From: Prevotella sp.
Lineage (GTDB): Bacteria > Bacteroidota > Bacteroidia > Bacteroidales > Bacteroidaceae
DNA length: 64,000 bases
Direction of reading: 5' to 3'
Assembly (NCBI GenBank): GCA_017847725.1
Contig: JAGAXW010000006.1
Coordinates: 1 to 64,000, forward strand
Part shown: piece by piece, positions 1-64,000 of the stretch
Layout of the letters: each line of letters opens with the position of its first letter
How positions within the stretch are numbered: the stretch's first letter is position 1
Position numbers and translations under genes: made by a program
Notes under the pieces: model-generated
What the model was told of the DNA's origin: nothing
The model's database searches: none
Seen by the model: the letters and a program-made list of their open reading frames with translations, nothing else

Positions 1-52
1 TTAGGAGAGCCTTGTTATATCCATTTAACTATCAGGGCTCGAAATACGGGTA

Positions 53-60
53 CAAAGTTA
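53..60 (-). promoter_or_regulatory. Putative promoter -7 box for a gene left of the window
   Basis: On the minus strand this reads TAACTTTG, matching the Bacteroidota TAnnTTTG -7 element. A GTTG about 21 nt upstream may serve as the -33 box. It would drive a gene that lies outside the window. Bases 1-108 hold no other supported feature apart from a short heptamer repeat. Confidence 0.35.
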
Positions 61-70
61 CGAAATATAA

Positions 71-98
71 TTGATAAATGACAACTGATAATTGATAA
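71..98. repeat. Heptameric simple repeat upstream of the MaoC gene
   Basis: Four adjacent heptamers read TTGATAA, ATGACAA, CTGATAA and TTGATAA, ending 10 bases before the ATG of the next gene. Similar degenerate 7-mer repeats occur at 28103-28131 and inside tsaE at 50164-50187. Confidence 0.6.
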
Positions 99-108
99 TT
101 TTACGAAA

Positions 109-573
109 ATGGGAAAATTAATCATCAACTCATACGATGAGTTTGCTGCCCATCTGGGCGAGGAACTAGGCCATAGCGAATGGCTGGAAGTAGACCAAGA
201 CCGCATCAACCTGTTTGCCGATGCAACACTGGACCATCAGTGGATTCATGTAGACGTGGAGCGTGCCAAGACAGAAAGCCCCTACAAGTCGACCATCGCC
301 CACGGCTATCTGACACTCTCGTTGCTGCCCTACATGTGGGACCAAATCATTGAGGTCAACAACATCAAGATGCTGGTCAACTATGGTATGAACGACATGC
401 GCTTCGGGCAGCCCGTCATCACCGGCAGCCGCGTTCGACTCGTCACCAAACTACATGCTATTCAGAACCTGCGAGGCATCTGTAAAGCCGAGATTAAGTT
501 CACCATCGAGATAGAAGGCCAGCGCAAGCCTGCCCTTGAGGGTATCGCATCATTCCTGTATTATTTCAACTAA
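109..573 (+). CDS. MaoC-like (R)-specific hydratase family protein
   Basis: This 154-aa hot-dog-fold protein has the MaoC/NodN signature. FADATLDHQWIHVD (about residues 36-49) carries the Asp and His that catalyse hydration in (R)-specific enoyl-CoA hydratases, and IAHGYLTLSLLP follows near residue 63. The family hydrates or dehydrates acyl-thioesters, and the length is normal for a single-domain member. The true substrate cannot be read from sequence. The gene stands alone and ends before a strong hairpin shared with the convergent secDF gene. The family call is firm, the reaction is inference. Confidence 0.85.
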   Translation: MGKLIINSYDEFAAHLGEELGHSEWLEVDQDRINLFADATLDHQWIHVDVERAKTESPYKSTIAHGYLTLSLLPYMWDQIIEVNNIKMLVNYGMNDMRFGQPVITGSRVRLVTKLHAIQNLRGICKAEIKFTIEIEGQRKPALEGIASFLYYFN

Positions 574-590
574 AGAATTTATTCCCTAAA

Positions 591-628
591 AAATCAGCCC
601 GCTTCCAAAACGAGAAGCGGGCTGATTT
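591..628. terminator. Bidirectional terminator between the MaoC gene and secDF
   Basis: A perfect 15-bp stem, AAATCAGCCCGCTTC and its complement, closes an 8-nt loop. A-rich and T-rich flanks lie on both sides, and the stem sits between the 3' ends of two convergent genes. Confidence 0.9.
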
Positions 629-649
629 ACTTTATATACTTTTTATCCC

Positions 650-3600
650 TTAGGCTTCAGCAGCATCCTCACGGATGGAACGTCCCATCACGAGGAAGGC
701 AATAGGAGCAGCGATGAACAGGGACGACAGCGTACCGAAGACAACACCGAGAATCATGGCGAACGAGAACGAACGGATGCTGTCACCACCGAAGAGGAGG
801 ATGACAACCAGCACGATCAGCGTCGTCACAGAGGTATTGATGGTACGGGCCAGCGTCTGGTTGAGCGAGTCGTTGAACAACTGCTGACGGTCACGCTTTC
901 CATAGAGTTGGAAGTTCTCACGAATACGGTCAAACACCACCACCTTATCGTTGATAGAGTAACCTATCACGGTCAGGATAGCACCGATGAACACCTGGTC
1001 GATTTCCAGTGACATCGGCAGGATGCCCCAGAAGATGGAGTAGCAGCCGATAACAACCAGTGCATCGAGTGCCAGCGCAATAGTAGCACCCGTAGAGTAA
1101 GCCACATTGCGGAAGCGCAGCAGGATGTAGAGGAAGATGGCTATCAGTGCGATAATCACAGAGATGATGGCACCGTATGTAATATCCTTAGCGACAGAGG
1201 GACCAACCTTCGACGACTCGATGATAGAACCACCCTGGCGAACGTCAGGATTCTTGAAGGCTTCCACACTCTGCTGACTGATGAATCCACCCTTCTTCAG
1301 TACGTTGAAGAGGATTGTCTCGGCCTGATCGTCGACGTTAGGATCGTTCGACTCGATATCCCAGTTGGTGGAAACACGGATGGTCTTGTCAGAAGCGACA
1401 CCCAGAGCGATAACACTGGTATTGGCCTCCTTGCCGGCATTCTCGCCGACAGTATTGACAAAGGCACCAGCCAACACCTGACGAACATCCTCTACGGGCA
1501 CCTCCTTGTCGAGCGTCACCACATAGTTGCGACCACCCGTAAAGTCGATGCTCTTGCTCAAGCCGCGAACAACAAACGAAATGCAGAACAGCACGGCAAA
1601 GACAGCCCAGATGGAGAAGCTCTTCTTGTACATGCCCATGAAGTTATACTTGGCATTCTGCATGAGGTTCTTGGAGTAGCCAGTCACGAAGGAAAGGTTG
1701 AGCCACTTGTCCTTAGCCAGGCGGTTCTCATAGACCAGACGTGTCAGGAATACTGCGGTGAAGAACGAACAGAAGATACCGATAATCCACGTGGTGGCGA
1801 AGCCCTTGACAGGACCCGTACCAAAGAACAGCAGGATGAAACCGGTGATCAGCGAAGTCACGTTAGAGTCGAAGATGGCCGAGAAGGCATTGGCATATCC
1901 CTTCTGCAGAGCCTCCTTCAGACTGAGGCCGCGACGCAACTCCTCCTTGATACGCTCGTAGATGAGCACGTTGGCGTCGACAGCAGTACCGAGCGTCAGC
2001 ACAATACCGGCGATACCTGGCATGGTAAGCGCAGCCTGGAACGAGGTCAGAATACCAAGTGTAAAGAACAGGTTGAACAGCAGCGCGATATCAGCAAGGA
2101 TACCAGGAATCCAGCCGTACAGCATGATCATATAGACCATCAGCAGCACAAAGGCAATGACAAACGAGATGAATCCCTGCTTGATAGACTGGGCACCCAG
2201 CGACGGACCAACCACCTGCTCCTGAACGATGCGGGTGGGAGCCGGCATCTTACCAGAGTTCAGCGTATTGGCAAGGTCCTTCGTGTCCTCAATGGTGAAG
2301 TTACCGCTTATCTGCGAGTTACCACCATCAATTTCCGAATTGACACGGGGGGCACTATATACAGCGTCGTCGAGCACGATGGCTACAGCCTTGCCGATAT
2401 TCTGCTTTGTAATCTGAGCCCAGCGGCGGGCACCGTCAGAGTTCATCTGCATAGATACGCAGGGATGACCCATCTGGTCGAACTCATCCTTGGAACCCGT
2501 TATCACGTCGCCCTCCAACGGAGCACGACCAGAAGGTTCGGTCACCTTGATAGCATGGAGTTCATAAATCTCAGCCTTGCTGTCAGTACCGAAGTCGGCA
2601 GGCTTAGCGCTCCACAGAAGCTTCAAGTCGGCAGGCAACACCTGACGGGCAACGTCCGAGTAAATAATTTTATCGACATCGGCAGTGTCACGGGCTACAG
2701 CATAACCCACCACACTCAGGCTCTGGCCCTGTACGGGCTGGAACACGGAGAACAGAGGAATCTGCTTCTTGGCTTCTGCCATAGCTTTCGTGTCCTCGGC
2801 TTTACTATCCTTCTTTCCGGCAGCCAGTTTTGCAGCCAGATCGTCAGCAGCGGGAGCCACAGCAGCAGTGTCGACAGCGACAGAATCGGTAGCAGCCTCT
2901 ACTTCAGCCTCTCCGTTAGTAGCAGCATACTTCTGATTGAGCTGGGCCAGCAGAGGTACAATCTCCTGCGAGTTGTAGGTCTCCCAGAACTCCAGGTTGG
3001 CACTTCCCTGCAACAGTTTACGCACACGCTCGGGTTCCTTCACACCAGGCATTTCCACCATGATGCGTCCCGACTGGCCCTCCAGTTTCTGGATATTGGG
3101 CTGTACGACACCGAACTTATCGATACGGTTGCGAACCACATTAAACGAGTTGTCAACAGCCGACTGGACTTCCGTACGAAGAGCAGCCTCTACCTCAGCA
3201 TCGGTAGACTGTGTGCTCACCTTGCCCTTCATCTGCTGAGTAGCAAATACAGCGGCAAGAGGACGACCGTTAGAGTTCTTCTTCCAATACTTGACGAATA
3301 GCGAGATAAAGTCATCCTGACTGGTCTCCTCTTCGACTTTAGCCTCTTGCATAGACTTTTTGTAGGCGGCATCGGTCTTGTGGTCAGCCAGCACGTCAAT
3401 AACATCGGGTACCGATACCTCGAGAATCACATTCATACCGCCTTTCAGGTCAAGACCAAGGCCCATCTCCAGTTCGCGGCACTGCTTGAACGAATAAATT
3501 CCGCAGTACACTTTCTCGTTCATGATAGAGTCGAGGAACTCCTGTCCTGCCTCTTCGCTCATGGCAGCCGCCTTGTTCTCATAGTGGCGCGTCACAAACG

Positions 3601-3673
3601 TAAAGGAAAGATAGAAGCAGCAAACGAGTATCAGAACGATTGCGACAAATTTTACAATTCCTTTGTTTTGCAT
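650..3673 (-). CDS. secDF: Fused protein translocase subunit SecDF
   Basis: The 1007-aa protein joins SecD and SecF, the proton-driven accessory of the SecYEG channel that pulls exported proteins across the inner membrane. An N-terminal membrane helix (about 7-27) precedes the SecD periplasmic domain. An Ala/Asp/Lys-rich low-complexity insertion lies near residues 255-300. The SecD membrane block contains TMPGIAGIVLTLGTAVDANV with the following ERIKEE. The SecF half starts near 665 and contains VIGYSINDKVVVFDRIREN. SecDF fusion is usual in Bacteroidota. The low-complexity insert is the only unusual part. Confidence 0.97.
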   Translation of the reverse strand: MQNKGIVKFVAIVLILVCCFYLSFTFVTRHYENKAAAMSEEAGQEFLDSIMNEKVYCGIYSFKQCRELEMGLGLDLKGGMNVILEVSVPDVIDVLADHKTDAAYKKSMQEAKVEEETSQDDFISLFVKYWKKNSNGRPLAAVFATQQMKGKVSTQSTDAEVEAALRTEVQSAVDNSFNVVRNRIDKFGVVQPNIQKLEGQSGRIMVEMPGVKEPERVRKLLQGSANLEFWETYNSQEIVPLLAQLNQKYAATNGEAEVEAATDSVAVDTAAVAPAADDLAAKLAAGKKDSKAEDTKAMAEAKKQIPLFSVFQPVQGQSLSVVGYAVARDTADVDKIIYSDVARQVLPADLKLLWSAKPADFGTDSKAEIYELHAIKVTEPSGRAPLEGDVITGSKDEFDQMGHPCVSMQMNSDGARRWAQITKQNIGKAVAIVLDDAVYSAPRVNSEIDGGNSQISGNFTIEDTKDLANTLNSGKMPAPTRIVQEQVVGPSLGAQSIKQGFISFVIAFVLLMVYMIMLYGWIPGILADIALLFNLFFTLGILTSFQAALTMPGIAGIVLTLGTAVDANVLIYERIKEELRRGLSLKEALQKGYANAFSAIFDSNVTSLITGFILLFFGTGPVKGFATTWIIGIFCSFFTAVFLTRLVYENRLAKDKWLNLSFVTGYSKNLMQNAKYNFMGMYKKSFSIWAVFAVLFCISFVVRGLSKSIDFTGGRNYVVTLDKEVPVEDVRQVLAGAFVNTVGENAGKEANTSVIALGVASDKTIRVSTNWDIESNDPNVDDQAETILFNVLKKGGFISQQSVEAFKNPDVRQGGSIIESSKVGPSVAKDITYGAIISVIIALIAIFLYILLRFRNVAYSTGATIALALDALVVIGCYSIFWGILPMSLEIDQVFIGAILTVIGYSINDKVVVFDRIRENFQLYGKRDRQQLFNDSLNQTLARTINTSVTTLIVLVVILLFGGDSIRSFSFAMILGVVFGTLSSLFIAAPIAFLVMGRSIREDAAEA

Positions 3674-3722
3674 TTTTACTTATATTATTATGAATTTTTT
3701 ATATTCTTCCATTTTTAGCCTG

Positions 3723-3730
3723 CAAATATA
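3723..3730 (-). promoter_or_regulatory. secDF promoter -7 box
   Basis: On the minus strand this reads TATATTTG, a perfect -7 element 49 bases upstream of the secDF ATG. No clear TTTG is seen at the -33 position. Confidence 0.55.
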
Positions 3731-3779
3731 CTCATTTTTCTTCACTTACGGAAATTTATGACCGAAAATCACGTCTTTT

Positions 3780-4877
3780 TCAGGGTTTTGGCATGATTTT
3801 TAGCCAACAGGCGATAGGATAATGGTCACTGGCATCCATATTGTTGTCAACTTTACAGTTGAAGGGTTGGATATTTTCGGAACAGAACACATGGTCAATA
3901 CGGAATAGGAAAGCCCTCTGATTAAATGACAATCCGATTCCCCTACCCGTCTCTACATAGCAGTCTTTCAGCACCTTACTCATCGCATGGCGCGAATAGG
4001 ACAGCGGGTTGTCGTTGAAATCGCCGCAGACTACTATCGGGTAACCAGCATGCTCACGGACATACTCACAGACACGGTCTATCTGGACCGAGCGCTTGGC
4101 ATTAGCCTCCGCCAGTTTTACCATCAGCAGTTTCGACTCTTTTCTGATAGAGTCGCTCTCCAGCTGGCCTTTCAGAATCTGCTTATATTGACGACGGTCG
4201 TTGTTATTGAGGTGGCAACTCTCGAAGTGGTTGTTGACGACTATCAGCGTGTCCTTTCCTACCTGAAGCCACCATGCCACGCTACCATTGTTAGATTCAG
4301 TATGGTAGTCTATTCGCTCACAGCGCACGATGGGGAAACGGGTATGGATACCCACTGCATTGAAACTCTGTTTCGTATTAGACAGCACAACGGTGTCATT
4401 GTATGCAAAAATTTTCTCATACTCCTTGAAGACATTGTGACGCCATGTATCGTTGTCCTCCTGCACGCACACAATGTCGGCCTTCTCGTCGCGCAAATAG
4501 TCGCGCACCTTCTCAAAGCCATTCTCATATTTATAATTACCGCCATAGCCGCATACATTATACGACACCAGTTTGAAAGTGCTGTCGGGCACCTCCTGAG
4601 ACATGTGAAACGGCATATAAATATGTATAGGGCCATAGGCCAGAAAGAAACCGACGATAGGAATCCACGCTTTGGTCCATTTGAATGTCAGCCAGAAGAA
4701 GAGAAACAGCAGATTGGCAACCACGAAGAAGGGAAACGTCATGCCCAGCGTAGACAATAGCGGGTGGGCTGCAGGATTCAACCGGTCACTATAACCGACC
4801 AGCAGCATAATAATCACGGTGGCAATATTTGCCCCCGCCACCACCTGAATAGTAAAACGCTTTATTTGCTTGATCAC
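3780..4877 (-). CDS. Membrane-anchored endonuclease/exonuclease/phosphatase family protein
   Basis: Three N-terminal membrane helices (about 10-30, 42-62 and 66-88) precede an EEP-fold catalytic domain from about residue 100. Its motifs are visible in order: SYNVCGYGG, VCVQEDND (metal-binding Glu), VVNNHFES, VCGDFNDNP and SDHYPI at the C-terminus. The EEP fold is shared by DNases, sphingomyelinases and inositol phosphatases, so the substrate is open; the active site is probably outside the membrane. The start overlaps the end of the upstream rhomboid gene by 4 nt, indicating translational coupling. Confidence 0.85.
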   Translation of the reverse strand: MIKQIKRFTIQVVAGANIATVIIMLLVGYSDRLNPAAHPLLSTLGMTFPFFVVANLLFLFFWLTFKWTKAWIPIVGFFLAYGPIHIYMPFHMSQEVPDSTFKLVSYNVCGYGGNYKYENGFEKVRDYLRDEKADIVCVQEDNDTWRHNVFKEYEKIFAYNDTVVLSNTKQSFNAVGIHTRFPIVRCERIDYHTESNNGSVAWWLQVGKDTLIVVNNHFESCHLNNNDRRQYKQILKGQLESDSIRKESKLLMVKLAEANAKRSVQIDRVCEYVREHAGYPIVVCGDFNDNPLSYSRHAMSKVLKDCYVETGRGIGLSFNQRAFLFRIDHVFCSENIQPFNCKVDNNMDASDHYPIACWLKIMPKP

Positions 4878-5785
4878 GACTGCCGATTCTGTTCAAACAA
4901 CTTTTTCTTTTCCTCCTTAGTCAGGCTGTCGTAACCGCTCTTGCGTATCTTGTCGAGGATGGCATCTATCTCTTCCTGGTTCTGGCGCTTACGTGCGTTA
5001 TACTCAGCATCCGTTTCTCTCCTGTTGTCGGTCGGTTCTGCCTTCATACGGCTGTTGCGCTGTCGCTCGTCGAAGTGCCGTTTCATATTCTCAAAGAACT
5101 CCTGTCCCCGAGAGCGGTTATATTGCTCCGGATGCTTCTGCCAGTAGCGAATCAGCAGGAATCCAAACACCATACCTCCCAGATGGGCCATGTGGGCGAC
5201 ACCGTCGCCAGGCCCACTCATCGCCTGAACAATTTCCAGGACAAAATAGCCGACAATCAGCCATTTGGCCTTGATAGGAAAAGGAATAGGAATAATGAAG
5301 ATACGCTCGTTCGGGAATATCATGCCAAAGGCCAGCAAGATACCATAGACAGCGCCAGAGGCACCGATGGTCGTCCACAGATTGATATAGTCAGCCGTGG
5401 CATATTGCACTCCTCCTGCACTGACATACTGATAGGCAGCAAGGCCACTCATCGCATAGTCAGCATACTGCACGATTTCCTGCGTAATACCGGCTCCGAC
5501 GCCACATACGATGTAATAAAAAAGGAATTTTCTCGGTCCCCACACGCGTTCAATGACACTTCCGAACATCCAGAGTGCGAACATATTAAAAACGAGATGC
5601 CATATACCACCATGCAGGAACATGTAGGTGATGAACTGGTAAAAATGGAAATGCGTAGCCAAGAAGAAATGGAGTCCGCCCAACTCTGTCAGGTTGATGC
5701 CACTCCGCTCTAACACCATCGTAGCCAAATAAGCCAGCACATTGATGATGAGCAGATTCTTGGTCATGGGAGGTATGTTGTTCAT
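4874..5785 (-). CDS. Rhomboid-family intramembrane serine protease
   Basis: This 303-aa multi-pass protein has the rhomboid catalytic dyad: GASGAVYG at residues 141-148 with Ser143 as nucleophile, and HMAHLGG with His201 as base. The WR/HxxxN region (FLHGGIWHLVFNM, about 57-69) is also present. Rhomboids cut transmembrane substrates within the membrane. A charged C-terminal tail after about residue 225 is cytoplasmic by its composition. The gene is first in a two-gene operon with the EEP hydrolase. Confidence 0.93.
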   Translation of the reverse strand: MNNIPPMTKNLLIINVLAYLATMVLERSGINLTELGGLHFFLATHFHFYQFITYMFLHGGIWHLVFNMFALWMFGSVIERVWGPRKFLFYYIVCGVGAGITQEIVQYADYAMSGLAAYQYVSAGGVQYATADYINLWTTIGASGAVYGILLAFGMIFPNERIFIIPIPFPIKAKWLIVGYFVLEIVQAMSGPGDGVAHMAHLGGMVFGFLLIRYWQKHPEQYNRSRGQEFFENMKRHFDERQRNSRMKAEPTDNRRETDAEYNARKRQNQEEIDAILDKIRKSGYDSLTKEEKKKLFEQNRQS

Positions 5786-5832
5786 ATTGGCAACTGTTTT
5801 ATCAAAAATGTCGTTTTACCTTAACTGCACCG

Positions 5833-5840
5833 CAAAATTA
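5833..5840 (-). promoter_or_regulatory. Promoter -7 box of the rhomboid operon
   Basis: Minus-strand TAATTTTG fits TAnnTTTG and lies 48 bases upstream of the rhomboid ATG. Confidence 0.4.
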
Positions 5841-5922
5841 CGAAAAATATCCTATCCAAAGCACAAAAACAGGGCGATTGGTATTTTTTTTTGCTAAAAA
5901 ACTCATTTTTTTTATTTTTTTG

Positions 5923-5953
5923 TTTGTTTTTTAAATACTTTCCTCTATATTTG
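5923..5953 (+). promoter_or_regulatory. Promoter of the HU gene
   Basis: TTTG (5923-5926), a 19-nt AT-rich spacer and TATATTTG (5946-5953) make a textbook Bacteroidota sigma-ABfr promoter. The leader to the HU ATG is about 45 nt. Confidence 0.85.
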
Positions 5954-6005
5954 CGTCAGAAAAAACAACTTTTTTTAATACAAACCACTTTTAATCAACA
6001 AAATT

Positions 6006-6281
6006 ATGAATAAGACAGAATTAATTGAGAAGATTGCAGCAGGTGCTGATCTGACAAAGGTTGACGCTAAGAAGGCTCTTGATGCCACAATTGCAGCTAT
6101 TAAGGATGCTCTCGTAGAAGGTGACAAGGTTCAGCTCGTTGGTTTCGGTACCTTCGCTATTTCTGAAAAGCCTGCTCGTGAAGGCATCAACCCCGCCACC
6201 AAGCAGAAGATTAAGATTGCTGCCAAGAAGGTTGCAAAGTTCAAGGCTGGTGCTGAGCTCGCTGACGCTGTCAACAAGTAA
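6006..6281 (+). CDS. HU family DNA-binding protein
   Basis: At 91 aa this is the normal length for HU/IHF histone-like proteins, which bend DNA as dimers and compact the nucleoid. The N-terminal [27 protein letters not shown] and the VQLVGFGTF motif before the DNA-binding arm are characteristic. The arm itself reads [25 protein letters not shown]. The gene is monocistronic with its own promoter and terminator. Confidence 0.97.
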
Positions 6282-6300
6282 ATTTTGTAAACAAAAATCA

Positions 6301-6330
6301 AAAGGCTTCCCGATATGGGAAGCCTTTTTT
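6301..6330. terminator. Terminator between HU and the convergent oxidoreductase operon
   Basis: AAAGGCTTCCC, loop GATAT and GGGAAGCCTTT form an 11-bp perfect stem followed by a T run on the plus strand. It can serve both convergent transcripts. Confidence 0.9.
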
Positions 6331-6344
6331 GTGTGGCGAGGTGA

Positions 6345-7349
6345 TTACTTCACCTCCCACGTATCGTTCGTTTCCAGCAATTCAGCGAAGTTGTGATATT
6401 TCTTCTGTGCACTGACTTCGGCAATCTGTGCCTGCACAGCCTCGTCATAGGTAGGTGCTGCGACGTCACGGATTACACCCAGGGCGACGGGGAAGCCGTC
6501 GCCGTTGCCCATCAGGGCCAGCTTCAGCTGCAGCGTGTTGTCCTCACAGTGCGCGTCGTGTACCAGCACGTCGTCGATGGTATAGCCGTCCTTGCCGATT
6601 TCCACGACCTTCAGTCCAAAGCCCTGCTGCACCAGTCCGAACTCGTTGTTCTCGCCGAACACGAGTTTCTCGCCATGGCGCACATAGATGGCATTCTTCT
6701 TACGTCCCTCCTTATTATATACACTCTCGTGAGTACCGTCGTTGAAGATGACACAGTTCTGCAGAATCTCGCAGACCGCAGCCCCCTTGTGCTCATAGGC
6801 AGCCTTCAGTATCTCTACGGTTCCGGCAGCGTCGGTAGCCACAGCACGTGCAAAGAAGTGCCCGCGGGCACCGAAGCAGAGTTCTGCGGGGCGGAACGGA
6901 TCCTCTACCGTGCCGTAAGGGCTCGACTTACTGACGAAGCCACGTGGGCTGGTTGGCGAGTATTGTCCCTTGGTCAGACCGTAGATACGGTTGTTGAGCA
7001 GTATCATGTTGAGGTTGATATTACGGCGGTTGGCATGGATGAAATGGTTACCGCCGATGGCCAGTCCGTCACCGTCTCCGCTCACCTGCCAGACTGTCAG
7101 GTTGGGGTTGGCGACCTTGGCGCCCGTGGCAATGGCAGCAGCACGTCCGTGGATGGTGTTCATGCCATAGGTAGCCATATAGTGAGGCAGACGGCTGGAG
7201 CAGCCGATACCGCTGATGACTGCAATATCTTTCGGTGCTACGCCGATTTCGGCCATAGCCTTATGGAGTGATGCCAGGAAGAAATGGTCACCGCATCCAG
7301 GACACCAACGTGGTTGTCCCTTTTTATAATCATTTGCTGTATAACTCAT
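6345..7349 (-). CDS. korB: 2-oxoacid:ferredoxin oxidoreductase beta subunit
   Basis: This 334-aa thiamine-diphosphate subunit pairs with the alpha gene just upstream. It carries WCPGCGDHF near residue 15, CSSRLPHY, and the ThDP/Mg motif GDGDGLAIGGNHFIHANRRN near residue 91. Such enzymes convert 2-oxoglutarate (or another 2-oxoacid) and CoA to the acyl-CoA, CO2 and reduced ferredoxin. The substrate assignment (2-oxoglutarate rather than pyruvate or branched-chain acids) is inferred from the two-subunit arrangement, so the symbol is tentative. Confidence 0.88.
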   Translation of the reverse strand: MSYTANDYKKGQPRWCPGCGDHFFLASLHKAMAEIGVAPKDIAVISGIGCSSRLPHYMATYGMNTIHGRAAAIATGAKVANPNLTVWQVSGDGDGLAIGGNHFIHANRRNINLNMILLNNRIYGLTKGQYSPTSPRGFVSKSSPYGTVEDPFRPAELCFGARGHFFARAVATDAAGTVEILKAAYEHKGAAVCEILQNCVIFNDGTHESVYNKEGRKKNAIYVRHGEKLVFGENNEFGLVQQGFGLKVVEIGKDGYTIDDVLVHDAHCEDNTLQLKLALMGNGDGFPVALGVIRDVAAPTYDEAVQAQIAEVSAQKKYHNFAELLETNDTWEVK

Positions 7350-7356
7350 AGCATTA

Positions 7357-9204
7357 TTACTTCTTTAATATGTCCTCGAAAGCTTTAACTAACTCTTCTA
7401 CCACAAACGGCTGTCCCTTGACCTGATTGAACTGGTAGGGAACGAAGTTGTCTACCTTCATGCGGAGGTATGCTGCCAACTGTCCCATGTTCTGCTCGGC
7501 CACTACCACCTTCTTGTACTTCTTCAGCACGGCAGCGGTATTCTTAGGCAGCGGGTTGAGATACTTGAACTGAGCCTGGGCCACCTTGTAGCCCTTGCCG
7601 TGCAGCTCGTCCATGGCTGAGTGCAGATGACCATAGGTAGAGCCGAAGCCCACCACGAGCAGGTCGGCGTCTGCCACGTCGCCCTCCACATCCAGATCGG
7701 GCACCTGGATGTTGTCTATCTTCTGCTGGCGCAGACGTGTCATAAGGTCGTGGTTCTCCGGATTCGTAGAGATAGCGCCCGTGTCGGAGTCCTTCTCCAG
7801 ACCGCCCAGGATGTGGGTGAAGCCCTCACGGCCCGGAACAGCCCAGTAGCGGGTACCGTTCTCGGCACGCATATAGGGAGTCCACTTGCCTTTCAGTTCC
7901 TCGGGAACATACGGTGGTGTGATATTGTCCAGTTTAGCCATCTCAGGCAGGCGGAAGGCACCACTACCGTTAGCGATATAGGCATCCGTCAGCAGCACGA
8001 CAGGCGTCATGTGCTCCAGGGCAATCTTACAAGCCTGGAAGGCAGCATCGAAGCAGTCGGCAGGACTGGTGGCTGCCAGCACCGGCATCGGACTCTCGCC
8101 GTTACGACCGAAGAGCACCTGCAGCAGGTCGGTCTGCTCCGACTTGGTGGGCAGACCCGTGGCAGGACCGCCACGCTGCACGTCGAGCACGACGAGCGGC
8201 AGCTCCATGATGACGGCCAGGTTCATGGCCTCACTCTTCAAGCAGATACCAGGGCCAGAGGTCGACGTAACGCCCAGTGCACCGGCAAACGAGGCACCCA
8301 GCGCAGAGGCGCAGCCGCTAATCTCGTCTTCACACTGCACGGTAGTAACACCGAGCGACTTGTGCTTGGACAGTTCGTGCAGCACGTCGGTTGCAGGGGT
8401 GATAGGATAAGAGCCCAAGTAGAGTTTCAGCCCGGCCTTCTCGGCAGCAGCGATGAAGCCATAGGCCGTAGCCTTGTTGCCCGTGATGTCCATATAGCGT
8501 CCCGGCTCCTTGTGCTTTGACTCGATGCGATACACGTTCACAGCACTGGAGTGGGTGTTATGACCATAGTCATAGCCGGCCTGCACCACCTTGATATTAT
8601 TCTCGGCGATGGCCGGTTTCTTGGCAAACTTGTCACGCAGGAAGTTAGCCACCAGGTTCAGGTCGCGGTCGAAGAGCCAGCATACCAAGCCCAGGGCAAA
8701 CATGTTACGACACTTCAGCACAGCCTTGTTATCCATACCCGTATCGGCCAGGCAGTCCTTCACCATCGTCGTCAGCGGGCACTGTACGACACGGTCGGGG
8801 TCGATGCCCAGTTCGCCCAGATAGTCGTCAGTCTCAAAGGCAGCCTTCTTCAGGTCGTTGGGGCCGAACGAGTCGGTGTCGATGATGATGGTAGCCTGCG
8901 GCTTTGAATATTTGAGCTGTGTCTTCAGGGCGGCAGCGTTCATTGCCACCAGCACGTCGCAAAGGTCCCCCGGGGTGTATACCTTTCCAGCACCGATGTG
9001 TACCTGGAATCCACTGACACCGGTCAGCGAGCCTTGCGGGGCGCGGATGTCGGCGGGATAGTCGGGGAATGTTGAGATGCCATTACCTACGGTAGCACTG
9101 ACCGTAGAGAAGATGTTTCCGGCCAACTGCATGCCATCGCCGGAGTCACCCGAGAAGCGTACGACCACCTGGTCGAGCTCCTTCACTTCTAGTTTTTCTG
9201 CCAT
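7357..9204 (-). CDS. korA: 2-oxoacid:acceptor oxidoreductase alpha subunit (gamma-alpha fusion)
   Basis: The 615-aa protein begins with the gamma-type domain (VVRFSGDSGDGMQLAGNIF through about residue 190). The pyrimidine-binding alpha domain follows, including LGSYPITPATDVLHEL and VQCEDEISGCASALGASFAGA. The gene ends 7 nt before korB. I chose the ATG at 9204 because the longer reading to 9237 would begin inside the -7 box at 9235-9242. That gives MAEKLEVKELDQ as the N-terminus. Confidence 0.9.
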   Translation of the reverse strand: MAEKLEVKELDQVVVRFSGDSGDGMQLAGNIFSTVSATVGNGISTFPDYPADIRAPQGSLTGVSGFQVHIGAGKVYTPGDLCDVLVAMNAAALKTQLKYSKPQATIIIDTDSFGPNDLKKAAFETDDYLGELGIDPDRVVQCPLTTMVKDCLADTGMDNKAVLKCRNMFALGLVCWLFDRDLNLVANFLRDKFAKKPAIAENNIKVVQAGYDYGHNTHSSAVNVYRIESKHKEPGRYMDITGNKATAYGFIAAAEKAGLKLYLGSYPITPATDVLHELSKHKSLGVTTVQCEDEISGCASALGASFAGALGVTSTSGPGICLKSEAMNLAVIMELPLVVLDVQRGGPATGLPTKSEQTDLLQVLFGRNGESPMPVLAATSPADCFDAAFQACKIALEHMTPVVLLTDAYIANGSGAFRLPEMAKLDNITPPYVPEELKGKWTPYMRAENGTRYWAVPGREGFTHILGGLEKDSDTGAISTNPENHDLMTRLRQQKIDNIQVPDLDVEGDVADADLLVVGFGSTYGHLHSAMDELHGKGYKVAQAQFKYLNPLPKNTAAVLKKYKKVVVAEQNMGQLAAYLRMKVDNFVPYQFNQVKGQPFVVEELVKAFEDILKK

Positions 9205-9234
9205 TTCTGTTACTATATAGTTTGAATAAGTCTG

Positions 9235-9265
9235 CAAATATACCTATTTTTTATGAGACTGCAAA
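9235..9265 (-). promoter_or_regulatory. Promoter of the korAB operon
   Basis: On the minus strand TTTG (9262-9265), a 19-nt spacer and TATATTTG (9235-9242) match the consensus exactly. The position decides the korA start. Confidence 0.8.
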
Positions 9266-9294
9266 GTAAATTTCATTTTTTCCATTTTTCTGTT

Positions 9295-11151
9295 CTACTT
9301 CGCGGCATACCAATCGTTGATGATGCTGCTCAGCCTGTCGAGATTATAGAACTCCGTGTAGTTGGGGTATCCGTCTATTGGGGTGCCCAGGGCAATAGAC
9401 ACGTGGGGGTCGATGCCGCCGTCGATGTTCCGCCACTGGTTGTCCGTCAGACGGGCACGTGAGCTCGATATCTGGTACTGCAGTCCCCCTGGGGTGCAGA
9501 AATACTGTACGGCACAGGCACCGCCGCCACTCTTCTCTCCAATGATAGGATAGTCCAAGTCCTTCATCAGCGATGAGAACAAGTTGCCGCAGGAGAAAGA
9601 GCGCTCGCTGGTGAGCACGGCAACGTTGAGGTTGTAGTTCACCTCCCGGTCCTTCTCATCCCATTTGCCGTCAAAGTTGCGGTCTACGGCATAGCGAATT
9701 GCCTGCCGCTGGCCGGTAAGGACATTCTCGGAGAAGAATTCAGACTTGTCGGCGACGAGCGATGTCACAGCCATCACCACATCGAGGGAGCCGCCGGGAT
9801 TGTTGGTCACGTCGATGACGAAATTCTTGACCTCCGGGTCCTCGTCAGCACGTTTGAGCGCATCGAGGATGATGACAAGTTCGCCAGTTGTCCTTGGCAA
9901 AACGGTTGGCATGGGTGCCCGACCGGCATAGTAGGCCTCCCACCCGTTGAGGTCGGTGGGTCCGAACTGGTCGAGTATGCAGAAGGCGGTATCGCCCTTC
10001 TTCCTGTAGTAGAGTTCGCCGGGTAGGGCAGTTTTCCGCTGTGCAATCCTTGCAAACATCCGCATAAATCTGGGAAGACGACTTTTCGTCCATTCGTCAA
10101 TCATCATTTTGAGTTCCTTGTGTTCCTCCCCGACCTGCTTATACTTGTCCGGCATGGTAGTGCTGATACCTTGATCTGTGTTTACGAGGTCGAGCATGGG
10201 CCCAATCCTCGTGTGACCTCCGTCTTCGAAGAAAGGCTGCAAGGCACTCATGCCATACAGGTATTCTGCCATGTCGGTAGACTGTAGCAGTTGCTTGATT
10301 TCCTTGCCGTGCTGGATTTCGTCAAGGGTGGCGTCGAGCCCTTTAGAATGGAGACTGTTCTCTATGGCAGCACGTCCTGGTTTGCCGTAGAAATGGTCGG
10401 CGACGAAACACAGTTCACCATATTCGTAGGCAGCCTGCTCTGGTGTGCGCGTCATATGGTTCATGGCTGTTTCGACGAATTTCGGGTCGATATCAACGAT
10501 TTGGGAGTTCGCATTACTGGTGACGAAAAACACCCGTTCGCCGTTGAAGGCAGCCAAATGGTAATAGATGTCGCTGTACATGTCGGAGAGGGTGGCGAAG
10601 GGGAAGTAGACGGTCTGCCCGTTGCCGCGCAGGTCGATGCCGTACTTCTTGAAGTCGAAGCTGACGGTGGCCGTGGCGGGTGTCAGTGCCATGGATTCGT
10701 AGTGGAGGTAGGGTGAACCATCCCAGTAGACGTTTGCCATGCCAGGCCATAGCTGGGTCATCTGGTTGGTGAAGTCCATATAGTTGTCAGAGACAAACGT
10801 CTCCGCTGCAGTGTTCACCACGGCCGTCCCCATGCCATTGTCGAGCTGATAGAGGCCGTCGCCAATTTTCTGAACCTTCACGGTGCTGCCGGGCAGGACA
10901 ATCTTCTGGAAGTCGGCCACTGAGATGTAGGCTACGCCGGGCTTGTCGTCATAGTAGCGGATGTCGACGGTGCCGCTGTCAGTACCGCCCCGGCTGACAG
11001 GAGCCTGGATGGTGGTGTGTGGCTGTTCCTCCTCGGTAGGGTCCGGCTGAGAGTCGACAGGAGGGTCGAGGGTATCGGTACACGCGGTAAACACGAGACA
11101 GAACAGGGGGATGGCAATGGCCTGCAGGTTGATGTCTCTTGTCGTTTTCAT
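9295..11151 (-). CDS. S41 family (C-terminal processing protease-like) lipoprotein
   Basis: From the ATG at 11151 the 618-aa protein begins with a lipoprotein signal peptide, MKTTRDINLQAIAIPLFCLVFTAC, with Cys as lipid anchor. The longer reading from 11181 would add ten residues before it. The C-terminal half is a tail-specific protease fold, with FVIDVTNNPGGSLDVVMAV and SERSFSCGNLFSSL (putative nucleophile Ser in FSCG), then GEKSGGGACAV. No PDZ domain is obvious. It probably acts on peptides at the cell envelope. The catalytic Lys was not assigned with certainty. Confidence 0.8.
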   Translation of the reverse strand: MKTTRDINLQAIAIPLFCLVFTACTDTLDPPVDSQPDPTEEEQPHTTIQAPVSRGGTDSGTVDIRYYDDKPGVAYISVADFQKIVLPGSTVKVQKIGDGLYQLDNGMGTAVVNTAAETFVSDNYMDFTNQMTQLWPGMANVYWDGSPYLHYESMALTPATATVSFDFKKYGIDLRGNGQTVYFPFATLSDMYSDIYYHLAAFNGERVFFVTSNANSQIVDIDPKFVETAMNHMTRTPEQAAYEYGELCFVADHFYGKPGRAAIENSLHSKGLDATLDEIQHGKEIKQLLQSTDMAEYLYGMSALQPFFEDGGHTRIGPMLDLVNTDQGISTTMPDKYKQVGEEHKELKMMIDEWTKSRLPRFMRMFARIAQRKTALPGELYYRKKGDTAFCILDQFGPTDLNGWEAYYAGRAPMPTVLPRTTGELVIILDALKRADEDPEVKNFVIDVTNNPGGSLDVVMAVTSLVADKSEFFSENVLTGQRQAIRYAVDRNFDGKWDEKDREVNYNLNVAVLTSERSFSCGNLFSSLMKDLDYPIIGEKSGGGACAVQYFCTPGGLQYQISSSRARLTDNQWRNIDGGIDPHVSIALGTPIDGYPNYTEFYNLDRLSSIINDWYAAK

Positions 11152-11193
11152 TATCTCGTTTATTTTAGTATGGATTGTCAAGTCTGTATATAG

Positions 11194-12855
11194 CTAATAT
11201 TCGAACGACGAGCCGCCGAGGAATTCGCGGAGCAGCGACGTAGGTGGAATCTGGTCTTCCTGTATCGGCTTGATGTACCGCAAGAATTTCAGTAGTCGGT
11301 AAGCTTCGGCATGCTCGTCACAGTTCTCATACACCTGTTCGAGCAGCGGCTCGGCCTGCCGCTTGATGACGGCCAGTTCGAAGAGCATGGCAGTATTGAA
11401 CATGGCGTCGGCATTCTCCTGATAGGGGAATATCCAGCGGTTTTCGCCCTTGCGCACGCTGGGCCAGCGCCGGATGCTCTCCTGAGCCGACACACCACGG
11501 TATTTATAGTCGCGGATGATTCTGCGCAGCAGGCGGTTGTCGGTAGTCGGGACATAGTTGTGCGAGTCGAGCAGGATGGTGGTCAGTGCCGATGCGTAGA
11601 TACGGAATATCTGCTCGTTGGGAATATCGCCGGTCAGTTCAGGATTCAAGGCATGGATGCCCTCCACTACCAGGATCTCATTGCCCTGTAGGCGCAGTTT
11701 CTTGCCACTGCGCTCGGCCCTGCCCTTCTGGAAGTTATAGCGTGGCAGCTCCACCTCCTCGCCGCGGAACAGTGCGTTCATCTGTTCGTTGAGCAGGGGG
11801 ATATTCAGAGCATGCAGGTGCTCGAAGTCGTAGTCGCCATGCTCGTCGCGCGGAGTTTTCTCGCGGTCCAGGAAATAGTCGTCGAGTGAGATGCCGACAG
11901 GCTTCAGCCCGTTGACAGCCAGCTGCACAGACAGGCGCTTGCAGGTGGTTGTCTTACCGCTACTGCTCGGCCCTGCTATCAGCACCAGTTTGATGCCCTT
12001 GCGGTGGGCTATCTCGTCGGCTATCTGGGCAATCTTCTTCTCCTGCAGGGCCTCACTCATCTGTATAAGCTGCGAGGTGTAGCCCTTGTCTATCGCCTCG
12101 TTGAGGTCGCCCACGGTGCGCAGCCCCAGCAGGTCCTGCCAGCGGTGATGCTCCTTGAATATCTCAAACATCTTGTCCTGGCGGACGAACGGTCCGAGCT
12201 TTGAAGGATCCGTACGTGAGGGGATGCGCAGCAGCACGCCGTCGTAGTAATACTCCAGTCCGAAAAGGTGCAGCTCCGACGTGTTGGTCAGCAGCGTACC
12301 GTAATAGTAGTCCTTGTAGCCGTCCAGGTCGTAGTAGGTGGAATAGAGACGCCCGCTGTTCTGCAGCAGTTTCACCTTCGACAGGCTGCCCATCTGCGTG
12401 AACATCTCGATGGTCTCGGCCGTTGTGGCCTCATAGCGGTGTATCGGCAACTTGGCATCTATCAGCTGCTGCATGCGCTCGCGCAGCAGCGTCACATCGT
12501 CGGGTGTCACGTGCCGTCCGAGCTGCAGGTCGACATAGTAGCCGTTCGACACGGGGATGTCGATGACCACCTTACAGTCCGCCCACAGTTCGTGGGCAGC
12601 CTTACATAATATAAAGAATAACGTGCGCGTATACGCGCGCAAACCACTTGCTGAATGTAGGTCGAGAAATTCGATATCTTTCTGCTTGTACACCCTATAG
12701 TGCATTCCCTCCACCTTGTTATTGACTTTGGCGCTCACCGGACCGTACTCCATTTCAAGCCCCAAAAGAGAAAATATTTCAGAAAGTGTGCTTCCGATGC
12801 TGATATTTAAACTTTTATTATTATTTTTGCAACGGATTTTTGTTTGTTGTTCCAT
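11194..12855 (-). CDS. Nucleoside kinase (uridine kinase-like, TGS-type N-terminus)
   Basis: The 553-aa protein combines a TGS/ThrRS-editing-like N-terminal half with a P-loop kinase domain carrying IAGPSSSGKTTTCKRL near residue 296. Downstream are SLDDYFLDREKTPRDEHGDYDFE and VVEGIHALNPEL, typical of uridine kinase/phosphoribulokinase folds. Family members phosphorylate nucleosides for salvage. This long architecture is common in Bacteroidota and Clostridia. The exact nucleoside is not determinable here. Confidence 0.85.
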   Translation of the reverse strand: MEQQTKIRCKNNNKSLNISIGSTLSEIFSLLGLEMEYGPVSAKVNNKVEGMHYRVYKQKDIEFLDLHSASGLRAYTRTLFFILCKAAHELWADCKVVIDIPVSNGYYVDLQLGRHVTPDDVTLLRERMQQLIDAKLPIHRYEATTAETIEMFTQMGSLSKVKLLQNSGRLYSTYYDLDGYKDYYYGTLLTNTSELHLFGLEYYYDGVLLRIPSRTDPSKLGPFVRQDKMFEIFKEHHRWQDLLGLRTVGDLNEAIDKGYTSQLIQMSEALQEKKIAQIADEIAHRKGIKLVLIAGPSSSGKTTTCKRLSVQLAVNGLKPVGISLDDYFLDREKTPRDEHGDYDFEHLHALNIPLLNEQMNALFRGEEVELPRYNFQKGRAERSGKKLRLQGNEILVVEGIHALNPELTGDIPNEQIFRIYASALTTILLDSHNYVPTTDNRLLRRIIRDYKYRGVSAQESIRRWPSVRKGENRWIFPYQENADAMFNTAMLFELAVIKRQAEPLLEQVYENCDEHAEAYRLLKFLRYIKPIQEDQIPPTSLLREFLGGSSFEY

Positions 12856-12879
12856 CGGCTTTCAAATTGATTGGTGTGG

Positions 12880-12887
12880 CAAAGGTA
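12880..12887 (-). promoter_or_regulatory. Nucleoside kinase promoter -7 box
   Basis: Minus-strand TACCTTTG lies 25 bases upstream of the kinase start. The -33 region is weak (CTTG at 17 nt). Confidence 0.5.
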
Positions 12888-12929
12888 CAAAGAATAATAT
12901 AAAACAAGAAATAAAAAACAGGAATTTCT

Positions 12930-14678
12930 ATGTCAATCTGGGTATTTTTTACGCTTCTAGGGTCGCTGGCACTCTTGATGTTCGGCATGAAGACAATGAG
13001 TGAGGCCCTGCAGAAAATGGCCGGTCCCCAACTGCGCCATGTATTAGGTGCGATGACGACCAACCGCTTCACCGGGATGCTGACAGGTATGCTGGTCACC
13101 GCCAGCGTGCAGTCGTCGACGGCCACGACCGTGATGACCGTATCGTTCGTCAACGCCGGACTGCTCACCCTGGCACAGGCCATCTCCGTCATCATGGGTG
13201 CCAACATCGGCACCACGCTGACGGCGTGGATTATGTCGGCAGGTATGTCGTTCGACATCAGTAACTTGTCCTATCCAGCCTTCTTCATAGGCATCATCCT
13301 CATCTACCAGAAGCGCTACCGCTACATTGGCGACTTCCTGTTCGGCATCGCCTTCCTCATCTTTGCGCTGGCCACGCTGCGCGTCACGGGCCAGAACCTG
13401 CATTTGGGCGAGAACGAGGCCGTGCTCAACTTCTTCAGGTCGTTCGACCCCGACTCCTTTGTCACCACGCTGTCATTCCTGCTGCTGGGCGGCATACTGA
13501 CCTTCTGCGTGCAGTCGTCGGCAGCCGTCATGGCCATCACCATGATTCTGTGCTCCAGCGGTGCCCTGCCCATTTATCAGGGTATCGCCCTGGTGATGGG
13601 TGAGAACATCGGCACCACCGTCACGTCCAACCTCGCCGCCATGTCGGCCAACACCCAGGCGCGCCGCGCAGCCCTTGCCCACATGTTCTTCAACGTTTTC
13701 GGCGTCGTCTGGATACTCTTCGTCTTCCGCCCGTTTGTCGACATGGTATGCGGCTGGGTAGGCTACGACGTCGACATGGTCAAGGAGACGGCAGGCACGG
13801 CAGCCTTCCTGGCCAACGCCGCCAAACTCAGCTTTGTGCTGGCCGCCTTCCACACGGCCTTCAACGTTGCCAACACCGGCATTCTGATATGGTTCATCCC
13901 GCAGATAGAGAAGTTCGTCTGCTGGGTCATCAAGTCCAAGAAGGTCGACGAGGAAGAGGACTTCCGCCTGCACTTCATCACCGCCGGCTTCATGAAGACT
14001 CCCGAGCTCTCCGTCCTCGAGGCGCAGAAGGAGATTCAGTCGTTTGCCAGCCGTATGCAGCGCATGTTCACCATGGTGCGCGAACTGCTGACTCTCTCGA
14101 GCAGCAACACCAACAAGAAGGACAACCAGGCCGGCGACTTCAACAAGCTGTTCACGCGCATTGAGAAGTACGAGGGCATCAGCGACAACATGGAGCTAGA
14201 GATTGCCAAGTACCTCGACTCGGTCAGCGACGCCCACCTGTCTGACGATACCAAGGCCAAGATTCGCGCCATGCTGCGTGAGATTTCCGAGCTGGAGAGT
14301 ATCGGCGACGCCTGCTACAACATGGCCCGCACCATCTCGCGCAAGTACAACGGCAAGCAAGACCACTTCGTCGACAAGCAGTACGACCACCTGCACCAGA
14401 TGATGGAGCTCACCGACCAGTCGCTCTCCGAGATGAACCGCCTGCTGGGAGGCCGCAAGGAGAGCTACGACATCAACCGCACGTTCAACATCGAGAACGA
14501 AATCAACAACTACCGCACCCAGCTGAAGTCGCAGAACATCAACGACATCAACAACCATGAGTACACCTATGCCGTGGGTACCATCTACATGGACCTCATC
14601 AACGAGTGCGAGAAGCTGGGCGACTATGTCGTCAACGTCGTAGAGGCCCGCATGGGTATCCGCCAGAAAGAAGGATAA
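12930..14678 (+). CDS. Na/Pi cotransporter family protein with PhoU-like C-terminus
   Basis: The 582-aa membrane protein has the two inverted Na/Pi-cotransporter repeats with their QSS signatures (TASVQSSTATTVMT near residue 55 and FCVQSSAAVMAITM near 190). GANIGTTLTAW and GENIGTTVTSN accompany them. After about residue 345 a cytoplasmic helical PhoU-like domain follows. It imports phosphate with sodium, or regulates phosphate balance. It is divergent from the nucleoside kinase, separated by 74 bp. Confidence 0.92.
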   Translation: MSIWVFFTLLGSLALLMFGMKTMSEALQKMAGPQLRHVLGAMTTNRFTGMLTGMLVTASVQSSTATTVMTVSFVNAGLLTLAQAISVIMGANIGTTLTAWIMSAGMSFDISNLSYPAFFIGIILIYQKRYRYIGDFLFGIAFLIFALATLRVTGQNLHLGENEAVLNFFRSFDPDSFVTTLSFLLLGGILTFCVQSSAAVMAITMILCSSGALPIYQGIALVMGENIGTTVTSNLAAMSANTQARRAALAHMFFNVFGVVWILFVFRPFVDMVCGWVGYDVDMVKETAGTAAFLANAAKLSFVLAAFHTAFNVANTGILIWFIPQIEKFVCWVIKSKKVDEEEDFRLHFITAGFMKTPELSVLEAQKEIQSFASRMQRMFTMVRELLTLSSSNTNKKDNQAGDFNKLFTRIEKYEGISDNMELEIAKYLDSVSDAHLSDDTKAKIRAMLREISELESIGDACYNMARTISRKYNGKQDHFVDKQYDHLHQMMELTDQSLSEMNRLLGGRKESYDINRTFNIENEINNYRTQLKSQNINDINNHEYTYAVGTIYMDLINECEKLGDYVVNVVEARMGIRQKEG

Positions 14679-14720
14679 TTATTTTTACCGAAAAATAATA
14701 TTTATTTGGAAAAAATTTCT

Positions 14721-14728
14721 TAAATTTG
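14721..14728 (+). promoter_or_regulatory. TonB receptor promoter -7 box
   Basis: TAAATTTG matches TAnnTTTG and lies 20 bases before the receptor start. No TTTG is found at normal spacing; the nearest is only 12 nt away. Confidence 0.45.
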
Positions 14729-14748
14729 CAGCCAGTAATAAATTAATC

Positions 14749-17700
14749 ATGATTGATATGCGAAAAATCTTTTTCTTAATGGCTATCATGTTGACCGCTG
14801 CGCTCACCATGACGGCACAGGTAACCACCTCCGCCCTCAGCGGCAAGGTGACCATGCAAGACACAAAAGAGGAGGTGATAGGCGCCACCATCCAGGCTGT
14901 CCATGAACCCTCCGGCACACGCTACGCCGGCGTCACCAACACCAGCGGACGCTTCTCTATCCAGGGTATGCGCAACGGTGGTCCGTACACCATCACCGTC
15001 AGCTACATCGGCTACCAGACAAAGACCTTCAAGAACATCAACCTCGAGCTGGGCGAGACCTACAGCCTGCCCGTATGGCTCTCCGAGGATGCCAACGAGC
15101 TCAGCGAGGTTGTAGTCAGCGGCAAGGCCTCCAAGTTTGCCGGCGACAAGATGGGTGCCTCCACCAACATCAACAGCCGCACCATTCAGGAGATGCCCAC
15201 CATCAGCCGCAGCATCACCGATATCACCAGGCTCTCACCCTATGCCAACGGCATGAGCTTTGCCGGTGCCAACGGCCGCATGTCCAACTTCACCCTCGAC
15301 GGTGCCAACCTGAACAACAACTTCGGACTGTCGTCTGGTCTGCCTGGTGGCGGCACTCCCGTATCGCTCGACGCCATCGACGAGATACAGGTGGTCATCA
15401 CCCCCTACGACGTGCGCCAGACCAACTTCATCGGAGGTGGCATCAACGCCGTCACCAAGTCGGGTACCAACACCTTCAAGGGTACGGCCTACGTCTATCA
15501 TAACAACGAGAACATGCGCGGCAACCGCGTGGACAATCAGGAACTGGCAGAGCGCACCGAAGACCGCAAGACCACCTACGGCTTCACGCTGGGCGGCCCC
15601 ATCATCAAGAACAAACTGTTCTTCTTCGCCAACTTCGAGCGCTCGGTCATCCCCTCGACCGTCACCAAGTGGCGTGGCTCAACCGACGGTGTCGCCAACC
15701 CCGAGAAAAATATCTCACGCACCACGCTGAGCGACCTGGCCGCCGTGTCTCAGTTCGTGAAGAACGAGTACGGCTACGACACCGGCTCGTGGACCGACTT
15801 CCCCGCCGACGAGAGCAACACCAAGTATCTGGCACGCATCGACTGGAACATCAACGACGACCACCACTTGGCCGTGCGCTTCAACCACACCACCAACACC
15901 CAGTGGAATGCGCCCAGCCCCGTATCCAACGACTTCGGCAAGTCGTGGAACTTCAACACCGAAGGCCACTTCTCGCAGTCGTCGATGGGCTATGCCAACA
16001 CGTTCTACAAGGCAGAGAAGAACGTCACCACCGTCTCGGCCAGCCTGAACAGCCGCTTCAACAAGGTCTTCAGCAACGAACTGCTGTTCACCTATTCTAA
16101 CATGGACGACCCCATCCGCGACAGCAATTCCGCAGCATTCCCCTTCGTACAGATTCTGGCTCCCAACGCCAACAACGAGTTGCGCCCCTACCTCTCGCTG
16201 GGCTACGAGCTCTTCACCTGGAAGAACAGCGTGAAGAACAAGATTACCACCATCATGGATAACGCCACCTTCGACCTCGGCGCCCACAAGGTGATGGCCG
16301 GTTTGAGCTTCGAGCACCAGTATGCCCTCAACTCGTTCAACCGCAATGGTACGGGTGCCTACCTCTACAACAGTATAGCAGACTTCATGAGCGGTGCCGC
16401 ACCCGAGGAGGTTGCACTGACATGGGGCTACAACGGCAATGGCGACCCGAAGGACAAGGTGACCTTCAACCAGCTGGGACTCTACCTCCAGGACGAATGG
16501 AGCATCCGCGAGAACTTCAAGCTGTCGGCAGGCATCCGCTTCGACCTCCTCTCCTTCGACAACGACGACCTCATGGCCAATAACAAGATTGACGCAATTG
16601 ACTTCGAGGGTCGCCACCTGACCACCGGCGAGTGGCCCAAGAGCCGCGTACAGATATCGCCGCGCGTCGGCTTCACCTGGGACGTCTTCCACGACAAGTC
16701 GCTCAAGGTGCGTGGCGGCACGGGACTCTTCGCTGGCCGCATGCCGCTGGTGTTCTTCACCAACATGCCCGGCAACACCGGTATGTCGAAGTACCAGTTC
16801 CGTAGCGACCGCAGCGCTGCCCGCACTGAAGTGCTTAACTCTTTCAAGGGCGGAATGGTGACCGATGCCACTCTCATGCGCGACATCATTGCCTCGGTAG
16901 ACCCCGCAGCCAAGACTTTCATCACGCCTGATGATGGTGCGCTGCCCGGTACCATCGCTGCCGTCGACCCCGACTTCAAGATGCCGCAGGTGTGGAAGAG
17001 CAGCATCGCCGTCGACTACAACGTCCCCGTATCCTTCCCCCTGTCTGTCACGGGTGAGTTCACCGTCACCAAGCAGCTGCAGGACGTCATGATAGAGAAC
17101 TGGGACATCAAGAGCGACAACTCGCAGTGGGCACGCATGAACAGCGCCGACAACCGCATCATCTACCCCTCCGACTACCGCATCAACAACAAAGACACCT
17201 ACGTGCTGACCAACACCACCAAGGGCTACGGATGGACAGCCAACGTGACCGTCAACGCAGAGCCCATCAAGAACCTGCGTGCCATGGTGTCCTACACCCA
17301 CACCTTCAACAAGGCCGTGTCCAGCCTGCCCGGCTCTAACGCCAGCTCGGTGGTCAATGCCATATACTCCGTCAACGGTCCGCGCTTTGCCACTGCACAG
17401 CCTTCGGGCTTTGTCATCCCCGACCGCATCATCGGCAGCCTGACCTACAGTCTGAAGTACGACCACTTCACCCTCTTCTATGAGGGCTACCGCCCGACGG
17501 GCAACACCTATTACTACTCCAACGATGTCAACTTCGACGGACTGTCCAACGACCTCATCTACATTCCGCGCGACGACAGCGAAATCAAGTTCGCCAGCGA
17601 CAACGACCGCTATGCCTTCTGGGACTTTGTAGAGCAGGACGACTATCTGAAGAACCACAAGGGCGAGTATGCCGAGGCCTTCGCCGTACACGCTCCCTTC

Positions 17701-18027
17701 GTCAACCGCTTTGACTTCCGCTGGGCACACGACTTCAACCTGAAGGTGGGCAAGACTTTCCACAAGCTGCAGCTCAGCGCCGACATCCAGAACATCGGCA
17801 ACCTGTTCAGCTCGCACTGGGGTGTCGAGAAGGGCATGAGCACCACGGCCAACGGCGGCCAGATACTGCGCCTCACCAACGGCAACGACGTGAAGAAGGG
17901 AGCCACTCCCATCTACGCCTTCAACAAGAACACCGACGGCTCTGCCATCACCAAGACATGGGACTACATCCACTCCACGTCACAGTGCTGGCGCCTGCAG
18001 GTAGGTGTGAAATACTTCTTCAACTAA
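14749..18027 (+). CDS. TonB-dependent outer membrane receptor, Oar-like
   Basis: The 1092-aa protein has a signal peptide (MRKIFFLMAIMLTAALTMTAQ, from the second Met at 14758). A carboxypeptidase-regulatory-like Ig domain follows (about 27-110, GKVTMQDTKEEVIGATI), then the plug (about 120-240) with NFTLDGANLNN and GGGINAVTKSGTN, and a long beta-barrel ending in VGVKYFFN with terminal aromatic residues. The architecture resembles Myxococcus Oar and Bacteroidota peptide or protein receptors rather than SusC. No SusD partner is adjacent. The M16 peptidase 9 nt downstream suggests uptake and digestion of a peptide substrate. Confidence 0.9.
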   Translation: MIDMRKIFFLMAIMLTAALTMTAQVTTSALSGKVTMQDTKEEVIGATIQAVHEPSGTRYAGVTNTSGRFSIQGMRNGGPYTITVSYIGYQTKTFKNINLELGETYSLPVWLSEDANELSEVVVSGKASKFAGDKMGASTNINSRTIQEMPTISRSITDITRLSPYANGMSFAGANGRMSNFTLDGANLNNNFGLSSGLPGGGTPVSLDAIDEIQVVITPYDVRQTNFIGGGINAVTKSGTNTFKGTAYVYHNNENMRGNRVDNQELAERTEDRKTTYGFTLGGPIIKNKLFFFANFERSVIPSTVTKWRGSTDGVANPEKNISRTTLSDLAAVSQFVKNEYGYDTGSWTDFPADESNTKYLARIDWNINDDHHLAVRFNHTTNTQWNAPSPVSNDFGKSWNFNTEGHFSQSSMGYANTFYKAEKNVTTVSASLNSRFNKVFSNELLFTYSNMDDPIRDSNSAAFPFVQILAPNANNELRPYLSLGYELFTWKNSVKNKITTIMDNATFDLGAHKVMAGLSFEHQYALNSFNRNGTGAYLYNSIADFMSGAAPEEVALTWGYNGNGDPKDKVTFNQLGLYLQDEWSIRENFKLSAGIRFDLLSFDNDDLMANNKIDAIDFEGRHLTTGEWPKSRVQISPRVGFTWDVFHDKSLKVRGGTGLFAGRMPLVFFTNMPGNTGMSKYQFRSDRSAARTEVLNSFKGGMVTDATLMRDIIASVDPAAKTFITPDDGALPGTIAAVDPDFKMPQVWKSSIAVDYNVPVSFPLSVTGEFTVTKQLQDVMIENWDIKSDNSQWARMNSADNRIIYPSDYRINNKDTYVLTNTTKGYGWTANVTVNAEPIKNLRAMVSYTHTFNKAVSSLPGSNASSVVNAIYSVNGPRFATAQPSGFVIPDRIIGSLTYSLKYDHFTLFYEGYRPTGNTYYYSNDVNFDGLSNDLIYIPRDDSEIKFASDNDRYAFWDFVEQDDYLKNHKGEYAEAFAVHAPFVNRFDFRWAHDFNLKVGKTFHKLQLSADIQNIGNLFSSHWGVEKGMSTTANGGQILRLTNGNDVKKGATPIYAFNKNTDGSAITKTWDYIHSTSQCWRLQVGVKYFFN

Positions 18028-18036
18028 AACACAACC

Positions 18037-20850
18037 ATGAGATTAAGAAACATCATGATGGCCGTTGCGCTCTGGATAGGCGCAACGGCCACTGTGGCAC
18101 AACAGGTGCCCACCGTACCGGTCGACCCCGATGTCCGCATCGGCAAACTTGACAACGGACTGACCTACTACATCCGCCACAACAACTGGCCCGAACAGCG
18201 CGCCGAGTTCTACATCGCCCAGCGCGTGGGCTCCATCCAGGAGGACGACAACCAGCGCGGACTGGCCCACTTCCTGGAGCACATGGCTTTCAATGGCTCT
18301 AAGCATTTCAAGGGCAACGAACTGCTGCGCTGGTGCGAGACCATCGGCGTCAAGTTCGGCACCGACCTCAATGCCTATACCTCCATCGACCAGACGGTCT
18401 ACAACATCAGCAACGTGCCCACCGTGCGCGAGTCCATCGTCGACTCCTGCCTGCTCATCCTCTACGATTGGGCCGACGGCCTGCTGCTGGAGCAGGAAGA
18501 GATAGAGAAGGAACGTGGCGTCATCCACGAGGAGTGGCGCCTGCGCACCAGTGCCCAGATGCGCATGCTGGAGCGCGACCTGCCCAAGCTCTACCCCAGC
18601 TCCAAGTACGGCCACCGCATGCCCATCGGACTGATGGAGATTATCGACAACTTTGAGCGCCCCTTCCTGCAGCAATACTACGAGAAGTGGTACCGCCCCG
18701 ACAACCAGGGCATCATCGTGGTGGGCGACATCGACGTCGACCGCGTGGAGCAGAAGATCAAGGAACTCTTCTCGCCCATCGTGCTGCCCAAGCAGCGCGC
18801 ACTGGTCACCACCGAGCCCGTGCCCGACAATGCCGAGCCCATCATCGTCATCGACAAGGACAAGGAACAGCCCTACAACGTGATAGACGTCTTCATGAAG
18901 CACAAGGCCTGCCCCGACTCGCTGAAGAACTCGATGCTCTACCTGATGGCCAACTACATGAAGAATGCCGCCACCAGCATGCTCAACGACCGTCTGAAGG
19001 AATATGCCGAGAAGCCCGAGAGCCCCTTCCTGCAGGCCTCGGCCAGCGCCGACGAGTACCTGTTCTCCAAGTCGGTCGACGCCTTCCAGATAGGCATTCT
19101 GCCCAAGGACGGACAGCAGGAGGCTGCCCTCAGCGCAGCACTCACCGAGGCCCGTCGCGCCGCTGAGTTCGGCTTCACCCCCACAGAGTACAACCGCTAC
19201 AAGGCCGACTACCTGAGTCTGCTCGACAAGCAGTATTCCAACAAGGACAAGCGCTACAACCGCCAGTTTGTTAACCAGTACGTGCAGCACTTCCTGGCCA
19301 ACGAACCCATACCCGGCATCGAATACACCTACGCCACCATGAAACAGCTGGTACCCATGCTGCCGCTGGAGGGCATCAACAGGCTGATGAAGGAACTGGT
19401 GAGCACCAACGACACCAATCTCGTGGTCATCAACTTCAACAACGAGAAGGAGGGTGCCGTATATCCCACTGAAGAGGGCATCATGAAAGCCATCGCCGCC
19501 GCCCGCGCCGCCAAGATAGAGGCCTACGTGGACAACGTGAAGGACGAGCCACTCATGACCAAGCTGCCCAAGGCCGGCAAGATTAAGAAAGAGACGCGCA
19601 ACGATCGCCTCGGCTATACCGAACTGACACTGTCCAACGGCGTGACCGTCATCCTCAAGCAGACCGACCTAAAGAAAGACCAGGTGCTGCTCTCGGCCGA
19701 AGGCTACGGAGGCTCCGCCCTCTATGGCGAGCAGGACTATGCCAACGTCAAGATGTTCGACGACGTGATAGACGCCAGCGGACTGGGCAACTTCTCACAC
19801 ACCGAACTGGAGAAGGCCCTCGCCGGCAAGGTAGCCAGCGCCTCGCTCACCATGAGCACCCACCGTCAGCACGTCAGCGGTAACTCCACTCCCAAGGACG
19901 TAGAAACCATGCTGCAGCTGGTACACCTCCACTTCACCAGCATCGCCAAGGACCAGCAGTCGTTCGACAACCTGATGCAGACCACCGAGGTGACACTGAA
20001 GAACCGTCTGCTGCAGCCCGAGGCCGTGTTCAGCGACTCGCTCGATGCCACCGCCACCTGCCACAACCCCCGCTTCAGTCCGCTCAAGACCACCGACCTG
20101 ACCAACGTCAGCTACGACCGCATCCTGCAGATAGCCAAGGAGCGCACGGCTAACGCCGCTGCCTACACCTTCACCATCGTCGGCAACTACGACGAGGCCA
20201 CCATCCGTCCGCTCATCGAGCGCTACATCGCCTCGCTGCCCGCGCAAAAGAAGGTCGAGAAGGGTGCCGACGTGTCTACCGACTTCAAGGGAGTCGTCGT
20301 CAACAGTTTCCGCCACAAGGCCGAGACGCCCAAGGCCATCGCCGTCATGCAGTGGTACTCCAAGGACATGCCCTACACGCTCGACAACTACGTCAGGGCC
20401 ACCATGGCCGGCCAGGTGCTGCAGATGGAGTATCTGAAGAAGATTCGCGAAGAGGCCAGCGCCGCCTACACCGTAGGCAGCAGTGCCATGTCCACCCGCG
20501 ACGACTTTGCCGAGCAGGCCGTCATCTTCGTCTACTGTCCCATGAAGCCTGAGAAGGCCGACACCGCCATCATCATTATGCGCCAGGAGGTAGAGACTCT
20601 CGCCAGCCATTGCGATGCCGACAAGCTGTCGAAGGTCAAGGAGTATATGCTGAAGAACCACGGCGACCAGCTGAAGCAGAACAGTTACTGGATGAGCCGC
20701 ATCGGCATCTGGCGCAAGTACGGCCTCGACTTCCACACCGACTACGAGCGCGTGGTCAACGCCCAGACGCCTGAGACCATCAGCGCCTTCGCCGCCCAAG
20801 TGCTCAAGGCCGGCAACCGTGCCGAAGTCATCATGCTGCCGGCAGAGTAG
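18037..20850 (+). CDS. M16 family zinc metallopeptidase (pitrilysin-like)
   Basis: The 937-aa exported protein starts with a signal peptide ending near AQQ. The inverted zinc motif HFLEH is at residues 78-82, with the downstream Glu in EQEEIEKERGVIHEEW. The remaining half-domains make the usual M16 double clamshell; the second half lacks an intact HxxEH, as in other single-chain M16 enzymes. It starts 9 nt after the TonB receptor, implying one transcript. It probably degrades peptides in the periplasm. Confidence 0.92.
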   Translation: MRLRNIMMAVALWIGATATVAQQVPTVPVDPDVRIGKLDNGLTYYIRHNNWPEQRAEFYIAQRVGSIQEDDNQRGLAHFLEHMAFNGSKHFKGNELLRWCETIGVKFGTDLNAYTSIDQTVYNISNVPTVRESIVDSCLLILYDWADGLLLEQEEIEKERGVIHEEWRLRTSAQMRMLERDLPKLYPSSKYGHRMPIGLMEIIDNFERPFLQQYYEKWYRPDNQGIIVVGDIDVDRVEQKIKELFSPIVLPKQRALVTTEPVPDNAEPIIVIDKDKEQPYNVIDVFMKHKACPDSLKNSMLYLMANYMKNAATSMLNDRLKEYAEKPESPFLQASASADEYLFSKSVDAFQIGILPKDGQQEAALSAALTEARRAAEFGFTPTEYNRYKADYLSLLDKQYSNKDKRYNRQFVNQYVQHFLANEPIPGIEYTYATMKQLVPMLPLEGINRLMKELVSTNDTNLVVINFNNEKEGAVYPTEEGIMKAIAAARAAKIEAYVDNVKDEPLMTKLPKAGKIKKETRNDRLGYTELTLSNGVTVILKQTDLKKDQVLLSAEGYGGSALYGEQDYANVKMFDDVIDASGLGNFSHTELEKALAGKVASASLTMSTHRQHVSGNSTPKDVETMLQLVHLHFTSIAKDQQSFDNLMQTTEVTLKNRLLQPEAVFSDSLDATATCHNPRFSPLKTTDLTNVSYDRILQIAKERTANAAAYTFTIVGNYDEATIRPLIERYIASLPAQKKVEKGADVSTDFKGVVVNSFRHKAETPKAIAVMQWYSKDMPYTLDNYVRATMAGQVLQMEYLKKIREEASAAYTVGSSAMSTRDDFAEQAVIFVYCPMKPEKADTAIIIMRQEVETLASHCDADKLSKVKEYMLKNHGDQLKQNSYWMSRIGIWRKYGLDFHTDYERVVNAQTPETISAFAAQVLKAGNRAEVIMLPAE

Positions 20851-20871
20851 CGAAGACACCTATCCCCATAT

Positions 20872-20910
20872 AAATAAGGTTCGCGCGAGGAAGTCGTGCG
20901 AGCCTTATTT
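20872..20910. terminator. Terminator after the M16 peptidase
   Basis: AAATAAGGTTCGC (20872-20884) pairs with GCGAGCCTTATTT (20898-20910) with one mismatch, followed by a T-rich stretch. Confidence 0.75.
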
Positions 20911-21169
20911 ATTCATTCTACTTGTATTTATAAATTAACGTGAGTTCGGCGAATTCGCGTAGTTCCACATAAAGTTTTTTGATGTAAACACCAAACTTTA
21001 TAAAGAAAACAGGATTCACAACAGTCCGTATCTCTTTGTGTGACTGAACTTTAGATGTGAAACTAAGTTTTGGAGAACACAGGTGTGCAGTATGGGGGGC
21101 GCTATCTATCAAAATAGGCTGTACCATCATCTACAGCAGGTTTATCACCGTCTGGAGAGCCTTAGTTCA

Positions 21170-21217
21170 TATCGTGCGACGGCCGTGGTAGATATGTGCG
21201 ACGGCCGTCGCACGATA
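21170..21217. repeat. REP-like palindromic intergenic repeat
   Basis: A 17-bp sequence starting TATCGTGCGACGG (21170-21186) is repeated as its exact reverse complement at 21201-21217, with a 14-nt spacer. The right arm also contains an 18-bp perfect palindrome, GTGCGACGGCCGTCGCAC (21196-21213). It lies in the long gap 20851-21669, which holds no intact gene. Confidence 0.7.
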
Positions 21218-21289
21218 CAATGCCACCGTCACAAAAAATGAAATAGACTATAATGGGAGATTATAGAGACGTGACGAGTCGAAAATATA

Positions 21290-21340
21290 GTTTCACACGT
21301 ATCTCGTTAAGTGTCAACGATATAAATATACGTGTGAAAC
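21290..21340. repeat. 13-bp inverted repeat in the gap before the BspA-like gene
   Basis: GTTTCACACGTAT (21290-21302) and its complement (21328-21340) flank a 25-nt AT-rich loop. Its role is unknown. Confidence 0.5.
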
Positions 21341-21361
21341 TGAATTTTTTTATCGAACTCA

Positions 21362-21535
21362 CGTTGAATTATTGCGCGGCGTGACTTCAACCATGGTTTT
21401 CCAAAAGAAGACCGATAGCAAGACAGTACACCAGCAGAAGTAACTCTGCTCACCATCCACGACAGGGGCGAGAGGGCCAATGTTTCTTCCAAATACATCA
21501 AATGGCTGGTTGCCCAACTGAAGGATAAAGAATAG
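21362..21535 (+). pseudogene. Possible decayed RelE/HigB-type toxin C-terminal fragment
   Basis: In one frame, 21440-21535 encodes VTLLTIHDRGERANVSSKY followed by IKWLVAQLKDKE and a stop, which resembles the C-terminal end of RelE/HigB toxins (xYLLTIYDKGEKxNxS). The frame is blocked by TAG just upstream. The neighbouring frame gives GVTSTMVFQKKTD, which could be the preceding strand if one frameshift is allowed. No antitoxin gene is present. The resemblance is from memory of the family only. Confidence 0.35.
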
Positions 21536-21598
21536 ACGCGCACAGCAGTGCGTTTTCACGCAGAAAAAAACAATTTTTACAATTTTTCTTCCGATTTG

Positions 21599-21629
21599 TT
21601 TGTTTTTTCCGTTTTTTTCTTTATATTTG
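21599..21629 (+). promoter_or_regulatory. Promoter of the BspA-like gene
   Basis: TTTG (21599-21602), 19 nt and TATATTTG (21622-21629) form a perfect consensus promoter 41 bases before the ATG, with the same geometry as the HU promoter. Confidence 0.85.
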
Positions 21630-21669
21630 CAATCAGATAACTATTAAAACCTATTAAACTTTCTGAACT

Positions 21670-23841
21670 ATGACTAAATTTACACGTATTCTTTTGTTTG
21701 CCCTTTGCGCCCTAATGGGGGGGGTAAATTCTGCGTTTGCGGCTGATTATGAAGATGAGAACTTTACATATGGTTTTTATACGAATAGTGGAAATGCCTA
21801 TGTAAAGAAATACAAAGGTTCTGCAACAGATGTTAACATTCCTGCTACGATTCCTCAAGATCAAGATGGAAATGCTAATACAAAGAACGTAACAGGCATA
21901 GGTGCAGGAGCTTTCGAAGGCAAAGGAACAGTTGTAAAAATTCACCTTTTAAGAGATGGGACTTACACCTTAGGAGCAAGAGCATTCAAGGGGTGTACAG
22001 CCCTAACAGAGTTAAATTGGATAGGTTCGGGAGCCTCAAGTGGAAAAACGGAAGGACGAGTATATATCCCTGTTCCTAGCAATGGAAACATTCCTGAAAG
22101 TGCATTTGAGGGGTGTACCGCAATCACCATCATTGGCACTAGATATTCCTATGTAGATTTTACTTGTGGCAAAAATGCATTCAAGGGATGTACTAATATC
22201 ACGAGTATATCAAATACACATTTCAAGAATATTGGAGAGGGCGCATTCGAAGGATGCACGTCACTGGCTTCAGTAACGTTTGCCAATGTCACAACAATTG
22301 GAGATAATGCCTTCAAAGGTTGCACCGCCCTAACAACGCCATCGTTTGAAAAAGCTACAAGTATTGGAGAGAGTGCATTCGAAGGATGTACAAGTCTAAT
22401 CCTTATAAACGCAGATGGTACTACTCCAAATTGGACAACATTTCCTGAAACTGTAAATATAGGAAACTACGCATTTAAAGGGTGTACAGGTTTAAGGCGT
22501 GTATATTTACATGCAGGCACTATTGGAGATGGAGCTTTCTCCAATTGTAACAATCTAACAGCAGATAAAGACGAAGACGGTAATTTGCCATCTGGACAAG
22601 TTCGTCTTTACGAAATCAGTTCTTTCGGGACAAACGTATTCACGACTGTCCCCCGAATGTTTATTCCATTCGAGTTATTATCTGAAGAATTACTAGAACC
22701 ATTAGGTACACTAAGCGATTTAAAAGAGAAAGTTGGGCCAATAATGAATTTTGATAGTACTGAAGGTTTCATAAAAGTTGTCAGCTGCAAAGTGCCATTC
22801 TATTCTTCCTCCAATTATATACGCCAATACCAGGTCAAGGAAGCAAAAGTCACTGGCAACAATTTACAGATAGCCACCCCTGCTTACAGCACAGGAAGGG
22901 TTGTTCCTGCTAACACTGCTGTCATTCTTAGATATACAGGTAATTCAGACTCATTTCACACTTTCAGTTTCATACGCGAAAAAAGTGATGTTAGTGCTGA
23001 TTTTAGTGACAACTGCCTACAGGCTACAGATGATAAGGTCAATGTAAATTCGGATTCACACGTCACCTATTTCAAATTAAAATCTGGGATTGCAAGTGGA
23101 ACTGGGGTTCAAGTATCCTCATTCGAAAAAATAGAATCTGCAACGGATATTCCTGCCGGCTCCGGCTACCTTGCCATCATGACGCTGGATGGTGATGAGA
23201 ATACAGACTATGCCGACGCTATCGCCGCACACGACGACGAAAGGGTGACGATGAACTTCACGCGCGGCATCACTGCCGGCAAGTGGAGCACGATATGCCT
23301 GCCGTTCGACCTGAGCAGCAGCCAGCAGACTTCTGTGTTTGGCGCTGGTGTAGAAGTGGCCAAGCTAACCGACGAGAGCACCGAAAGCACACTGAAGTTT
23401 GCTACCTTAAGCGACGAAACGATGGAGGCCAACAAACCCTATGCCATCAAAGTGGCTTCCGATTTCTCGACAGCCACCATTCCGAATGTTACGCTAAGCA
23501 ATGCCACGCCAAGCGTTACGGCTGGCGACTGGACCTTTACGGGAGTATATACACCCGGTAACATTCCTACCGGCTCCTACTTCTTCAGCGACAACAAACT
23601 GTGGCGCGCTGCTGACGACACCAACACCATTAAGGCCTTCCGCGGCTACTTCACCAATAACAGTGGTGCAGGCGCACGCGAGGTGGACTTCTCCGTCGAC
23701 GGCGAACTGACGGGTATCAGGACCATAGAAAGCGGAGTGCAGAACGTGGAGAATGAATACTTCGACCTGCAGGGCCGCAAGGTGGCCCAGCCCACGAAGG
23801 GCCTCTACATCGTAAACGGCAAAAAAATCATCGTTAAGTAA
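21670..23841 (+). CDS. Secreted BspA-like leucine-rich repeat surface protein
   Basis: The 723-aa protein has a signal peptide ending at SAFA. About nine BspA-type (LRR_5) repeats follow in residues 60-310, with the core IGxxAFxGCTxL. A non-repetitive beta-rich domain comes next. The conserved Prevotella-type C-terminus is YFDLQGRKVAQPTKGLYIVNG and the basic end KKIIVK. Such proteins bind host or microbial surfaces. The signal peptide is encoded across eight consecutive G residues (21717-21724), a possible phase-variation tract. The first two thirds are AT-rich, but from about 23140 codon usage becomes GC-rich like the neighbours, so the gene looks mosaic. Confidence 0.88.
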   Translation: MTKFTRILLFALCALMGGVNSAFAADYEDENFTYGFYTNSGNAYVKKYKGSATDVNIPATIPQDQDGNANTKNVTGIGAGAFEGKGTVVKIHLLRDGTYTLGARAFKGCTALTELNWIGSGASSGKTEGRVYIPVPSNGNIPESAFEGCTAITIIGTRYSYVDFTCGKNAFKGCTNITSISNTHFKNIGEGAFEGCTSLASVTFANVTTIGDNAFKGCTALTTPSFEKATSIGESAFEGCTSLILINADGTTPNWTTFPETVNIGNYAFKGCTGLRRVYLHAGTIGDGAFSNCNNLTADKDEDGNLPSGQVRLYEISSFGTNVFTTVPRMFIPFELLSEELLEPLGTLSDLKEKVGPIMNFDSTEGFIKVVSCKVPFYSSSNYIRQYQVKEAKVTGNNLQIATPAYSTGRVVPANTAVILRYTGNSDSFHTFSFIREKSDVSADFSDNCLQATDDKVNVNSDSHVTYFKLKSGIASGTGVQVSSFEKIESATDIPAGSGYLAIMTLDGDENTDYADAIAAHDDERVTMNFTRGITAGKWSTICLPFDLSSSQQTSVFGAGVEVAKLTDESTESTLKFATLSDETMEANKPYAIKVASDFSTATIPNVTLSNATPSVTAGDWTFTGVYTPGNIPTGSYFFSDNKLWRAADDTNTIKAFRGYFTNNSGAGAREVDFSVDGELTGIRTIESGVQNVENEYFDLQGRKVAQPTKGLYIVNGKKIIVK

Positions 23842-23862
23842 TCAAAAAGGAGGAACAGGACT

Positions 23863-24036
23863 ATGAAAAAGATATATCAGCACCCCGAGACTAAAGTTAT
23901 AAAAATATCGGCTGTCTCCCTACTTATTGTTTCAGGTGAAGGGCTTGAAGGCTTGACATCTGGCGGCGACAGCCCTGGCAATATGTCCGCCAACTCCCGC
24001 GGCTACGACTTCGACGAAGAAGACGAGTACGAATAA
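23863..24036 (+). CDS. Small 57-aa acidic-tailed peptide, unknown function
   Basis: An ATG after a strong Shine-Dalgarno-like AAGGAGGAAC opens a 57-codon frame. It begins MKKIYQHPETKVIKISAVSL and ends NSRGYDFDEEDEYE. The basic start, a short hydrophobic stretch (VSLLIVSGE) and a Gly/Ser-rich, then Asp/Glu-rich tail resemble short peptides often found in Bacteroidales genomes next to surface-protein genes. It lies 21 nt after the BspA-like gene, so the two are probably cotranscribed. I do not know its function; a modified or secreted peptide precursor is one possibility. Confidence 0.7.
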   Translation: MKKIYQHPETKVIKISAVSLLIVSGEGLEGLTSGGDSPGNMSANSRGYDFDEEDEYE

Positions 24037-24107
24037 CTAAGGAGTACGGCGACGAGCCGCGCGGGCAGGCAACGCCGCGGCCGCTGACATTACGGCTATT
24101 TTGCTGG

Positions 24108-24145
24108 AAAACGGTGAACGTTTTTGCGGAAACGTTCACCGTTTT
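24108..24145. terminator. Strong hairpin terminator after the BspA/peptide operon
   Basis: AAAACGGTGAACGTTT (24108-24123) and its perfect complement (24130-24145) enclose a 6-nt loop and are followed by TTTT. It ends the BspA-peptide transcript. The rest of 24037-24423 holds only the two metK promoters. Confidence 0.85.
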
Positions 24146-24279
24146 TGGACGGCGTGGGTTGTTTTCTTCGCGCGAACCACCATTAGGCAGAGGCTTTCCC
24201 GAAGATTGGATGAAGAATAAAAATCGATTTCGGTTTGTAGCGAAGGGACTGCGTCTGGGCAAAAAAAAGAATAAATTCT

Positions 24280-24310
24280 TTTGTATTGCGCCCGACTTTC
24301 CGTACCTTTG
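24280..24310 (+). promoter_or_regulatory. metK upstream promoter (copy 1)
   Basis: TTTG (24280-24283), 19 nt and TACCTTTG (24303-24310). A perfect dyad AAAAGAAT-AA-ATTCTTTT overlaps the -33 box. This is the first of two tandem related copies. Confidence 0.65.
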
Positions 24311-24362
24311 CCACTTCGCAGCGAAGGTACTACGTCTCGGAATAAAAAACAAAAGTATTTGT

Positions 24363-24393
24363 TTTGTTCTTCTCTCGACTTTTCGTACCTTTG
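24363..24393 (+). promoter_or_regulatory. metK downstream promoter (copy 2)
   Basis: TTTG (24363-24366), 19 nt and TACCTTTG (24386-24393), with a dyad AAAACAAA-AGTA-TTTGTTTT over the -33 box. The copy shares GCGAAGG, CGTCT and CGACTTT(T/C)CGTACCTTTG with copy 1. Confidence 0.7.
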
Positions 24394-24423
24394 CAGGCGG
24401 AAACATAATATATATTATAGAAG

Positions 24424-25683
24424 ATGTCATATTTATTTTCATCAGAATCAGTGTCAGAGGGCCATCCCGACAAGGTGGCCGACCAGATAAGCGACGCCAT
24501 ACTGGACCAGTTTCTGGCCTACGACGAGCATGCCCGCGTGGCCTGTGAGTCGTTTGTCACCACAGGTCAGGTGGTCATCATGGGCGAGGTGCGCAGCGAG
24601 GTGTATATCGACCTGCAGACCATCGCCCGCAACACCATCAAGAAGATTGGCTACACGAAGGCCGAATACCAGTTTGACGGCAACTCGTGCGGCATACTGA
24701 CGGCCATCCACGAACAGAGCGACGACATCAACCGCGGCGTGGACACGGGCAACGAGGACGAGCAGGGTGCCGGCGACCAGGGCATGATGTTCGGCTATGC
24801 CACCAACGAGACGGAGAGCCTGATGCCCGTATCGCTCGACCTGGCCCACCTGCTGATGCGCACGCTGGCCGAGATACGCAAGGAGGGCAAGGTGATGACC
24901 TATCTGAGGCCCGACGCCAAGAGTCAGGTGACGGTGGAGTACAGCGACGACGGCATTCCCCAGCGCATCGACACCATCGTGGTGTCGACCCAGCACGACG
25001 ATTTCGACAGCGACGACAAGCGCATGCTGCAGCAGATTCGCGAGGATGTCATCAACATCCTCGTGCCCCGCACCAAGGAGAAGATACACTCGCAGAAGGT
25101 GCTCAGCCTGTTTGGCGACGACATCAAATACTACGTGAACCCCACGGGCAAGTTTGTCATCGGCGGCCCGCACGGCGACACCGGACTGACGGGCCGCAAG
25201 ATCATCGTCGACACCTACGGCGGCAAGGGTGCCCACGGAGGCGGAGCCTTCTCGGGCAAGGACTCGTCGAAGGTGGACCGCTCGGCAGCCTATGCCGCCC
25301 GCCACATCGCCAAGAACATGGTGGCAGCGGGCGTGGCCGACGAGATGCTGGTGCAGGTGAGCTACGCCATCGGCGTGGCCCGGCCCATGAACATCTACGT
25401 GAACACCTACGGCCACTCGCACGTCAACATGAGCGACGGCGAAATAGCCAAGAAGGTGGAGGAGCTGTTCGACCTGCGGCCCAAGGCCATCGAGCGCACC
25501 CTGAAGCTGCGCCAGCCCATGTATCTGGAGACGGCGGCCTATGGCCACATGGGACGGCAGCCGGAGACGGTGAAGAAGACCTTCACCAGCCGCTATCACG
25601 AGACCAAGGTGATGGACGTGGAGCTGTTCACCTGGGAGAAACTGGACCGCGTAGACGACATCAAGAGGGCTTTCGGCCTGTAA
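24424..25683 (+). CDS. metK: S-adenosylmethionine synthetase
   Basis: The 419-aa enzyme makes S-adenosylmethionine from ATP and methionine. It has [19 protein letters not shown] at the start (ATP-site His), [15 protein letters not shown] near residue 115, and [19 protein letters not shown] near residue 275. It is a little longer than the E. coli enzyme (384 aa). A tandem pair of promoters lies upstream. The DUF4271 gene follows after only 4 nt. Confidence 0.97.
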
Positions 25684-25687
25684 CGGC

Positions 25688-26692
25688 GTGATACAACAGG
25701 ACAGCATACAGACAGACATGTCGGTGGAGGGCAGCGCAGACGTTGTCCTCCACCGACCGCTTACACCCGCACAGGTGCTGAGCTGGCTGCCCCACGACGC
25801 TACCCCCGCCCAGCAGGACTCGGCCATACAGGCACACTTCAAGCCGTCGGAAATCAGATGGAGCAAGCGCCCCGACACGCTGCACCTGCCCGGCCACGAC
25901 AAGGGGCGCAACCTGCTCGACGTGAACATCCCGCAATACTACCGCGAGGGATTTTTCTCGAAAGACACCCTCTTCCACCCCGAACTGCCCGGAGGGCGCT
26001 ACGGCACGGCGGGCGACCCCGTGCCCTACAACGCCCAGAACGACCACATCATCACGCTGATATTGCTGCTATGCTTCGTCACGGCCTTCATCTCCATCTC
26101 CAGCGTGCGCGACTTCATCGCACGGCAGACGAAGAACTTCTTCTACGGCACGAGGGCAGAGATAACCGAGACCACCAACGAATGGCGCTTCCAGCTGTTC
26201 CTCGTATTCCTCACGGGACTGCAGCTGGCGCTACTCTACTACTTCTACACGCTCAACTACATCAGCGACACCTTCGTGCTGGCCTCGCAATACCACCTCA
26301 TTGCCATCTACCTGGCCATCATACTGGGCTACTTCCTGTTCAAGATGGTGGCCTACAGTATCGTGAATGGAGTCATCTTCGACAGTAAAAGAAACGGACA
26401 ATGGATAAAACAATATATGTTCATCACCTCGGTAGAGGGCGTGCTGCTTTTTCCCGATGTCATCCTGCAGGCCTACTTTAATCTGTCGGCTCGGTTTGTT
26501 ATAATTTATTTTACAATCGCACTGATTTTGGTCAAAATATTGACTATTTACAAGTGTTTTACAATCTTTTTCCAGCGAAACGTCGTCAGTCTGCAAATAA
26601 TTTTGTACCTTTGTGCGCTCGAAATTGTACCCATGCTCCTTTTGTGGAGGATTCTGGGTATCACAGCAAACAATTTGAAAATAAACTTTTAA
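25688..26692 (+). CDS. DUF4271 family membrane protein
   Basis: The 334-aa protein has a soluble N-terminal region of about 115 residues, then hydrophobic segments (ITLILLLCFVTAFISISSV, LFLVFLTGLQLALLYYF, LIAIYLAIILGYFLF and others) making five to seven membrane helices. Its place directly before hemD and its length fit the Bacteroidota DUF4271 family, whose function is not established. The GTG at 25688 is assumed; an ATG at 25718 (MSVEG) is an alternative. Confidence 0.7.
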   Translation: MIQQDSIQTDMSVEGSADVVLHRPLTPAQVLSWLPHDATPAQQDSAIQAHFKPSEIRWSKRPDTLHLPGHDKGRNLLDVNIPQYYREGFFSKDTLFHPELPGGRYGTAGDPVPYNAQNDHIITLILLLCFVTAFISISSVRDFIARQTKNFFYGTRAEITETTNEWRFQLFLVFLTGLQLALLYYFYTLNYISDTFVLASQYHLIAIYLAIILGYFLFKMVAYSIVNGVIFDSKRNGQWIKQYMFITSVEGVLLFPDVILQAYFNLSARFVIIYFTIALILVKILTIYKCFTIFFQRNVVSLQIILYLCALEIVPMLLLWRILGITANNLKINF

Positions 26693-26699
26693 GACACTG

Positions 26700-27449
26700 A
26701 TGATTAAAAAGATTCTGGTCTCACAACCAAAGCCATCCAGCGAGAAGTCACCCTACTATGACATCGCTACCAAATTTGACGTGGAGCTTGTCTTCCGCCC
26801 TTTCATCAAGGTCGAGGGGATTACCGCCAAGGATTTCCGTGCACAGAAAGTAAACATCCTGGACTATACGGCCATCGTCTTCACATCACGCCACGCCATC
26901 GACCACTTCTTCACACTGGCCAAGGAACTGCGTGTGGCCATCCCGGAGGACATGAAATACTTCTGCGTGACGGAGACCATTTCACTCTATATCCAGAAAT
27001 ACGTACAATATCGCAAGCGTAAGGTGTTCTTCGGCAGCACGGGAAAGATAGACGACCTGATCCCCACCATGGCCAAGCACAAGACAGAGAAATACCTCAT
27101 CCCCATGAGCGACGTCCATAACGACAGCGTGGCCCGGATGCTGGACGCCAAGAAGTTGCAACACAAGGAGTGCGTGATGTATCGCACCGTGAGTAACGAC
27201 TTCACCCCCGAGGAGGTGAAGAACTTCGACTACGACATGCTGATATTCTTCAGCCCCGCAGGTATCGAGTCGCTCACCAAGAACTTCCCCGACTTCGAGC
27301 AGGGCGACATCGCCATTGCCACCTTCGGTCCCGCCACCGCCAAAGCCGTCAAAGACGCTGGGCTCAGACTCGACCTGGAAGCACCCTCAGAGAAATACCC
27401 CTCCATGACCAGTGCGCTGCAGCAGTATCTGACAGAGAAGCAAGGCTGA
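26700..27449 (+). CDS. hemD: Uroporphyrinogen-III synthase
   Basis: The 249-aa protein has the HemD-like bilobed pattern. The N-terminal KKILVSQPKP, FTSRHAIDHFF and the C-terminal FFSPAGIESLTKNFP and IATFGPATAKAVKDAGL match the two-domain Rossmann-like fold that closes hydroxymethylbilane into uroporphyrinogen III. HemD is poorly conserved, but the DUF4271-hemD-rnpA-yidD context supports the call. Confidence 0.85.
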   Translation: MIKKILVSQPKPSSEKSPYYDIATKFDVELVFRPFIKVEGITAKDFRAQKVNILDYTAIVFTSRHAIDHFFTLAKELRVAIPEDMKYFCVTETISLYIQKYVQYRKRKVFFGSTGKIDDLIPTMAKHKTEKYLIPMSDVHNDSVARMLDAKKLQHKECVMYRTVSNDFTPEEVKNFDYDMLIFFSPAGIESLTKNFPDFEQGDIAIATFGPATAKAVKDAGLRLDLEAPSEKYPSMTSALQQYLTEKQG

Positions 27450-27464
27450 CACCTACCCGCCCGC

Positions 27465-27857
27465 ATGACAGCTCTCACATTCTGCAAACAGGAGCGCATG
27501 GTCAGCAGGCAGCTGATAGAGACGCTTTTCAGCGGGGAGCACAGCGCATCGATGGCCCGGTTCCCGCTCAGGGCCGTATACATGACCATCGACAGGCCCG
27601 AAGGGGCACAGACGCAGCCCGTGCAGCTGCTCGTCAGCGTATCCAAGAAGCGATTCAAGCACGCCGTCGACCGCAATCGGGTAAAGCGCCAGATCAGGGA
27701 GGCCTACAGACACCACAAGCAACTGCTGGGCAGTGCCCTGCCCGACGATAAGCAACTGCTGCTGGCACTGGTGTGGCTGACCAACGAACACAAGGCGACA
27801 AGCGACGTCGACGACAACGTCAGACGACTGATGGAACGAATCTCGGAGAAGCTATGA
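27465..27857 (+). CDS. rnpA: Ribonuclease P protein component
   Basis: The 130-aa basic protein carries the RnpA signature [13 protein letters not shown] near residue 70 and a KKRFKHAV strand before it. It binds the RNase P RNA and helps 5' processing of pre-tRNAs. Its last codons overlap the start of yidD by 4 nt (ATGA). Confidence 0.93.
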
Positions 27858-28096
27858 GCAGCATCATACACCTCATATCACGTGCCGTGGTAGCACTGCT
27901 TCTGCTGCCCATCCGCTTCTACCAGACCGTCATCTCACCACTCACGCCGCCGGCGTGCCGATTCACCCCCACCTGCAGCGAATACGCCCGGCAGGCACTC
28001 ATCAAGCACGGCCCCATCAAGGGACTGGGACTCGCCATCTGGAGAATACTGAGATGCAACCCGTGGGGAGGGTCGGGATACGACCCAGTGCCGTGA
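27854..28096 (+). CDS. yidD: Membrane protein insertion efficiency factor YidD
   Basis: The ATG at 27854 overlaps the rnpA stop and opens an 80-aa frame. The family motifs are [21 protein letters not shown] and then [28 protein letters not shown]. The three conserved Cys and the CNPW motif are intact. The N-terminal amphipathic segment sits at the inner membrane and assists YidC-dependent insertion. Confidence 0.93.
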
Positions 28097-28102
28097 GAAG
28101 CG

Positions 28103-28131
28103 TATAGAGTTTAGAGTTTAAAAGTTTAGAG
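28103..28131. repeat. Heptameric simple repeat upstream of tyrS
   Basis: Units TATAGAG, TTTAGAG, TTTAAAA and TTTAGAG lie between yidD and tyrS, with a 1-nt slip before the last. They resemble the heptamer repeats at 71-98 and 50164-50187 in organisation, not in sequence. Confidence 0.55.
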
Positions 28132-28144
28132 CTAAAAGATAACT

Positions 28145-29440
28145 ATGAAAAATTTTGTTGAAGAACTCCGCTGGCGCGGCATGCTGGCACAGATGATGCC
28201 AGGAACGGAAGAACTCCTGCAGAAGGAGATGGTGACGGCCTACCTGGGCACCGACCCGACGGCCGACTCGCTGCACATCGGACACCTCTGTGGCATCATG
28301 ATGCTGCGACACCTGCAGCGCTGCGGCCACAAGCCCGTCATTCTGGTGGGCGGTGCCACGGGTATGATTGGCGACCCCTCGGGCAAGTCGCAGGAGCGCA
28401 ACCTGCTGAACGACGAGACCCTGCGCCACAACCAGGAGTGCATCAAGCGCCAGGTGGCCAAATTCCTCGACTTCGAATCGAAGGACGAGAACGCCGCCGT
28501 CATGGTGAACAACTACGACTGGATGAAGGACTTCACCTTCCTCGACTTCGCACGCGAGGTGGGCAAGCACATCACCGTCAACTACATGATGGCCAAGGAG
28601 AGCGTACAGCAGCGACTGAACGGTACGGCACGCGACGGACTGTCGTTCACCGAGTTCACCTACCAGTTGCTGCAGGGCTACGACTTCCTGTACCTCTACC
28701 AGCACTACGGCGTGAAGCTGCAGCTGGGCGGCAACGACCAGTGGGGCAACATGACCACGGGCACGGAACTGATACGCCGCACCCTGGGCAACGACGTGGA
28801 GACCTTCGCCCTGACCTGCCCGCTCATCACCAAGAGCGACGGCAAGAAGTTCGGCAAGACGGAGAGCGGCAACATCTGGCTCGACCCGCAGCGCACCACG
28901 CCCTACCGCTTCTACCAGTTCTGGCTGAACGTGAGCGACGACGACGCCGAGCGCTACATCAAGATATTCACCTCGCTCGAGAAAGACGTCATCGACGCCC
29001 TCGTCGAGGAGCACAAGCAGGACCCCGGACGCCGCGTGCTGCAGAAGCGACTGGCCGAGGAGGTCACCACGATGGTGCACTCGAAGGAGGCCCTCGACAC
29101 CGCCATCGAGGCTTCGAACATCCTCTTCGGTAAGTCGACCAAGGAGGGACTGGAGAAGCTCGACGAGCAGACCTTCCTCGACGTGTTCGACGGCGTGCCC
29201 CAGTTTGAAGTCGCCAAGGACAGTCTGAACCAGCCCGCCATCGAACTGCTGACCACCGTGGCTCCCGTATTCCCCTCGAAGGGCGAGATGCGCAAGATGG
29301 TACAGGGAGGCGGCGTCAGCCTGAACAAGGAGAAACTGACCGACCAGAACCGCGTGGTGACGGCCGACGACCTCATCGACGGCAAGTATCTGCTGGCCCA
29401 GAAGGGCAAGAAAAACTACTTCCTGCTCGTCGTGAAATGA
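28145..29440 (+). CDS. tyrS: Tyrosyl-tRNA synthetase
   Basis: The 431-aa class I synthetase charges tRNA-Tyr. The HIGH motif is [10 protein letters not shown] near residue 35. The KMSKS-equivalent is KKFGKTESG near residue 240, with GGNDQWGN before it. A C-terminal S4-type RNA-binding domain begins near [17 protein letters not shown]. It closes the metK-to-tyrS cluster. Confidence 0.97.
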
Positions 29441-29446
29441 AAATGA

Positions 29447-29483
29447 ATATGAAAAATTTGGCCGTGTGCCAAATTTTTCATAT
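29447..29483. terminator. tyrS terminator hairpin overlapping the tRNA-Gln promoter
   Basis: ATATGAAAAATTTGGC (29447-29462) and its exact complement (29468-29483) enclose a 5-nt loop. The left arm contains TTTG (29457-29460), and 20 nt further TATCTTTG (29481-29488) makes the tRNA promoter. The same bases therefore probably serve both as terminator and promoter. Confidence 0.7.
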
Positions 29484-29488
29484 CTTTG
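29457..29488 (+). promoter_or_regulatory. tRNA-Gln promoter
   Basis: TTTG, a 20-nt spacer and TATCTTTG end 10 bases upstream of the mature tRNA. Confidence 0.75.
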
Positions 29489-29497
29489 CACCCGCAT

Positions 29498-29568
29498 TGT
29501 CCAATGGTGTAATGGTAGCACAACAGGTTTTGGTTCTGTTTGTGGTGGTTCGAATCCGCCTTGGACAA
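29498..29568 (+). tRNA. tRNA-Gln (anticodon TTG)
   Basis: A 71-nt cloverleaf has a perfect acceptor stem TGTCCAA/TTGGACA and discriminator A. The anticodon arm is ACAGG-TTTTGGT-TCTGT (one G-T pair), giving anticodon TTG, and the T arm contains GGTTCGAATCC. CCA is not encoded. The 3' end from 29553 is the left attachment site of the integrated element. Confidence 0.95.
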
Positions 29569-29569
29569 C
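29553..29569. other. attL: left attachment site in the tRNA-Gln 3' end
   Basis: AATCCGCCTTGGACAAC occurs here within the tRNA T-stem and acceptor and again at 40100-40116. The flanking bases differ on both sides, so the exact identity is 17 bp. Confidence 0.9.
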
Positions 29570-29579
29570 TTTTTAACAC

Positions 29580-29606
29580 AAGGAAGTCGATAAGGCTTCC
29601 TTTTTT
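29580..29606 (+). terminator. Terminator just inside the left end of the element
   Basis: AAGGAAG (29580-29586) pairs with CTTCCTT (29596-29602), followed by a T run. After integration it can replace the original tRNA-Gln terminator, now displaced beyond attR. Confidence 0.65.
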
Positions 29607-29755
29607 GATGCCCTGACTGACAACGACTTGCAGATGTAACTTGTTGATTGTTAGTTTTCTAAGGAAATTCCATACCTCTAAGACGTTCTCATTGTGATGC
29701 ATGGGAGTGTATGTCAATACATTATTTTTTAATTATAATAATATTAGAGGTGATT

Positions 29756-30019
29756 ATGGAAAAGCAATTGGAAAACCGAAAAGTGACAGAGCAGGACACA
29801 GTCCTGTTGCTTGGAGCGTCTGAGTGTCGTAAAAACATTCAGGAGTGCATCAACAATCTTGGTGAGGTGCTCAATGAATTTGTGGTTAAAGAATCACTCG
29901 ACGACCCTGATACTCTTGGATGGATGTCAAGGTATGTCGCTGAAACAAGAATGTTTCTTGCGACTCTAAAAAGTGACCTGAGTCTCAGCGACAATAGGCA
30001 GCAGAAGCCAGAGAATTGA
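29756..30019 (+). CDS. Hypothetical protein of the mobile element (87 aa)
   Basis: The ATG at 29756 follows AGAGGTG and opens an 87-aa soluble frame, MEKQLENRKVTEQDTVLLLG onward. It is rich in helix-forming residues with no recognised motif. An earlier in-frame start at 29711 would add a hydrophobic stretch but lacks a ribosome site. It is the first gene inside the element. A regulatory role is possible but unproven. Confidence 0.6.
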   Translation: MEKQLENRKVTEQDTVLLLGASECRKNIQECINNLGEVLNEFVVKESLDDPDTLGWMSRYVAETRMFLATLKSDLSLSDNRQQKPEN

Positions 30020-30073
30020 AAGATGCACAAAACAAGAAAAATGTGCAATTTTTGGCCATTTTACGATGGTTTT

Positions 30074-30097
30074 GGTCTTAAAATAGTTAATTCAAGA
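30074..30097. repeat. 24-bp repeat, copy upstream of the xis-int genes
   Basis: The sequence, which starts GGTCTTAAAATAGTT and ends AATTCAAGA, is found again as its exact reverse complement at 36591-36614. It lies 76 bases before the excisionase-like gene and is itself an imperfect dyad. Confidence 0.75.
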
Positions 30098-30172
30098 CTT
30101 TATAACTCTCAAATTCTTGCGTGAAAAGAGATTTTAGTTTCTTTGCAACAAAAAACCAAAAAGTGTTAGTGT

Positions 30173-30439
30173 ATGACGAAGAATGAAATGAATCTTTTGG
30201 CCACCATGGTGGCAGAGACAGTAGTACAGAAACTGAAGGGCGCGCGCATAAGCGAGGCAGAGTACGTCGACACCAAAGAGGCTGCACGCATTCTGGGTGT
30301 AAGCGAAACTTATATGAGATTCCTCAAACAGGAGTACCCTGATAAGTATCCCACCATCAAAAAAGGCAATACACCCCAAGGTCGGGTTCTTTTCCGCCGA
30401 GATGCATTACTAAAGGACTTTAGACCTGAAACAACATGA
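30173..30439 (+). CDS. Excisionase-like helix-turn-helix protein
   Basis: The 88-aa protein has an HTH_17/MerR-like winged helix in residues 30-85. YVDTKEAARILGVSETYMRFL is followed by the wing region GRVLFRRDALLKDF. Proteins of this kind next to tyrosine integrases act as recombination directionality factors or regulators. It overlaps the integrase start by 4 nt. Confidence 0.75.
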   Translation: MTKNEMNLLATMVAETVVQKLKGARISEAEYVDTKEAARILGVSETYMRFLKQEYPDKYPTIKKGNTPQGRVLFRRDALLKDFRPETT

Positions 30440-31602
30440 GAGGAATTATAAGACTTCCCATCCTAACTATTATATATAATAGGTATAAAACAGCTTCACC
30501 ATCGAGAAATGCCGTGGTGGAGCTGAGAATTGCCTACAACAAGAAACAAAAATACTTGTCTACAGGCATTTTCCTTCTTCCTAAAGAGTGGGATGACCGC
30601 AATCGGTGTATAATCAACAGGACGGATGCCGCTATCTTGAATAAGACACTTGACAAGTTGGTGAATGAGGTTCGTCAGGTCATATATGACATGATAGACG
30701 AAGGTCGCATCGACATCTTTGCTGTTCCTGCCCGAATGCAAGCTAAGAAAAGACGTACCATTACTTTTCTGGAATTCTGCCAGGAACGTGCCACGATACG
30801 CAAGTACGGCCTTTCTCTCCTCCGTCAGAAGGCATGGGATCGCATCGTCAACTTTCTTAGCGACTATGGGAAGTTCGGCAGTTTTGGCGATGTAAACGAA
30901 CCGCATATTATGGAACTTGACCGGTACCTGATAAAAAAGAAGATGATGCCCAGTAGCCGCTGGAATAATTACCATCGGTTCCTCAACAGCTTTATCATCG
31001 ATGCTCAGAAGGAGGGACTGATGCTATACAATCCTTATGACCGCATCCGGATAGAGCGTGGTGATGACAGTGAGGCCATCAACAAGTACCTTACCAGCGA
31101 GGAACTGCAGCTGTTGCGTAATGCCGTCCTGACTGATGTCAAGCAAGACAGGGCGCGTGACCTCTTTGTGTTTAGCTGCTACACTTGTTTGAGCTATGTC
31201 GACCTCCAGGCATTCGATATGAAGAACGTCAAGGAGCGTGACGGTGCGAAAATCTACGAAGGTCATCGTGGCAAGACCTCTGTAGAGTTCACCATTCCCT
31301 TGCTCCAGCCTGCTCTGGATATCATTGAGAAGTATGGTGGGAAGCTGCCTGTCTATAGCAACCAGCGCTACAACCAACATCTTCATGATGTGGTGGAAGC
31401 CGTGGGCATCACAAAGCCCATCACGACGCACTGGGCACGCCATACGGGTGCTACCATCCTGCTTAATGCCGGTGTCCCGATGGATGTCATTGCCAGGATA
31501 GGTGGCTGGAAGGACACCAAAGTCCTGCGGCATATCTATGCAAAGATGCACCCAGAGACAGTGGTTGCAGCGGTTACCGAAATAGAGGACAAACTTAAGT
31601 AA
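30436..31602 (+). CDS. int: Tyrosine-type site-specific integrase
   Basis: The 388-aa recombinase has the Bacteroidota arm-binding (Arm-DNA-bind_5-like) N-terminus, a SAM-like core-binding domain (about 110-200) and a catalytic domain. THWARHTGATILLNAG supplies His and the second Arg. IGGWKDTKVLRHIYAK supplies Trp in the His/Trp position and the nucleophile Tyr. Where most relatives have the first catalytic Arg (TGLRYSD), this one reads TCLSYVDL with Ser, as described for IntDOT of CTnDOT. It should integrate the element at tRNA-Gln. Confidence 0.92.
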   Translation: MRGIIRLPILTIIYNRYKTASPSRNAVVELRIAYNKKQKYLSTGIFLLPKEWDDRNRCIINRTDAAILNKTLDKLVNEVRQVIYDMIDEGRIDIFAVPARMQAKKRRTITFLEFCQERATIRKYGLSLLRQKAWDRIVNFLSDYGKFGSFGDVNEPHIMELDRYLIKKKMMPSSRWNNYHRFLNSFIIDAQKEGLMLYNPYDRIRIERGDDSEAINKYLTSEELQLLRNAVLTDVKQDRARDLFVFSCYTCLSYVDLQAFDMKNVKERDGAKIYEGHRGKTSVEFTIPLLQPALDIIEKYGGKLPVYSNQRYNQHLHDVVEAVGITKPITTHWARHTGATILLNAGVPMDVIARIGGWKDTKVLRHIYAKMHPETVVAAVTEIEDKLK

Positions 31603-31612
31603 TAGTGAAGAT

Positions 31613-31876
31613 ATGAATGAGAAAACATATGTAATTGCCATCGACGGTGATGAACAGTTCCGTACGACGAACCGAGGACAGGCCAAAGCTGTCTACAACT
31701 TGGTTGACGAGCAATATGAGCGTAGCGTCGACGGTCTGAAAAAGCAGCTCATTGAACTGGCTGATGACGGTTTCAATGGAAAGGTGCTCTGTGAGGACAC
31801 CATTCATTGTCCTCAGGCAGATCAAGTCGAAGAACTGGAAGACGATATACCCCAGTCTCGTGGGTGGCATAGATAA
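31613..31876 (+). CDS. Hypothetical acidic protein after the integrase (87 aa)
   Basis: It starts 10 nt after the integrase stop with MNEKTYVIAIDGDEQFRTTNRGQ. It is acidic, with a helical middle region (VYNLVDEQYERSVDGLKKQLIEL) and an acidic C-terminus. I recognise no family. Its place suggests cotranscription with the integrase. Confidence 0.6.
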   Translation: MNEKTYVIAIDGDEQFRTTNRGQAKAVYNLVDEQYERSVDGLKKQLIELADDGFNGKVLCEDTIHCPQADQVEELEDDIPQSRGWHR

Positions 31877-31911
31877 CGGGTAAAAAGAAAAAGATATGGG
31901 AGCACGACCAC

Positions 31912-31990
31912 CATAAAAAAAGAAAGTCCCGGACATTGCTGTTCGGGAATGGGTTCGGAAATAAAACCGCGTAACTTTCTACCTTCGACA
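31912..31990 (-). ncRNA. Candidate small RNA between the integrase and helicase modules
   Basis: A minus-strand -7 box TACCTTTG (31994-32001), with a weak CTTG -33 about 20 nt away, points to a start near 31988. About 60 nt on, a stem (31927-31934 with 31941-31948, one wobble) is followed on this strand by a T-rich run at 31912-31926. No open frame of note exists. It would be transcribed away from the helicase gene. The evidence is promoter plus terminator only. Confidence 0.35.
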
Positions 31991-32071
31991 GGGCAAAGGT
32001 ACACATAATTTCCGAATCCACCAAGTTTTTTGCGAACTTATTCGGTTTTTAACATAATATAATTGGAAATT

Positions 32072-33283
32072 ATGGAAAATAATGATGAAAAGTTCCTGCG
32101 TATAGGAACACAGATATATTTGAAAGAGATTAATCCGTCAGGTCAGGAACAATTGTTGCCATGGTCGACTTCTGCCATATATCAAGACTACGGGAAAGAC
32201 CGTGGTAATGAGATTATCAGCCATATGCCCAAATACGTTGGTTGGGCGAACGAACCATCCCACACTGACTATCAGCCGATCATTGGTAAGTGGCTCAACC
32301 TTTATCAGGCGTTACCCTACGAGCCACGTTCCGGTGCAGACTTCCCCAATATCCAGTTGTTTCTGCAGCACATCTTTGGAAATCTCTATCATTTAGGGCT
32401 TGACTATCTCCAGCTACTATATCTTCAGCCAAAGCAGAAACTACCTATTCTGATGCTGGTGTCAAAAGAGAGAAATACTGGTAAGTCAACCTTCCTTAAA
32501 TTCTTGAAAGCGATTTACGGTGCGAATGCGACATTTAACACCAACGAAGATTTTAAGTCGCAGTTTAATTCTGACTGGGCAAATAAGCTGCTCATTATGG
32601 TCGACGAAGCGTTTCTCGATAAGGTGGAATACACAGAACGGCTGAAGAACCTAAGCACGGCAACCATCTATAAGGCTGAGGCTAAAGGCAAAGACCGTAT
32701 AGAGTGTGACTTTCACGGGAAATTCATCCTCTGTAGCAACAATGTGGAGCGTCCTGTTATTATCGAGCCTGGGGAGACACGCTTCTGGGTGATTCAGGTA
32801 GCAAAGCTTAAGAGTGATGATACCCAACTGCTCGATAAGATGATATATGAGATACCGGCATTTCTTGATTTCCTTGCGCATAGGGAAATGTCCACGAAAT
32901 GCTTTTCTCGTATGTGGTTCTCTTTTGACGATTACCACACCAGGGCACTTGATCGCATCATTGCCAGCAACCGTAGCCGATTAGAACAGCAGATAGCTTA
33001 TGTCTTGGTTGATATTATGGAAAGTTATAGGCTTGATACTATTGACATTTGTCTCAGGGACATATATGCTATTCTTATGTTTCGGGGATGTGCTGGACGT
33101 TATGAACTGGAGGAACGAAATATTAAAAGGGTTCTACAGAATTCGTGGGACCTCACACCTGTTGGAAATGGCCTAACTTATACCAGATATATGCCAAGCG
33201 GTACACAATCAGGTGAATATACTCCCGTCAAAGCTATTGGACGATATTATACTATCAGATATGATTTTATCAAAAATATTTGA
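32072..33283 (+). CDS. Primase-helicase family protein (SF3-like, DUF5906-type)
   Basis: The 403-aa protein has a Walker A motif SKERNTGKSTFLKF near residue 136. A Walker B-like segment KLLIMVDEAFL comes near 175, then HGKFILCSNN with the Asn of sensor 1 and GETRFWVIQV. This is the pattern of phage and plasmid replicative SF3/DUF5906 helicases. I chose the ATG at 32072 over a TTG at 32063. With the Toprim gene and the origin-like array downstream it forms a replication module. Confidence 0.8.
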   Translation: MENNDEKFLRIGTQIYLKEINPSGQEQLLPWSTSAIYQDYGKDRGNEIISHMPKYVGWANEPSHTDYQPIIGKWLNLYQALPYEPRSGADFPNIQLFLQHIFGNLYHLGLDYLQLLYLQPKQKLPILMLVSKERNTGKSTFLKFLKAIYGANATFNTNEDFKSQFNSDWANKLLIMVDEAFLDKVEYTERLKNLSTATIYKAEAKGKDRIECDFHGKFILCSNNVERPVIIEPGETRFWVIQVAKLKSDDTQLLDKMIYEIPAFLDFLAHREMSTKCFSRMWFSFDDYHTRALDRIIASNRSRLEQQIAYVLVDIMESYRLDTIDICLRDIYAILMFRGCAGRYELEERNIKRVLQNSWDLTPVGNGLTYTRYMPSGTQSGEYTPVKAIGRYYTIRYDFIKNI

Positions 33284-33321
33284 CATGGGTTTTCCCAAAC
33301 CGAATATTTCTGTAAAAAACC

Positions 33322-33506
33322 TGTTGAAATTGTTGAATTTGTTGAGGGGCTGTAAATCAACAAGTTACAAGTCAAAAACTCTCAACAATCTCAACAGATT
33401 CAACAAACTACCCTATTTCTTAAAAAATGTAAACCTTATTTTGTTGAGAGTGTTGAGAGTCAACTTTTTAAAAATCAATAAATTAACTCTACTCAACAGC
33501 TCAACA
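33322..33506. repeat. Phased TGTTGA iteron array, candidate replication origin
   Basis: Eleven copies of TGTTGA lie in 185 bp, in clusters of alternating orientation. Plus copies start at 33322, 33331 and 33340; minus copies at 33357, 33382, 33391 and 33400; plus copies at 33442 and 33451; minus copies at 33493 and 33501. Within clusters the period is 9 nt, and 8 nt in the last. The array is AT-rich and lies between the helicase and primase genes. The overlapping 111-codon frame (33213-33548) is judged not to be a gene. Confidence 0.75.
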
Positions 33507-33576
33507 CTTTTTTGGTCGCAATTTCAGAAAACGACGTATCGGAAATAAAAAATATTTACTGATAAAAGAAAAAAGG

Positions 33577-34434
33577 ATGACTACACAGATAAAAGAGATC
33601 AAGGAGAAATACACCTGCCTGGACTACCTCGGCCAGCCAGTGAAAAGAACTGCTCACGGTTTCTTGTACCGGGCACCATGGAGAACGGACACCCACCCAT
33701 CACTGTCTGTCACAGAGAACGGCAGGGGATGGCATGATATGGCCACAGGTGAACACGGCAGCGTCATCGACTTGGTTATGCGATGCCTGAATACTACAGA
33801 CATTGTGCGGGCATGTGAAGAACTGGAGCGTAGCAACCCATCTTTTTCTTTTTCCCAGCCACTCTTAGAGGAGAACGGGGAAAAGAAGAAAGAAGGTGGC
33901 TTTACGAGGTTCGAGGTGACGAAGCTGCAGTCAAAAGGGCTATTCGCCTACCTCTATCAGCGCAAAGTGTACATTGACATTGCCAAGCAGTTCCTTCAGG
34001 AGGCTCACTACTCCTTCCGGCAAGGTGATGATAGTTATCTATATGCCCTGGCATACCCGAATGACAAAGGCGGCTACGAGCTGCGCAGCAGCAAATATAA
34101 GGGTGGTACCAGCCCCAAGGGTATAACTACCCATTGGCATATCGATGGTGCTCCCGTCGTGGTGTTCGAAGGGTTCTTTGATATGCTTTCGTTTGTCACC
34201 CTCTGCGGAGGTGTGAAGCACAATTATATCGTCCTTAATAGCATCGTCAATGTGGATGCCGCCATAGATGCAATTGCAGGACGATGTAGGACAACTTATC
34301 TCTGCCTTGACAATGACGATGCCGGCATGGATGCAACCCAGAAAATTCAAAATGCAATTGCATCCGCAGTTGACATACGACACCACTTCGCCCCTTTTAA
34401 AGACGTGAATGATTATCTTATGAACAAAAAGTAA
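33577..34434 (+). CDS. Toprim-domain primase-like protein
   Basis: The 285-aa protein has an N-terminal region like the primase zinc-binding domain (RAPWRTDTHPSLSVTENGRGWHDMATGEHG) but without the zinc cysteines. The Toprim domain from about residue 185 has VVVFEGFFDMLSF (catalytic Glu) and TTYLCLDNDDAGMDATQKI (DxD). It probably primes replication of the excised element or its transferred strand. The C-terminal part contains two GCAATTGC palindromes. Confidence 0.85.
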   Translation: MTTQIKEIKEKYTCLDYLGQPVKRTAHGFLYRAPWRTDTHPSLSVTENGRGWHDMATGEHGSVIDLVMRCLNTTDIVRACEELERSNPSFSFSQPLLEENGEKKKEGGFTRFEVTKLQSKGLFAYLYQRKVYIDIAKQFLQEAHYSFRQGDDSYLYALAYPNDKGGYELRSSKYKGGTSPKGITTHWHIDGAPVVVFEGFFDMLSFVTLCGGVKHNYIVLNSIVNVDAAIDAIAGRCRTTYLCLDNDDAGMDATQKIQNAIASAVDIRHHFAPFKDVNDYLMNKK

Positions 34435-34748
34435 AAAGCAATTGCAAATGGACGAAAAGAAGAAGCGCAATAATGCCACAATCACCTTTAGCGACAAGGC
34501 TCAGAAGGAAAAGCTACTCCTGCAGTTGAACTCGATGCAATTGCAAAATCTGATGCCTAAGAGTACGCGAGGCAGGGACTGTCAGATGGTCATCTGGGCG
34601 ATTGACTATCTGTACAACCTTGCTGTCAGGGGCAAGATCCGTGTCCAGGTGCCGATGTTCGAGGAAGACAGTCAAGAGAAGTACCAGTTGATTGATGAAA
34701 TAGAGAGGCTGAAAAAGCAATTGCATTGCCAAGATGAAATGCAATTGC
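34270..34748. repeat. Six GCAATTGC palindromes
   Basis: Exact copies start at 34270, 34354, 34438, 34537, 34717 and 34741. Most extend to TGCAATTGCA or AGCAATTGCA. They span the end of the Toprim gene, the 13-bp gap and the next gene, and are read in different codon frames in the two genes (AIA versus QLQ). The DNA rather than the peptide therefore appears to be conserved. Confidence 0.75.
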
Positions 34749-34837
34749 AAATTCAACGTCTAAAGGATCGTGTAAGAGAACTGGAGTGCCTGGAGGAGAG
34801 TTATGTAGACACGATAAACCGGCTAAAGAAGCGATAG
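34448..34837 (+). CDS. Small coiled-coil protein, possible mobilization accessory factor
   Basis: The 129-aa protein has a basic N-terminus (MDEKKKRNNATITFSDKAQK), a middle region of short helices and a coiled-coil C-terminus (about 78-129, IERLKKQL to INRLKKR). The N-terminal half could be a ribbon-helix-helix-like DNA binder. That would fit a relaxosome or replication accessory protein acting on the palindromes that lie inside its own gene. The ATG at 34448 is preferred to a TTG at 34442 that lies within a palindrome. Its stop abuts that of the convergent relaxase. Confidence 0.6.
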   Translation: MDEKKKRNNATITFSDKAQKEKLLLQLNSMQLQNLMPKSTRGRDCQMVIWAIDYLYNLAVRGKIRVQVPMFEEDSQEKYQLIDEIERLKKQLHCQDEMQLQIQRLKDRVRELECLEESYVDTINRLKKR

Positions 34838-36346
34838 TTACCTGTGCCAACCTCCTGAACGTTGTACCACACGCCCCTTCGCAGGTCTCATCATGTGCCT
34901 GGCCATGTGGAAGCATCTCTTGCGCCACTTGTCATCATCTTCCCAAGGATCCTTTCCCCATCCACCTTCAGAACCACCGCCTCCACCGCCATGACTCTCT
35001 GCGAATGTGACAGCTTCTTTGACATATCCAAGGGATAGGGCTGTGGCAACAGCGACTATCTCATTGCCACGTTCTGCCATATCCTCCACGATGGAGCCGT
35101 GGAAGATGTTATCAAGTGCTTCTCTGTCATCGTCATTAAGATCTTGCCGGAAATCATACAGCCTTTCTTGTAGCTTTTTGGCTTCTTCTGCAGCAATGTC
35201 CCATCCTGTCGCACTCATGTCACGAAGTGTCCTGTCTTGCAGTGTCGGCAGGTCTTTATTGATGGCACGCTGCAGTGCATGGTAGTCGCGTTCCGCTTGC
35301 AGCTTTCTCTTGGTAATTTCCGATAGCTGTTCTTCCGCTGTTCTCAGCTTCTCTGTTTTGTCTCTCAGCTTCTCTTCTACCTCGTCCAGTTTTGACTGAC
35401 GCGATTCTATTTCCTTATCCAGCTGTTCTTGTGTAATCTTACCTTCAGCAGCCAGTTTTTTCAAGTCTTCAATTTCTTGGAGGATATCCGCTTTGTTCTT
35501 ATTCAGATTCTCCACCATTTTCGCCAGACCTTTAGTCTTGATGTCAGTGCGTTGCATTTCCCTATTGAGAAGTTTCAGTTCCTCCATCCTGCCACCCACT
35601 TTCTGTTCCAGGTCTTCACAGGTTTTCTTCAGCCATTGCCAGTACTCTTCCGATGTCCTATGCTTGGCTCCCGTGATGTTGATATCCTCGCCACGTTCCA
35701 AGCCCCATTTTGCATTGACGGTGGCAACGGCATCGTGCAGGAAGTTGAATTTCTTCCGGCACTCTTCTTTGTCATTACCGAAAACACAGTGATAGGATAT
35801 CCTGTTTTTCTCGTTGACGGGTACCACGGTACAGTGAACATGTGGGTTCTTCTCGTCGAGATGTACGACGAAAGCTATGATATTTTCCTCGCCGAATTGT
35901 TTGCTGACAAAGTCATACATATCCTTTGCCCATTTCTCGATATCCTCATTGCGTTGGATATGGCTGTTGTCAGCACCTCGTGTGAGATTCACTGTCTGGT
36001 CACCGAAGGCCAGTCGGTGCATCTGGTCTCGTGACCCGCCGAGAATGATGTTGGCGACAGTGTTCCTGTTAGGCGTTTTGCCTTGTTCCCTTTTCTTTCT
36101 GTTGGGATCCTCGATGCCACGGTTACGAAGATTATCATCGAATCGTTGGTCAATAGAATAGTTCTTATTTACAGGCATGATAATCCCACCTTTCCCGACC
36201 TCGAAATTCAGGTCTATCCTGGTAGGGTCGTAGTATCCGTTTTTCTTCTCGTCGGGATTCATCACAGAGTAGTTCCTTAGGTGCTCTCTACTCTCTCCGG
36301 CGCTTATACCTTTGCCTGGTCTTAGGTCGAAAACTTGCTTTGCCAT
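34838..36346 (-). CDS. mob: MobV family relaxase (Mob/Pre)
   Basis: The 502-aa protein starts MAKQVFDLRPGKGISAGESR. The metal-binding relaxase motif HLDEKNPHVHCTVVP is near residue 158, and a long coiled coil (about 245-365) follows. MobV relaxases nick oriT and carry the strand into a recipient through a helper's conjugation system. The His-rich motif is complete. The Gly-rich tail (GGGGGSEGGWG) precedes a basic end. Confidence 0.92.
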   Translation of the reverse strand: MAKQVFDLRPGKGISAGESREHLRNYSVMNPDEKKNGYYDPTRIDLNFEVGKGGIIMPVNKNYSIDQRFDDNLRNRGIEDPNRKKREQGKTPNRNTVANIILGGSRDQMHRLAFGDQTVNLTRGADNSHIQRNEDIEKWAKDMYDFVSKQFGEENIIAFVVHLDEKNPHVHCTVVPVNEKNRISYHCVFGNDKEECRKKFNFLHDAVATVNAKWGLERGEDINITGAKHRTSEEYWQWLKKTCEDLEQKVGGRMEELKLLNREMQRTDIKTKGLAKMVENLNKNKADILQEIEDLKKLAAEGKITQEQLDKEIESRQSKLDEVEEKLRDKTEKLRTAEEQLSEITKRKLQAERDYHALQRAINKDLPTLQDRTLRDMSATGWDIAAEEAKKLQERLYDFRQDLNDDDREALDNIFHGSIVEDMAERGNEIVAVATALSLGYVKEAVTFAESHGGGGGGSEGGWGKDPWEDDDKWRKRCFHMARHMMRPAKGRVVQRSGGWHR

Positions 36347-36411
36347 ACTGTCATGATTTTTTTGTTTTACTTTTTCTTTCCCCGTCTGTATTTTTTTTGC
36401 GAAGAGTATCC

Positions 36412-36520
36412 TTTCCCCCGAGCTTGCTCCCCGTCAGGAACAGGGGGCTGTCACAGCGTTTTTTTCAAAAACGGTAATTAGGCTTATCGTTTTTTTCTAA
36501 ACGTGGGTGCAAGCACACTC
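36412..36520. other. Candidate oriT region upstream of the relaxase
   Basis: The 358-bp gap 36347-36704 holds several small inverted repeats: CCCCC/GGGGG arms (36415-36447), CGTTTTT/AAAAACG (about 36458-36473) and GTGC-AA-GCAC (36507-36516). oriT usually lies just upstream of mob genes. No nick site could be assigned. Confidence 0.3.
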
Positions 36521-36590
36521 CGCCTACTTTCAGACTTGACTGCGAAGTTATGCTGAGAAAAAAAGAAAAAAGAAAATAGGACGTAAAAAC

Positions 36591-36614
36591 TCTTGAATTA
36601 ACTATTTTAAGACC
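36591..36614. repeat. 24-bp repeat, copy upstream of the relaxase
   Basis: This is the exact reverse complement of 30074-30097. It lies 245 bases upstream of the relaxase ATG and points in the direction of that gene, as the other copy points to xis-int. Confidence 0.75.
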
Positions 36615-36704
36615 CATTTGAAGAAAAAGAGCTACTTTCCATCGAGGAAGGCAGCTCTTGTGAACTATTAGCGAGAGTTCGTCAGTGTTACTGTCGTAAG
36701 ATAA

Positions 36705-37286
36705 CTAAGGCAGGTTCCTAATCTGATCCACCAAAGGTCGTGTCTCACCTTGTGGCATCATGGCTCCCACCTGTCGTAAGACCTTAAGGAATGCTATCCA
36801 CTCCTGAATGGTTGGATCCTTTTTCTTGGTACCATCCCAGTTCAGATTATGTTGCTTGGTATATTCACGCCACGCAGGTATGAAGCCAAAGCTCTCCTTG
36901 GTTGAGTAACCGTTACGTTGGTATATCTTCTTTGGCTTGTATTTCGTCCATACCTTGCTATAGTCCATGTTCTTGACATCTGTACTGTCAATATACGACT
37001 GCATCCACATCAGTCGTTTACTGTACTTGAAAGACTTATTCAGGGCACACTGGACAATGGTATCAGAAATTTCTGGTGTGATAAACATAAAGTAGAACTC
37101 TCCAGGTTTCTGACTTCGGGTATTGAATTTCAGATAATAGATAGAGTCATTATCTGTGAATGTTTTAATTTCGAGGTTCAGTAGTCCGGGCGGAGCTACG
37201 TTCCGCAGGTCTGCTATTACCTTTTGGGCAATTCCATTCAGGGATATGCCGATAAAAAGTATTGTTAGGATTAGTTTTAGCATCAT
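36705..37286 (-). CDS. Secreted hypothetical protein, third gene of the cargo operon
   Basis: From the ATG at 37286 the 193-aa protein has a signal peptide (MMLKLILTILFIGISLNGIAQ). A compact mixed domain without recognised motifs follows, rich in aromatic and Lys residues (WTKYKPKKIYQRNGY). A GTG at 37304 would add six residues. I do not recognise a family. Export to the periplasm or outer membrane is the only firm prediction. Confidence 0.65.
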   Translation of the reverse strand: MMLKLILTILFIGISLNGIAQKVIADLRNVAPPGLLNLEIKTFTDNDSIYYLKFNTRSQKPGEFYFMFITPEISDTIVQCALNKSFKYSKRLMWMQSYIDSTDVKNMDYSKVWTKYKPKKIYQRNGYSTKESFGFIPAWREYTKQHNLNWDGTKKKDPTIQEWIAFLKVLRQVGAMMPQGETRPLVDQIRNLP

Positions 37287-37344
37287 ATCTATGTCAGTTA
37301 TCACAGTCCTGCTGTCGTTAGTAATATCTAAAGTCTCAGACTAT

Positions 37345-37893
37345 TTATTGTACGCTGAATGTCGAGAGGTTTGCAAAGTCGGTATTCACCGCGTATTCGC
37401 CTGGCTCTATATTGTCAAAGAAGATAATGTAGCAGCCCTCGCCATATTTCTTCGCCACGAATGGCACGTTGTTATAGTTCGTAGTCGCTGTGACACCAGA
37501 GAGGAATCCAGCTTCAGCCACCAGGAACGTACGAGCCTTTTTCTCAACCTCCAGTTTCCATACGCCAAATACCTCCTTAGGGTCTTTCTCGTTATTACCC
37601 GTCTTGATAACCAAAGTCAGGGGTCCGGCTTTGACTTTTACTGGAGCTTCAGATCCTTTAATAGTCAGCTTCACCTTTGACTTATCCAACATTCCAGCAC
37701 CAGGAATAGGCAGCATACCCCACTTGGAGGACTTTGCCTTCATCTTCGCTGTTTCCTTCTGCAGCAGTGTTGTCGTACTGTCTGCATTAAGGATTACCAC
37801 TTGCCCGATGTACTCAGGCTCAATACTCTTTGACTGTGCGAAGCTGCTCATTGCCACCATCGCAATTACCAATGTAATAATACTCTTTTTCAT
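37345..37893 (-). CDS. Secreted hypothetical protein, second gene of the cargo operon
   Basis: The 182-aa protein begins with a clear signal peptide (MKKSIITLVIAMVAMSSFAQ). A likely beta-sandwich follows: alternating hydrophobic residues and the segments VKVKAGPLTLVIKTG and GCYIIFFDNIEPGEYAV resemble small Bacteroidota envelope proteins of unknown role. It lies 6 nt after the zinc-ribbon gene, so the two are certainly cotranscribed. Confidence 0.65.
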   Translation of the reverse strand: MKKSIITLVIAMVAMSSFAQSKSIEPEYIGQVVILNADSTTTLLQKETAKMKAKSSKWGMLPIPGAGMLDKSKVKLTIKGSEAPVKVKAGPLTLVIKTGNNEKDPKEVFGVWKLEVEKKARTFLVAEAGFLSGVTATTNYNNVPFVAKKYGEGCYIIFFDNIEPGEYAVNTDFANLSTFSVQ

Positions 37894-37899
37894 AATTTG

Positions 37900-38421
37900 T
37901 TAATCTATTATTTGTTTTACTCTATTCTTCCATCTGTCAATGGCTTTCTCATCGCCAACCTTTATGAATGTGACAGTCATCTCTTTTTCATGTTCTTCTC
38001 GTAAAGATTTTCGGATAGCCCAAAATGCAAGGAGAGCTATCACGCAAAGTAGGATATATGCAGCGGCTTGAGGGAACCGCCAGTTGAGAAAACCAGAGTG
38101 ATCTGTAAAAATACGGAATCCGATTTCGACAGCAAGTGCTATCAACAATAAGAGTCCCCAAGACTCCTTATAAGTCTTTTCTTCTTTTTTGATGGCTGCA
38201 AAGAAGAATGGGTCTCTATTCCCACAATGAGGGCAAACATCTGCATCAATGCTGATAGGTTGATTACAATGGCGACAATAGAGCTTATTTTCTTCCTTGA
38301 GGTGCAACTCGTTCCCCGTATCAGGAACGTCCTCTTTTAGCCACTCACCACAGTGCTTACATTTCTTGGCAACAGCCAAAATTTCTTCTCCACAATAAGG
38401 ACAAATCTTAGTCTCTTCCAT
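37900..38421 (-). CDS. Double zinc-ribbon membrane protein, first gene of the cargo operon
   Basis: From the ATG at 38421 (a TTG at 38436 is upstream) the 173-aa protein has two zinc ribbons. They are CPYCGEEILAVAKKCKHCGEW at residues 7-27 and CRHCNQPISIDADVCPHCG near 49-67. Two hydrophobic helices follow (WGLLLLIALAVEIGF and AAAYILLCVIALLAFWAI), then a basic tail. The family function is unknown. The cytoplasmic ribbons may sense metal or bind a partner. Confidence 0.75.
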   Translation of the reverse strand: MEETKICPYCGEEILAVAKKCKHCGEWLKEDVPDTGNELHLKEENKLYCRHCNQPISIDADVCPHCGNRDPFFFAAIKKEEKTYKESWGLLLLIALAVEIGFRIFTDHSGFLNWRFPQAAAYILLCVIALLAFWAIRKSLREEHEKEMTVTFIKVGDEKAIDRWKNRVKQIID

Positions 38422-38481
38422 TTGGCGAATTATCAAGTGTCCCTGACAGCCGGACAGGACTATTTGTTATTGGTTAAAGAA

Positions 38482-38550
38482 GTGGGCCGCCTCCGTGTCG
38501 ACTTGAAGGCTTCGCCAGAGGCCCGTATCCAACCACAGAGGGCAGCCCAC
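38482..38550 (-). other. Structured element C (hairpin with CTGGCGAA/CAAGTCG core)
   Basis: On the minus strand GTGGGC and GCCCAC ends enclose CTGGCGAA-GCCTT-CAAGTCG (38499-38518). It would lie in the untranslated leader of the cargo operon. Two further copies of the core are at 38595-38613 and 38715-38734. Confidence 0.5.
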
Positions 38551-38571
38551 TATTAGTGAGTTGCGTTCTCT

Positions 38572-38620
38572 GTGCCTGTCGAATACTATTTGATCTGGCG
38601 AATCTACAAGTCGTAGGCAC
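38572..38620 (+). other. Structured element A (hairpin with CTGGCGAA/CAAGTCG core)
   Basis: GTGCCT (38572-38577) and AGGCAC (38615-38620) enclose CTGGCGAA-TCTA-CAAGTCG. Confidence 0.5.
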
Positions 38621-38636
38621 TTCTTATATGTCCCTG

Positions 38637-38644
38637 CAAAGGTA
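38637..38644 (-). promoter_or_regulatory. Promoter -7 box of the cargo operon
   Basis: Minus-strand TACCTTTG lies between structured elements A and B and would start the cargo transcript with a leader of about 210 nt. No TTTG at -33 is seen. Confidence 0.5.
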
Positions 38645-38684
38645 CGCATTTTATTTTTATTTTGTTCAATTCTGCAAAAAAAAA

Positions 38685-38748
38685 GGCAGATTGTCCTCTT
38701 AGATTGATAGTTTTCTGGCGAAATTCTCAAGTCGAAGGACTCTCTGCC
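38685..38748 (+). other. Structured element B (hairpin with CTGGCGAA/CAAGTCG core)
   Basis: GGCAGA (38685-38690) and TCTGCC (38743-38748) enclose an inner GTCC/GGAC pair and the core CTGGCGAA-ATTCT-CAAGTCG (38715-38734). Confidence 0.5.
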
Positions 38749-39316
38749 TGTATGAAAGAGCCGCCTTCTGTTACACCACTCGGCACCAATCGCCGGGGCA
38801 TCAGCAAGGCAGCTCGCGACAGGCTGGACAAAGTGAGCGCGTCATAGAGACCCGTTCCCGCAACTCCTGTCAGGTGGCAGGCTGGTCAAAACAGGACCAC
38901 CGAAACAGTCCCCCGCATTTCCTGCCAATTGGTGCTACACTACTGTCTGGCTTGTCTTCAGTGACAACACTGGGATGTACAGTTGGTTATCACCCGGCAG
39001 TGTGCAACTTCAGGACTATTGCATCCGTCCTGTATGGGTGCCTGGCACAGTGTCGGCTGGACTTTACCACAAAGGGGGACGCACCTGTACCTTCTTATGC
39101 CCAAGGCTTATTCGTGCCAGGCGAAATCTGGCACTTAGCAAAAGGATGGCTTACGCCGACACGCCTAAAGGCGCAGATGCTACAGAACCAGAAGATGGGG
39201 AACCGCTACGCTCATGGGCCGGTCATACCGAGGCCGCCGTAACCGCCTCCCGCTTCTCCCATGGCTCAAGTGCCGCTTTCCCCAATATCGTTCAGTCTTT
39301 CAAAGAGCGAAATTAA

Positions 39317-39376
39317 TGCCACCCCGGTCGAGGCGTAACGGAACCTCGGTGGCCGGAATGGCAGTTCTTTTTTTTT
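39317..39376 (+). terminator. Strong plus-strand terminator in the noncoding right part of the element
   Basis: A long hairpin has outer TGCCA/TGGCA, middle CCGG/CCGG and inner CGAGG/CCTCG, followed by nine T residues at 39368-39376. It ends a plus-strand transcript, although 38749-39316 contains no convincing gene. Confidence 0.7.
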
Positions 39377-39425
39377 ATTCTCTTCTCAGTGAGCCGTTAC
39401 GCATCACTGGGTATATACGCAAAAA

Positions 39426-39620
39426 AGACCACAGAAATCCCGTAGGATCTCTGTGGCCTTTCCGTCCTGTTCTTCAGGAGTTGGTTGGGTTTTACTCTTA
39501 TTGACGGATTCTCACCGTGTAAGCAAGCCAGTTACCACGCTCATACCCAAGCACCAACAGCAGGTAGGGGCCTCCCATTACGCAGCTATCGCCACCTTTT
39601 ACCCTTTTTCTACCTGTTTG
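39426..39620 (-). ncRNA. Candidate small RNA with its own promoter and terminator
   Basis: A minus-strand promoter (GTTG at 39654-39657, 20 nt, TACCTTTG at 39626-39633) predicts a start near 39620. A rho-independent terminator (14-bp stem 39427-39440/39445-39458, T run beyond) ends the transcript about 195 nt later. It contains only a 26-codon frame (39498-39578, MGGPYLLLVLGYERGNWLAY and six more residues). I believe a similar sequence recurs in Prevotella genomes but cannot verify that. It could be a small RNA or a leader peptide. Confidence 0.5.
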
Positions 39621-39707
39621 CTCTGCAAAGGTAAGAAGAAATTCTGTATTTCGCAACTATTTACGCAACTTTTAGAGAAAATTTTAGGTATTACGTCTAA
39701 TAATGGC

Positions 39708-39715
39708 TACCTTTG
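39708..39715 (+). promoter_or_regulatory. Promoter -7 box of the HicB-like gene
   Basis: TACCTTTG lies 50 bases before the GTG start. The -33 position reads TTAG. Confidence 0.45.
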
Positions 39716-39765
39716 CAGTGATGAACAAGCAAGGTGTTTATAATAATTAATAAGGTATAAGGACT

Positions 39766-39939
39766 GTGGAATATCTGAAGTATAAAGGCTATACTGGTAG
39801 CGTAGAGTACAGTGAAGAAGACAAGTGTTTCTTCGGCAAGGTGCAGGGCATGACGAAAGATGGCATTACTTACGAAGGTGACACTGTCGAGGAACTGACC
39901 AGAGACTTTGAAGGAGCAGTAGATGACTATCTGCAGTAA
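39766..39939 (+). CDS. Truncated HicB-like antitoxin (57 aa)
   Basis: A GTG start after AAGG gives MEYLKYKGYTGSVEYSEEDK and onward to VEELTRDFEGAVDDYLQ. This is the N-terminal HicB (RNase H-like) domain almost from end to end. Full-length HicB of this group is about 110 aa, with a C-terminal DNA-binding domain. Here the frame stops right after the conserved DDYL, and no HicA gene is adjacent. It is either a remnant or a stand-alone domain. Confidence 0.7.
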   Translation: MEYLKYKGYTGSVEYSEEDKCFFGKVQGMTKDGITYEGDTVEELTRDFEGAVDDYLQ

Positions 39940-40027
39940 AAAATATGCTGAAAAGTTTGGCCAATCCAAAGGAAATGCCTACCTTTGTGCTCGAATTTAT
40001 TATGAGATAATTAGAGGTCGTGAATAG
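39923..40027 (+). CDS. Possible 34-aa ORF overlapping the end of the HicB-like gene
   Basis: An ATG within the HicB-like gene opens MTICSKKYAEKFGQSKGNAY and 14 more residues in another frame, ending just before attR. It is basic and helix-prone. No family is recognised, and it may be chance. Confidence 0.25.
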   Translation: MTICSKKYAEKFGQSKGNAYLCARIYYEIIRGRE

Positions 40028-40099
40028 TGCGGTAAAGAAAGAATCGCATAAATGAAGGACTTCCAACGAGTTATAAAAGAATCGCCCAAGAAGTGGAGA

Positions 40100-40116
40100 A
40101 ATCCGCCTTGGACAAC
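40100..40116. other. attR: right attachment site
   Basis: The second copy of AATCCGCCTTGGACAAC marks the right end of the integrated element. Confidence 0.9.
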
Positions 40117-40122
40117 AGGAAG

Positions 40123-40150
40123 GAACGGCTCAAGGGCCGTTCTTTTTTTT
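40123..40150 (+). terminator. Displaced original tRNA-Gln terminator
   Basis: GAACGGC, loop TCAAGG and GCCGTTC are followed by T8. It lies 6 nt beyond attR, where the terminator of an uninterrupted tRNA-Gln would sit. Confidence 0.8.
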
Positions 40151-40215
40151 TATCAACAAGTATTAATCTACATTAAAACGTATCTTTTTATAGATAGAAG
40201 TTCGAAAAATTATTG

Positions 40216-40223
40216 TATCTTTG
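40216..40223 (+). promoter_or_regulatory. kduID promoter -7 box
   Basis: TATCTTTG lies 42 bases upstream of kduI. No clear -33 TTTG is visible. Confidence 0.5.
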
Positions 40224-40264
40224 CAAAATAGATACAAACTAAAACAAATAAAACAATTGACAGA

Positions 40265-41107
40265 ATGAAAACAAATTATGAAATCCGCTATGCCGCCCAT
40301 CCCGAGGACGCCAAGAGTTATGACACCCAGCGCATACGCCGCGACTTCCTCATCGAGAAAGTCTTTGCTGCCGACGAGGTGAACATGGTATATTCTATGT
40401 ACGACCGCATGGTGGTCGGAGGAGCCATGCCCGTCAAGGAGTGTCTGAAACTGGAAGCCATCGACCCGCTGAAGGCTCCCTTCTTCACCACCCGCCGCGA
40501 GATTGGCGTGTTCAACGTAGGTGGCGCTGGCTGCATCAAGGTAGGCGACGAGACTTTCGAGCTCGACTACAAGGAGGCCCTGTACATCGGCCGCGGCGAC
40601 CGCGACGTCGTCTTCTGCTCGAAGGACGAGCAGAAGCCCGCTAAGTTCTACTTCAACTCCACGACGGCCCACTGCGCCTATCCCTGCAAGAAGGTGACCA
40701 AGGAGAACGCCGTAGTAGCCCACATGGGTGCGCTGGAGACCAGCAACGAGCGCGACATCAACAAGATGCTGGTCAATCAGGTGCTGCCCACCTGCCAGCT
40801 GCAGATGGGTATGACCGAGCTGGCTCCCGGCTCTGTATGGAACACCATGCCCGCCCACGTACACTCGCGCCGCATGGAGGCCTACTTCTATTTCGAAGTG
40901 CCCGAGGACCAGGCCGTATGCCACTTCATGGGCGAGGTCGAGGAGACACGCCACCTCTGGATGAAGGGCGACCAGGCCGTACTCTCTCCCGAGTGGAGCA
41001 TCCATAGCGCCGCTGCCACCCACAACTATACCTTCATCTGGGGTATGGGCGGCGAGAACCTCGACTACGGCGATCAGGACTTCTCACTGATTACAGACCT
41101 GAAGTAA
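40265..41107 (+). CDS. kduI: 5-dehydro-4-deoxy-D-glucuronate isomerase
   Basis: The 280-aa cupin enzyme isomerises 5-keto-4-deoxyuronate in the breakdown of pectin and glycosaminoglycan uronates. The metal-binding cluster HVHSRRMEAYFYFEV (two His and a Glu near residues 198-205) is present, with a further His in the C-terminal part. The usual length is about 278 aa. kduD follows 30 nt downstream, as in other gut Bacteroidales. Confidence 0.96.
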   Translation: MKTNYEIRYAAHPEDAKSYDTQRIRRDFLIEKVFAADEVNMVYSMYDRMVVGGAMPVKECLKLEAIDPLKAPFFTTRREIGVFNVGGAGCIKVGDETFELDYKEALYIGRGDRDVVFCSKDEQKPAKFYFNSTTAHCAYPCKKVTKENAVVAHMGALETSNERDINKMLVNQVLPTCQLQMGMTELAPGSVWNTMPAHVHSRRMEAYFYFEVPEDQAVCHFMGEVEETRHLWMKGDQAVLSPEWSIHSAAATHNYTFIWGMGGENLDYGDQDFSLITDLK

Positions 41108-41137
41108 CCAAGAAACAAGTATTAAATATCAAAGACT

Positions 41138-41941
41138 ATGCAGAATCCATTTTCATTAGAAGGAAAGAACGCCTGGATTACCGGCGCTTCCTACGGTATC
41201 GGTTTCAACATCGCTAAGGCATTTGTTGCTGCCGGCATCAAGAACATCATCTTCAACGACATCAACGAGGCTGCCCTGGAGCGCGGCCTGAACAACTACA
41301 AGGAGGCCGGCATCAGCAACGTGAAGGGCTACGTCTGCGACGTCACCGACGAGAACGCCGTAAAGGCTACCGTCGAGAAGATTCACGCCGAGGTGGGCCA
41401 GATTGACATCCTGGTGAACAACGCCGGCATCATCAAGCGCATCCCCATGCACGAGATGAAGCGTCAGGAGTTCCAGCAGGTCATCGACGTCGACCTGGTG
41501 GCTCCCTACATCGTGTCGGCTGCCGTACTGCCCGAGATGATGGAGCGCCGCGAAGGCAAGATTATCAACATCTGCTCGATGATGTCGGAGCTGGGCCGCG
41601 AGACCGTCAGCGCCTACGCTGCCGCCAAGGGTGGCCTGAAGATGCTCACCCGCAACATCTGCTCTGAGTATGGTGAGTACAACATCCAGTGCAACGGCAT
41701 TGGCCCGGGCTACATCGCCACACCGCAGACAGCACCGCTCCGCGAGCGTCAGCCCGACGGAAGCCGTCACCCCTTCGACTCGTTCATCTGCGCCAAGACA
41801 CCTGCCGGACGCTGGCTGCAGCCCGAGGAACTGGGCGGTCCCGCCGTGTTCCTGGCTTCGCACGCCTCGGATGCCGTCAACGGACATATACTCTATGTCG
41901 ACGGTGGCATCTTGGCCTACATCGGCAAGCAGCCGCAGTAA
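41138..41941 (+). CDS. kduD: 2-dehydro-3-deoxy-D-gluconate 5-dehydrogenase (SDR family)
   Basis: The 267-aa short-chain dehydrogenase has the NAD-binding TGASYGIGFNIA near residue 15, NNAG near 93 and the catalytic Ser and YAAAK (SAYAAAKGGLKM) near 160. It reduces the kduI product to 2-keto-3-deoxygluconate. The rest of the uronate pathway is not in the window. Confidence 0.95.
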   Translation: MQNPFSLEGKNAWITGASYGIGFNIAKAFVAAGIKNIIFNDINEAALERGLNNYKEAGISNVKGYVCDVTDENAVKATVEKIHAEVGQIDILVNNAGIIKRIPMHEMKRQEFQQVIDVDLVAPYIVSAAVLPEMMERREGKIINICSMMSELGRETVSAYAAAKGGLKMLTRNICSEYGEYNIQCNGIGPGYIATPQTAPLRERQPDGSRHPFDSFICAKTPAGRWLQPEELGGPAVFLASHASDAVNGHILYVDGGILAYIGKQPQ

Positions 41942-41965
41942 GCCATCGCCAGGCAATAAAATCAG

Positions 41966-41993
41966 AAGGGTTTCCCGATGTCGGGAAACCCTT
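41966..41993. terminator. Hairpin between kduD and the convergent tadA
   Basis: AAGGGTTTCCCGA pairs perfectly with TCGGGAAACCCTT. It is followed by only a short T run, and may serve both convergent genes. Confidence 0.7.
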
Positions 41994-42011
41994 TATATAT
42001 ATTAGGTGGAG

Positions 42012-42458
42012 CTATCCCCGCCTCTGGCGGAAGAAGTCCTGCATGAGTTGGCGGCACTCGGCTTCGAGCACGCCCCCCGTCACCGTACAGCGCGGATGGA
42101 GCGAGCGAGGGGCATAGCCGGTGAAGCCCCGCTTCTCGTCGCGACAGCCATAGACCACACGGGGTATCTGGCTCCAGCCAAGGGCTCCGGCACACATGAC
42201 ACAGGGCTCCACCGTCACGTAGAGGGTGCAGTCGGTGAGGTACTTGCCTCCCAGCTCGGCGGCAGCGGCCGTGACGGCCTGCATCTCGGCATGGGCGGTG
42301 ACGTCGTTGAGGGTCTCTGTCAGATTATGGGCACGGGCGATGATACGATCCTGACAGACGATGACACACCCGACAGGTATCTCGCCCTCCTGCAAGGCGG
42401 CCTGGGCCTCTTGCAGCGCACGCCGCATAAACTGTTCGTCTTTCTTTTCCTGTTCCAT
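42012..42458 (-). CDS. tadA: tRNA-specific adenosine deaminase-type nucleoside deaminase
   Basis: From the ATG at 42458 the 148-aa protein has the zinc-deaminase motifs TAHAEMQAV (His and catalytic Glu) and EPCVMCAGAL (two Cys ligands). TadA converts A34 of tRNA-Arg to inosine; guanine deaminases are a related alternative. A longer frame to 42575 is open but crosses birA's promoter and start, so it is rejected. Confidence 0.88.
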   Translation of the reverse strand: MEQEKKDEQFMRRALQEAQAALQEGEIPVGCVIVCQDRIIARAHNLTETLNDVTAHAEMQAVTAAAAELGGKYLTDCTLYVTVEPCVMCAGALGWSQIPRVVYGCRDEKRGFTGYAPRSLHPRCTVTGGVLEAECRQLMQDFFRQRRG

Positions 42459-42495
42459 GTTGCAAATATACGAAAAAAAATCGTATCTTTGCATC
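42459..42495. promoter_or_regulatory. Divergent tadA/birA promoter region
   Basis: Only 37 bp separate the two ATGs. Minus-strand TATATTTG (42463-42470) ends 4 nt from the tadA ATG, and plus-strand TATCTTTG (42484-42491) ends 4 nt from the birA ATG. Both mRNAs should be leaderless or nearly so. Confidence 0.7.
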
Positions 42496-43197
42496 ATGAA
42501 ATGGAGATTTGTACATATCGACGAGACGGACTCCACCAACCGCTGGCTGAAGGAGCACGGCGGCCACGACGACATGGTGGTATGGACAGACTACCAGACG
42601 GCCGGGCGCGGACAGGGCACGAACCAATGGGAGTCTGAGCGCGGCAAGAACCTGACATTCTCCATCCTGTATCACCCCGAGGACATCACCGCCAACCGCC
42701 AGTTTCACCTGTCTATGACGATATCGCTGGCCATCTGCGACACGCTGGAGCAGTATATCGGCGACGTCAGCATCAAATGGCCCAACGACATCTACTGGCG
42801 CAACGGCAAGATGGGCGGCATACTGATAGAGCACCAGCTGCACGGCAACAGCATACGCAGCAGCATCATCGGTGTGGGACTGAACATCAACCAGAGAGTG
42901 TTCCATAGCGATGCACCCAACCCCGTGTCGCTGTGGCAGATATGCGGAAAGGAGAGCGACTGCGAGGCACTCCTCCAGGAAATCATCGGACACCTCGACA
43001 CGCTCCTGACGCAGCCGGTCAAGGAGCGCTATCTCTCCAAGCTCTATCGGCGCAAGGGCTTCCACCCCTATGCCGACAAGGAGGGTGTCTTCATGGCCGA
43101 GTTGACAGACGTGGAGGACGACGGCCACCTGCTGCTGCAAGACGAGGCAGGACGGTTGCGGCGCTACGCCTTCAAGGAAGTATCATTTATCCTATAA
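42496..43197 (+). CDS. birA: Biotin--[acetyl-CoA-carboxylase] ligase
   Basis: The 233-aa protein starts MKWRFVHIDETDSTNRWLKE. The catalytic loop is QTAGRGQGTNQWES near residue 34, followed by KWPNDIYWRNGKMGGILIE. It attaches biotin to carboxylase carrier domains. The N-terminal DNA-binding domain of bifunctional BirA is absent, so it is a plain ligase. The ATG at 42496 fits the -7 box; the longer frame from 42361 lies over tadA. Confidence 0.92.
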   Translation: MKWRFVHIDETDSTNRWLKEHGGHDDMVVWTDYQTAGRGQGTNQWESERGKNLTFSILYHPEDITANRQFHLSMTISLAICDTLEQYIGDVSIKWPNDIYWRNGKMGGILIEHQLHGNSIRSSIIGVGLNINQRVFHSDAPNPVSLWQICGKESDCEALLQEIIGHLDTLLTQPVKERYLSKLYRRKGFHPYADKEGVFMAELTDVEDDGHLLLQDEAGRLRRYAFKEVSFIL

Positions 43198-43201
43198 TAC
43201 T

Positions 43202-43912
43202 ATGGCAAGATTTAAGAGAATTCTACTGAAGCTGTCGGGCGAGAGCCTTATGGGACAGCAGGGGTACGGCATCGACCCCGAACGCCTGAGTGACTATGCC
43301 CGCCAGATAAAGGAGGTGAGCGAGATGGGCGTACAGATTGGCATCGTCATCGGCGGCGGCAACATCTTCCGCGGACTGAGCGGCTCACAGAAAGGTTTCG
43401 ACCGCGTGAAGGGCGACCAGATGGGCATGTGTGCCACCGTCATCAACTCGCTGGCGCTCTCGTCGGCACTGGGGGCCATCGGCGTCAAGAACAAGGTGAT
43501 GACGGCCATCCGCATGGAGCCCATCGGCGAGTTCTACACCAAGTGGAAGGCAATAGAGGCTATGGAGGCCGGCTACGTCTGCATCTTCTCCGCCGGAACA
43601 GGCTCTCCCTACTTCACCACCGACACCGGCTCATCGCTGCGCGGCATAGAGATTGAGGCCGACGTCATGCTGAAGGGCACACGTGTTGACGGCATCTATA
43701 CTGCCGACCCCGAGAAGGACCCCACCGCCACCAAGTTTGACGCCATCACCTACAAGGAGGTGCTGGCACGCGGACTGAAGGTGATGGACCTGACGGCTAT
43801 CTGCATGTGCCAGGACAACAACCTGCCCATCTACGTGTTCAACATGGACATCGTGGGCAATCTGAAGCGCGTGATGAACGGGGAAGAGATTGGCACACTC
43901 GTGCACAACTGA
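43202..43912 (+). CDS. pyrH: Uridylate kinase (UMP kinase)
   Basis: The 236-aa amino-acid-kinase-fold enzyme phosphorylates UMP to UDP. It carries LLKLSGESLMG at the start, GGGNIFRGL near residue 54, GTGSPYFTTDTGSSLRG near 133 and YTADPEKDP. It begins 4 nt after birA. Its stop abuts that of the convergent DUF4834 gene. Confidence 0.97.
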   Translation: MARFKRILLKLSGESLMGQQGYGIDPERLSDYARQIKEVSEMGVQIGIVIGGGNIFRGLSGSQKGFDRVKGDQMGMCATVINSLALSSALGAIGVKNKVMTAIRMEPIGEFYTKWKAIEAMEAGYVCIFSAGTGSPYFTTDTGSSLRGIEIEADVMLKGTRVDGIYTADPEKDPTATKFDAITYKEVLARGLKVMDLTAICMCQDNNLPIYVFNMDIVGNLKRVMNGEEIGTLVHN

Positions 43913-44299
43913 TTACTTCTCTTCAACAAACTCTACATATTCGCCATCGGAGTCGTCGAAAATCTTCTTGTTTTCGCGCCTTTGATGGCGATTGTCTATG
44001 ACGGTGGCACCCTCCGACTGATAGGTCTGCGACTCCGGCTCCGGCTCCGGTTCCGGCGCCACCTCCTCGCGCGCCCTGTATTCCTCTTCCTGCGACGGCC
44101 GGGCCTCAGGGCGCTGCCGACGCTGGGCATACTGCCGGCGCTGACGCCCCGTCTCCTCTTTGTACTGCTGCTCCTGGCGTTCGGCTTCCTCACGCGCCAT
44201 CTCGCGTGATCTCCTAAGCATCCTGACGGCAGGAGCACCCGCCAGCATCAGAACAAGTACAATAACAACGAAAACAAATGCAAATACACCATAGTTCAT
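43913..44299 (-). CDS. Small membrane protein with charged tail (DUF4834-like)
   Basis: The 128-aa protein has one N-terminal helix (GVFAFVFVVIVLVLMLAG). A long Glu/Arg/Gln-rich, Pro/Glu-repeated tail (APEPEPEPESQ) and an acidic end follow. Length and position after pssA fit the Bacteroidota DUF4834 family, whose function is unknown. The low-complexity tail makes the family call uncertain. Confidence 0.65.
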   Translation of the reverse strand: MNYGVFAFVFVVIVLVLMLAGAPAVRMLRRSREMAREEAERQEQQYKEETGRQRRQYAQRRQRPEARPSQEEEYRAREEVAPEPEPEPESQTYQSEGATVIDNRHQRRENKKIFDDSDGEYVEFVEEK

Positions 44300-44302
44300 A
44301 GA

Positions 44303-45016
44303 TTAGATTTTTAGTTCACTTTTCTTTCTACCCATATAATAATTGGTGGCTGCCGACAGGATGACATACCACGCAATGACTGCGGCAAGACCACTCACAC
44401 CGAGCAGGAGCAACAGCGGGATGCAGGTGAGCAGAAAGATGTACTTCACCTCATTGCCCTGCCAGCCCCACGTCTTGAACTTCAAGGCAAACATAGGGAT
44501 CTCGCACACCAGCAGCCAACAACTGACAAGGATACCGGCAATGACGCCGTAATACAACCAGGACGACGACGCGAGGGTGTCGCCCATGCCCACTATCAAC
44601 GACCCCCAGAACAGGGCGTTGGCAGGCGTCGGCAGACCGATGAAGCCCATCGACTGGCGCTCGTCGAGATTGAACTTGGCCAGACGGAGGGCAGAGAAGG
44701 CTGCCATCACGAAAGCAACATAAGCTAAATAGTGCCAAGGCAGGTACTCGGCAGCATAGGCTTTTAGAAAGTCGAACAGAATGGCGGAGGGAGCCAGTCC
44801 GAAAGTGATGTCATCGGCCAGCGAATCCAGTTCCTTGCCGATGGGCGACGACACATGCAGCAGGCGCGCCGACATGCCGTCGAAGAAGTCGAAGACAGCA
44901 CCAATGACGATGAAGAGCAGGGCGATGTCGTAAATGCCACAAAGCGCCCAGTAGGTGGCAATACAACCCGAGATGAGGTTACAACAGGTAATCGTATTGG
45001 GAATATGCTTCTTCAT
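44303..45016 (-). CDS. pssA: CDP-diacylglycerol--serine O-phosphatidyltransferase
   Basis: From the ATG at 45016 the 237-aa multi-pass enzyme has the CDP-alcohol phosphotransferase signature in FFDGMSARLLHVSSPIGKEL and the following DSLADD. It makes phosphatidylserine, which psd, 12 nt upstream, converts to phosphatidylethanolamine. A longer frame to 45166 would overlap psd by 139 nt and is unlikely. Confidence 0.93.
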   Translation of the reverse strand: MKKHIPNTITCCNLISGCIATYWALCGIYDIALLFIVIGAVFDFFDGMSARLLHVSSPIGKELDSLADDITFGLAPSAILFDFLKAYAAEYLPWHYLAYVAFVMAAFSALRLAKFNLDERQSMGFIGLPTPANALFWGSLIVGMGDTLASSSWLYYGVIAGILVSCWLLVCEIPMFALKFKTWGWQGNEVKYIFLLTCIPLLLLLGVSGLAAVIAWYVILSAATNYYMGRKKSELKI

Positions 45017-45027
45017 GACGCTGTCTG

Positions 45028-45717
45028 CTATGCTAATTTGGCGATGACGGTTTGGTCGCCGATGGTCGGCTGGTCGATGGTGACATAGGCCTTGGCACTG
45101 AGCGGGAGGAAGACATCGACACGCGAACCGAGCTTGATGAATCCCAGGTGCTCGTCGATGTAGCACTCTTCGCCAGCCTTGGCGTAGGTGACAATACGAC
45201 GGGCCATGGCACCGGCTATCTGACGCACCAGTATATCCTCGCCGTCCGGAGTGGTTATCATGGTGTCGGCATGCTCATTCTCCTCGCTGGCCTTAGGCAG
45301 CCACGCCTTGTGGTAGTTGCCGTTCTGATGGTGTACAAACTTCACCTTGCCGTCTACCGGGAACCAGTTGGCATGCACATTGAGCGGACTCATAAAGATG
45401 CTAATCATCAGGCGCTTGTCGTGGAAATACTCATCCTCCTGAACCTCCTCGACGACAACAATCTTACCGTCGGCAGGAGCCACCACCAGCCTTTCGGTAT
45501 CGCCATTGAAATAGCGAATGGGGCAGCGGTAGAAATTGAGCGCCATCATCCAGGCGGATCCAAAGATAACGACAAAGACCCAAAAAGGCAACGGATTGTC
45601 AAACAGATGCCACAGCAGTATGCCTACCACTGCCAATACGAGCATGCTAATAGTTAATTCGTTGGTGCCTTCACGATGTATTCTGATTTTTTTAAGTTTC
45701 TTGATTCTTTCGCCCAT
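45028..45717 (-). CDS. psd: Phosphatidylserine decarboxylase proenzyme
   Basis: The 229-aa protein is of the short (archaeal-type) form. The self-cleavage site LGSR in [13 protein letters not shown] near residue 190 produces the pyruvoyl group. An N-terminal double hydrophobic segment (about 22-55) anchors it. Conserved HxxPxxxH-like sequence is in [17 protein letters not shown]. It is first in the psd-pssA-DUF4834 operon. Confidence 0.95.
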
Positions 45718-45747
45718 GGCGTTTCAAATGCATTGGTTTTCGATATG

Positions 45748-45779
45748 CAAAGGTACACCTTTTTTGTTGATCTTACAAA
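45748..45779 (-). promoter_or_regulatory. Promoter of the psd-pssA operon
   Basis: On the minus strand TTTG (45776-45779), a 20-nt spacer and TACCTTTG (45748-45755) lie 31 bases before the psd ATG. Confidence 0.75.
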
Positions 45780-45855
45780 TTTTTCACGCGATTCTTTTGG
45801 TGTTCTCGTCTTTTCGGCGTAACTTTACGCCTCAAAAATTGCATTTGTAACAATT

Positions 45856-48800
45856 ATGGAAGATTTCGTACATCTTCACGTACATACCTATTACTCTATT
45901 CTGGACGGCCAGTCGAGCATCAAACGGCTCGTAGACAAAGCCGTCGGCAACGGCATGCGCGGCATGGCCATCACCGACCACGGCGACATGTTCGGTATCA
46001 AAGAATTTCATGACTACGTAGGCAGTGTCAACAAGCAACGTAAGAAGGACGGACTGGAGCCCTTCAAGCCCATCTTCGGATGCGAGATGTATGTCTCACG
46101 CTATGGCTCCAAGCTGCTCAAGAACGACAAGAAGCACCAGAGCGGCTACCACCTGATTGTGCTGGCCAAGAACTACAAAGGATACAAGAACCTCATCAAG
46201 CTGGTCAGCAACTCATGGGTGGACGGCTACTATATGCGTCCGCGCACCGACCGCGAAGACTTGGAGAAATACCACGAGGGCCTCATCGTATGCTCGGCCT
46301 GCATTGCCGGCGAGGTGCCCAAGAAAATCCTGAACGACGACATCGAAGGAGCGCGCGAGGCCATAGAGTGGTACCACCGCGTCTTCGGCGACGACTACTA
46401 TTTGGAACTGCAGCGTCACGAGGTGAAGGACCCCTCCATCCGCGCCAACCGGGAGACCTTCCCCCTACAGCAGAAGGCCAACAAGGTGCTGATCGAACTG
46501 GCCCGCGAATACGGCATCAAGCTCGTCTGCTCCAACGATGCCCACTTCGTAGACCAGGAGAACGCCGAAGCACACGACCACCTGCTGTGTCTCTCGACGG
46601 GCAAGGACCTGGACGACCCCACGCGCATGCTCTACTCCAAGCAGGAGTGGTTTAAGACCCGCGAGGAGATGAACGACATCTTCAGCGACGTCCCCGAGGC
46701 ATTGTCCAACACCTGTGAGATACTGGACAAGATCGAGATATACAGCATCGACCACGACCCCATCATGCCCTTCTTCCCCATCCCCGAGTCGTTCGGAACC
46801 GAGGAAGCATGGCGACAGAAGTTCACCGAAGAACAGCTCTTCGAGGAATTCACCCGCGACGAGAACGGCGAGAACCCGCTGCCACGCGAGGAGGGCGAAA
46901 AGAAAATCAAGAAACTGGGCGGCTACGACAAGCTGTACCGCATCAAGTTCGAGGCCGACTATCTGGCCGAACTGGCCTACAAGGGTGCCAGGCGTCTCTA
47001 TGGAGAACCGCTGCCCAAGGAGGTCGACGACCGCGTACGCTTCGAGCTGCACATCATGAAGACGATGGGCTTCCCCGGCTATTTCCTTATCGTGCAGGAC
47101 TTCATCAACTCAGCCCGCGACGAACTGGATGTCTGGGTAGGACCAGGACGTGGCTCGGCAGCCGGAAGTGTGGTGGCCTACTGCCTGGGCATCACCAAGA
47201 TAGACCCGCTGAAGTACGACCTGCTGTTCGAGCGTTTCCTCAATCCCGACCGTATCTCACTGCCCGATATCGACACCGACTTCGACGACGACGGGCGCGG
47301 CAAGGTGCTGAAATGGGTGATGGACAAATATGGGCATGAGAACTGCGCCCACATCATCACCTATGCCACGATGGCCACCAAGAACTCCATCAAGGACGTG
47401 GCCCGCGTAGAAAAAGTTCCCCTGGCCGTCACCAATGCCCTGTGCAAGGCCATTCCCGACCGCCTGCCGGAAGGATTGAAGATGAACCTGCCCAACGCCA
47501 TCAAGTGCACCCCGGAACTGCGTGATGCAGAGGCGTCGAACGACCCGGCACTGCGCAACACCATCAAGTATGCCAAGATGCTGGAGGGCACGGTGCGCGG
47601 AACGGGCATCCACGCCTGCGGATTCATCATCTGCCGCGACCCCATCAGCGACTGGGTACCCGTATCGACGGCCGACGACCCTGACTTCAAGGACACCAAG
47701 ACCAACTGCACGCAGTACGACGGCCACGTCATCGAGTCGACCGGCCTCATCAAGATGGACTTCCTCGGACTGAAGACGCTGTCGGAGCTGAAGGAGGCCT
47801 GCGCCAACATCAAGATAACCCTAGGCATCGACGTCGACCTCGACCACATACCCATCGACGACCCGAAAACCTTTGAGCTCTACCAGCAGGGCCGCACCAT
47901 CGGCACCTTCCAGTTTGAGTCGAACGGCATGCAGAAGTATCTGCGCGAACTGCATCCCACCGTCTTCGAAGACCTCATCGCCATGAACGCCCTCTACCGC
48001 CCGGGACCCATGGACTACATCCCCTCGTTCATCGCCCGCAAGAACGGCAAGGAGGACATCAAGTACGACATTCCCTGCATGGAGAAATACCTGAAGGACA
48101 CCTACGGCATCACCGTCTATCAGGAGCAGGTCATGCTGCTCTCGCGCCAACTGGCCGACTTCACCCGTGGTGAGAGCGACGCCCTGCGTAAGGCCATGGG
48201 TAAGAAGAAGAAGGACATCGTAGACGCCATGAAGCCGAAGTTCATCGAGGGCGGCAAGAAGAACGGCCACGACCCCAAGGTGCTGGAAAAAATCTGGGCC
48301 GACTGGGAGAAATTCGCCTCCTACGCCTTCAACAAGTCGCATGCCGCCTGCTATTCGTGGGTGGCCTACCAGACCGCCTACCTCAAGGCCAACTATCCCG
48401 CCGAGTTCATGGCCGCCATCATGAGCCGCCGCCGCGACCAGATAACAGAAATCACCAAACTCATGGATGAGTGCAAGGCCATGGGCATTGCCACCCTGGG
48501 GCCCGACGTCAACGAGTCGTACCAGAAATTCGGTGTCAACAAGAAAGGTGAGATACGCTTCGGACTGGCCGCCATCAAGGGTATGGGCGACAGCGTGGCA
48601 CAAGCCATCATCGACGAGCGCGAGAAGAACGGCCTCTACAAAGACATCTTCGACTTTGTCCAGCGCATCAACTTCAGCCAGGTCAACCGCAAGGCCCTCG
48701 AGTCGTTGGCGCTGAGTGGCGCATTCGACAGTTTCGGCATCCGTCGCGAGGACTTCTTCGTGGAGAACCACAAGAAGGAGACCTTCATCGACACCATCAT

Positions 48801-49569
48801 GCGATACGGACAGACCTACCAGATAGAGAAGCAGGAGGCACAGAACTCTCTCTTCGGCGGTTTTGGCGACGGCATCGAGATACAGACTCCCATCATCCCC
48901 AAGTCGGACCTCAGATGGAGCGACATCGAGCGGCTGAACAAGGAGCGCGAACTGGTGGGCATCTATCTGTCGGCACACCCCCTCGACCAGTATAAGATAG
49001 TGCTCGACAACCTGTGCAACACGCGTTGTGACGAATTGGCAGACATCAACCTGCTGAAAGACCGCAGCGACGTGACGCTGGGCGGCATCGTCACGGGCGT
49101 CCGCACCCGTCTGGACAAGCGCGGAAACCCCTGCGGCTTCGTGACGCTTGAAGACTTCAACGGCTCTGGCGAGCTGGCGATGTTCGGAGAGGAATGGGGG
49201 CGCTGGAGCGGTATGTTCACAGAAGGAGCGTCGGTGTATGTCACGGGCAAGATACAGCCGCGCTTCCAGTTTAGCGACCTGCTACAACTGAAGGTACAGA
49301 ACATCGAGTACCTGCAGACCATCAAGGACAAAGCCATCAGCCGCATCACCATCTCGGTAGTCTCCGACATGCTCGACGACCGGGTGGTGACAGAGCTCAG
49401 CGAGCTCATCAGTGCCAACCCCGGCAGCACCGAGGTTTACCTCCAGCTGCACGACGCCACGGGCAAGAACCACGTCTTGCTACGCAGCAAATCGAAGCGG
49501 ATAGACGTCAAGAACGACTTGTTACAATTTATAGAACAGACCGCGTCGCTCGACTATAAGATCAATTAG
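45856..49569 (+). CDS. dnaE: DNA polymerase III alpha subunit
   Basis: The 1237-aa replicative polymerase starts with a PHP domain (FVHLHVHTYYSILDGQSS). The catalytic palm includes GPGRGSAAGSVVAYCLGIT near residue 432 and LPDIDTDFDDDGRGKVL near 470. Fingers and helix-hairpin-helix regions follow, then a C-terminal OB domain (VTLGGIVTGVRTRLDKRGNP, about 1070). The length is usual for DnaE. It stands between the divergent psd operon and trxA. Confidence 0.97.
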   Translation: MEDFVHLHVHTYYSILDGQSSIKRLVDKAVGNGMRGMAITDHGDMFGIKEFHDYVGSVNKQRKKDGLEPFKPIFGCEMYVSRYGSKLLKNDKKHQSGYHLIVLAKNYKGYKNLIKLVSNSWVDGYYMRPRTDREDLEKYHEGLIVCSACIAGEVPKKILNDDIEGAREAIEWYHRVFGDDYYLELQRHEVKDPSIRANRETFPLQQKANKVLIELAREYGIKLVCSNDAHFVDQENAEAHDHLLCLSTGKDLDDPTRMLYSKQEWFKTREEMNDIFSDVPEALSNTCEILDKIEIYSIDHDPIMPFFPIPESFGTEEAWRQKFTEEQLFEEFTRDENGENPLPREEGEKKIKKLGGYDKLYRIKFEADYLAELAYKGARRLYGEPLPKEVDDRVRFELHIMKTMGFPGYFLIVQDFINSARDELDVWVGPGRGSAAGSVVAYCLGITKIDPLKYDLLFERFLNPDRISLPDIDTDFDDDGRGKVLKWVMDKYGHENCAHIITYATMATKNSIKDVARVEKVPLAVTNALCKAIPDRLPEGLKMNLPNAIKCTPELRDAEASNDPALRNTIKYAKMLEGTVRGTGIHACGFIICRDPISDWVPVSTADDPDFKDTKTNCTQYDGHVIESTGLIKMDFLGLKTLSELKEACANIKITLGIDVDLDHIPIDDPKTFELYQQGRTIGTFQFESNGMQKYLRELHPTVFEDLIAMNALYRPGPMDYIPSFIARKNGKEDIKYDIPCMEKYLKDTYGITVYQEQVMLLSRQLADFTRGESDALRKAMGKKKKDIVDAMKPKFIEGGKKNGHDPKVLEKIWADWEKFASYAFNKSHAACYSWVAYQTAYLKANYPAEFMAAIMSRRRDQITEITKLMDECKAMGIATLGPDVNESYQKFGVNKKGEIRFGLAAIKGMGDSVAQAIIDEREKNGLYKDIFDFVQRINFSQVNRKALESLALSGAFDSFGIRREDFFVENHKKETFIDTIMRYGQTYQIEKQEAQNSLFGGFGDGIEIQTPIIPKSDLRWSDIERLNKERELVGIYLSAHPLDQYKIVLDNLCNTRCDELADINLLKDRSDVTLGGIVTGVRTRLDKRGNPCGFVTLEDFNGSGELAMFGEEWGRWSGMFTEGASVYVTGKIQPRFQFSDLLQLKVQNIEYLQTIKDKAISRITISVVSDMLDDRVVTELSELISANPGSTEVYLQLHDATGKNHVLLRSKSKRIDVKNDLLQFIEQTASLDYKIN

Positions 49570-49634
49570 TGGCACGATGTTTGCTCCCCAAATGACATAC
49601 GAGTAATAACCCTATAAAGTCTTTGAAAAAAATT

Positions 49635-49949
49635 ATGGAAGTAACAATCACAAACGACAACTTTGAAAGTTTGAAGAATGGCAACCAGCCATTAGTAGTT
49701 GATTTCTGGGCTACATGGTGTGGTCCCTGCCGCATGGTAGGTCCCATCATTTCCGAACTTGCTGCCGCCTACGATGGTAAGATTACCGTCGGAAAATGTG
49801 ACGTAGAAGAGAATGAAGACCTGGCCGCAGAGTTCGGCATCCGCAACATTCCGACCATCCTGTTCTTCAAGAACGGCCAGGTTGTGGACAAGATTGTCGG
49901 TGCTCAGCCCAAGGCTAAGCTCGAAGAGAAATTCCAGGCACTGATCTAA
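49635..49949 (+). CDS. trxA: Thioredoxin
   Basis: The 104-aa protein has the redox motif WATWCGPCRMVGP near residue 29 and the cis-Pro loop NIPTILFFKNGQ. The ATG at 49635 is preferred to an in-frame TTG at 49623 because it gives the standard N-terminus MEVTITNDNF. It reduces protein disulfides in the cytoplasm. Confidence 0.96.
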   Translation: MEVTITNDNFESLKNGNQPLVVDFWATWCGPCRMVGPIISELAAAYDGKITVGKCDVEENEDLAAEFGIRNIPTILFFKNGQVVDKIVGAQPKAKLEEKFQALI

Positions 49950-49951
49950 AG

Positions 49952-50386
49952 TCAGAACGCTACGGTTCTGCTACCGTCTTCCTGCTCGGTGATGCTGACA
50001 CGAACGGCATCGTCGGGCAGGATTTCTTCTATCAGTTCGGGCCATTCTATAAAGCAGAGCGCTCCCGAGTAGAAATAGTCTTCATAGCCCATATCGTAGA
50101 CTTCCTCCAACTTCTTGATACGGTAGAAGTCGAAGTGGTAGATGGCTGTGGGCTCAGGACTACTGGCCAACGGCCAATGGCCAACGGCATACTCATTGAT
50201 GATGGCGAAGGTAGGACTGGTGATGACGTCCTCGACGCCAAGTTCCTCGCAGACAGCCTTCACGAAGGTAGTCTTGCCGGCTCCCATCTTTCCGTAGAAG
50301 GCAAAGACAGTGTGGTTGCCAATATGCTGTACAAACTCCCGCGCAGCCTCGCGGATATGGTCTAAGTCCTTAATGATAATATTCAT
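49952..50386 (-). CDS. tsaE: tRNA threonylcarbamoyladenosine biosynthesis ATPase TsaE
   Basis: The 144-aa P-loop ATPase has [14 protein letters not shown] near residue 31, [10 protein letters not shown] near 57, IYHFDFYRI near 81 and FIEWPELI near 110. Between NEY and IYHFD lies an extra segment, [15 protein letters not shown], where other TsaE proteins have only a few residues. Much of that insert is encoded by three near-identical heptamers (TGGCCAA/CGGCCAA). The protein works with TsaB and TsaD in t6A formation. It overlaps porX by 4 nt. Confidence 0.9.
50164..50187. repeat. Heptameric repeat inside tsaE
   Basis: TGGCCAA, CGGCCAA, TGGCCAA and a partial CGG are in tandem. Three units are 21 nt, so the reading frame is kept. 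Confidence 0.7.
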
Positions 50387-51936
50387 CGTTTCTTACCTTT
50401 TAATGTGACTATCGGCACCACCATCTCCTCCAGCGAGATGCCTCCATGCTGGAAGGTGTTCCGATAATAGGATACATAGTAGTTATAGTTGTTGGGATAA
50501 GCGAAGAAGTCGTCGCCCGTGGCAAACACATAGCTCGTGGAGATATTGGGTGCCGGCAGGTGTGCCTTCTGCGGGTCCTTGATGACGAAAAGGTCCTTGG
50601 AGTCGTAGGCCAGATTGCGCCCCAACTTGTAGCGCAGGTTGGTGTTCGTGTTACGGTCGCCGATGATTTTCACCGGATTGGTAGCCCGAATACTGCCATG
50701 GTCGGTGGTGACGAGGACGGTATAGTCGGTCTGTGCCAACAGTCTGAACAGGTCGGCTATGACAGAATGGCGGAACCACGACAGCGTGATGGAGCGGTAG
50801 GCCGACTCGTTATTGGCCAGTTCGCGCACCATCCTCGACTCCGTGCGGGCATGCGACAGCATGTCGATGAAATTGAACACCACCACGTTCAGGTCGTTCT
50901 TCGCCAGCTGCTTAAACTGTGCCATCAGCTTGTCGGCCTCGGCCGACGTATTGATTTTATGATAGGAGAACGTGTTGCGGCGGCGGAAGCGCTCCAGCTG
51001 TGTCCGTATGAGCGGGCCCTCATTGAGGTTCTTGCCTTCCTCCTCGTCTTCGTCGACCCACAGTTCGGGGAACATCTTGGCTATCTGCACAGGCATCAGG
51101 CCCGAGAAGATGGCATTGCGCGCATACTGCGTGGCTGTGGGCAGGATGCTGCAGTAGACGTCTTCGTCGATTTCAAACAGGTCTCCAATCTCGCGCTCCA
51201 GCATTTTCCACTGGTCGTAGCGGAAGTTGTCCAGCACGATGAGGAACACCTGCTCCTGCTCGTTGAGCAGGGGAAACACCTTGCCCTTGAACACCTCGTT
51301 CGACATCATGGGATGGTCGGCGCCTGCCATCCAGTCGAGGTAGTTCTTCTTCACATATTTGGCAAATCCCAGGTTAGCCTCTTCTTTCTGCATCTGCAGC
51401 ATCTCCGTCATCTGCGAGTCCGTGGCACTCAGCTCCAGCTCCCAGCGTACCAGTTTCTTGTAGATGTCGGTCCAGTCCTGCCACGTGCGACTGTCCATAA
51501 TCTGCATACCTATCTGCTGGAACTGCTGCTGATAGCCCGTCTGTACCGTTTCGGTGACGATTTCCCGGCGATGGATGTTCTTCTTCAGCGTCAGCAGTAT
51601 CTGGTTGGGATTGACCGGTTTGATGAGGTAGTCGGCAATCTGCTGACCGATGGCCTGGTTCATGATGTCCTCCTCCTCACTCTTGGTGACCATGACGACA
51701 GGTACCTGGGGGGTTATCTCCTTGATACGCTCCAGGGTCTCAAGCCCGCTGAGTCCGGGCATCATCTCGTCGAGCAGCACCAGGTCGAAGGTACGCTTGC
51801 GACACTCCTCGATAGCATCGGTACCATTGGTTACCGTCACTACCTCATATCCCTTCTTCTCGAGGAAGAGCAGGTGGGCGCGGAGCAGTTCCATCTCGTC
51901 GTCGGCCCAAAGTAGCAGTCCGTTATTCATATCCAT
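50383..51936 (-). CDS. porX: PorX-type response regulator with PglZ (alkaline-phosphatase fold) domain
   Basis: The 517-aa protein has a CheY-like receiver at residues 6-120 (phospho-acceptor Asp56 in [10 protein letters not shown], then Lys in [11 protein letters not shown]). Helices follow, then a PglZ domain from about 215 ([14 protein letters not shown] metal site, [21 protein letters not shown]). PorX controls type IX secretion genes through SigP/PorY in Porphyromonas. Here it sits with porW/sprE. An ATG two codons later (51930) is an alternative start. Confidence 0.93.
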
Positions 51937-51973
51937 TATCCTTTTTGTTTGTCAATTAGGGTTCTGCCCGCCA

Positions 51974-54900
51974 TCACCTCCAGAAGTCGTCGTCGAACTC
52001 GATATATCCGTTGTTCTGCTGTTGTGCAGGCTGTTCGAAGAAGGGGTCGTCGTTGGCCGGTGGCTGTTGCTGCGGCTGTTCCTTCTCCTCGGAATCCGGC
52101 TCCTGGATGATGACCTCCGGCTCGTCGAGCAGCGGCTGCTTCGATACGGGCAGCGGGGCCAGCTGTTGCTCGAAGAACACCTCATAGTCCTTGTAGCTGA
52201 AGGCGGTGCCCAGCAGCGGCAGGTTGGGCTCGCTGACTATCAGACTTCTGCAGCCCCTCAGCATAGCGGCCATCGCCTTGTTGGCATACAACTGGCGGGC
52301 ATACTGCTGCGCCTCGTCGTAATTGAGGAATCCCCTTACCAGCATGCGGGCCAGGCCGTGCGGGTCTTCCTCGATGGTGATGTCGAAGTTGCGCACCATG
52401 AAGTTGGAGAAGTTATACTTTGCCAACTCGTAGAGCAGCTGGTTCTGGTTCAGCGAGTCGGGATGATATACCAGCACGAACACATGATTGACCGTGCGCT
52501 CTATGCTGAGGGTATCCACCTTGGCAGAGTCCTGTCCGATGAAGTCATTGGTGCGGCGCGACCAGATGTCTCCGATGTCGAACTTGCCGCCATGCAGCTT
52601 CCTGCCTTGCTGCACGCCACGGATAATCATACCCGCCATATCGCTGACTTCACTCTGCGGATGCTGCTCCACCACCTGCTTCATGCGCTCCAGGCAGGCC
52701 GTGGCGTTGCCCTCGTTGAGCAGACTCAAGCCCTCGATGAAGAGGAACTTCGGACGGTGCTGGCCCAGCGGGAAGCGGCTGCCAGCCAGCTGGGTATTAC
52801 TCTTCACCTCATGGTAACGGTCGTTCTTGAAGGCTTCGTAGGTGGCCGCATACAGCGAGTCTTCGATGTGCACGCCAAAACGCTGGTTCTCCACGAAATG
52901 GGGGTCGGAGAGCAGGATGGTCCACTGGCTGTCGGGATAGTCGCGCTTGAGCACGTCGATACAGTGAGCGGCCTCAGCAGAGCGTCCCTGGCGCGAGTAG
53001 AGCAGGAACAGGTGGTACCAGCTCTCGTCGTTCTGCGCATAGTCGGCATATTGGGTAGTCAGTCGCGTCAGTGCCTTCTCACTGAGCCTGAGATTGTCGA
53101 GTTTGTCCTTGAAGATGATGCCCGAATGGAAGAGGCCGTCCTTAATCAGGTTGTCGCTGGCAGCGCGCTGCTCGTCCGTGAAGGGTATCTGCGCCAGGTA
53201 GTATTCGCGCTTATGGGGGTCGAGGGCGGTACTGTCGGCTGCTGCCTCCTGCTCTACGGCGGTGCTGTCGGCTGCTTGTCCATCCGTGTCTACCAGGGTG
53301 GAGTCGCCCGCCGCCTCCGTCTCGCCGTCGGTCTTCTCGAAGCTGACCACCGTCTGGTTCAGGCGCTGCCAGTTGTCCTGGTTCTCGCGCTTGCCCCACA
53401 GTCGCTGGAAGGCTTGCTTACCCTGGCTGACCGCCTGCGGATTATAGAAATACCACAGTCCGGAGTTGGCCGTGGCACCGGGCATCGTAGGCGTGGCGAC
53501 GGGTGTGGAGTGCATGGCTTGCTGATTGCCGTTGCGGGCCTCCTGCTCGCGTAGCGTCTGCTCTGCAGCCTCCTCTTCGCGCGCGCGCTGTTCCTCTTTC
53601 TCCTTCTTCACAAAGTCGGCTATCAACTGGTCTATCACCTTGTTGAGCTCGTCCTCCGGCAGGTGTGACAAGCGCTGCAGCGAGTCTTGCAGTTCCACTG
53701 CCGACGTATGGGGCACCAGTTCGTCGAGCACTTTCGAGCGGTCGGCCAACTGCTGGTAGTCCTTCCGGTCCTTGTCCAGCAGTCCGATGGCCTCGGCATA
53801 GCAGCGCTGGGCGTCAGCATAGCGCTCCTGCTCCCAGTAGACGTTGCCGAGCGTGAGCAGCAGCACTCCCTTTTCAATGCCGTTGCGCGTCGACTTTTTG
53901 CTGCCTTCCTCATAAGCCTCGATGGCGTGCGTCGAATCGCGCTGACTCAGGTAGACGTTGCCGATGGCATAGTACACCTGGTCCAGATAGTCCTTGTTAT
54001 TGTCCGATACCGCCATGCGCCGCAGACGACTGATCTTACGCTTGTTGTCGCCCGCAGGCATCACCTCGGTCTGGGCGATGCGGGCGTTGAACTCCAGCTC
54101 ATAGGGCGGATTCAGCCTGACGACGTGCTGATAGGCCTTATAGGCCAGTGTAGGGTTTCCCGTCAGTGCCTGCAGCTGCCCCATCAGGAACCATTCGCGG
54201 GCCTTTTGCTTGCGGCGTCGCTCATGACTGATGACCTTTCGCAGGTAGGGTATGGCCTTTTCGTATTGCTCACTGCGTATGTAGTAGTCGGCATAGGTGT
54301 AGTCCCAGTCCTTGACGGCACGGAAGTGCATCGAGTCACGCCGCTGCTTGGTGATGACATCCTCGGCATCGTAGAGCCATCCCAGCTCCGTATAGCTCTT
54401 CGCCAGCCACGCACGGGCAATGCCGTGTATGGCAAGCTGCGTCTGGTAGAGGCGTGTCATGTAGGAGAAGGTAGCTGCCGCCTCCTCAAACTGGCCCTGC
54501 TGAAACTGCGCCTTGCCCAGCAGCAGCCAGGCACGCCACAGGAAGGGGTTGTACTCGCGACGGTTCAGCCACTCGATGTCTTTTGCCGTCTTGCGGCGCT
54601 GTTTGTTCCACTCGGGTCGTCGCTTGATGCTGTGCTGCTTGATGGTCTTCTCGGCCTTCTCGATGGCACGGTCGAAGTTTGCCTTGCCCAGTTCGCGGCT
54701 CTGCTTGTTGCCTACCATATATAAAGGTATAAGCTCCGTACAGTTGTCCTTGTTGCCCATCTCCTTCTCCAGGTTTCCCTCAATGAAGGCCTGCGAACCG
54801 TTGAAATAAGTGTTGTAGCGGGCAGTGAACGACTGCCAAAAGCGGCTCCGCGCCGTATTCTTCTTGGTGGAGCACGAGGTCACCAGCAGCACGATGAGCA

Positions 54901-55084
54901 GGATATGGCAAACCTTCTTGCCCTTTTCCACCAAGTCGGCCAACTTACAGTCTGCCCTGCTGCCACACGAGGCACAGCCGTCTTCGGCCTTAACGACAGA
55001 ATCGTCGCTGCCACCCATCGAGAAGAGAGCGGCAACGGCACCCAGCGCCACCAAGGATACGACGACTATCAGCAGAAAACTCAT
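51974..55084 (-). CDS. porW: Type IX secretion TPR protein PorW/SprE with N-terminal fusion
   Basis: The body of the 1036-aa protein is a TPR-rich PorW/SprE: a lipobox-like ILLIVLLVTSC at about residues 61-71, STKKNTARSRFWQSFTARYN, then many TPR units and a Pro/Gln/Glu-rich tail. Before it, in the same frame and without a usable internal start, stands an extra module. It has a membrane helix (SFLLIVVVSLVALGAVAALF) and a Cys-rich segment (CASCGSRADC), which looks like a separate small protein in relatives. PorW supports gliding and type IX secretion. The fusion could be a real chimera or a recent loss of a stop. Confidence 0.85.
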   Translation of the reverse strand: MSFLLIVVVSLVALGAVAALFSMGGSDDSVVKAEDGCASCGSRADCKLADLVEKGKKVCHILLIVLLVTSCSTKKNTARSRFWQSFTARYNTYFNGSQAFIEGNLEKEMGNKDNCTELIPLYMVGNKQSRELGKANFDRAIEKAEKTIKQHSIKRRPEWNKQRRKTAKDIEWLNRREYNPFLWRAWLLLGKAQFQQGQFEEAAATFSYMTRLYQTQLAIHGIARAWLAKSYTELGWLYDAEDVITKQRRDSMHFRAVKDWDYTYADYYIRSEQYEKAIPYLRKVISHERRRKQKAREWFLMGQLQALTGNPTLAYKAYQHVVRLNPPYELEFNARIAQTEVMPAGDNKRKISRLRRMAVSDNNKDYLDQVYYAIGNVYLSQRDSTHAIEAYEEGSKKSTRNGIEKGVLLLTLGNVYWEQERYADAQRCYAEAIGLLDKDRKDYQQLADRSKVLDELVPHTSAVELQDSLQRLSHLPEDELNKVIDQLIADFVKKEKEEQRAREEEAAEQTLREQEARNGNQQAMHSTPVATPTMPGATANSGLWYFYNPQAVSQGKQAFQRLWGKRENQDNWQRLNQTVVSFEKTDGETEAAGDSTLVDTDGQAADSTAVEQEAAADSTALDPHKREYYLAQIPFTDEQRAASDNLIKDGLFHSGIIFKDKLDNLRLSEKALTRLTTQYADYAQNDESWYHLFLLYSRQGRSAEAAHCIDVLKRDYPDSQWTILLSDPHFVENQRFGVHIEDSLYAATYEAFKNDRYHEVKSNTQLAGSRFPLGQHRPKFLFIEGLSLLNEGNATACLERMKQVVEQHPQSEVSDMAGMIIRGVQQGRKLHGGKFDIGDIWSRRTNDFIGQDSAKVDTLSIERTVNHVFVLVYHPDSLNQNQLLYELAKYNFSNFMVRNFDITIEEDPHGLARMLVRGFLNYDEAQQYARQLYANKAMAAMLRGCRSLIVSEPNLPLLGTAFSYKDYEVFFEQQLAPLPVSKQPLLDEPEVIIQEPDSEEKEQPQQQPPANDDPFFEQPAQQQNNGYIEFDDDFWR

Positions 55085-56343
55085 AACTCTGAATCCTCAA
55101 TCATAAAATGTACACTCTTCAGGTCGTCCCAGAAGTGTGGATACGACTTGCTGACCACCTGCGGATGGTTAATGCGCAATCCCTCTACGCAGAAAGCGGC
55201 AGGTGCAAAGGCCATCGCCATCCGGTGGTCCTCATAGGTGTCGATGCCGTCGCTCCAGTCTGCCTCGCAGCGCTCTCCGTCCCACAGGAGCTCGCAACCA
55301 TTGACGTCGTGCAGCACGTAGCCCAGCTTTCTCATCTCCGCCTTCAGGGCCTCGATGCGGTCGGTCTCCTTGATTTTGAGCGTGGAGAGTCCGTAGAAGT
55401 GGAAATGCACGCCCATCAGCGCACAGCACACCACAAAAGTCTGTGCCAGGTCGGGCGTATTGACGAAGTCGTACTCCAGGCGTGGCACGCTGCGACCCGT
55501 CCGGCGCAGGATGACGGTGGTCGGCACGCCCTCCTGCCGGCTCTCGAAGATTGTCTTCACGCCCAGCAGACTGAAGATATGGCGCACCGACGAGTCGCCC
55601 TGTTTCGAGCCGTCCATCAGCCCCTCGAGCCTGATTTCATCCTCCTCATGGTGCGACAGGGCCATCAGCTCATACCAGTAGGAGGCTGCACTCCAGTCGT
55701 TCTCTATCAGATAGGAGCGTTTCTGGTAGGGCTGCGCCTTCACCTCGATGGTATCGTGGGCCGTCCAGGCGGCATCGGCGCCGAACTCGCGCATCATCCA
55801 GAGCGTCAGGTCGATATAAGGTCTTGAGATGACGCTACCCGTCAGGTGCAGCGTCAGCCCTTTCTGCAGCATGGGGCCAACCATCAGCAAGGCCGAGACA
55901 TACTGCGAACTGACATTTCCTGCCATTTCCAGTTCTCCGCCCTCCAGCATACCGCCACGAATGTGCAGCGGCGGAAAGCCCTCCTCGCCCGCATAGCTGA
56001 TGTCGGCCCCCAACAGGCGCAGGGCATCTACCAGCACGCCGATAGGTCGGTGGCGCATGCGCTCTGTACCCGTAAGGAGATGTTCCTCACCCTTACAGGT
56101 CGACAGATAGGCAGTCATGAAGCGCATGGCCGTGCCTGCCGCCTTGATATCGATTTCATACGGCCGACGGCGCAGCGCCTCGACGATTACTTCTGTATCG
56201 TCACAATCCGACAAATTGTCGGGCAGCACGTCACCACCCGACAAGGCATGGATGACCAGTGCCCTGTTGGAAATACTCTTCGAGGCAGGCAGCCTGACGG
56301 TACCGCTTAGTCGCTCGGGAGCAATTATCGTATAGTACATCAT
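55081..56343 (-). CDS. aroA: 3-phosphoshikimate 1-carboxyvinyltransferase (EPSP synthase)
   Basis: From the ATG at 56343 the 420-aa enzyme has RLPASKSISNRALVIHALSGG near residue 16, AGTAMRFMTAYLS near 75 and KETDRIEALKAEMRKLG near 320. It joins PEP to shikimate-3-phosphate. The sequence is shorter and more divergent than E. coli AroA, as is usual in Bacteroidota. It overlaps porW by 4 nt and is first in the aroA-porW-porX-tsaE run. Confidence 0.92.
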   Translation of the reverse strand: MMYYTIIAPERLSGTVRLPASKSISNRALVIHALSGGDVLPDNLSDCDDTEVIVEALRRRPYEIDIKAAGTAMRFMTAYLSTCKGEEHLLTGTERMRHRPIGVLVDALRLLGADISYAGEEGFPPLHIRGGMLEGGELEMAGNVSSQYVSALLMVGPMLQKGLTLHLTGSVISRPYIDLTLWMMREFGADAAWTAHDTIEVKAQPYQKRSYLIENDWSAASYWYELMALSHHEEDEIRLEGLMDGSKQGDSSVRHIFSLLGVKTIFESRQEGVPTTVILRRTGRSVPRLEYDFVNTPDLAQTFVVCCALMGVHFHFYGLSTLKIKETDRIEALKAEMRKLGYVLHDVNGCELLWDGERCEADWSDGIDTYEDHRMAMAFAPAAFCVEGLRINHPQVVSKSYPHFWDDLKSVHFMIEDSEL

Positions 56344-56379
56344 GGAGTTTTCAGCGAATAAGTACACTTTAACAACTTA

Positions 56380-56387
56380 CAAAGATA
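56380..56387 (-). promoter_or_regulatory. aroA promoter -7 box
   Basis: Minus-strand TATCTTTG lies 37 bases upstream of the aroA ATG. The -33 position reads about TTGG at 19 nt. Confidence 0.5.
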
Positions 56388-56458
56388 CAATTTATTTGAT
56401 GATTTACCAAGGAAATAACATTAATTATAAAAGTTTTCCCCAAAAAGTAGGCCGAAAA

Positions 56459-56490
56459 TTTGCAAGTTTCGAAAAAACGTCGTACCTTTG
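56459..56490 (+). promoter_or_regulatory. tRNA-Pro promoter
   Basis: TTTG (56459-56462), a 20-nt spacer and TACCTTTG (56483-56490) end 22 bases before the tRNA. Confidence 0.75.
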
Positions 56491-56512
56491 CACCCGCTTA
56501 CAAGCAAATGTT

Positions 56513-56585
56513 CGGGATTTAGCGCAGTTGGTAGCGCACACGTCTGGGGGGCGCGAGGTCGCTGGTTCGAGTCCAGTAATCCCGA
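56513..56585 (+). tRNA. tRNA-Pro (anticodon GGG)
   Basis: A 73-nt cloverleaf has acceptor CGGGATT/AATCCCG, discriminator A and a D arm GCGCAGTTGGTAGCGC. The anticodon arm CACGT-CTGGGGG-GCGCG reads GGG, and the T arm is CTGGTTCGAGTCCAG. The anticodon stem contains an A-C mismatch at positions 28-42 and a T-G pair. CCA is not encoded. Confidence 0.92.
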
Positions 56586-56654
56586 CTGAAGAAAGGGAGT
56601 TGCAAACCGACAGGTTTCGACTCCTTTCTTTATTTCATAAGAGCACGACCCAGT

Positions 56655-57416
56655 ATGGCAACAGAAAAAGCAATCTTCGGACGAACAGAACTGCTGTTAG
56701 GCGCAGACGTGGTAGAACGGATAGGCCAGCAGCGTGTCATCATCTTCGGTGTGGGCGGGGTGGGCTCGTGGTGTGCCGAAAGCCTGATACGCTCAGGCAT
56801 CCGCCGGCTGACCATCGTCGATGCCGACTGCGTATGCGTCAGCAATATCAACCGCCAACTGATGGCCACCACCCTAACCGTCGGACAGGCAAAAGTCGAC
56901 GTGCTGAAGGAGCGACTGCTCACCATCAATCCTGCGGCAGAGATTGTAGCCCTCCAGAAAGTCTTCGACGAAGAGACCGCCGCCGACTTCCATATCAGCG
57001 AGTACGACTACATCATCGACGCCATCGATTCGCTCAAGGACAAGGCGCTACTCATCGAGACGGCCTGCCAGACAAAGGCCAAGTTCTTCTCCAGCATGGG
57101 TGCCGCCCTGAAACTCGACCCCACCAGAATCCAGGTGGCCGAGTTCTGGAAGGTCAAGGGCGACCCCTTGGCACGGGCACTACGCAACCGGTTCAAGAAG
57201 CAGAAGCGCTTTCCAAAGCGCAAGTTCCAATGCGTGTTCAGCGACGAACTGCTGCAGAACTGCGGGCACAGCGACCCCGACGCCGCCGAGCAAAGCATGT
57301 TCAACAAGCCCCACACCAACGGCACCGTGGTACACATCACGTCCATATTCGGTTTCATGCTGTCCGCACTCGTCGTCCAAGACATCGTCGGCACTACACA
57401 TAGTCATCGCAAATGA
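56655..57416 (+). CDS. tcdA: tRNA threonylcarbamoyladenosine dehydratase (ThiF/TcdA family)
   Basis: The 253-aa E1-like enzyme has the nucleotide-binding FGVGGVGSWCAESLIRSG near residue 31, DADCVCVSNINRQ near 56 and DAIDSLKDKALLI near 117. TcdA cyclises t6A in tRNAs with ATP. tsaE, which acts in t6A synthesis, lies about 6 kb away in the window. Confidence 0.92.
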   Translation: MATEKAIFGRTELLLGADVVERIGQQRVIIFGVGGVGSWCAESLIRSGIRRLTIVDADCVCVSNINRQLMATTLTVGQAKVDVLKERLLTINPAAEIVALQKVFDEETAADFHISEYDYIIDAIDSLKDKALLIETACQTKAKFFSSMGAALKLDPTRIQVAEFWKVKGDPLARALRNRFKKQKRFPKRKFQCVFSDELLQNCGHSDPDAAEQSMFNKPHTNGTVVHITSIFGFMLSALVVQDIVGTTHSHRK

Positions 57417-57532
57417 CAACTCCACATGACAAAAATGTTATACGCACACAATATTTTATAATTATAGTTCAAAAAAACGGTCAATAAAGTGAATAAACTT
57501 TAATTGGCTGGCAACTTTTCATAAATATTTCG

Positions 57533-57540
57533 TACCTTTG
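57533..57540 (+). promoter_or_regulatory. pckA promoter -7 box
   Basis: TACCTTTG lies 71 bases upstream of pckA. No -33 TTTG at normal spacing. Confidence 0.5.
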
Positions 57541-57610
57541 CCACGATTTTCAAGGACCCTAAGAGGTAAAAAGTATTTCACAACATAAAATTTAAGGAGA
57601 AAATTACATT

Positions 57611-59224
57611 ATGGCAAAGTTAGATTTGACGCAGTATGGCATCACAGGATCGACCGTGATTGCACACAATCCGTCGTATGAATTCCTCTTCGAGGAAGAA
57701 ACCAAAGCCGGACTGACTGGCTACGACAAAGGTCAGAACACCGAGCTGAACGCTGTCAACGTGATGACAGGTATCTACACCGGCCGTTCACCTAAAGACA
57801 AATACATCGTTGACGATGCTCAGAGCCACGACAAAGTATGGTGGACCACTGAGGAATACAAGAACGACAACCACCCCATGAGCGAGGAGGTTTGGAAGCA
57901 GGTGAAGGAAATCGCCATCAAGGAGCTTTGCAACAAGGACCTCTACGTGGTCGACGCCTTCTGCGGTGCCAACGAGGCTACCCGCCTGGCCGTCCGCTTC
58001 ATTGTGGAAGTTGCCTGGCAGGCTCACTTCGTAAAGAACATGTTCATCCAGCCTACTGCTGAGGAACTGGAGAAGTTCGAGCCCAACTTCGTTATCTACA
58101 ACGCTTCTAAGGCCAAGGTTGAGAACTACAAGGAGCTGGGTCTGAACTCAGAGACCTGCGTAGCCTTCAACACCACCTCTCGCGAGCAGTGCATCATCAA
58201 CACCTGGTACGGTGGTGAGATGAAGAAAGGTATGTTCTCCATGCAGAACTACTACCTGCCCCTGCAGGGCATCGCATCGATGCACTGCTCGGCCAACACC
58301 GACATGGAGGGTAAGAACACCGCTATCTTCTTCGGCCTCTCCGGTACTGGTAAGACCACGCTGTCTACCGACCCGAAGCGCCTGCTCATCGGTGACGACG
58401 AGCACGGATGGGACGACGAGGGTGTGTTCAACCTCGAGGGTGGCTGCTATGCCAAGGTCATCAACCTCGACAAGGAGAGCGAACCCGACATCTACAACGC
58501 CATCCGCCGCGACGCCCTGCTGGAGAACGTCACCGTCGACGCTAACGGCAAGATTGACTTCGCCGACAAGAGCGTGACAGAGAACACTCGCGTAAGCTAC
58601 CCCATCAACCACATCGAGAAGATTGCCCAGAAGGTCAATGGCAAGAGCGCCGGTCCCGAGGCCAAGAATGTCATCTTCCTTTCTGCCGACGCCTTCGGCG
58701 TGCTACCTCCTGTCAGCATCCTGACCCCTGAGCAGACCAAGTATTACTTCCTCTCTGGCTTCACCGCCAAGTTGGCCGGTACAGAGCGCGGCATCACAGA
58801 GCCCACTCCCACCTTCAGCGCATGCTTCGGCCAGGCATTCCTCGAGCTGCACCCCACCAAGTACGCTGAGGAGCTGGTCAAGAAGATGGAGAAGAGCGGC
58901 GCCAAGGCCTACCTCGTCAACACCGGTTGGAACGGTACTGGCAAGCGTATCTCTATCCGCGACACCCGCGGCATCATCGACGCCATCCTGGGCGGTGCCA
59001 TCCTGAAGGCTCCCACCAAGAAGATTCCTTACTTCGACTTCGAGGTTCCCACAGAGCTTGAGGGCGTAGACACCAACATTCTCGATCCGCGCGACACCTA
59101 TGCAGACGCTGCCGAGTGGAACAAGAAGGCCGAGGATCTGGCTGCCCGCTTCATCAAGAACTTCAAGAAGTACGAGGGCAACGAGGCCGGCAAGGCTCTG
59201 GTCGCTGCAGGTCCAAAACTGTAA
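57611..59224 (+). CDS. pckA: Phosphoenolpyruvate carboxykinase (ATP)
   Basis: The 537-aa enzyme has the kinase-1a P-loop [12 protein letters not shown] near residue 243 and [22 protein letters not shown] near 262. The N-terminal [11 protein letters not shown] binds the substrate. It interconverts oxaloacetate plus ATP and PEP plus CO2, which in succinate-producing Bacteroidota probably runs in the carboxylating direction (inference). Confidence 0.97.
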
Positions 59225-59249
59225 GATAGAAGTGCTTTAAGCAATTTAA

Positions 59250-59284
59250 TGAACCCCGAAAGACTTTGTCTCTTTCGGGGTTCA
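59250..59284 (+). terminator. pckA terminator
   Basis: TGAACCCCGAAAGA (59250-59263) pairs perfectly with TCTTTCGGGGTTCA (59271-59284) around a 7-nt loop. No long T run follows. Confidence 0.75.
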
Positions 59285-59320
59285 TCAATAAGGTTGGAAA
59301 TGTTCACACGAACACCTGGC

Positions 59321-59374
59321 AGAACAAAAAGAATAGAATCTTTTTGTTCTGCTCTTGACTTTTTCGTAACTTTG
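59321..59374 (+). promoter_or_regulatory. Promoter of the surface-polysaccharide cluster with -33 dyad
   Basis: TTTG (59343-59346), 20 nt and TAACTTTG (59367-59374). A perfect dyad AGAACAAAAAGA-ATAGAA-TCTTTTTGTTCT (59321-59350) overlaps the -33 box. It is like the two metK promoters in both dyad and spacer. Confidence 0.7.
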
Positions 59375-59402
59375 CAGGCAAAATATCGAAATCGGCGACA
59401 AG

Positions 59403-60854
59403 ATGAGCGAAAAGACGCTGAAGGAGAAGACTGCCACAGGACTATTATGGGGCGCACTCAACAACCTGACAATGCAGGTATTGGGGGCCCTGATAGGTAT
59501 TGTACTGGGACGCCTGCTCTCACCTGACGAATACGGCATGGTGGGCATGCTGGCCATTTTCTCCGCCATCGCTGCATCGCTGCAGGAGAGTGGCTTTACG
59601 GCTGCCATCACGAATCTGAAGCATGCAGAGCACCGCGACTATAATGCTGTTTTCTGGTTCAGTACGGCCGTGTCGCTGACGCTCTACGCCCTGCTCTACC
59701 TGAGCGCTCCACTCATTGCCCGCTTCTTCCATCAGCCCGAATTGGTCGACCTGTCGCGACTGGTGTTTGCCTCGTTTGTCGTGGCAGGCATCGGTACCGC
59801 CCACTCCGCCTACCTCTTTCGCAACATGATGAACCGCGAAAAGGCCATCATCGGGCTGGCGGCCCTGATAGTCAGCGGAACGGTAGGCATCGTGCTGGCC
59901 TTGAACGGCTACTCCTACTGGAGTCTGGCGTGGCAGCAGTTTGCCTTCATCACCACGGTCGACGCGGGACGGCTGTACTATGTGCGCTGGCTGCCCACCC
60001 TGCATTTCGACATGGCACCCATCAGGCACATGTTTGCCTTCAGCAGCAAAATCCTTGTCACCAACATCATCAACCAGGTGAACAACAATATTCTGTCGCT
60101 CGTCTTCGGACGCCTTTTCGCAGCCCGCGACGTGGGCAACTACACGCAGGCTGCCAAGTGGAACACGATGGGCCACTCGCTCATATCGGGCACCCTCCAG
60201 CAGGTGGCACAGCCCGTGATGGCCTCCATCAGCGACGACGGCCAGGGGCGCCAGATCAACGTCTTCCGCAAGATGCTGCGCTTCACGGCATTTCTCTCCA
60301 TGCCCGCCATGATGGGGCTGGCGCTCATCGCCGACTTTATCGTCGTGCTGCTGGGCGAACAGTGGTCCGACAGTGTCGCACTGCTGCGCATCCTGTGCGT
60401 CTGCGGCGCCTTCCTGCCCATCCATACGCTCTATCAGAACCTTTTCATCAGCCACGGACAGTCGGGCACCTACATGTGGGTTACCATCGGCCTCATCGCC
60501 ACACAGACGACGGTCGTACTGGCCTTTGGCCGCTGGGGCATCCAGGCGATGGTGACGGCCTATACCCTCGTGGTGGTGATGTGGACGGCCGTGTGGCAAC
60601 TATTGGCCAAGCGACTGATAGGTATACGCAGCCGCGACGTGCTGAAAGACGTGGTGCCCTTCCTCCTGATAGCGCTGGCCTGTGTCGCCGCAGGCTACTA
60701 CGCCACGCTTTCCATCACCACACCTTATATGAGCATCGCCGCACGTATCGTGGTGACGGCCGCGCTCTATATCGGCGTGATGAAGGCGGCCCGCGTCACC
60801 ATCTACAACGAATGTATTCACTTTCTACTCAAACGCCATGAAACTGCTCATTGA
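59403..60854 (+). CDS. Lipopolysaccharide/polysaccharide flippase (Wzx/MATE-like)
   Basis: The 483-aa protein is hydrophobic with about 12-14 helices and starts MSEKTLKEKTATGLLWGALNNLTMQ. LLSPDEYGMVGM and FGRLFAARDVGNYTQAAKWN are typical of the polysaccharide-synthesis/WzxC family. It should move lipid-linked glycans across the inner membrane. Its 3' end overlaps the GT2 gene by 17 nt. Confidence 0.88.
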   Translation: MSEKTLKEKTATGLLWGALNNLTMQVLGALIGIVLGRLLSPDEYGMVGMLAIFSAIAASLQESGFTAAITNLKHAEHRDYNAVFWFSTAVSLTLYALLYLSAPLIARFFHQPELVDLSRLVFASFVVAGIGTAHSAYLFRNMMNREKAIIGLAALIVSGTVGIVLALNGYSYWSLAWQQFAFITTVDAGRLYYVRWLPTLHFDMAPIRHMFAFSSKILVTNIINQVNNNILSLVFGRLFAARDVGNYTQAAKWNTMGHSLISGTLQQVAQPVMASISDDGQGRQINVFRKMLRFTAFLSMPAMMGLALIADFIVVLLGEQWSDSVALLRILCVCGAFLPIHTLYQNLFISHGQSGTYMWVTIGLIATQTTVVLAFGRWGIQAMVTAYTLVVVMWTAVWQLLAKRLIGIRSRDVLKDVVPFLLIALACVAAGYYATLSITTPYMSIAARIVVTAALYIGVMKAARVTIYNECIHFLLKRHETAH

Positions 60855-61695
60855 GAAGATCAAGCTGGCCCTGCTGAAACGGTCGGGCATCAGTCAGAAG
60901 AAGAAAGACCACGCCTCGTGGGAGGCCAAGGGGTATCGCAAGGAACCTGCGGTGACCTTTATCATCCAGTCGCACGACAAGAGCCTGCAGGTATGCCACG
61001 TACTGCCCAAGCTACGCCAATATGCCAATGCCGAAATCATCGTCATCGACGACGGCTCGAAGGCCGAGCACACGCAGCGGCTGGCAGCCGCACTGACCGG
61101 TGCCAACGAGTTTCTGCTGCGTGCCAACGACCTGTTTGAGAATGTCACCTACGACAAGGCCATCCGACTGGCCAACGGCCGCTATATCGCCCTGATGCAG
61201 GACGACGACGACTTCGACGGCATCGGCTGGGTGAAGCGTGCCGTCAGCCTGTTCGAACAGCATCCAGAGATGGCTATACTCGGAGGCAAGGGCGGACTGG
61301 ACATCGCCTTTGAGGACGACCGCCAGTGGGCCCACGGCGGACCGTCGATGGCGGCCGGCGACTTCTCCTTCGTCACGGCCGTCAACCGTGCTCCCATGTG
61401 GCTCAACAAGGAGCTGTTCCGCCAGCACCTGCATCACATCGACTTTCGCTTTGCGCCGTTCCAGTTCGACGACTACGAGCTCTGTGCCCGCACCTGGCTC
61501 TGCGGCCTGCAGGTGGGTTGGTATGATGCCGCCTTCCGCAGCCTGACCGCCGGCGGCATGCGTCTGTGGAACAACGACTTCACCCGCGAACAGAGCGAGC
61601 GCAACGGAAGGCTGCTCTACCAGTTGTATGCCACCCAGCGGGAGGAAATAGCCCGTCGCGTGGCTGCTGCCCGTCGAATCCTCCATCAATCCTAA
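60838..61695 (+). CDS. Family 2-type glycosyltransferase
   Basis: The 285-aa GT-A protein has the nucleotide-sugar DxD-type site in ALMQDDDDFDGIGW near residue 117, plus IIVIDDGSKAEHTQR near 62. WGGP-like and TAVNRAPMWLNKEL features follow. It probably adds a sugar to the glycan moved by the flippase. Donor and acceptor are unknown. Confidence 0.85.
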   Translation: MKLLIEKIKLALLKRSGISQKKKDHASWEAKGYRKEPAVTFIIQSHDKSLQVCHVLPKLRQYANAEIIVIDDGSKAEHTQRLAAALTGANEFLLRANDLFENVTYDKAIRLANGRYIALMQDDDDFDGIGWVKRAVSLFEQHPEMAILGGKGGLDIAFEDDRQWAHGGPSMAAGDFSFVTAVNRAPMWLNKELFRQHLHHIDFRFAPFQFDDYELCARTWLCGLQVGWYDAAFRSLTAGGMRLWNNDFTREQSERNGRLLYQLYATQREEIARRVAAARRILHQS

Positions 61696-61699
61696 CGCC

Positions 61700-62782
61700 A
61701 TGCCCGCCCGAGAATCCAGATTCGACCTGCTGCGCCTGTTGTCCATGTACATGATTGTATGCGGCCACCTCGTCTATCACGGCATCCGCCAAGTCCTCAC
61801 GCCCGAGCTGGAGTATCAGGCGTTTGGCGAGTCAGCGACGGGACAGGTCAACTTCGTGCTCACCCAGCTGCTGGGACTGCTGTGCAACGTAGGTCCCAAC
61901 GTGTTCATCATGATTACCGGCTACTTCCTAATAGTTCCGCGCACGTTCCGCTCGGTCTGGAACAAGGGAGTCAGGTTGTGGCTCACCATCGTCTTCTATG
62001 GAGTCGCCATCTACAGCGTCGCCGCCCTCTGCCGCCACACCTTCGACAGCCGGGAGCTGCTGACGCAGCTGACTCCCATCTACTCCACCACCTACTGGTT
62101 TATGACGATGTATATGGGTATCCTGTTGCTGTCGCCTTTCCTGGCCAAGATGGCCCAGTCGCTGAGCCGGCGCGAGTACCAGATGCTGCTGGGCGTGCTG
62201 CTGGTGATGAACTTCGGGCACGAGCAGATGGGCTACGCCTTCGTCTACGGCAGTCGGCAGCTATTCTTTATTTTCATCTTCCTCATCGGAGGCTATGTCC
62301 GCCTGCACCAGCCCAGCGGTCGCTGGCTCGCCTGGACCGGTGCAGCCTATCTGCTGACGTGCGTGGCGCTGACCGGCATCTTTGCCGTCAGCCAAATGAT
62401 GTTTCACACCACCCCCTATCTGCACATCAAGGGACTGGCCAACAACAGCGCTCCGCTGTTCACGTCGGTATGCCTGTTCCTGTGGTTCAGCTCGCTGCCC
62501 AACCCCACATCGAGGGTGGCCCATTGGGCGGTGCGCACCAGTCCTTATATCCTGAGCGTCTACCTGATTCACGAGCACAGCGAAGTGCGCGCACTGCTCT
62601 GGGACCGTCTGATACGGCCCACCGAGTATCTGCACGACTGGTATTTTCTGTTCTATGCCCTGGGGGCTTGCGCTGTCGTCATGGCCGTCTGTATAGCCGT
62701 CGACATGCTGCGCAAGCGAGTGAGCAGCCTAATCCCACCTCGAGCGCCCCATCCAAATGCGGATGCGGTTGGTCAGCGCTGA
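61700..62782 (+). CDS. Membrane acyltransferase (acyltransferase-3 family)
   Basis: The 360-aa protein starts RFDLLRLLSMYMIVCGHLVYHG, with the catalytic-type His of the acyltransferase-3 fold, and has about ten helices. Such enzymes O-acetylate or succinylate surface sugars. The gene starts 4 nt after the GT2 gene. Its last 54 bp overlap the convergent glycosyltransferase gene. Confidence 0.85.
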   Translation: MPARESRFDLLRLLSMYMIVCGHLVYHGIRQVLTPELEYQAFGESATGQVNFVLTQLLGLLCNVGPNVFIMITGYFLIVPRTFRSVWNKGVRLWLTIVFYGVAIYSVAALCRHTFDSRELLTQLTPIYSTTYWFMTMYMGILLLSPFLAKMAQSLSRREYQMLLGVLLVMNFGHEQMGYAFVYGSRQLFFIFIFLIGGYVRLHQPSGRWLAWTGAAYLLTCVALTGIFAVSQMMFHTTPYLHIKGLANNSAPLFTSVCLFLWFSSLPNPTSRVAHWAVRTSPYILSVYLIHEHSEVRALLWDRLIRPTEYLHDWYFLFYALGACAVVMAVCIAVDMLRKRVSSLIPPRAPHPNADAVGQR

Positions 62783-63754
62783 CGTGATGCGGCTGAAGTT
62801 GCCCTTGCGCAGGTTGATCCACAGCTCCTCCAGCGAGCGGCCCACCTTGATCCAGGGATGCCCCCAGGCGAAGGTGCGGAACATACGCTCCTTGTACTCC
62901 ACATTCTCAATCACGTACTTAGGATGCCTGAGCGGCATCTCCAGCTCGTAGTGGTCCATGGTGAAGATGCGGCGCATGGCTCTGGGCAGGTCGTCGTTCG
63001 AGCCCGAATAGTGTACGCCCTCGTCGGTGGCCCCGGCGTTGCTGATCATGTTGACGCGCGGCACGATGCTCAGCCCCGAGTTGAAGAAGATGGCCGCATG
63101 GAAGATGGTCTCATAATAGGCCTTATGGACAGAGCGGTGGTAGCGGCAGAACCGGACGAAATCCTGCTGGTATCTGCGCTCCTTGATGAGCGTCTCCAGC
63201 TGGTGCATGTTGAAGTCGTCGTCCAGGAAGCCATAGTGCTCGTCCCACTGGTCGACCACCCTGCGCCACGTCGCCCATCCGTTGATAGAGAAAGTGGTGG
63301 TGAAGAAGTAGTCGTACGGCACGTCGGGTGTCTTCTCGTCGTAGTTCAGGCCCGAGATGATACTGATGCGCTGGTCGTTCTCATAGCGGTCGAGCAGCTC
63401 CTTGCAGAAGGGGAAGAACGACTGCGACGGCACGTCGTCGTCCTCAAACTTGATGCACTTGTCGTACAGCGAGAAAGCCCACTTGATAGAATAGTAGTTC
63501 GACGGGTCGCAGCCGACATTCTGCTCCTGATAATTGCGCCTCACGTCGCACTGCCAGTCAATCTGGTCGTCGCTCACGATGGCCCTGCAGGCCTCCATCT
63601 TCTGTCGGTCGGCGTCGCTGCGGGGCCCGTCCTGATAGAGCAGGAGTTTCGACGGGCGTGCCTCCCTGATGGCGTCGAAGAGCCTCTTCAGCTGTTCCGG
63701 ACGGTTGAAGAACAGCACCAATACTGCAATATCTGTTTTGGCTGGATGTTTCAT
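62729..63754 (-). CDS. GT-A fold glycosyltransferase, convergent with the acyltransferase
   Basis: The 341-aa protein starts MKHPAKTDIAVLVLFFNRPEQL, with IKFEDDDVPSQSFF near residue 103 as the DxD-type site and INGWATWRRVVDQW near 160. It resembles the glycosyltransferases often labelled HlpA-like or GNT-I-like in Bacteroidota polysaccharide loci. It is on the opposite strand and its 3' end overlaps the acyltransferase gene. Confidence 0.8.
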   Translation of the reverse strand: MKHPAKTDIAVLVLFFNRPEQLKRLFDAIREARPSKLLLYQDGPRSDADRQKMEACRAIVSDDQIDWQCDVRRNYQEQNVGCDPSNYYSIKWAFSLYDKCIKFEDDDVPSQSFFPFCKELLDRYENDQRISIISGLNYDEKTPDVPYDYFFTTTFSINGWATWRRVVDQWDEHYGFLDDDFNMHQLETLIKERRYQQDFVRFCRYHRSVHKAYYETIFHAAIFFNSGLSIVPRVNMISNAGATDEGVHYSGSNDDLPRAMRRIFTMDHYELEMPLRHPKYVIENVEYKERMFRTFAWGHPWIKVGRSLEELWINLRKGNFSRITSALTNRIRIWMGRSRWD

Positions 63755-63773
63755 CTTCGTAATATACTGGCTG

Positions 63774-63781
63774 CAAAGATA
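63774..63781 (-). promoter_or_regulatory. Promoter -7 box of the convergent glycosyltransferase
   Basis: Minus-strand TATCTTTG ends 20 bases from the ATG. Confidence 0.5.
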
Positions 63782-63919
63782 CGAAAAAATTTATGAACAG
63801 CGTACGATGAATTATAAACTTTGTTTCGTAAGGGCGCAAGTAATAGTACACAATCAATATGAATGGGCAAACTTTTGGTTGTTTTTTACATAATTCCATT
63901 GTTATTTGAGAAAAAACAC

Positions 63920-63927
63920 TATCTTTG
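63920..63927 (+). promoter_or_regulatory. Promoter -7 box of the right-edge gene
   Basis: TATCTTTG lies 21 bases before the ATG of the partial gene. Confidence 0.5.
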
Positions 63928-63947
63928 CAGAAAAATTTCAGCAGATT

Positions 63948-64000
63948 ATGAACTACGCACTGATTATTGCAGGAGGCTCGGGCAACCGCATGGGACAAGA
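63948..64000 (+). CDS. Partial nucleotidyltransferase, IspD/TarI-like
   Basis: The first 17 codons before the window edge read MNYALIIAGGSGNRMGQ. This is the nucleotide-binding start of the IspD family (2-C-methylerythritol 4-phosphate cytidylyltransferase) and its relatives in polysaccharide clusters (TarI, for CDP-ribitol). The surface-glycan context would favour the latter, but too little is visible to choose. Confidence 0.65.
   Translation, partial: MNYALIIAGGSGNRMGQ

Follow-up and report, generated by a model that had tools for sequence, protein, structure and literature searches.

The window analysed here, 64,000 nucleotides of Prevotella sp. DNA, contains a compact array of hexamers that is very probably the replication origin of an excised mobile element, bound by the element's own DUF5906/SF3-type helicase. 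The best reading is that of a PICI/SaPI-type origin, which the C-terminal part of the helicase would read, and which here resides in a conjugatively mobilizable element.

The array occupies 185 bp (33322 to 33506); the helicase gene upstream ends at 33283. It holds eleven TGTTGA hexamers in the order three plus, four minus, two plus, two minus. Plus-strand copies start at 33322, 33331 and 33340, and at 33442 and 33451; minus-strand copies start at 33357, 33382, 33391 and 33400, and at 33493 and 33501. Starts are 9 nt apart in the plus clusters and among three of the minus copies, and 8 nt apart in the last minus pair. An earlier note on this DNA had claimed this number, position, strand and spacing, and all eleven copies were recovered exactly. 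In 5000 dinucleotide shuffles of the 294-bp intergenic region the hexamer appeared 0.43 times on average and at most 4 times, against the 11 observed. When the 64-kb window was scanned in 300-bp windows by non-overlapping 6-mer count, the array ranked top (11), and the runner-up was a poly-A run (7).

Four clusters can be delimited: A, three plus-strand hexamers 9 bp apart (33322 to 33345); B, three minus-strand hexamers 9 bp apart (33382 to 33405); C, two plus-strand hexamers 9 bp apart (33442 to 33456); and D, two minus-strand hexamers 8 bp apart (33493 to 33506). The gap between A and B (33346 to 33381) includes the extra minus-strand copy at 33357 to 33362 and is 61% AT, below the 69% of the surrounding region; module A-B has no AT-rich gap. 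The gaps B-C (33406 to 33441) and C-D (33457 to 33492) are each 78% AT, and the latter is a candidate melting region. The hexamers sit in several inverted repeats, including one of 19 bp and one of 17 bp; clusters B and C contribute to the 19-bp repeat, which is 95% complementary.

The array belongs to an integrative and mobilizable element (IME) of about 10.5 kb, located at tRNA-Gln and equipped with a MobV relaxase. The tRNA-Gln (TTG) gene, found with ARAGORN (29498 to 29569, plus strand), ends in the left attachment repeat attL, 17 bp (AATCCGCCTTGGACAAC, 29553 to 29569), which recurs identically as attR at 40100 to 40116. Between the repeats lie genes for a helix-turn-helix, excisionase-like protein (30173 to 30439, plus strand; PF12728 at E 0.002, below cut-off, and phrog_66 at E 0.0011); a tyrosine integrase (30436 to 31602, plus strand; PF00589, E 7.9e-14); the DUF5906/SF3-type helicase, the proposed self-loading initiator (32063 to 33283, plus strand; PF19263, 79.8 bits against a cut-off of 27.6); a zinc-ribbon and Toprim (DnaG-like) primase (33577 to 34434, plus strand; PF13155, E 1.8e-15, and TIGR01391, E 3e-13, below cut-off); a small ORF with no family above cut-off (34442 to 34837, plus strand); and the MobV-family relaxase (34838 to 36346, minus strand; NF041497, 153.7 bits against a cut-off of 100, and PF01076, E 1.8e-17). 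This gene set is as expected of an IME. In the helicase, a Walker A-like ERNTGKS begins at residue 136, and the C-terminal part, residues 361 to 406 (33143 to 33283, plus strand), is the proposed iteron reader.

An integrase, attachment repeats and an empty site were all found, as was a relaxase with no accompanying mating apparatus. Of 120 genomes of the genus, 87 had a match to the gene that follows attR on the right, and tRNA-Gln lay within the fetched flank at 16 of 26 right-hand gene loci scanned for tRNAs; at one of them, L147, it stands directly before that gene. Because relatives have tRNA-Gln upstream of the gene that now lies to the right of the element, the intervening 10.5 kb or so must be an insertion. 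Scans that covered part of the element's ORFs detected no conjugation gene and no partition gene; nor was any phage-linked gene (terS, capsid remodelling, interference) found in 10 ORFs with Pfam, in 7 with PHROGs or in 3 window ORFs scanned separately. The relaxase weakly matches tape-measure families through its coiled coil (E 6e-4 and 0.026). No Rep_3 initiator was detected in the 10 ORFs scanned with Pfam or in those 3 window ORFs.

Against the P4-type primase-helicase model TIGR01613 the helicase scores 27.7 bits, below the curated cut-off of 108.7, and it had no match in phage records. A profile search returned no homologue of known structure at E<=1, and three known-structure matches from a single-protein search (E 0.76 to 1.9) were taken as chance. 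Judged by sequence, the C-terminal part is a putative winged helix; four such parts were tested against Pfam, and none matched a family above cut-off, one of them matching DUF7339 at E 0.0026, below cut-off.

Relatives were drawn from samples of 395, 399 and 393 genomes (class, family and order, overlapping) taken from larger groups, and from plasmids and genome contigs; 40 additional genome matches were fetched by hand, and matches that were short or broken, plus a few of full length (those in G548, G702 and G725 among them), were left unfetched. The helicase family is common, with a match at E<=1e-50 in 68 of the 399 genomes of the window's family. From 132 sequences, 129 were tested, near-copies included, after removal of L018 (masked), L019 (no stop) and L020 (the window again). 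Unbroken helicases numbered 123, of which 91 were at least 43% identical; 82 of these were distinct. The array test took the most repeated 6-mer in a 300-bp stretch beginning 30 bp ahead of the helicase stop. It is de novo, in that any repeated 6-mer counts, its P-values have a resolution of 0.005, and it fails on some genuine arrays (L013 contains six TGTTG words yet gave p 0.95).

An array follows the helicase in most of the closer relatives. Where the helicase is at least 43% identical (96 loci, counting the window and near-copies), an array was found in 83 at p<=0.01 and in 89 at p<=0.05; with more distant helicases the corresponding counts were 10 and 12 of 33. At p<=0.05, then, it was absent from 7 closer and 21 distant loci. 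The earlier note had linked the array to both flanking genes, and here the data point elsewhere: at 30 of the 96 loci the fetched stretch gave no Toprim match, yet 26 of those 30 keep the array at p<=0.01, and the partner is the upstream helicase. At four loci without a Toprim match (L055, L060, L070 and L104) a relaxase-like frame comes next, as read by eye. Arrays also stand behind longer DUF5906 frames of 764 to 820 aa in distant relatives: L095, where DUF5906 is joined to a Prim-Pol domain; L031 and L041, where it is joined to DUF3854; and L033, whose frame had no further domain match.

The closest relative, L009, is a Prevotellaceae assembly with a helicase 86% identical to that of the window. 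Its eleven hexamers lie in the same places and agree in 66 of 66 bases, with spacers agreeing at 91 of 119 positions and the region outside the array at 84 of 109. The earlier note had named absence or scrambling of the array in close relatives with both flanking genes as counting against an origin; in this relative it is neither absent nor scrambled. At helicase identities of 44 to 48% (L010 to L017) the same core word recurs in similarly ordered clusters, except that L013 is without the last minus cluster. Conservation in L009, similar order at this distance and a word that tracks the helicase C-terminus give good support to the proposal that the array is an origin candidate bound by an element protein. 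Some of these loci also contain mostly one-strand repeats of an element-specific word (L010, 4410 to 4600; L012, 4480 to 4550; L014, 4470 to 4640; L016, 4560 to 4640), which lie inside a coding frame of 506 to 548 aa (3199 to 4803 in L010) and look like variable linkers.

The word differs across elements, but their facing clusters often retain a common layout. The words found include TGTTG(A/T), TGATGA, TGTAAG (L082), TGTAGG (L132), TGTAAC (L042), TGTTAC (L041, L095) and TGATGC (L026). The TGTTGA unit is therefore not constant; what often persists is the order and spacing of facing clusters. Among 77 clear TGTTG or TGATG arrays, 47 have the strand order > < > <, against a random-strand expectation of 11.7%; the others are > < (13), > < > (8), > < > < > < (8) and one other order. 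In the > < > < arrays the median gap length, for A-B and C-D, is 40 bp, with AT contents of 72% and 70%. Distances of 47, 55, 58 and 66 bp between facing sites recur, and are found in 51, 51, 53 and 47 of the 77 arrays, respectively. Spacings within clusters are mostly 11 and 8, and the 9-nt spacing, for which the earlier note had proposed a conservation search, is common only to L009 and a few others such as L132. The window is atypical in this respect, with its 9-bp spacing and an inner distance of 43 in C-D; the inner distance of A-B is also 43, measured by hand and with the extra minus copy at 33357 left aside. Among 19 arrays examined that have another word or a distant helicase, eight (L028, L033, L042, L086, L094 and L096 to L098) have none of the listed distances. 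Several listed distances occur in L082, L026 and L041, and L132 combines 9-bp spacing with an inner distance of 45 in both modules, in each case counted without a chance control. In L059 and similar elements an inverted repeat, GCCAAAAGAGAA ... TTCTCTTTTGGC, was seen by eye between clusters B and C; it was not seen in the window.

The array word has switched repeatedly on the helicase tree, in step with residues 370 and 392. The 82 distinct helicases were labelled by word: 42 TGTTG, 35 TGATG and 5 unclear. A quickly built tree requires 14 changes of label, compared with a mean of 30.6 for shuffled labels; TGTTG taken alone needs 12 and TGATG 9, of which at least 6 and at least 4, respectively, are forced by well-supported (starred) branches. 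Some switches fall between helicases about 95% identical. A sign test on the starred branches alone has four pairs and cannot reach 0.05.

Of all helicase columns, residues 392 and 370 have the highest mutual information with the word. Residue 392 is Val (32), Lys (9) or Ile (1) with TGTTG, and Thr (17), Ile (13), Val (2) or another residue (3) with TGATG; residue 370 is Gly (23), Ala (10) or Ser (9) with TGTTG, and Thr (18), Ser (16) or Pro (1) with TGATG. In helicase pairs 85 to 97% identical, residues 370, 379, 387 and 392 differ in all 96 cross-word pairs, and in 7, 17, 13 and 18% of the 162 same-word pairs. At 70 to 85% identity, every one of the 576 cross-word pairs differs at 392 and 370, compared with 41% and 46% of the 532 same-word pairs; pairs in both sets share ancestry, and the fractions are rounded to two figures. 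Nine edge-disjoint TGTTG/TGATG pairs gave a similar picture for residue 370, which differs in 99%, followed by 379 in 94%, against a column mean of 25%; the change at 370 is nearly always Gly/Ala to Thr/Ser. Residue 392 differs in 83% of these pairs, behind 370, 379, 389, 387, 405 and 378. Over residues 361 to 406 as a whole, changes amount to 21% in same-word and 31% in cross-word pairs. The window helicase has G370, which fits TGTTG, and is an exception at 392, where it has the Ile usual with TGATG.

The coupled residues adjoin the array at the gene end, and the two may have some shared history. Across six switch pairs, synonymous differences occur all along the gene, although two of the pairs have their highest or joint-highest synonymous count in the last bin, and non-synonymous differences concentrate in residues 351 to 400. 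This combination argues against a simple exchange of gene end and array as one piece, and recombinational hitch-hiking was rejected as the source of the coupling on the same ground: synonymous differences are not confined to the gene end.

The word can be predicted from the protein. The rule, fixed beforehand on 77 helicases, takes 392 Lys or 370 Gly/Ala to mean TGTTG, and 370 Thr/Ser to mean TGATG. The held-out loci came from viral contigs: a first search with a single helicase protein gave no match, and an alignment-based search then gave 46 loci, of which 42 were run, 2 being skipped for broken frames, 3 having no clear word and 37 being scored. The rule named the word correctly in 36 of 37; it missed L211, on which residue 370 alone would have been right, as seen afterwards. 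A nearest neighbour chosen by residues 1 to 299 was right in 30 of 37, and the seven loci on which it failed (L174, L186, L190, L196, L198, L201 and L202) are all right by the rule. Of the scored loci, 12 share at least 98% identity with a training row, and the set may also contain near-copies among its own members; for the loci below 98% the rule was right in 24 of 25. Covariation and held-out prediction together suggest that the C-terminal part of the helicase binds the iterons. The 46 source contigs (L171 to L216) are filed as viral in IMG/VR and encode relatives of the helicase, of which L215 and L216 are only 26 to 29% identical.

A second element in the same genome, L140, lies beside tRNA-Lys and has the same gene order (4744 to 11459 of the fetched locus). 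Compared with the window element, its integrase is 51% identical, its excisionase-like protein 60% and its Toprim primase 63%. GTTACA occurs ten times in the intergenic region that separates its 515-aa helicase from the primase. The two helicases are 39% identical in a BLAST alignment that ends at residue 337 (HMMER aligned them to 365). The word has thus changed together with the helicase C-terminus, and the primase has stayed closer. The L140 helicase has weak matches in phage records, at 26 to 28% identity among the matches listed.

In genomes with more than one element (G537, G620, G767, G679, G711, G625, G689 and G743) the words often differ, which is no more than a hint that a common word is avoided. 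A test of incompatibility as the driver of word choice was not significant: co-resident elements differ in 11 of 17 pairs (permutation p 0.14). Other relatives lie on plasmids. The order helicase, array, Toprim and MobV occurs at 5941 to 11176 of pBUN1 (L043), a 124-kb plasmid of Bacteroides uniformis, with a TGATGA array; this element adjoins the annotated MUN-1 beta-lactamase gene. The helicase also occurs in two small circular plasmid records, L044 (15.9 kb) and L046 (15.0 kb), which may represent the excised form of such elements; a sugar-nucleotide gene of chromosomal appearance in L044 may reflect an assembly fault.

These observations suggest a model for replication of the element. The C-terminal part of the helicase would read the hexamers, which are arranged as modules A-B and C-D, each a set of facing clusters separated by a gap. 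Rings of the helicase would assemble on the facing clusters and melt an AT-rich gap, then turn into the replicative helicase driving replication of the excised circle; the primase, where present, would prime it. Loading on facing clusters, gap melting and circle replication are proposed by analogy with PICIs and SaPIs, and the whole sequence of binding, melting, ring assembly and replication is our reconstruction of what such an origin would do.

Other functions for the array are less convincing. It could be an operator through which the helicase or another element protein controls the primase and mobilization genes, replication starting elsewhere; in the window it does lie just upstream of the primase gene, and many initiators autoregulate. 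This is nonetheless unlikely, since the array keeps its place 3' of the helicase at the loci where no Toprim match follows (26 of 30, p<=0.01) and also stands 3' of the 764- to 820-aa DUF5906 frames, three of which carry an N-terminal Prim-Pol or DUF3854. Nor does the plus strand between 33283 and 33577 contain a promoter word of the TAnnTTTG type, a check that imperfect promoters would escape. Phage P4 has an origin paired with a control site. The two modules here could be divided in a similar way, one serving as origin and the other controlling copy number or partition of the excised circle, in the manner of P4 crr or a centromere, with the helicase or some other protein as its ligand; that of the two module gaps in the window only C-D is AT-rich would suit such a division. 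We regard this as very unlikely: the element ORFs scanned include no partition gene, and the word tracks the helicase. The element's relaxase must have an origin of transfer, and one could place it, or a relaxosome site, in the array. The array is 1.3 kb from the relaxase gene and on its 3' side, however, and its word changes with the helicase C-terminus, which makes this assignment highly improbable.

That the array is part of an overlapping coding sequence is hardly credible either, in line with the earlier view that a coding repeat is unlikely, despite an open plus-strand frame that spans it in the window (33213 to 33548) and, from an inner start, in L009. Nine nucleotides are three codons, the window and L009 show no indel over 265 bp, and their differences outside the hexamers fall 14, 12 and 20 by codon position, but the third-position excess is slight. 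Among 14 other relatives a plus frame is open over 230 bp in L047, L059, L060 and L064, and a minus frame in L066 and L102; in the first four, however, the frame is a different one relative to the helicase stop, and the remaining 8 have no open frame. A repeat peptide would be interrupted by the spacings of 8 and 11, and neither strand alternation nor word switching is expected of a coding repeat. The primase was also considered as the reader of the array and rejected: the L140 Toprim protein stays 63% identical despite the change to GTTACA, and it is the helicase alignment that breaks off, at 337. No Toprim column separates all cross-word pairs, the best differing in 91% against 7%, in a weak control of only 32 pairs (70 to 97% identity).

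The preferred reading, an origin read by the helicase, has a wider form that we hold tentatively, a little short of probable: IMEs of the Bacteroidales and relatives would be many distinct replicons in which helicase and origin repeatedly change a shared word, with a C-terminal code selecting the origin, and the PICI-type origin would extend beyond satellites. In that code, 370 Gly/Ala and 392 Val or Lys would go with TGTTG, and 370 Thr/Ser and, mostly, 392 Thr/Ile with TGATG. If this is true, co-resident elements can avoid cross-replication through the C-terminal code, and the PICI-type origin also drives conjugatively mobilized elements, not phage satellites alone. The TGTTG/TGATG switches provide a natural series for reading and testing origin recognition without protein design.

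The phage P4 alpha protein with ori/crr brings together primase, SF3 helicase and C-terminal origin reading in one satellite-type integrative system; unlike the element here, P4 fuses these activities, uses longer repeats and is phage-packaged. SCCmec, another point of comparison, is a cassette moved by Ccr recombinases. The earlier note knew of no described origin with this unit. That stands for the unit, in that no publication on a TGTTGA-array origin was found in the open-licence literature (a scope outside which most subscription journals fall), but not for the kind: in the available portions of two papers, SaPIs, PICIs and SCCmec have iterons directly 3' of the gene for a self-loading helicase (PMC6092414, PMC7581432). 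The likeness to the PICI/SaPI rep-ori extends, as far as those portions go, to the position of the origin (here a putative one) just behind the gene for the initiator helicase, to two groups of short iterons around an AT-rich region, and to a primase that may be separate or fused; the iteron sequences are given per element in Fig. 2 (PMC6092414, PMC7581432). The element described here differs in its MobV relaxase, its DUF5906 helicase, its two facing modules, its Bacteroidales relatives and the lack of a recognised phage-packaging gene in the ORFs scanned. The SCCmec helicase Cch2 is also of self-loading type, with a C-terminal domain that binds 5-nt repeats directly downstream; in the text available, these are three direct repeats, compared with eleven in both orientations here, and the partner polymerase is CCPol-MP, compared with a Toprim primase here (PMC7581432).

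Among IMEs, SGI1 likewise replicates when mobilized, going by the titles of papers on it, but has a Rep_3-superfamily initiator, and the accessible part of the source mentions no DUF5906 helicase (PMC5704250). The Bacteroides IMEs NBU1 and Tn4555 share a tyrosine integrase and a relaxase and are mobilized by ICEs; their relaxase is MobP rather than MobV, and the same part of that source describes no iteron origin for them (PMC5704250). The portion available of the PICI work states that no other known replicon has the PICI organization (PMC6092414 / PMC7581432); here that type of organization is found in an element built for conjugation. The kind of origin is thus already known, and what is new, as far as searched, is its setting in a conjugatively mobilizable element, the two-module layout, and a natural word-switch series with a testable two-residue code.
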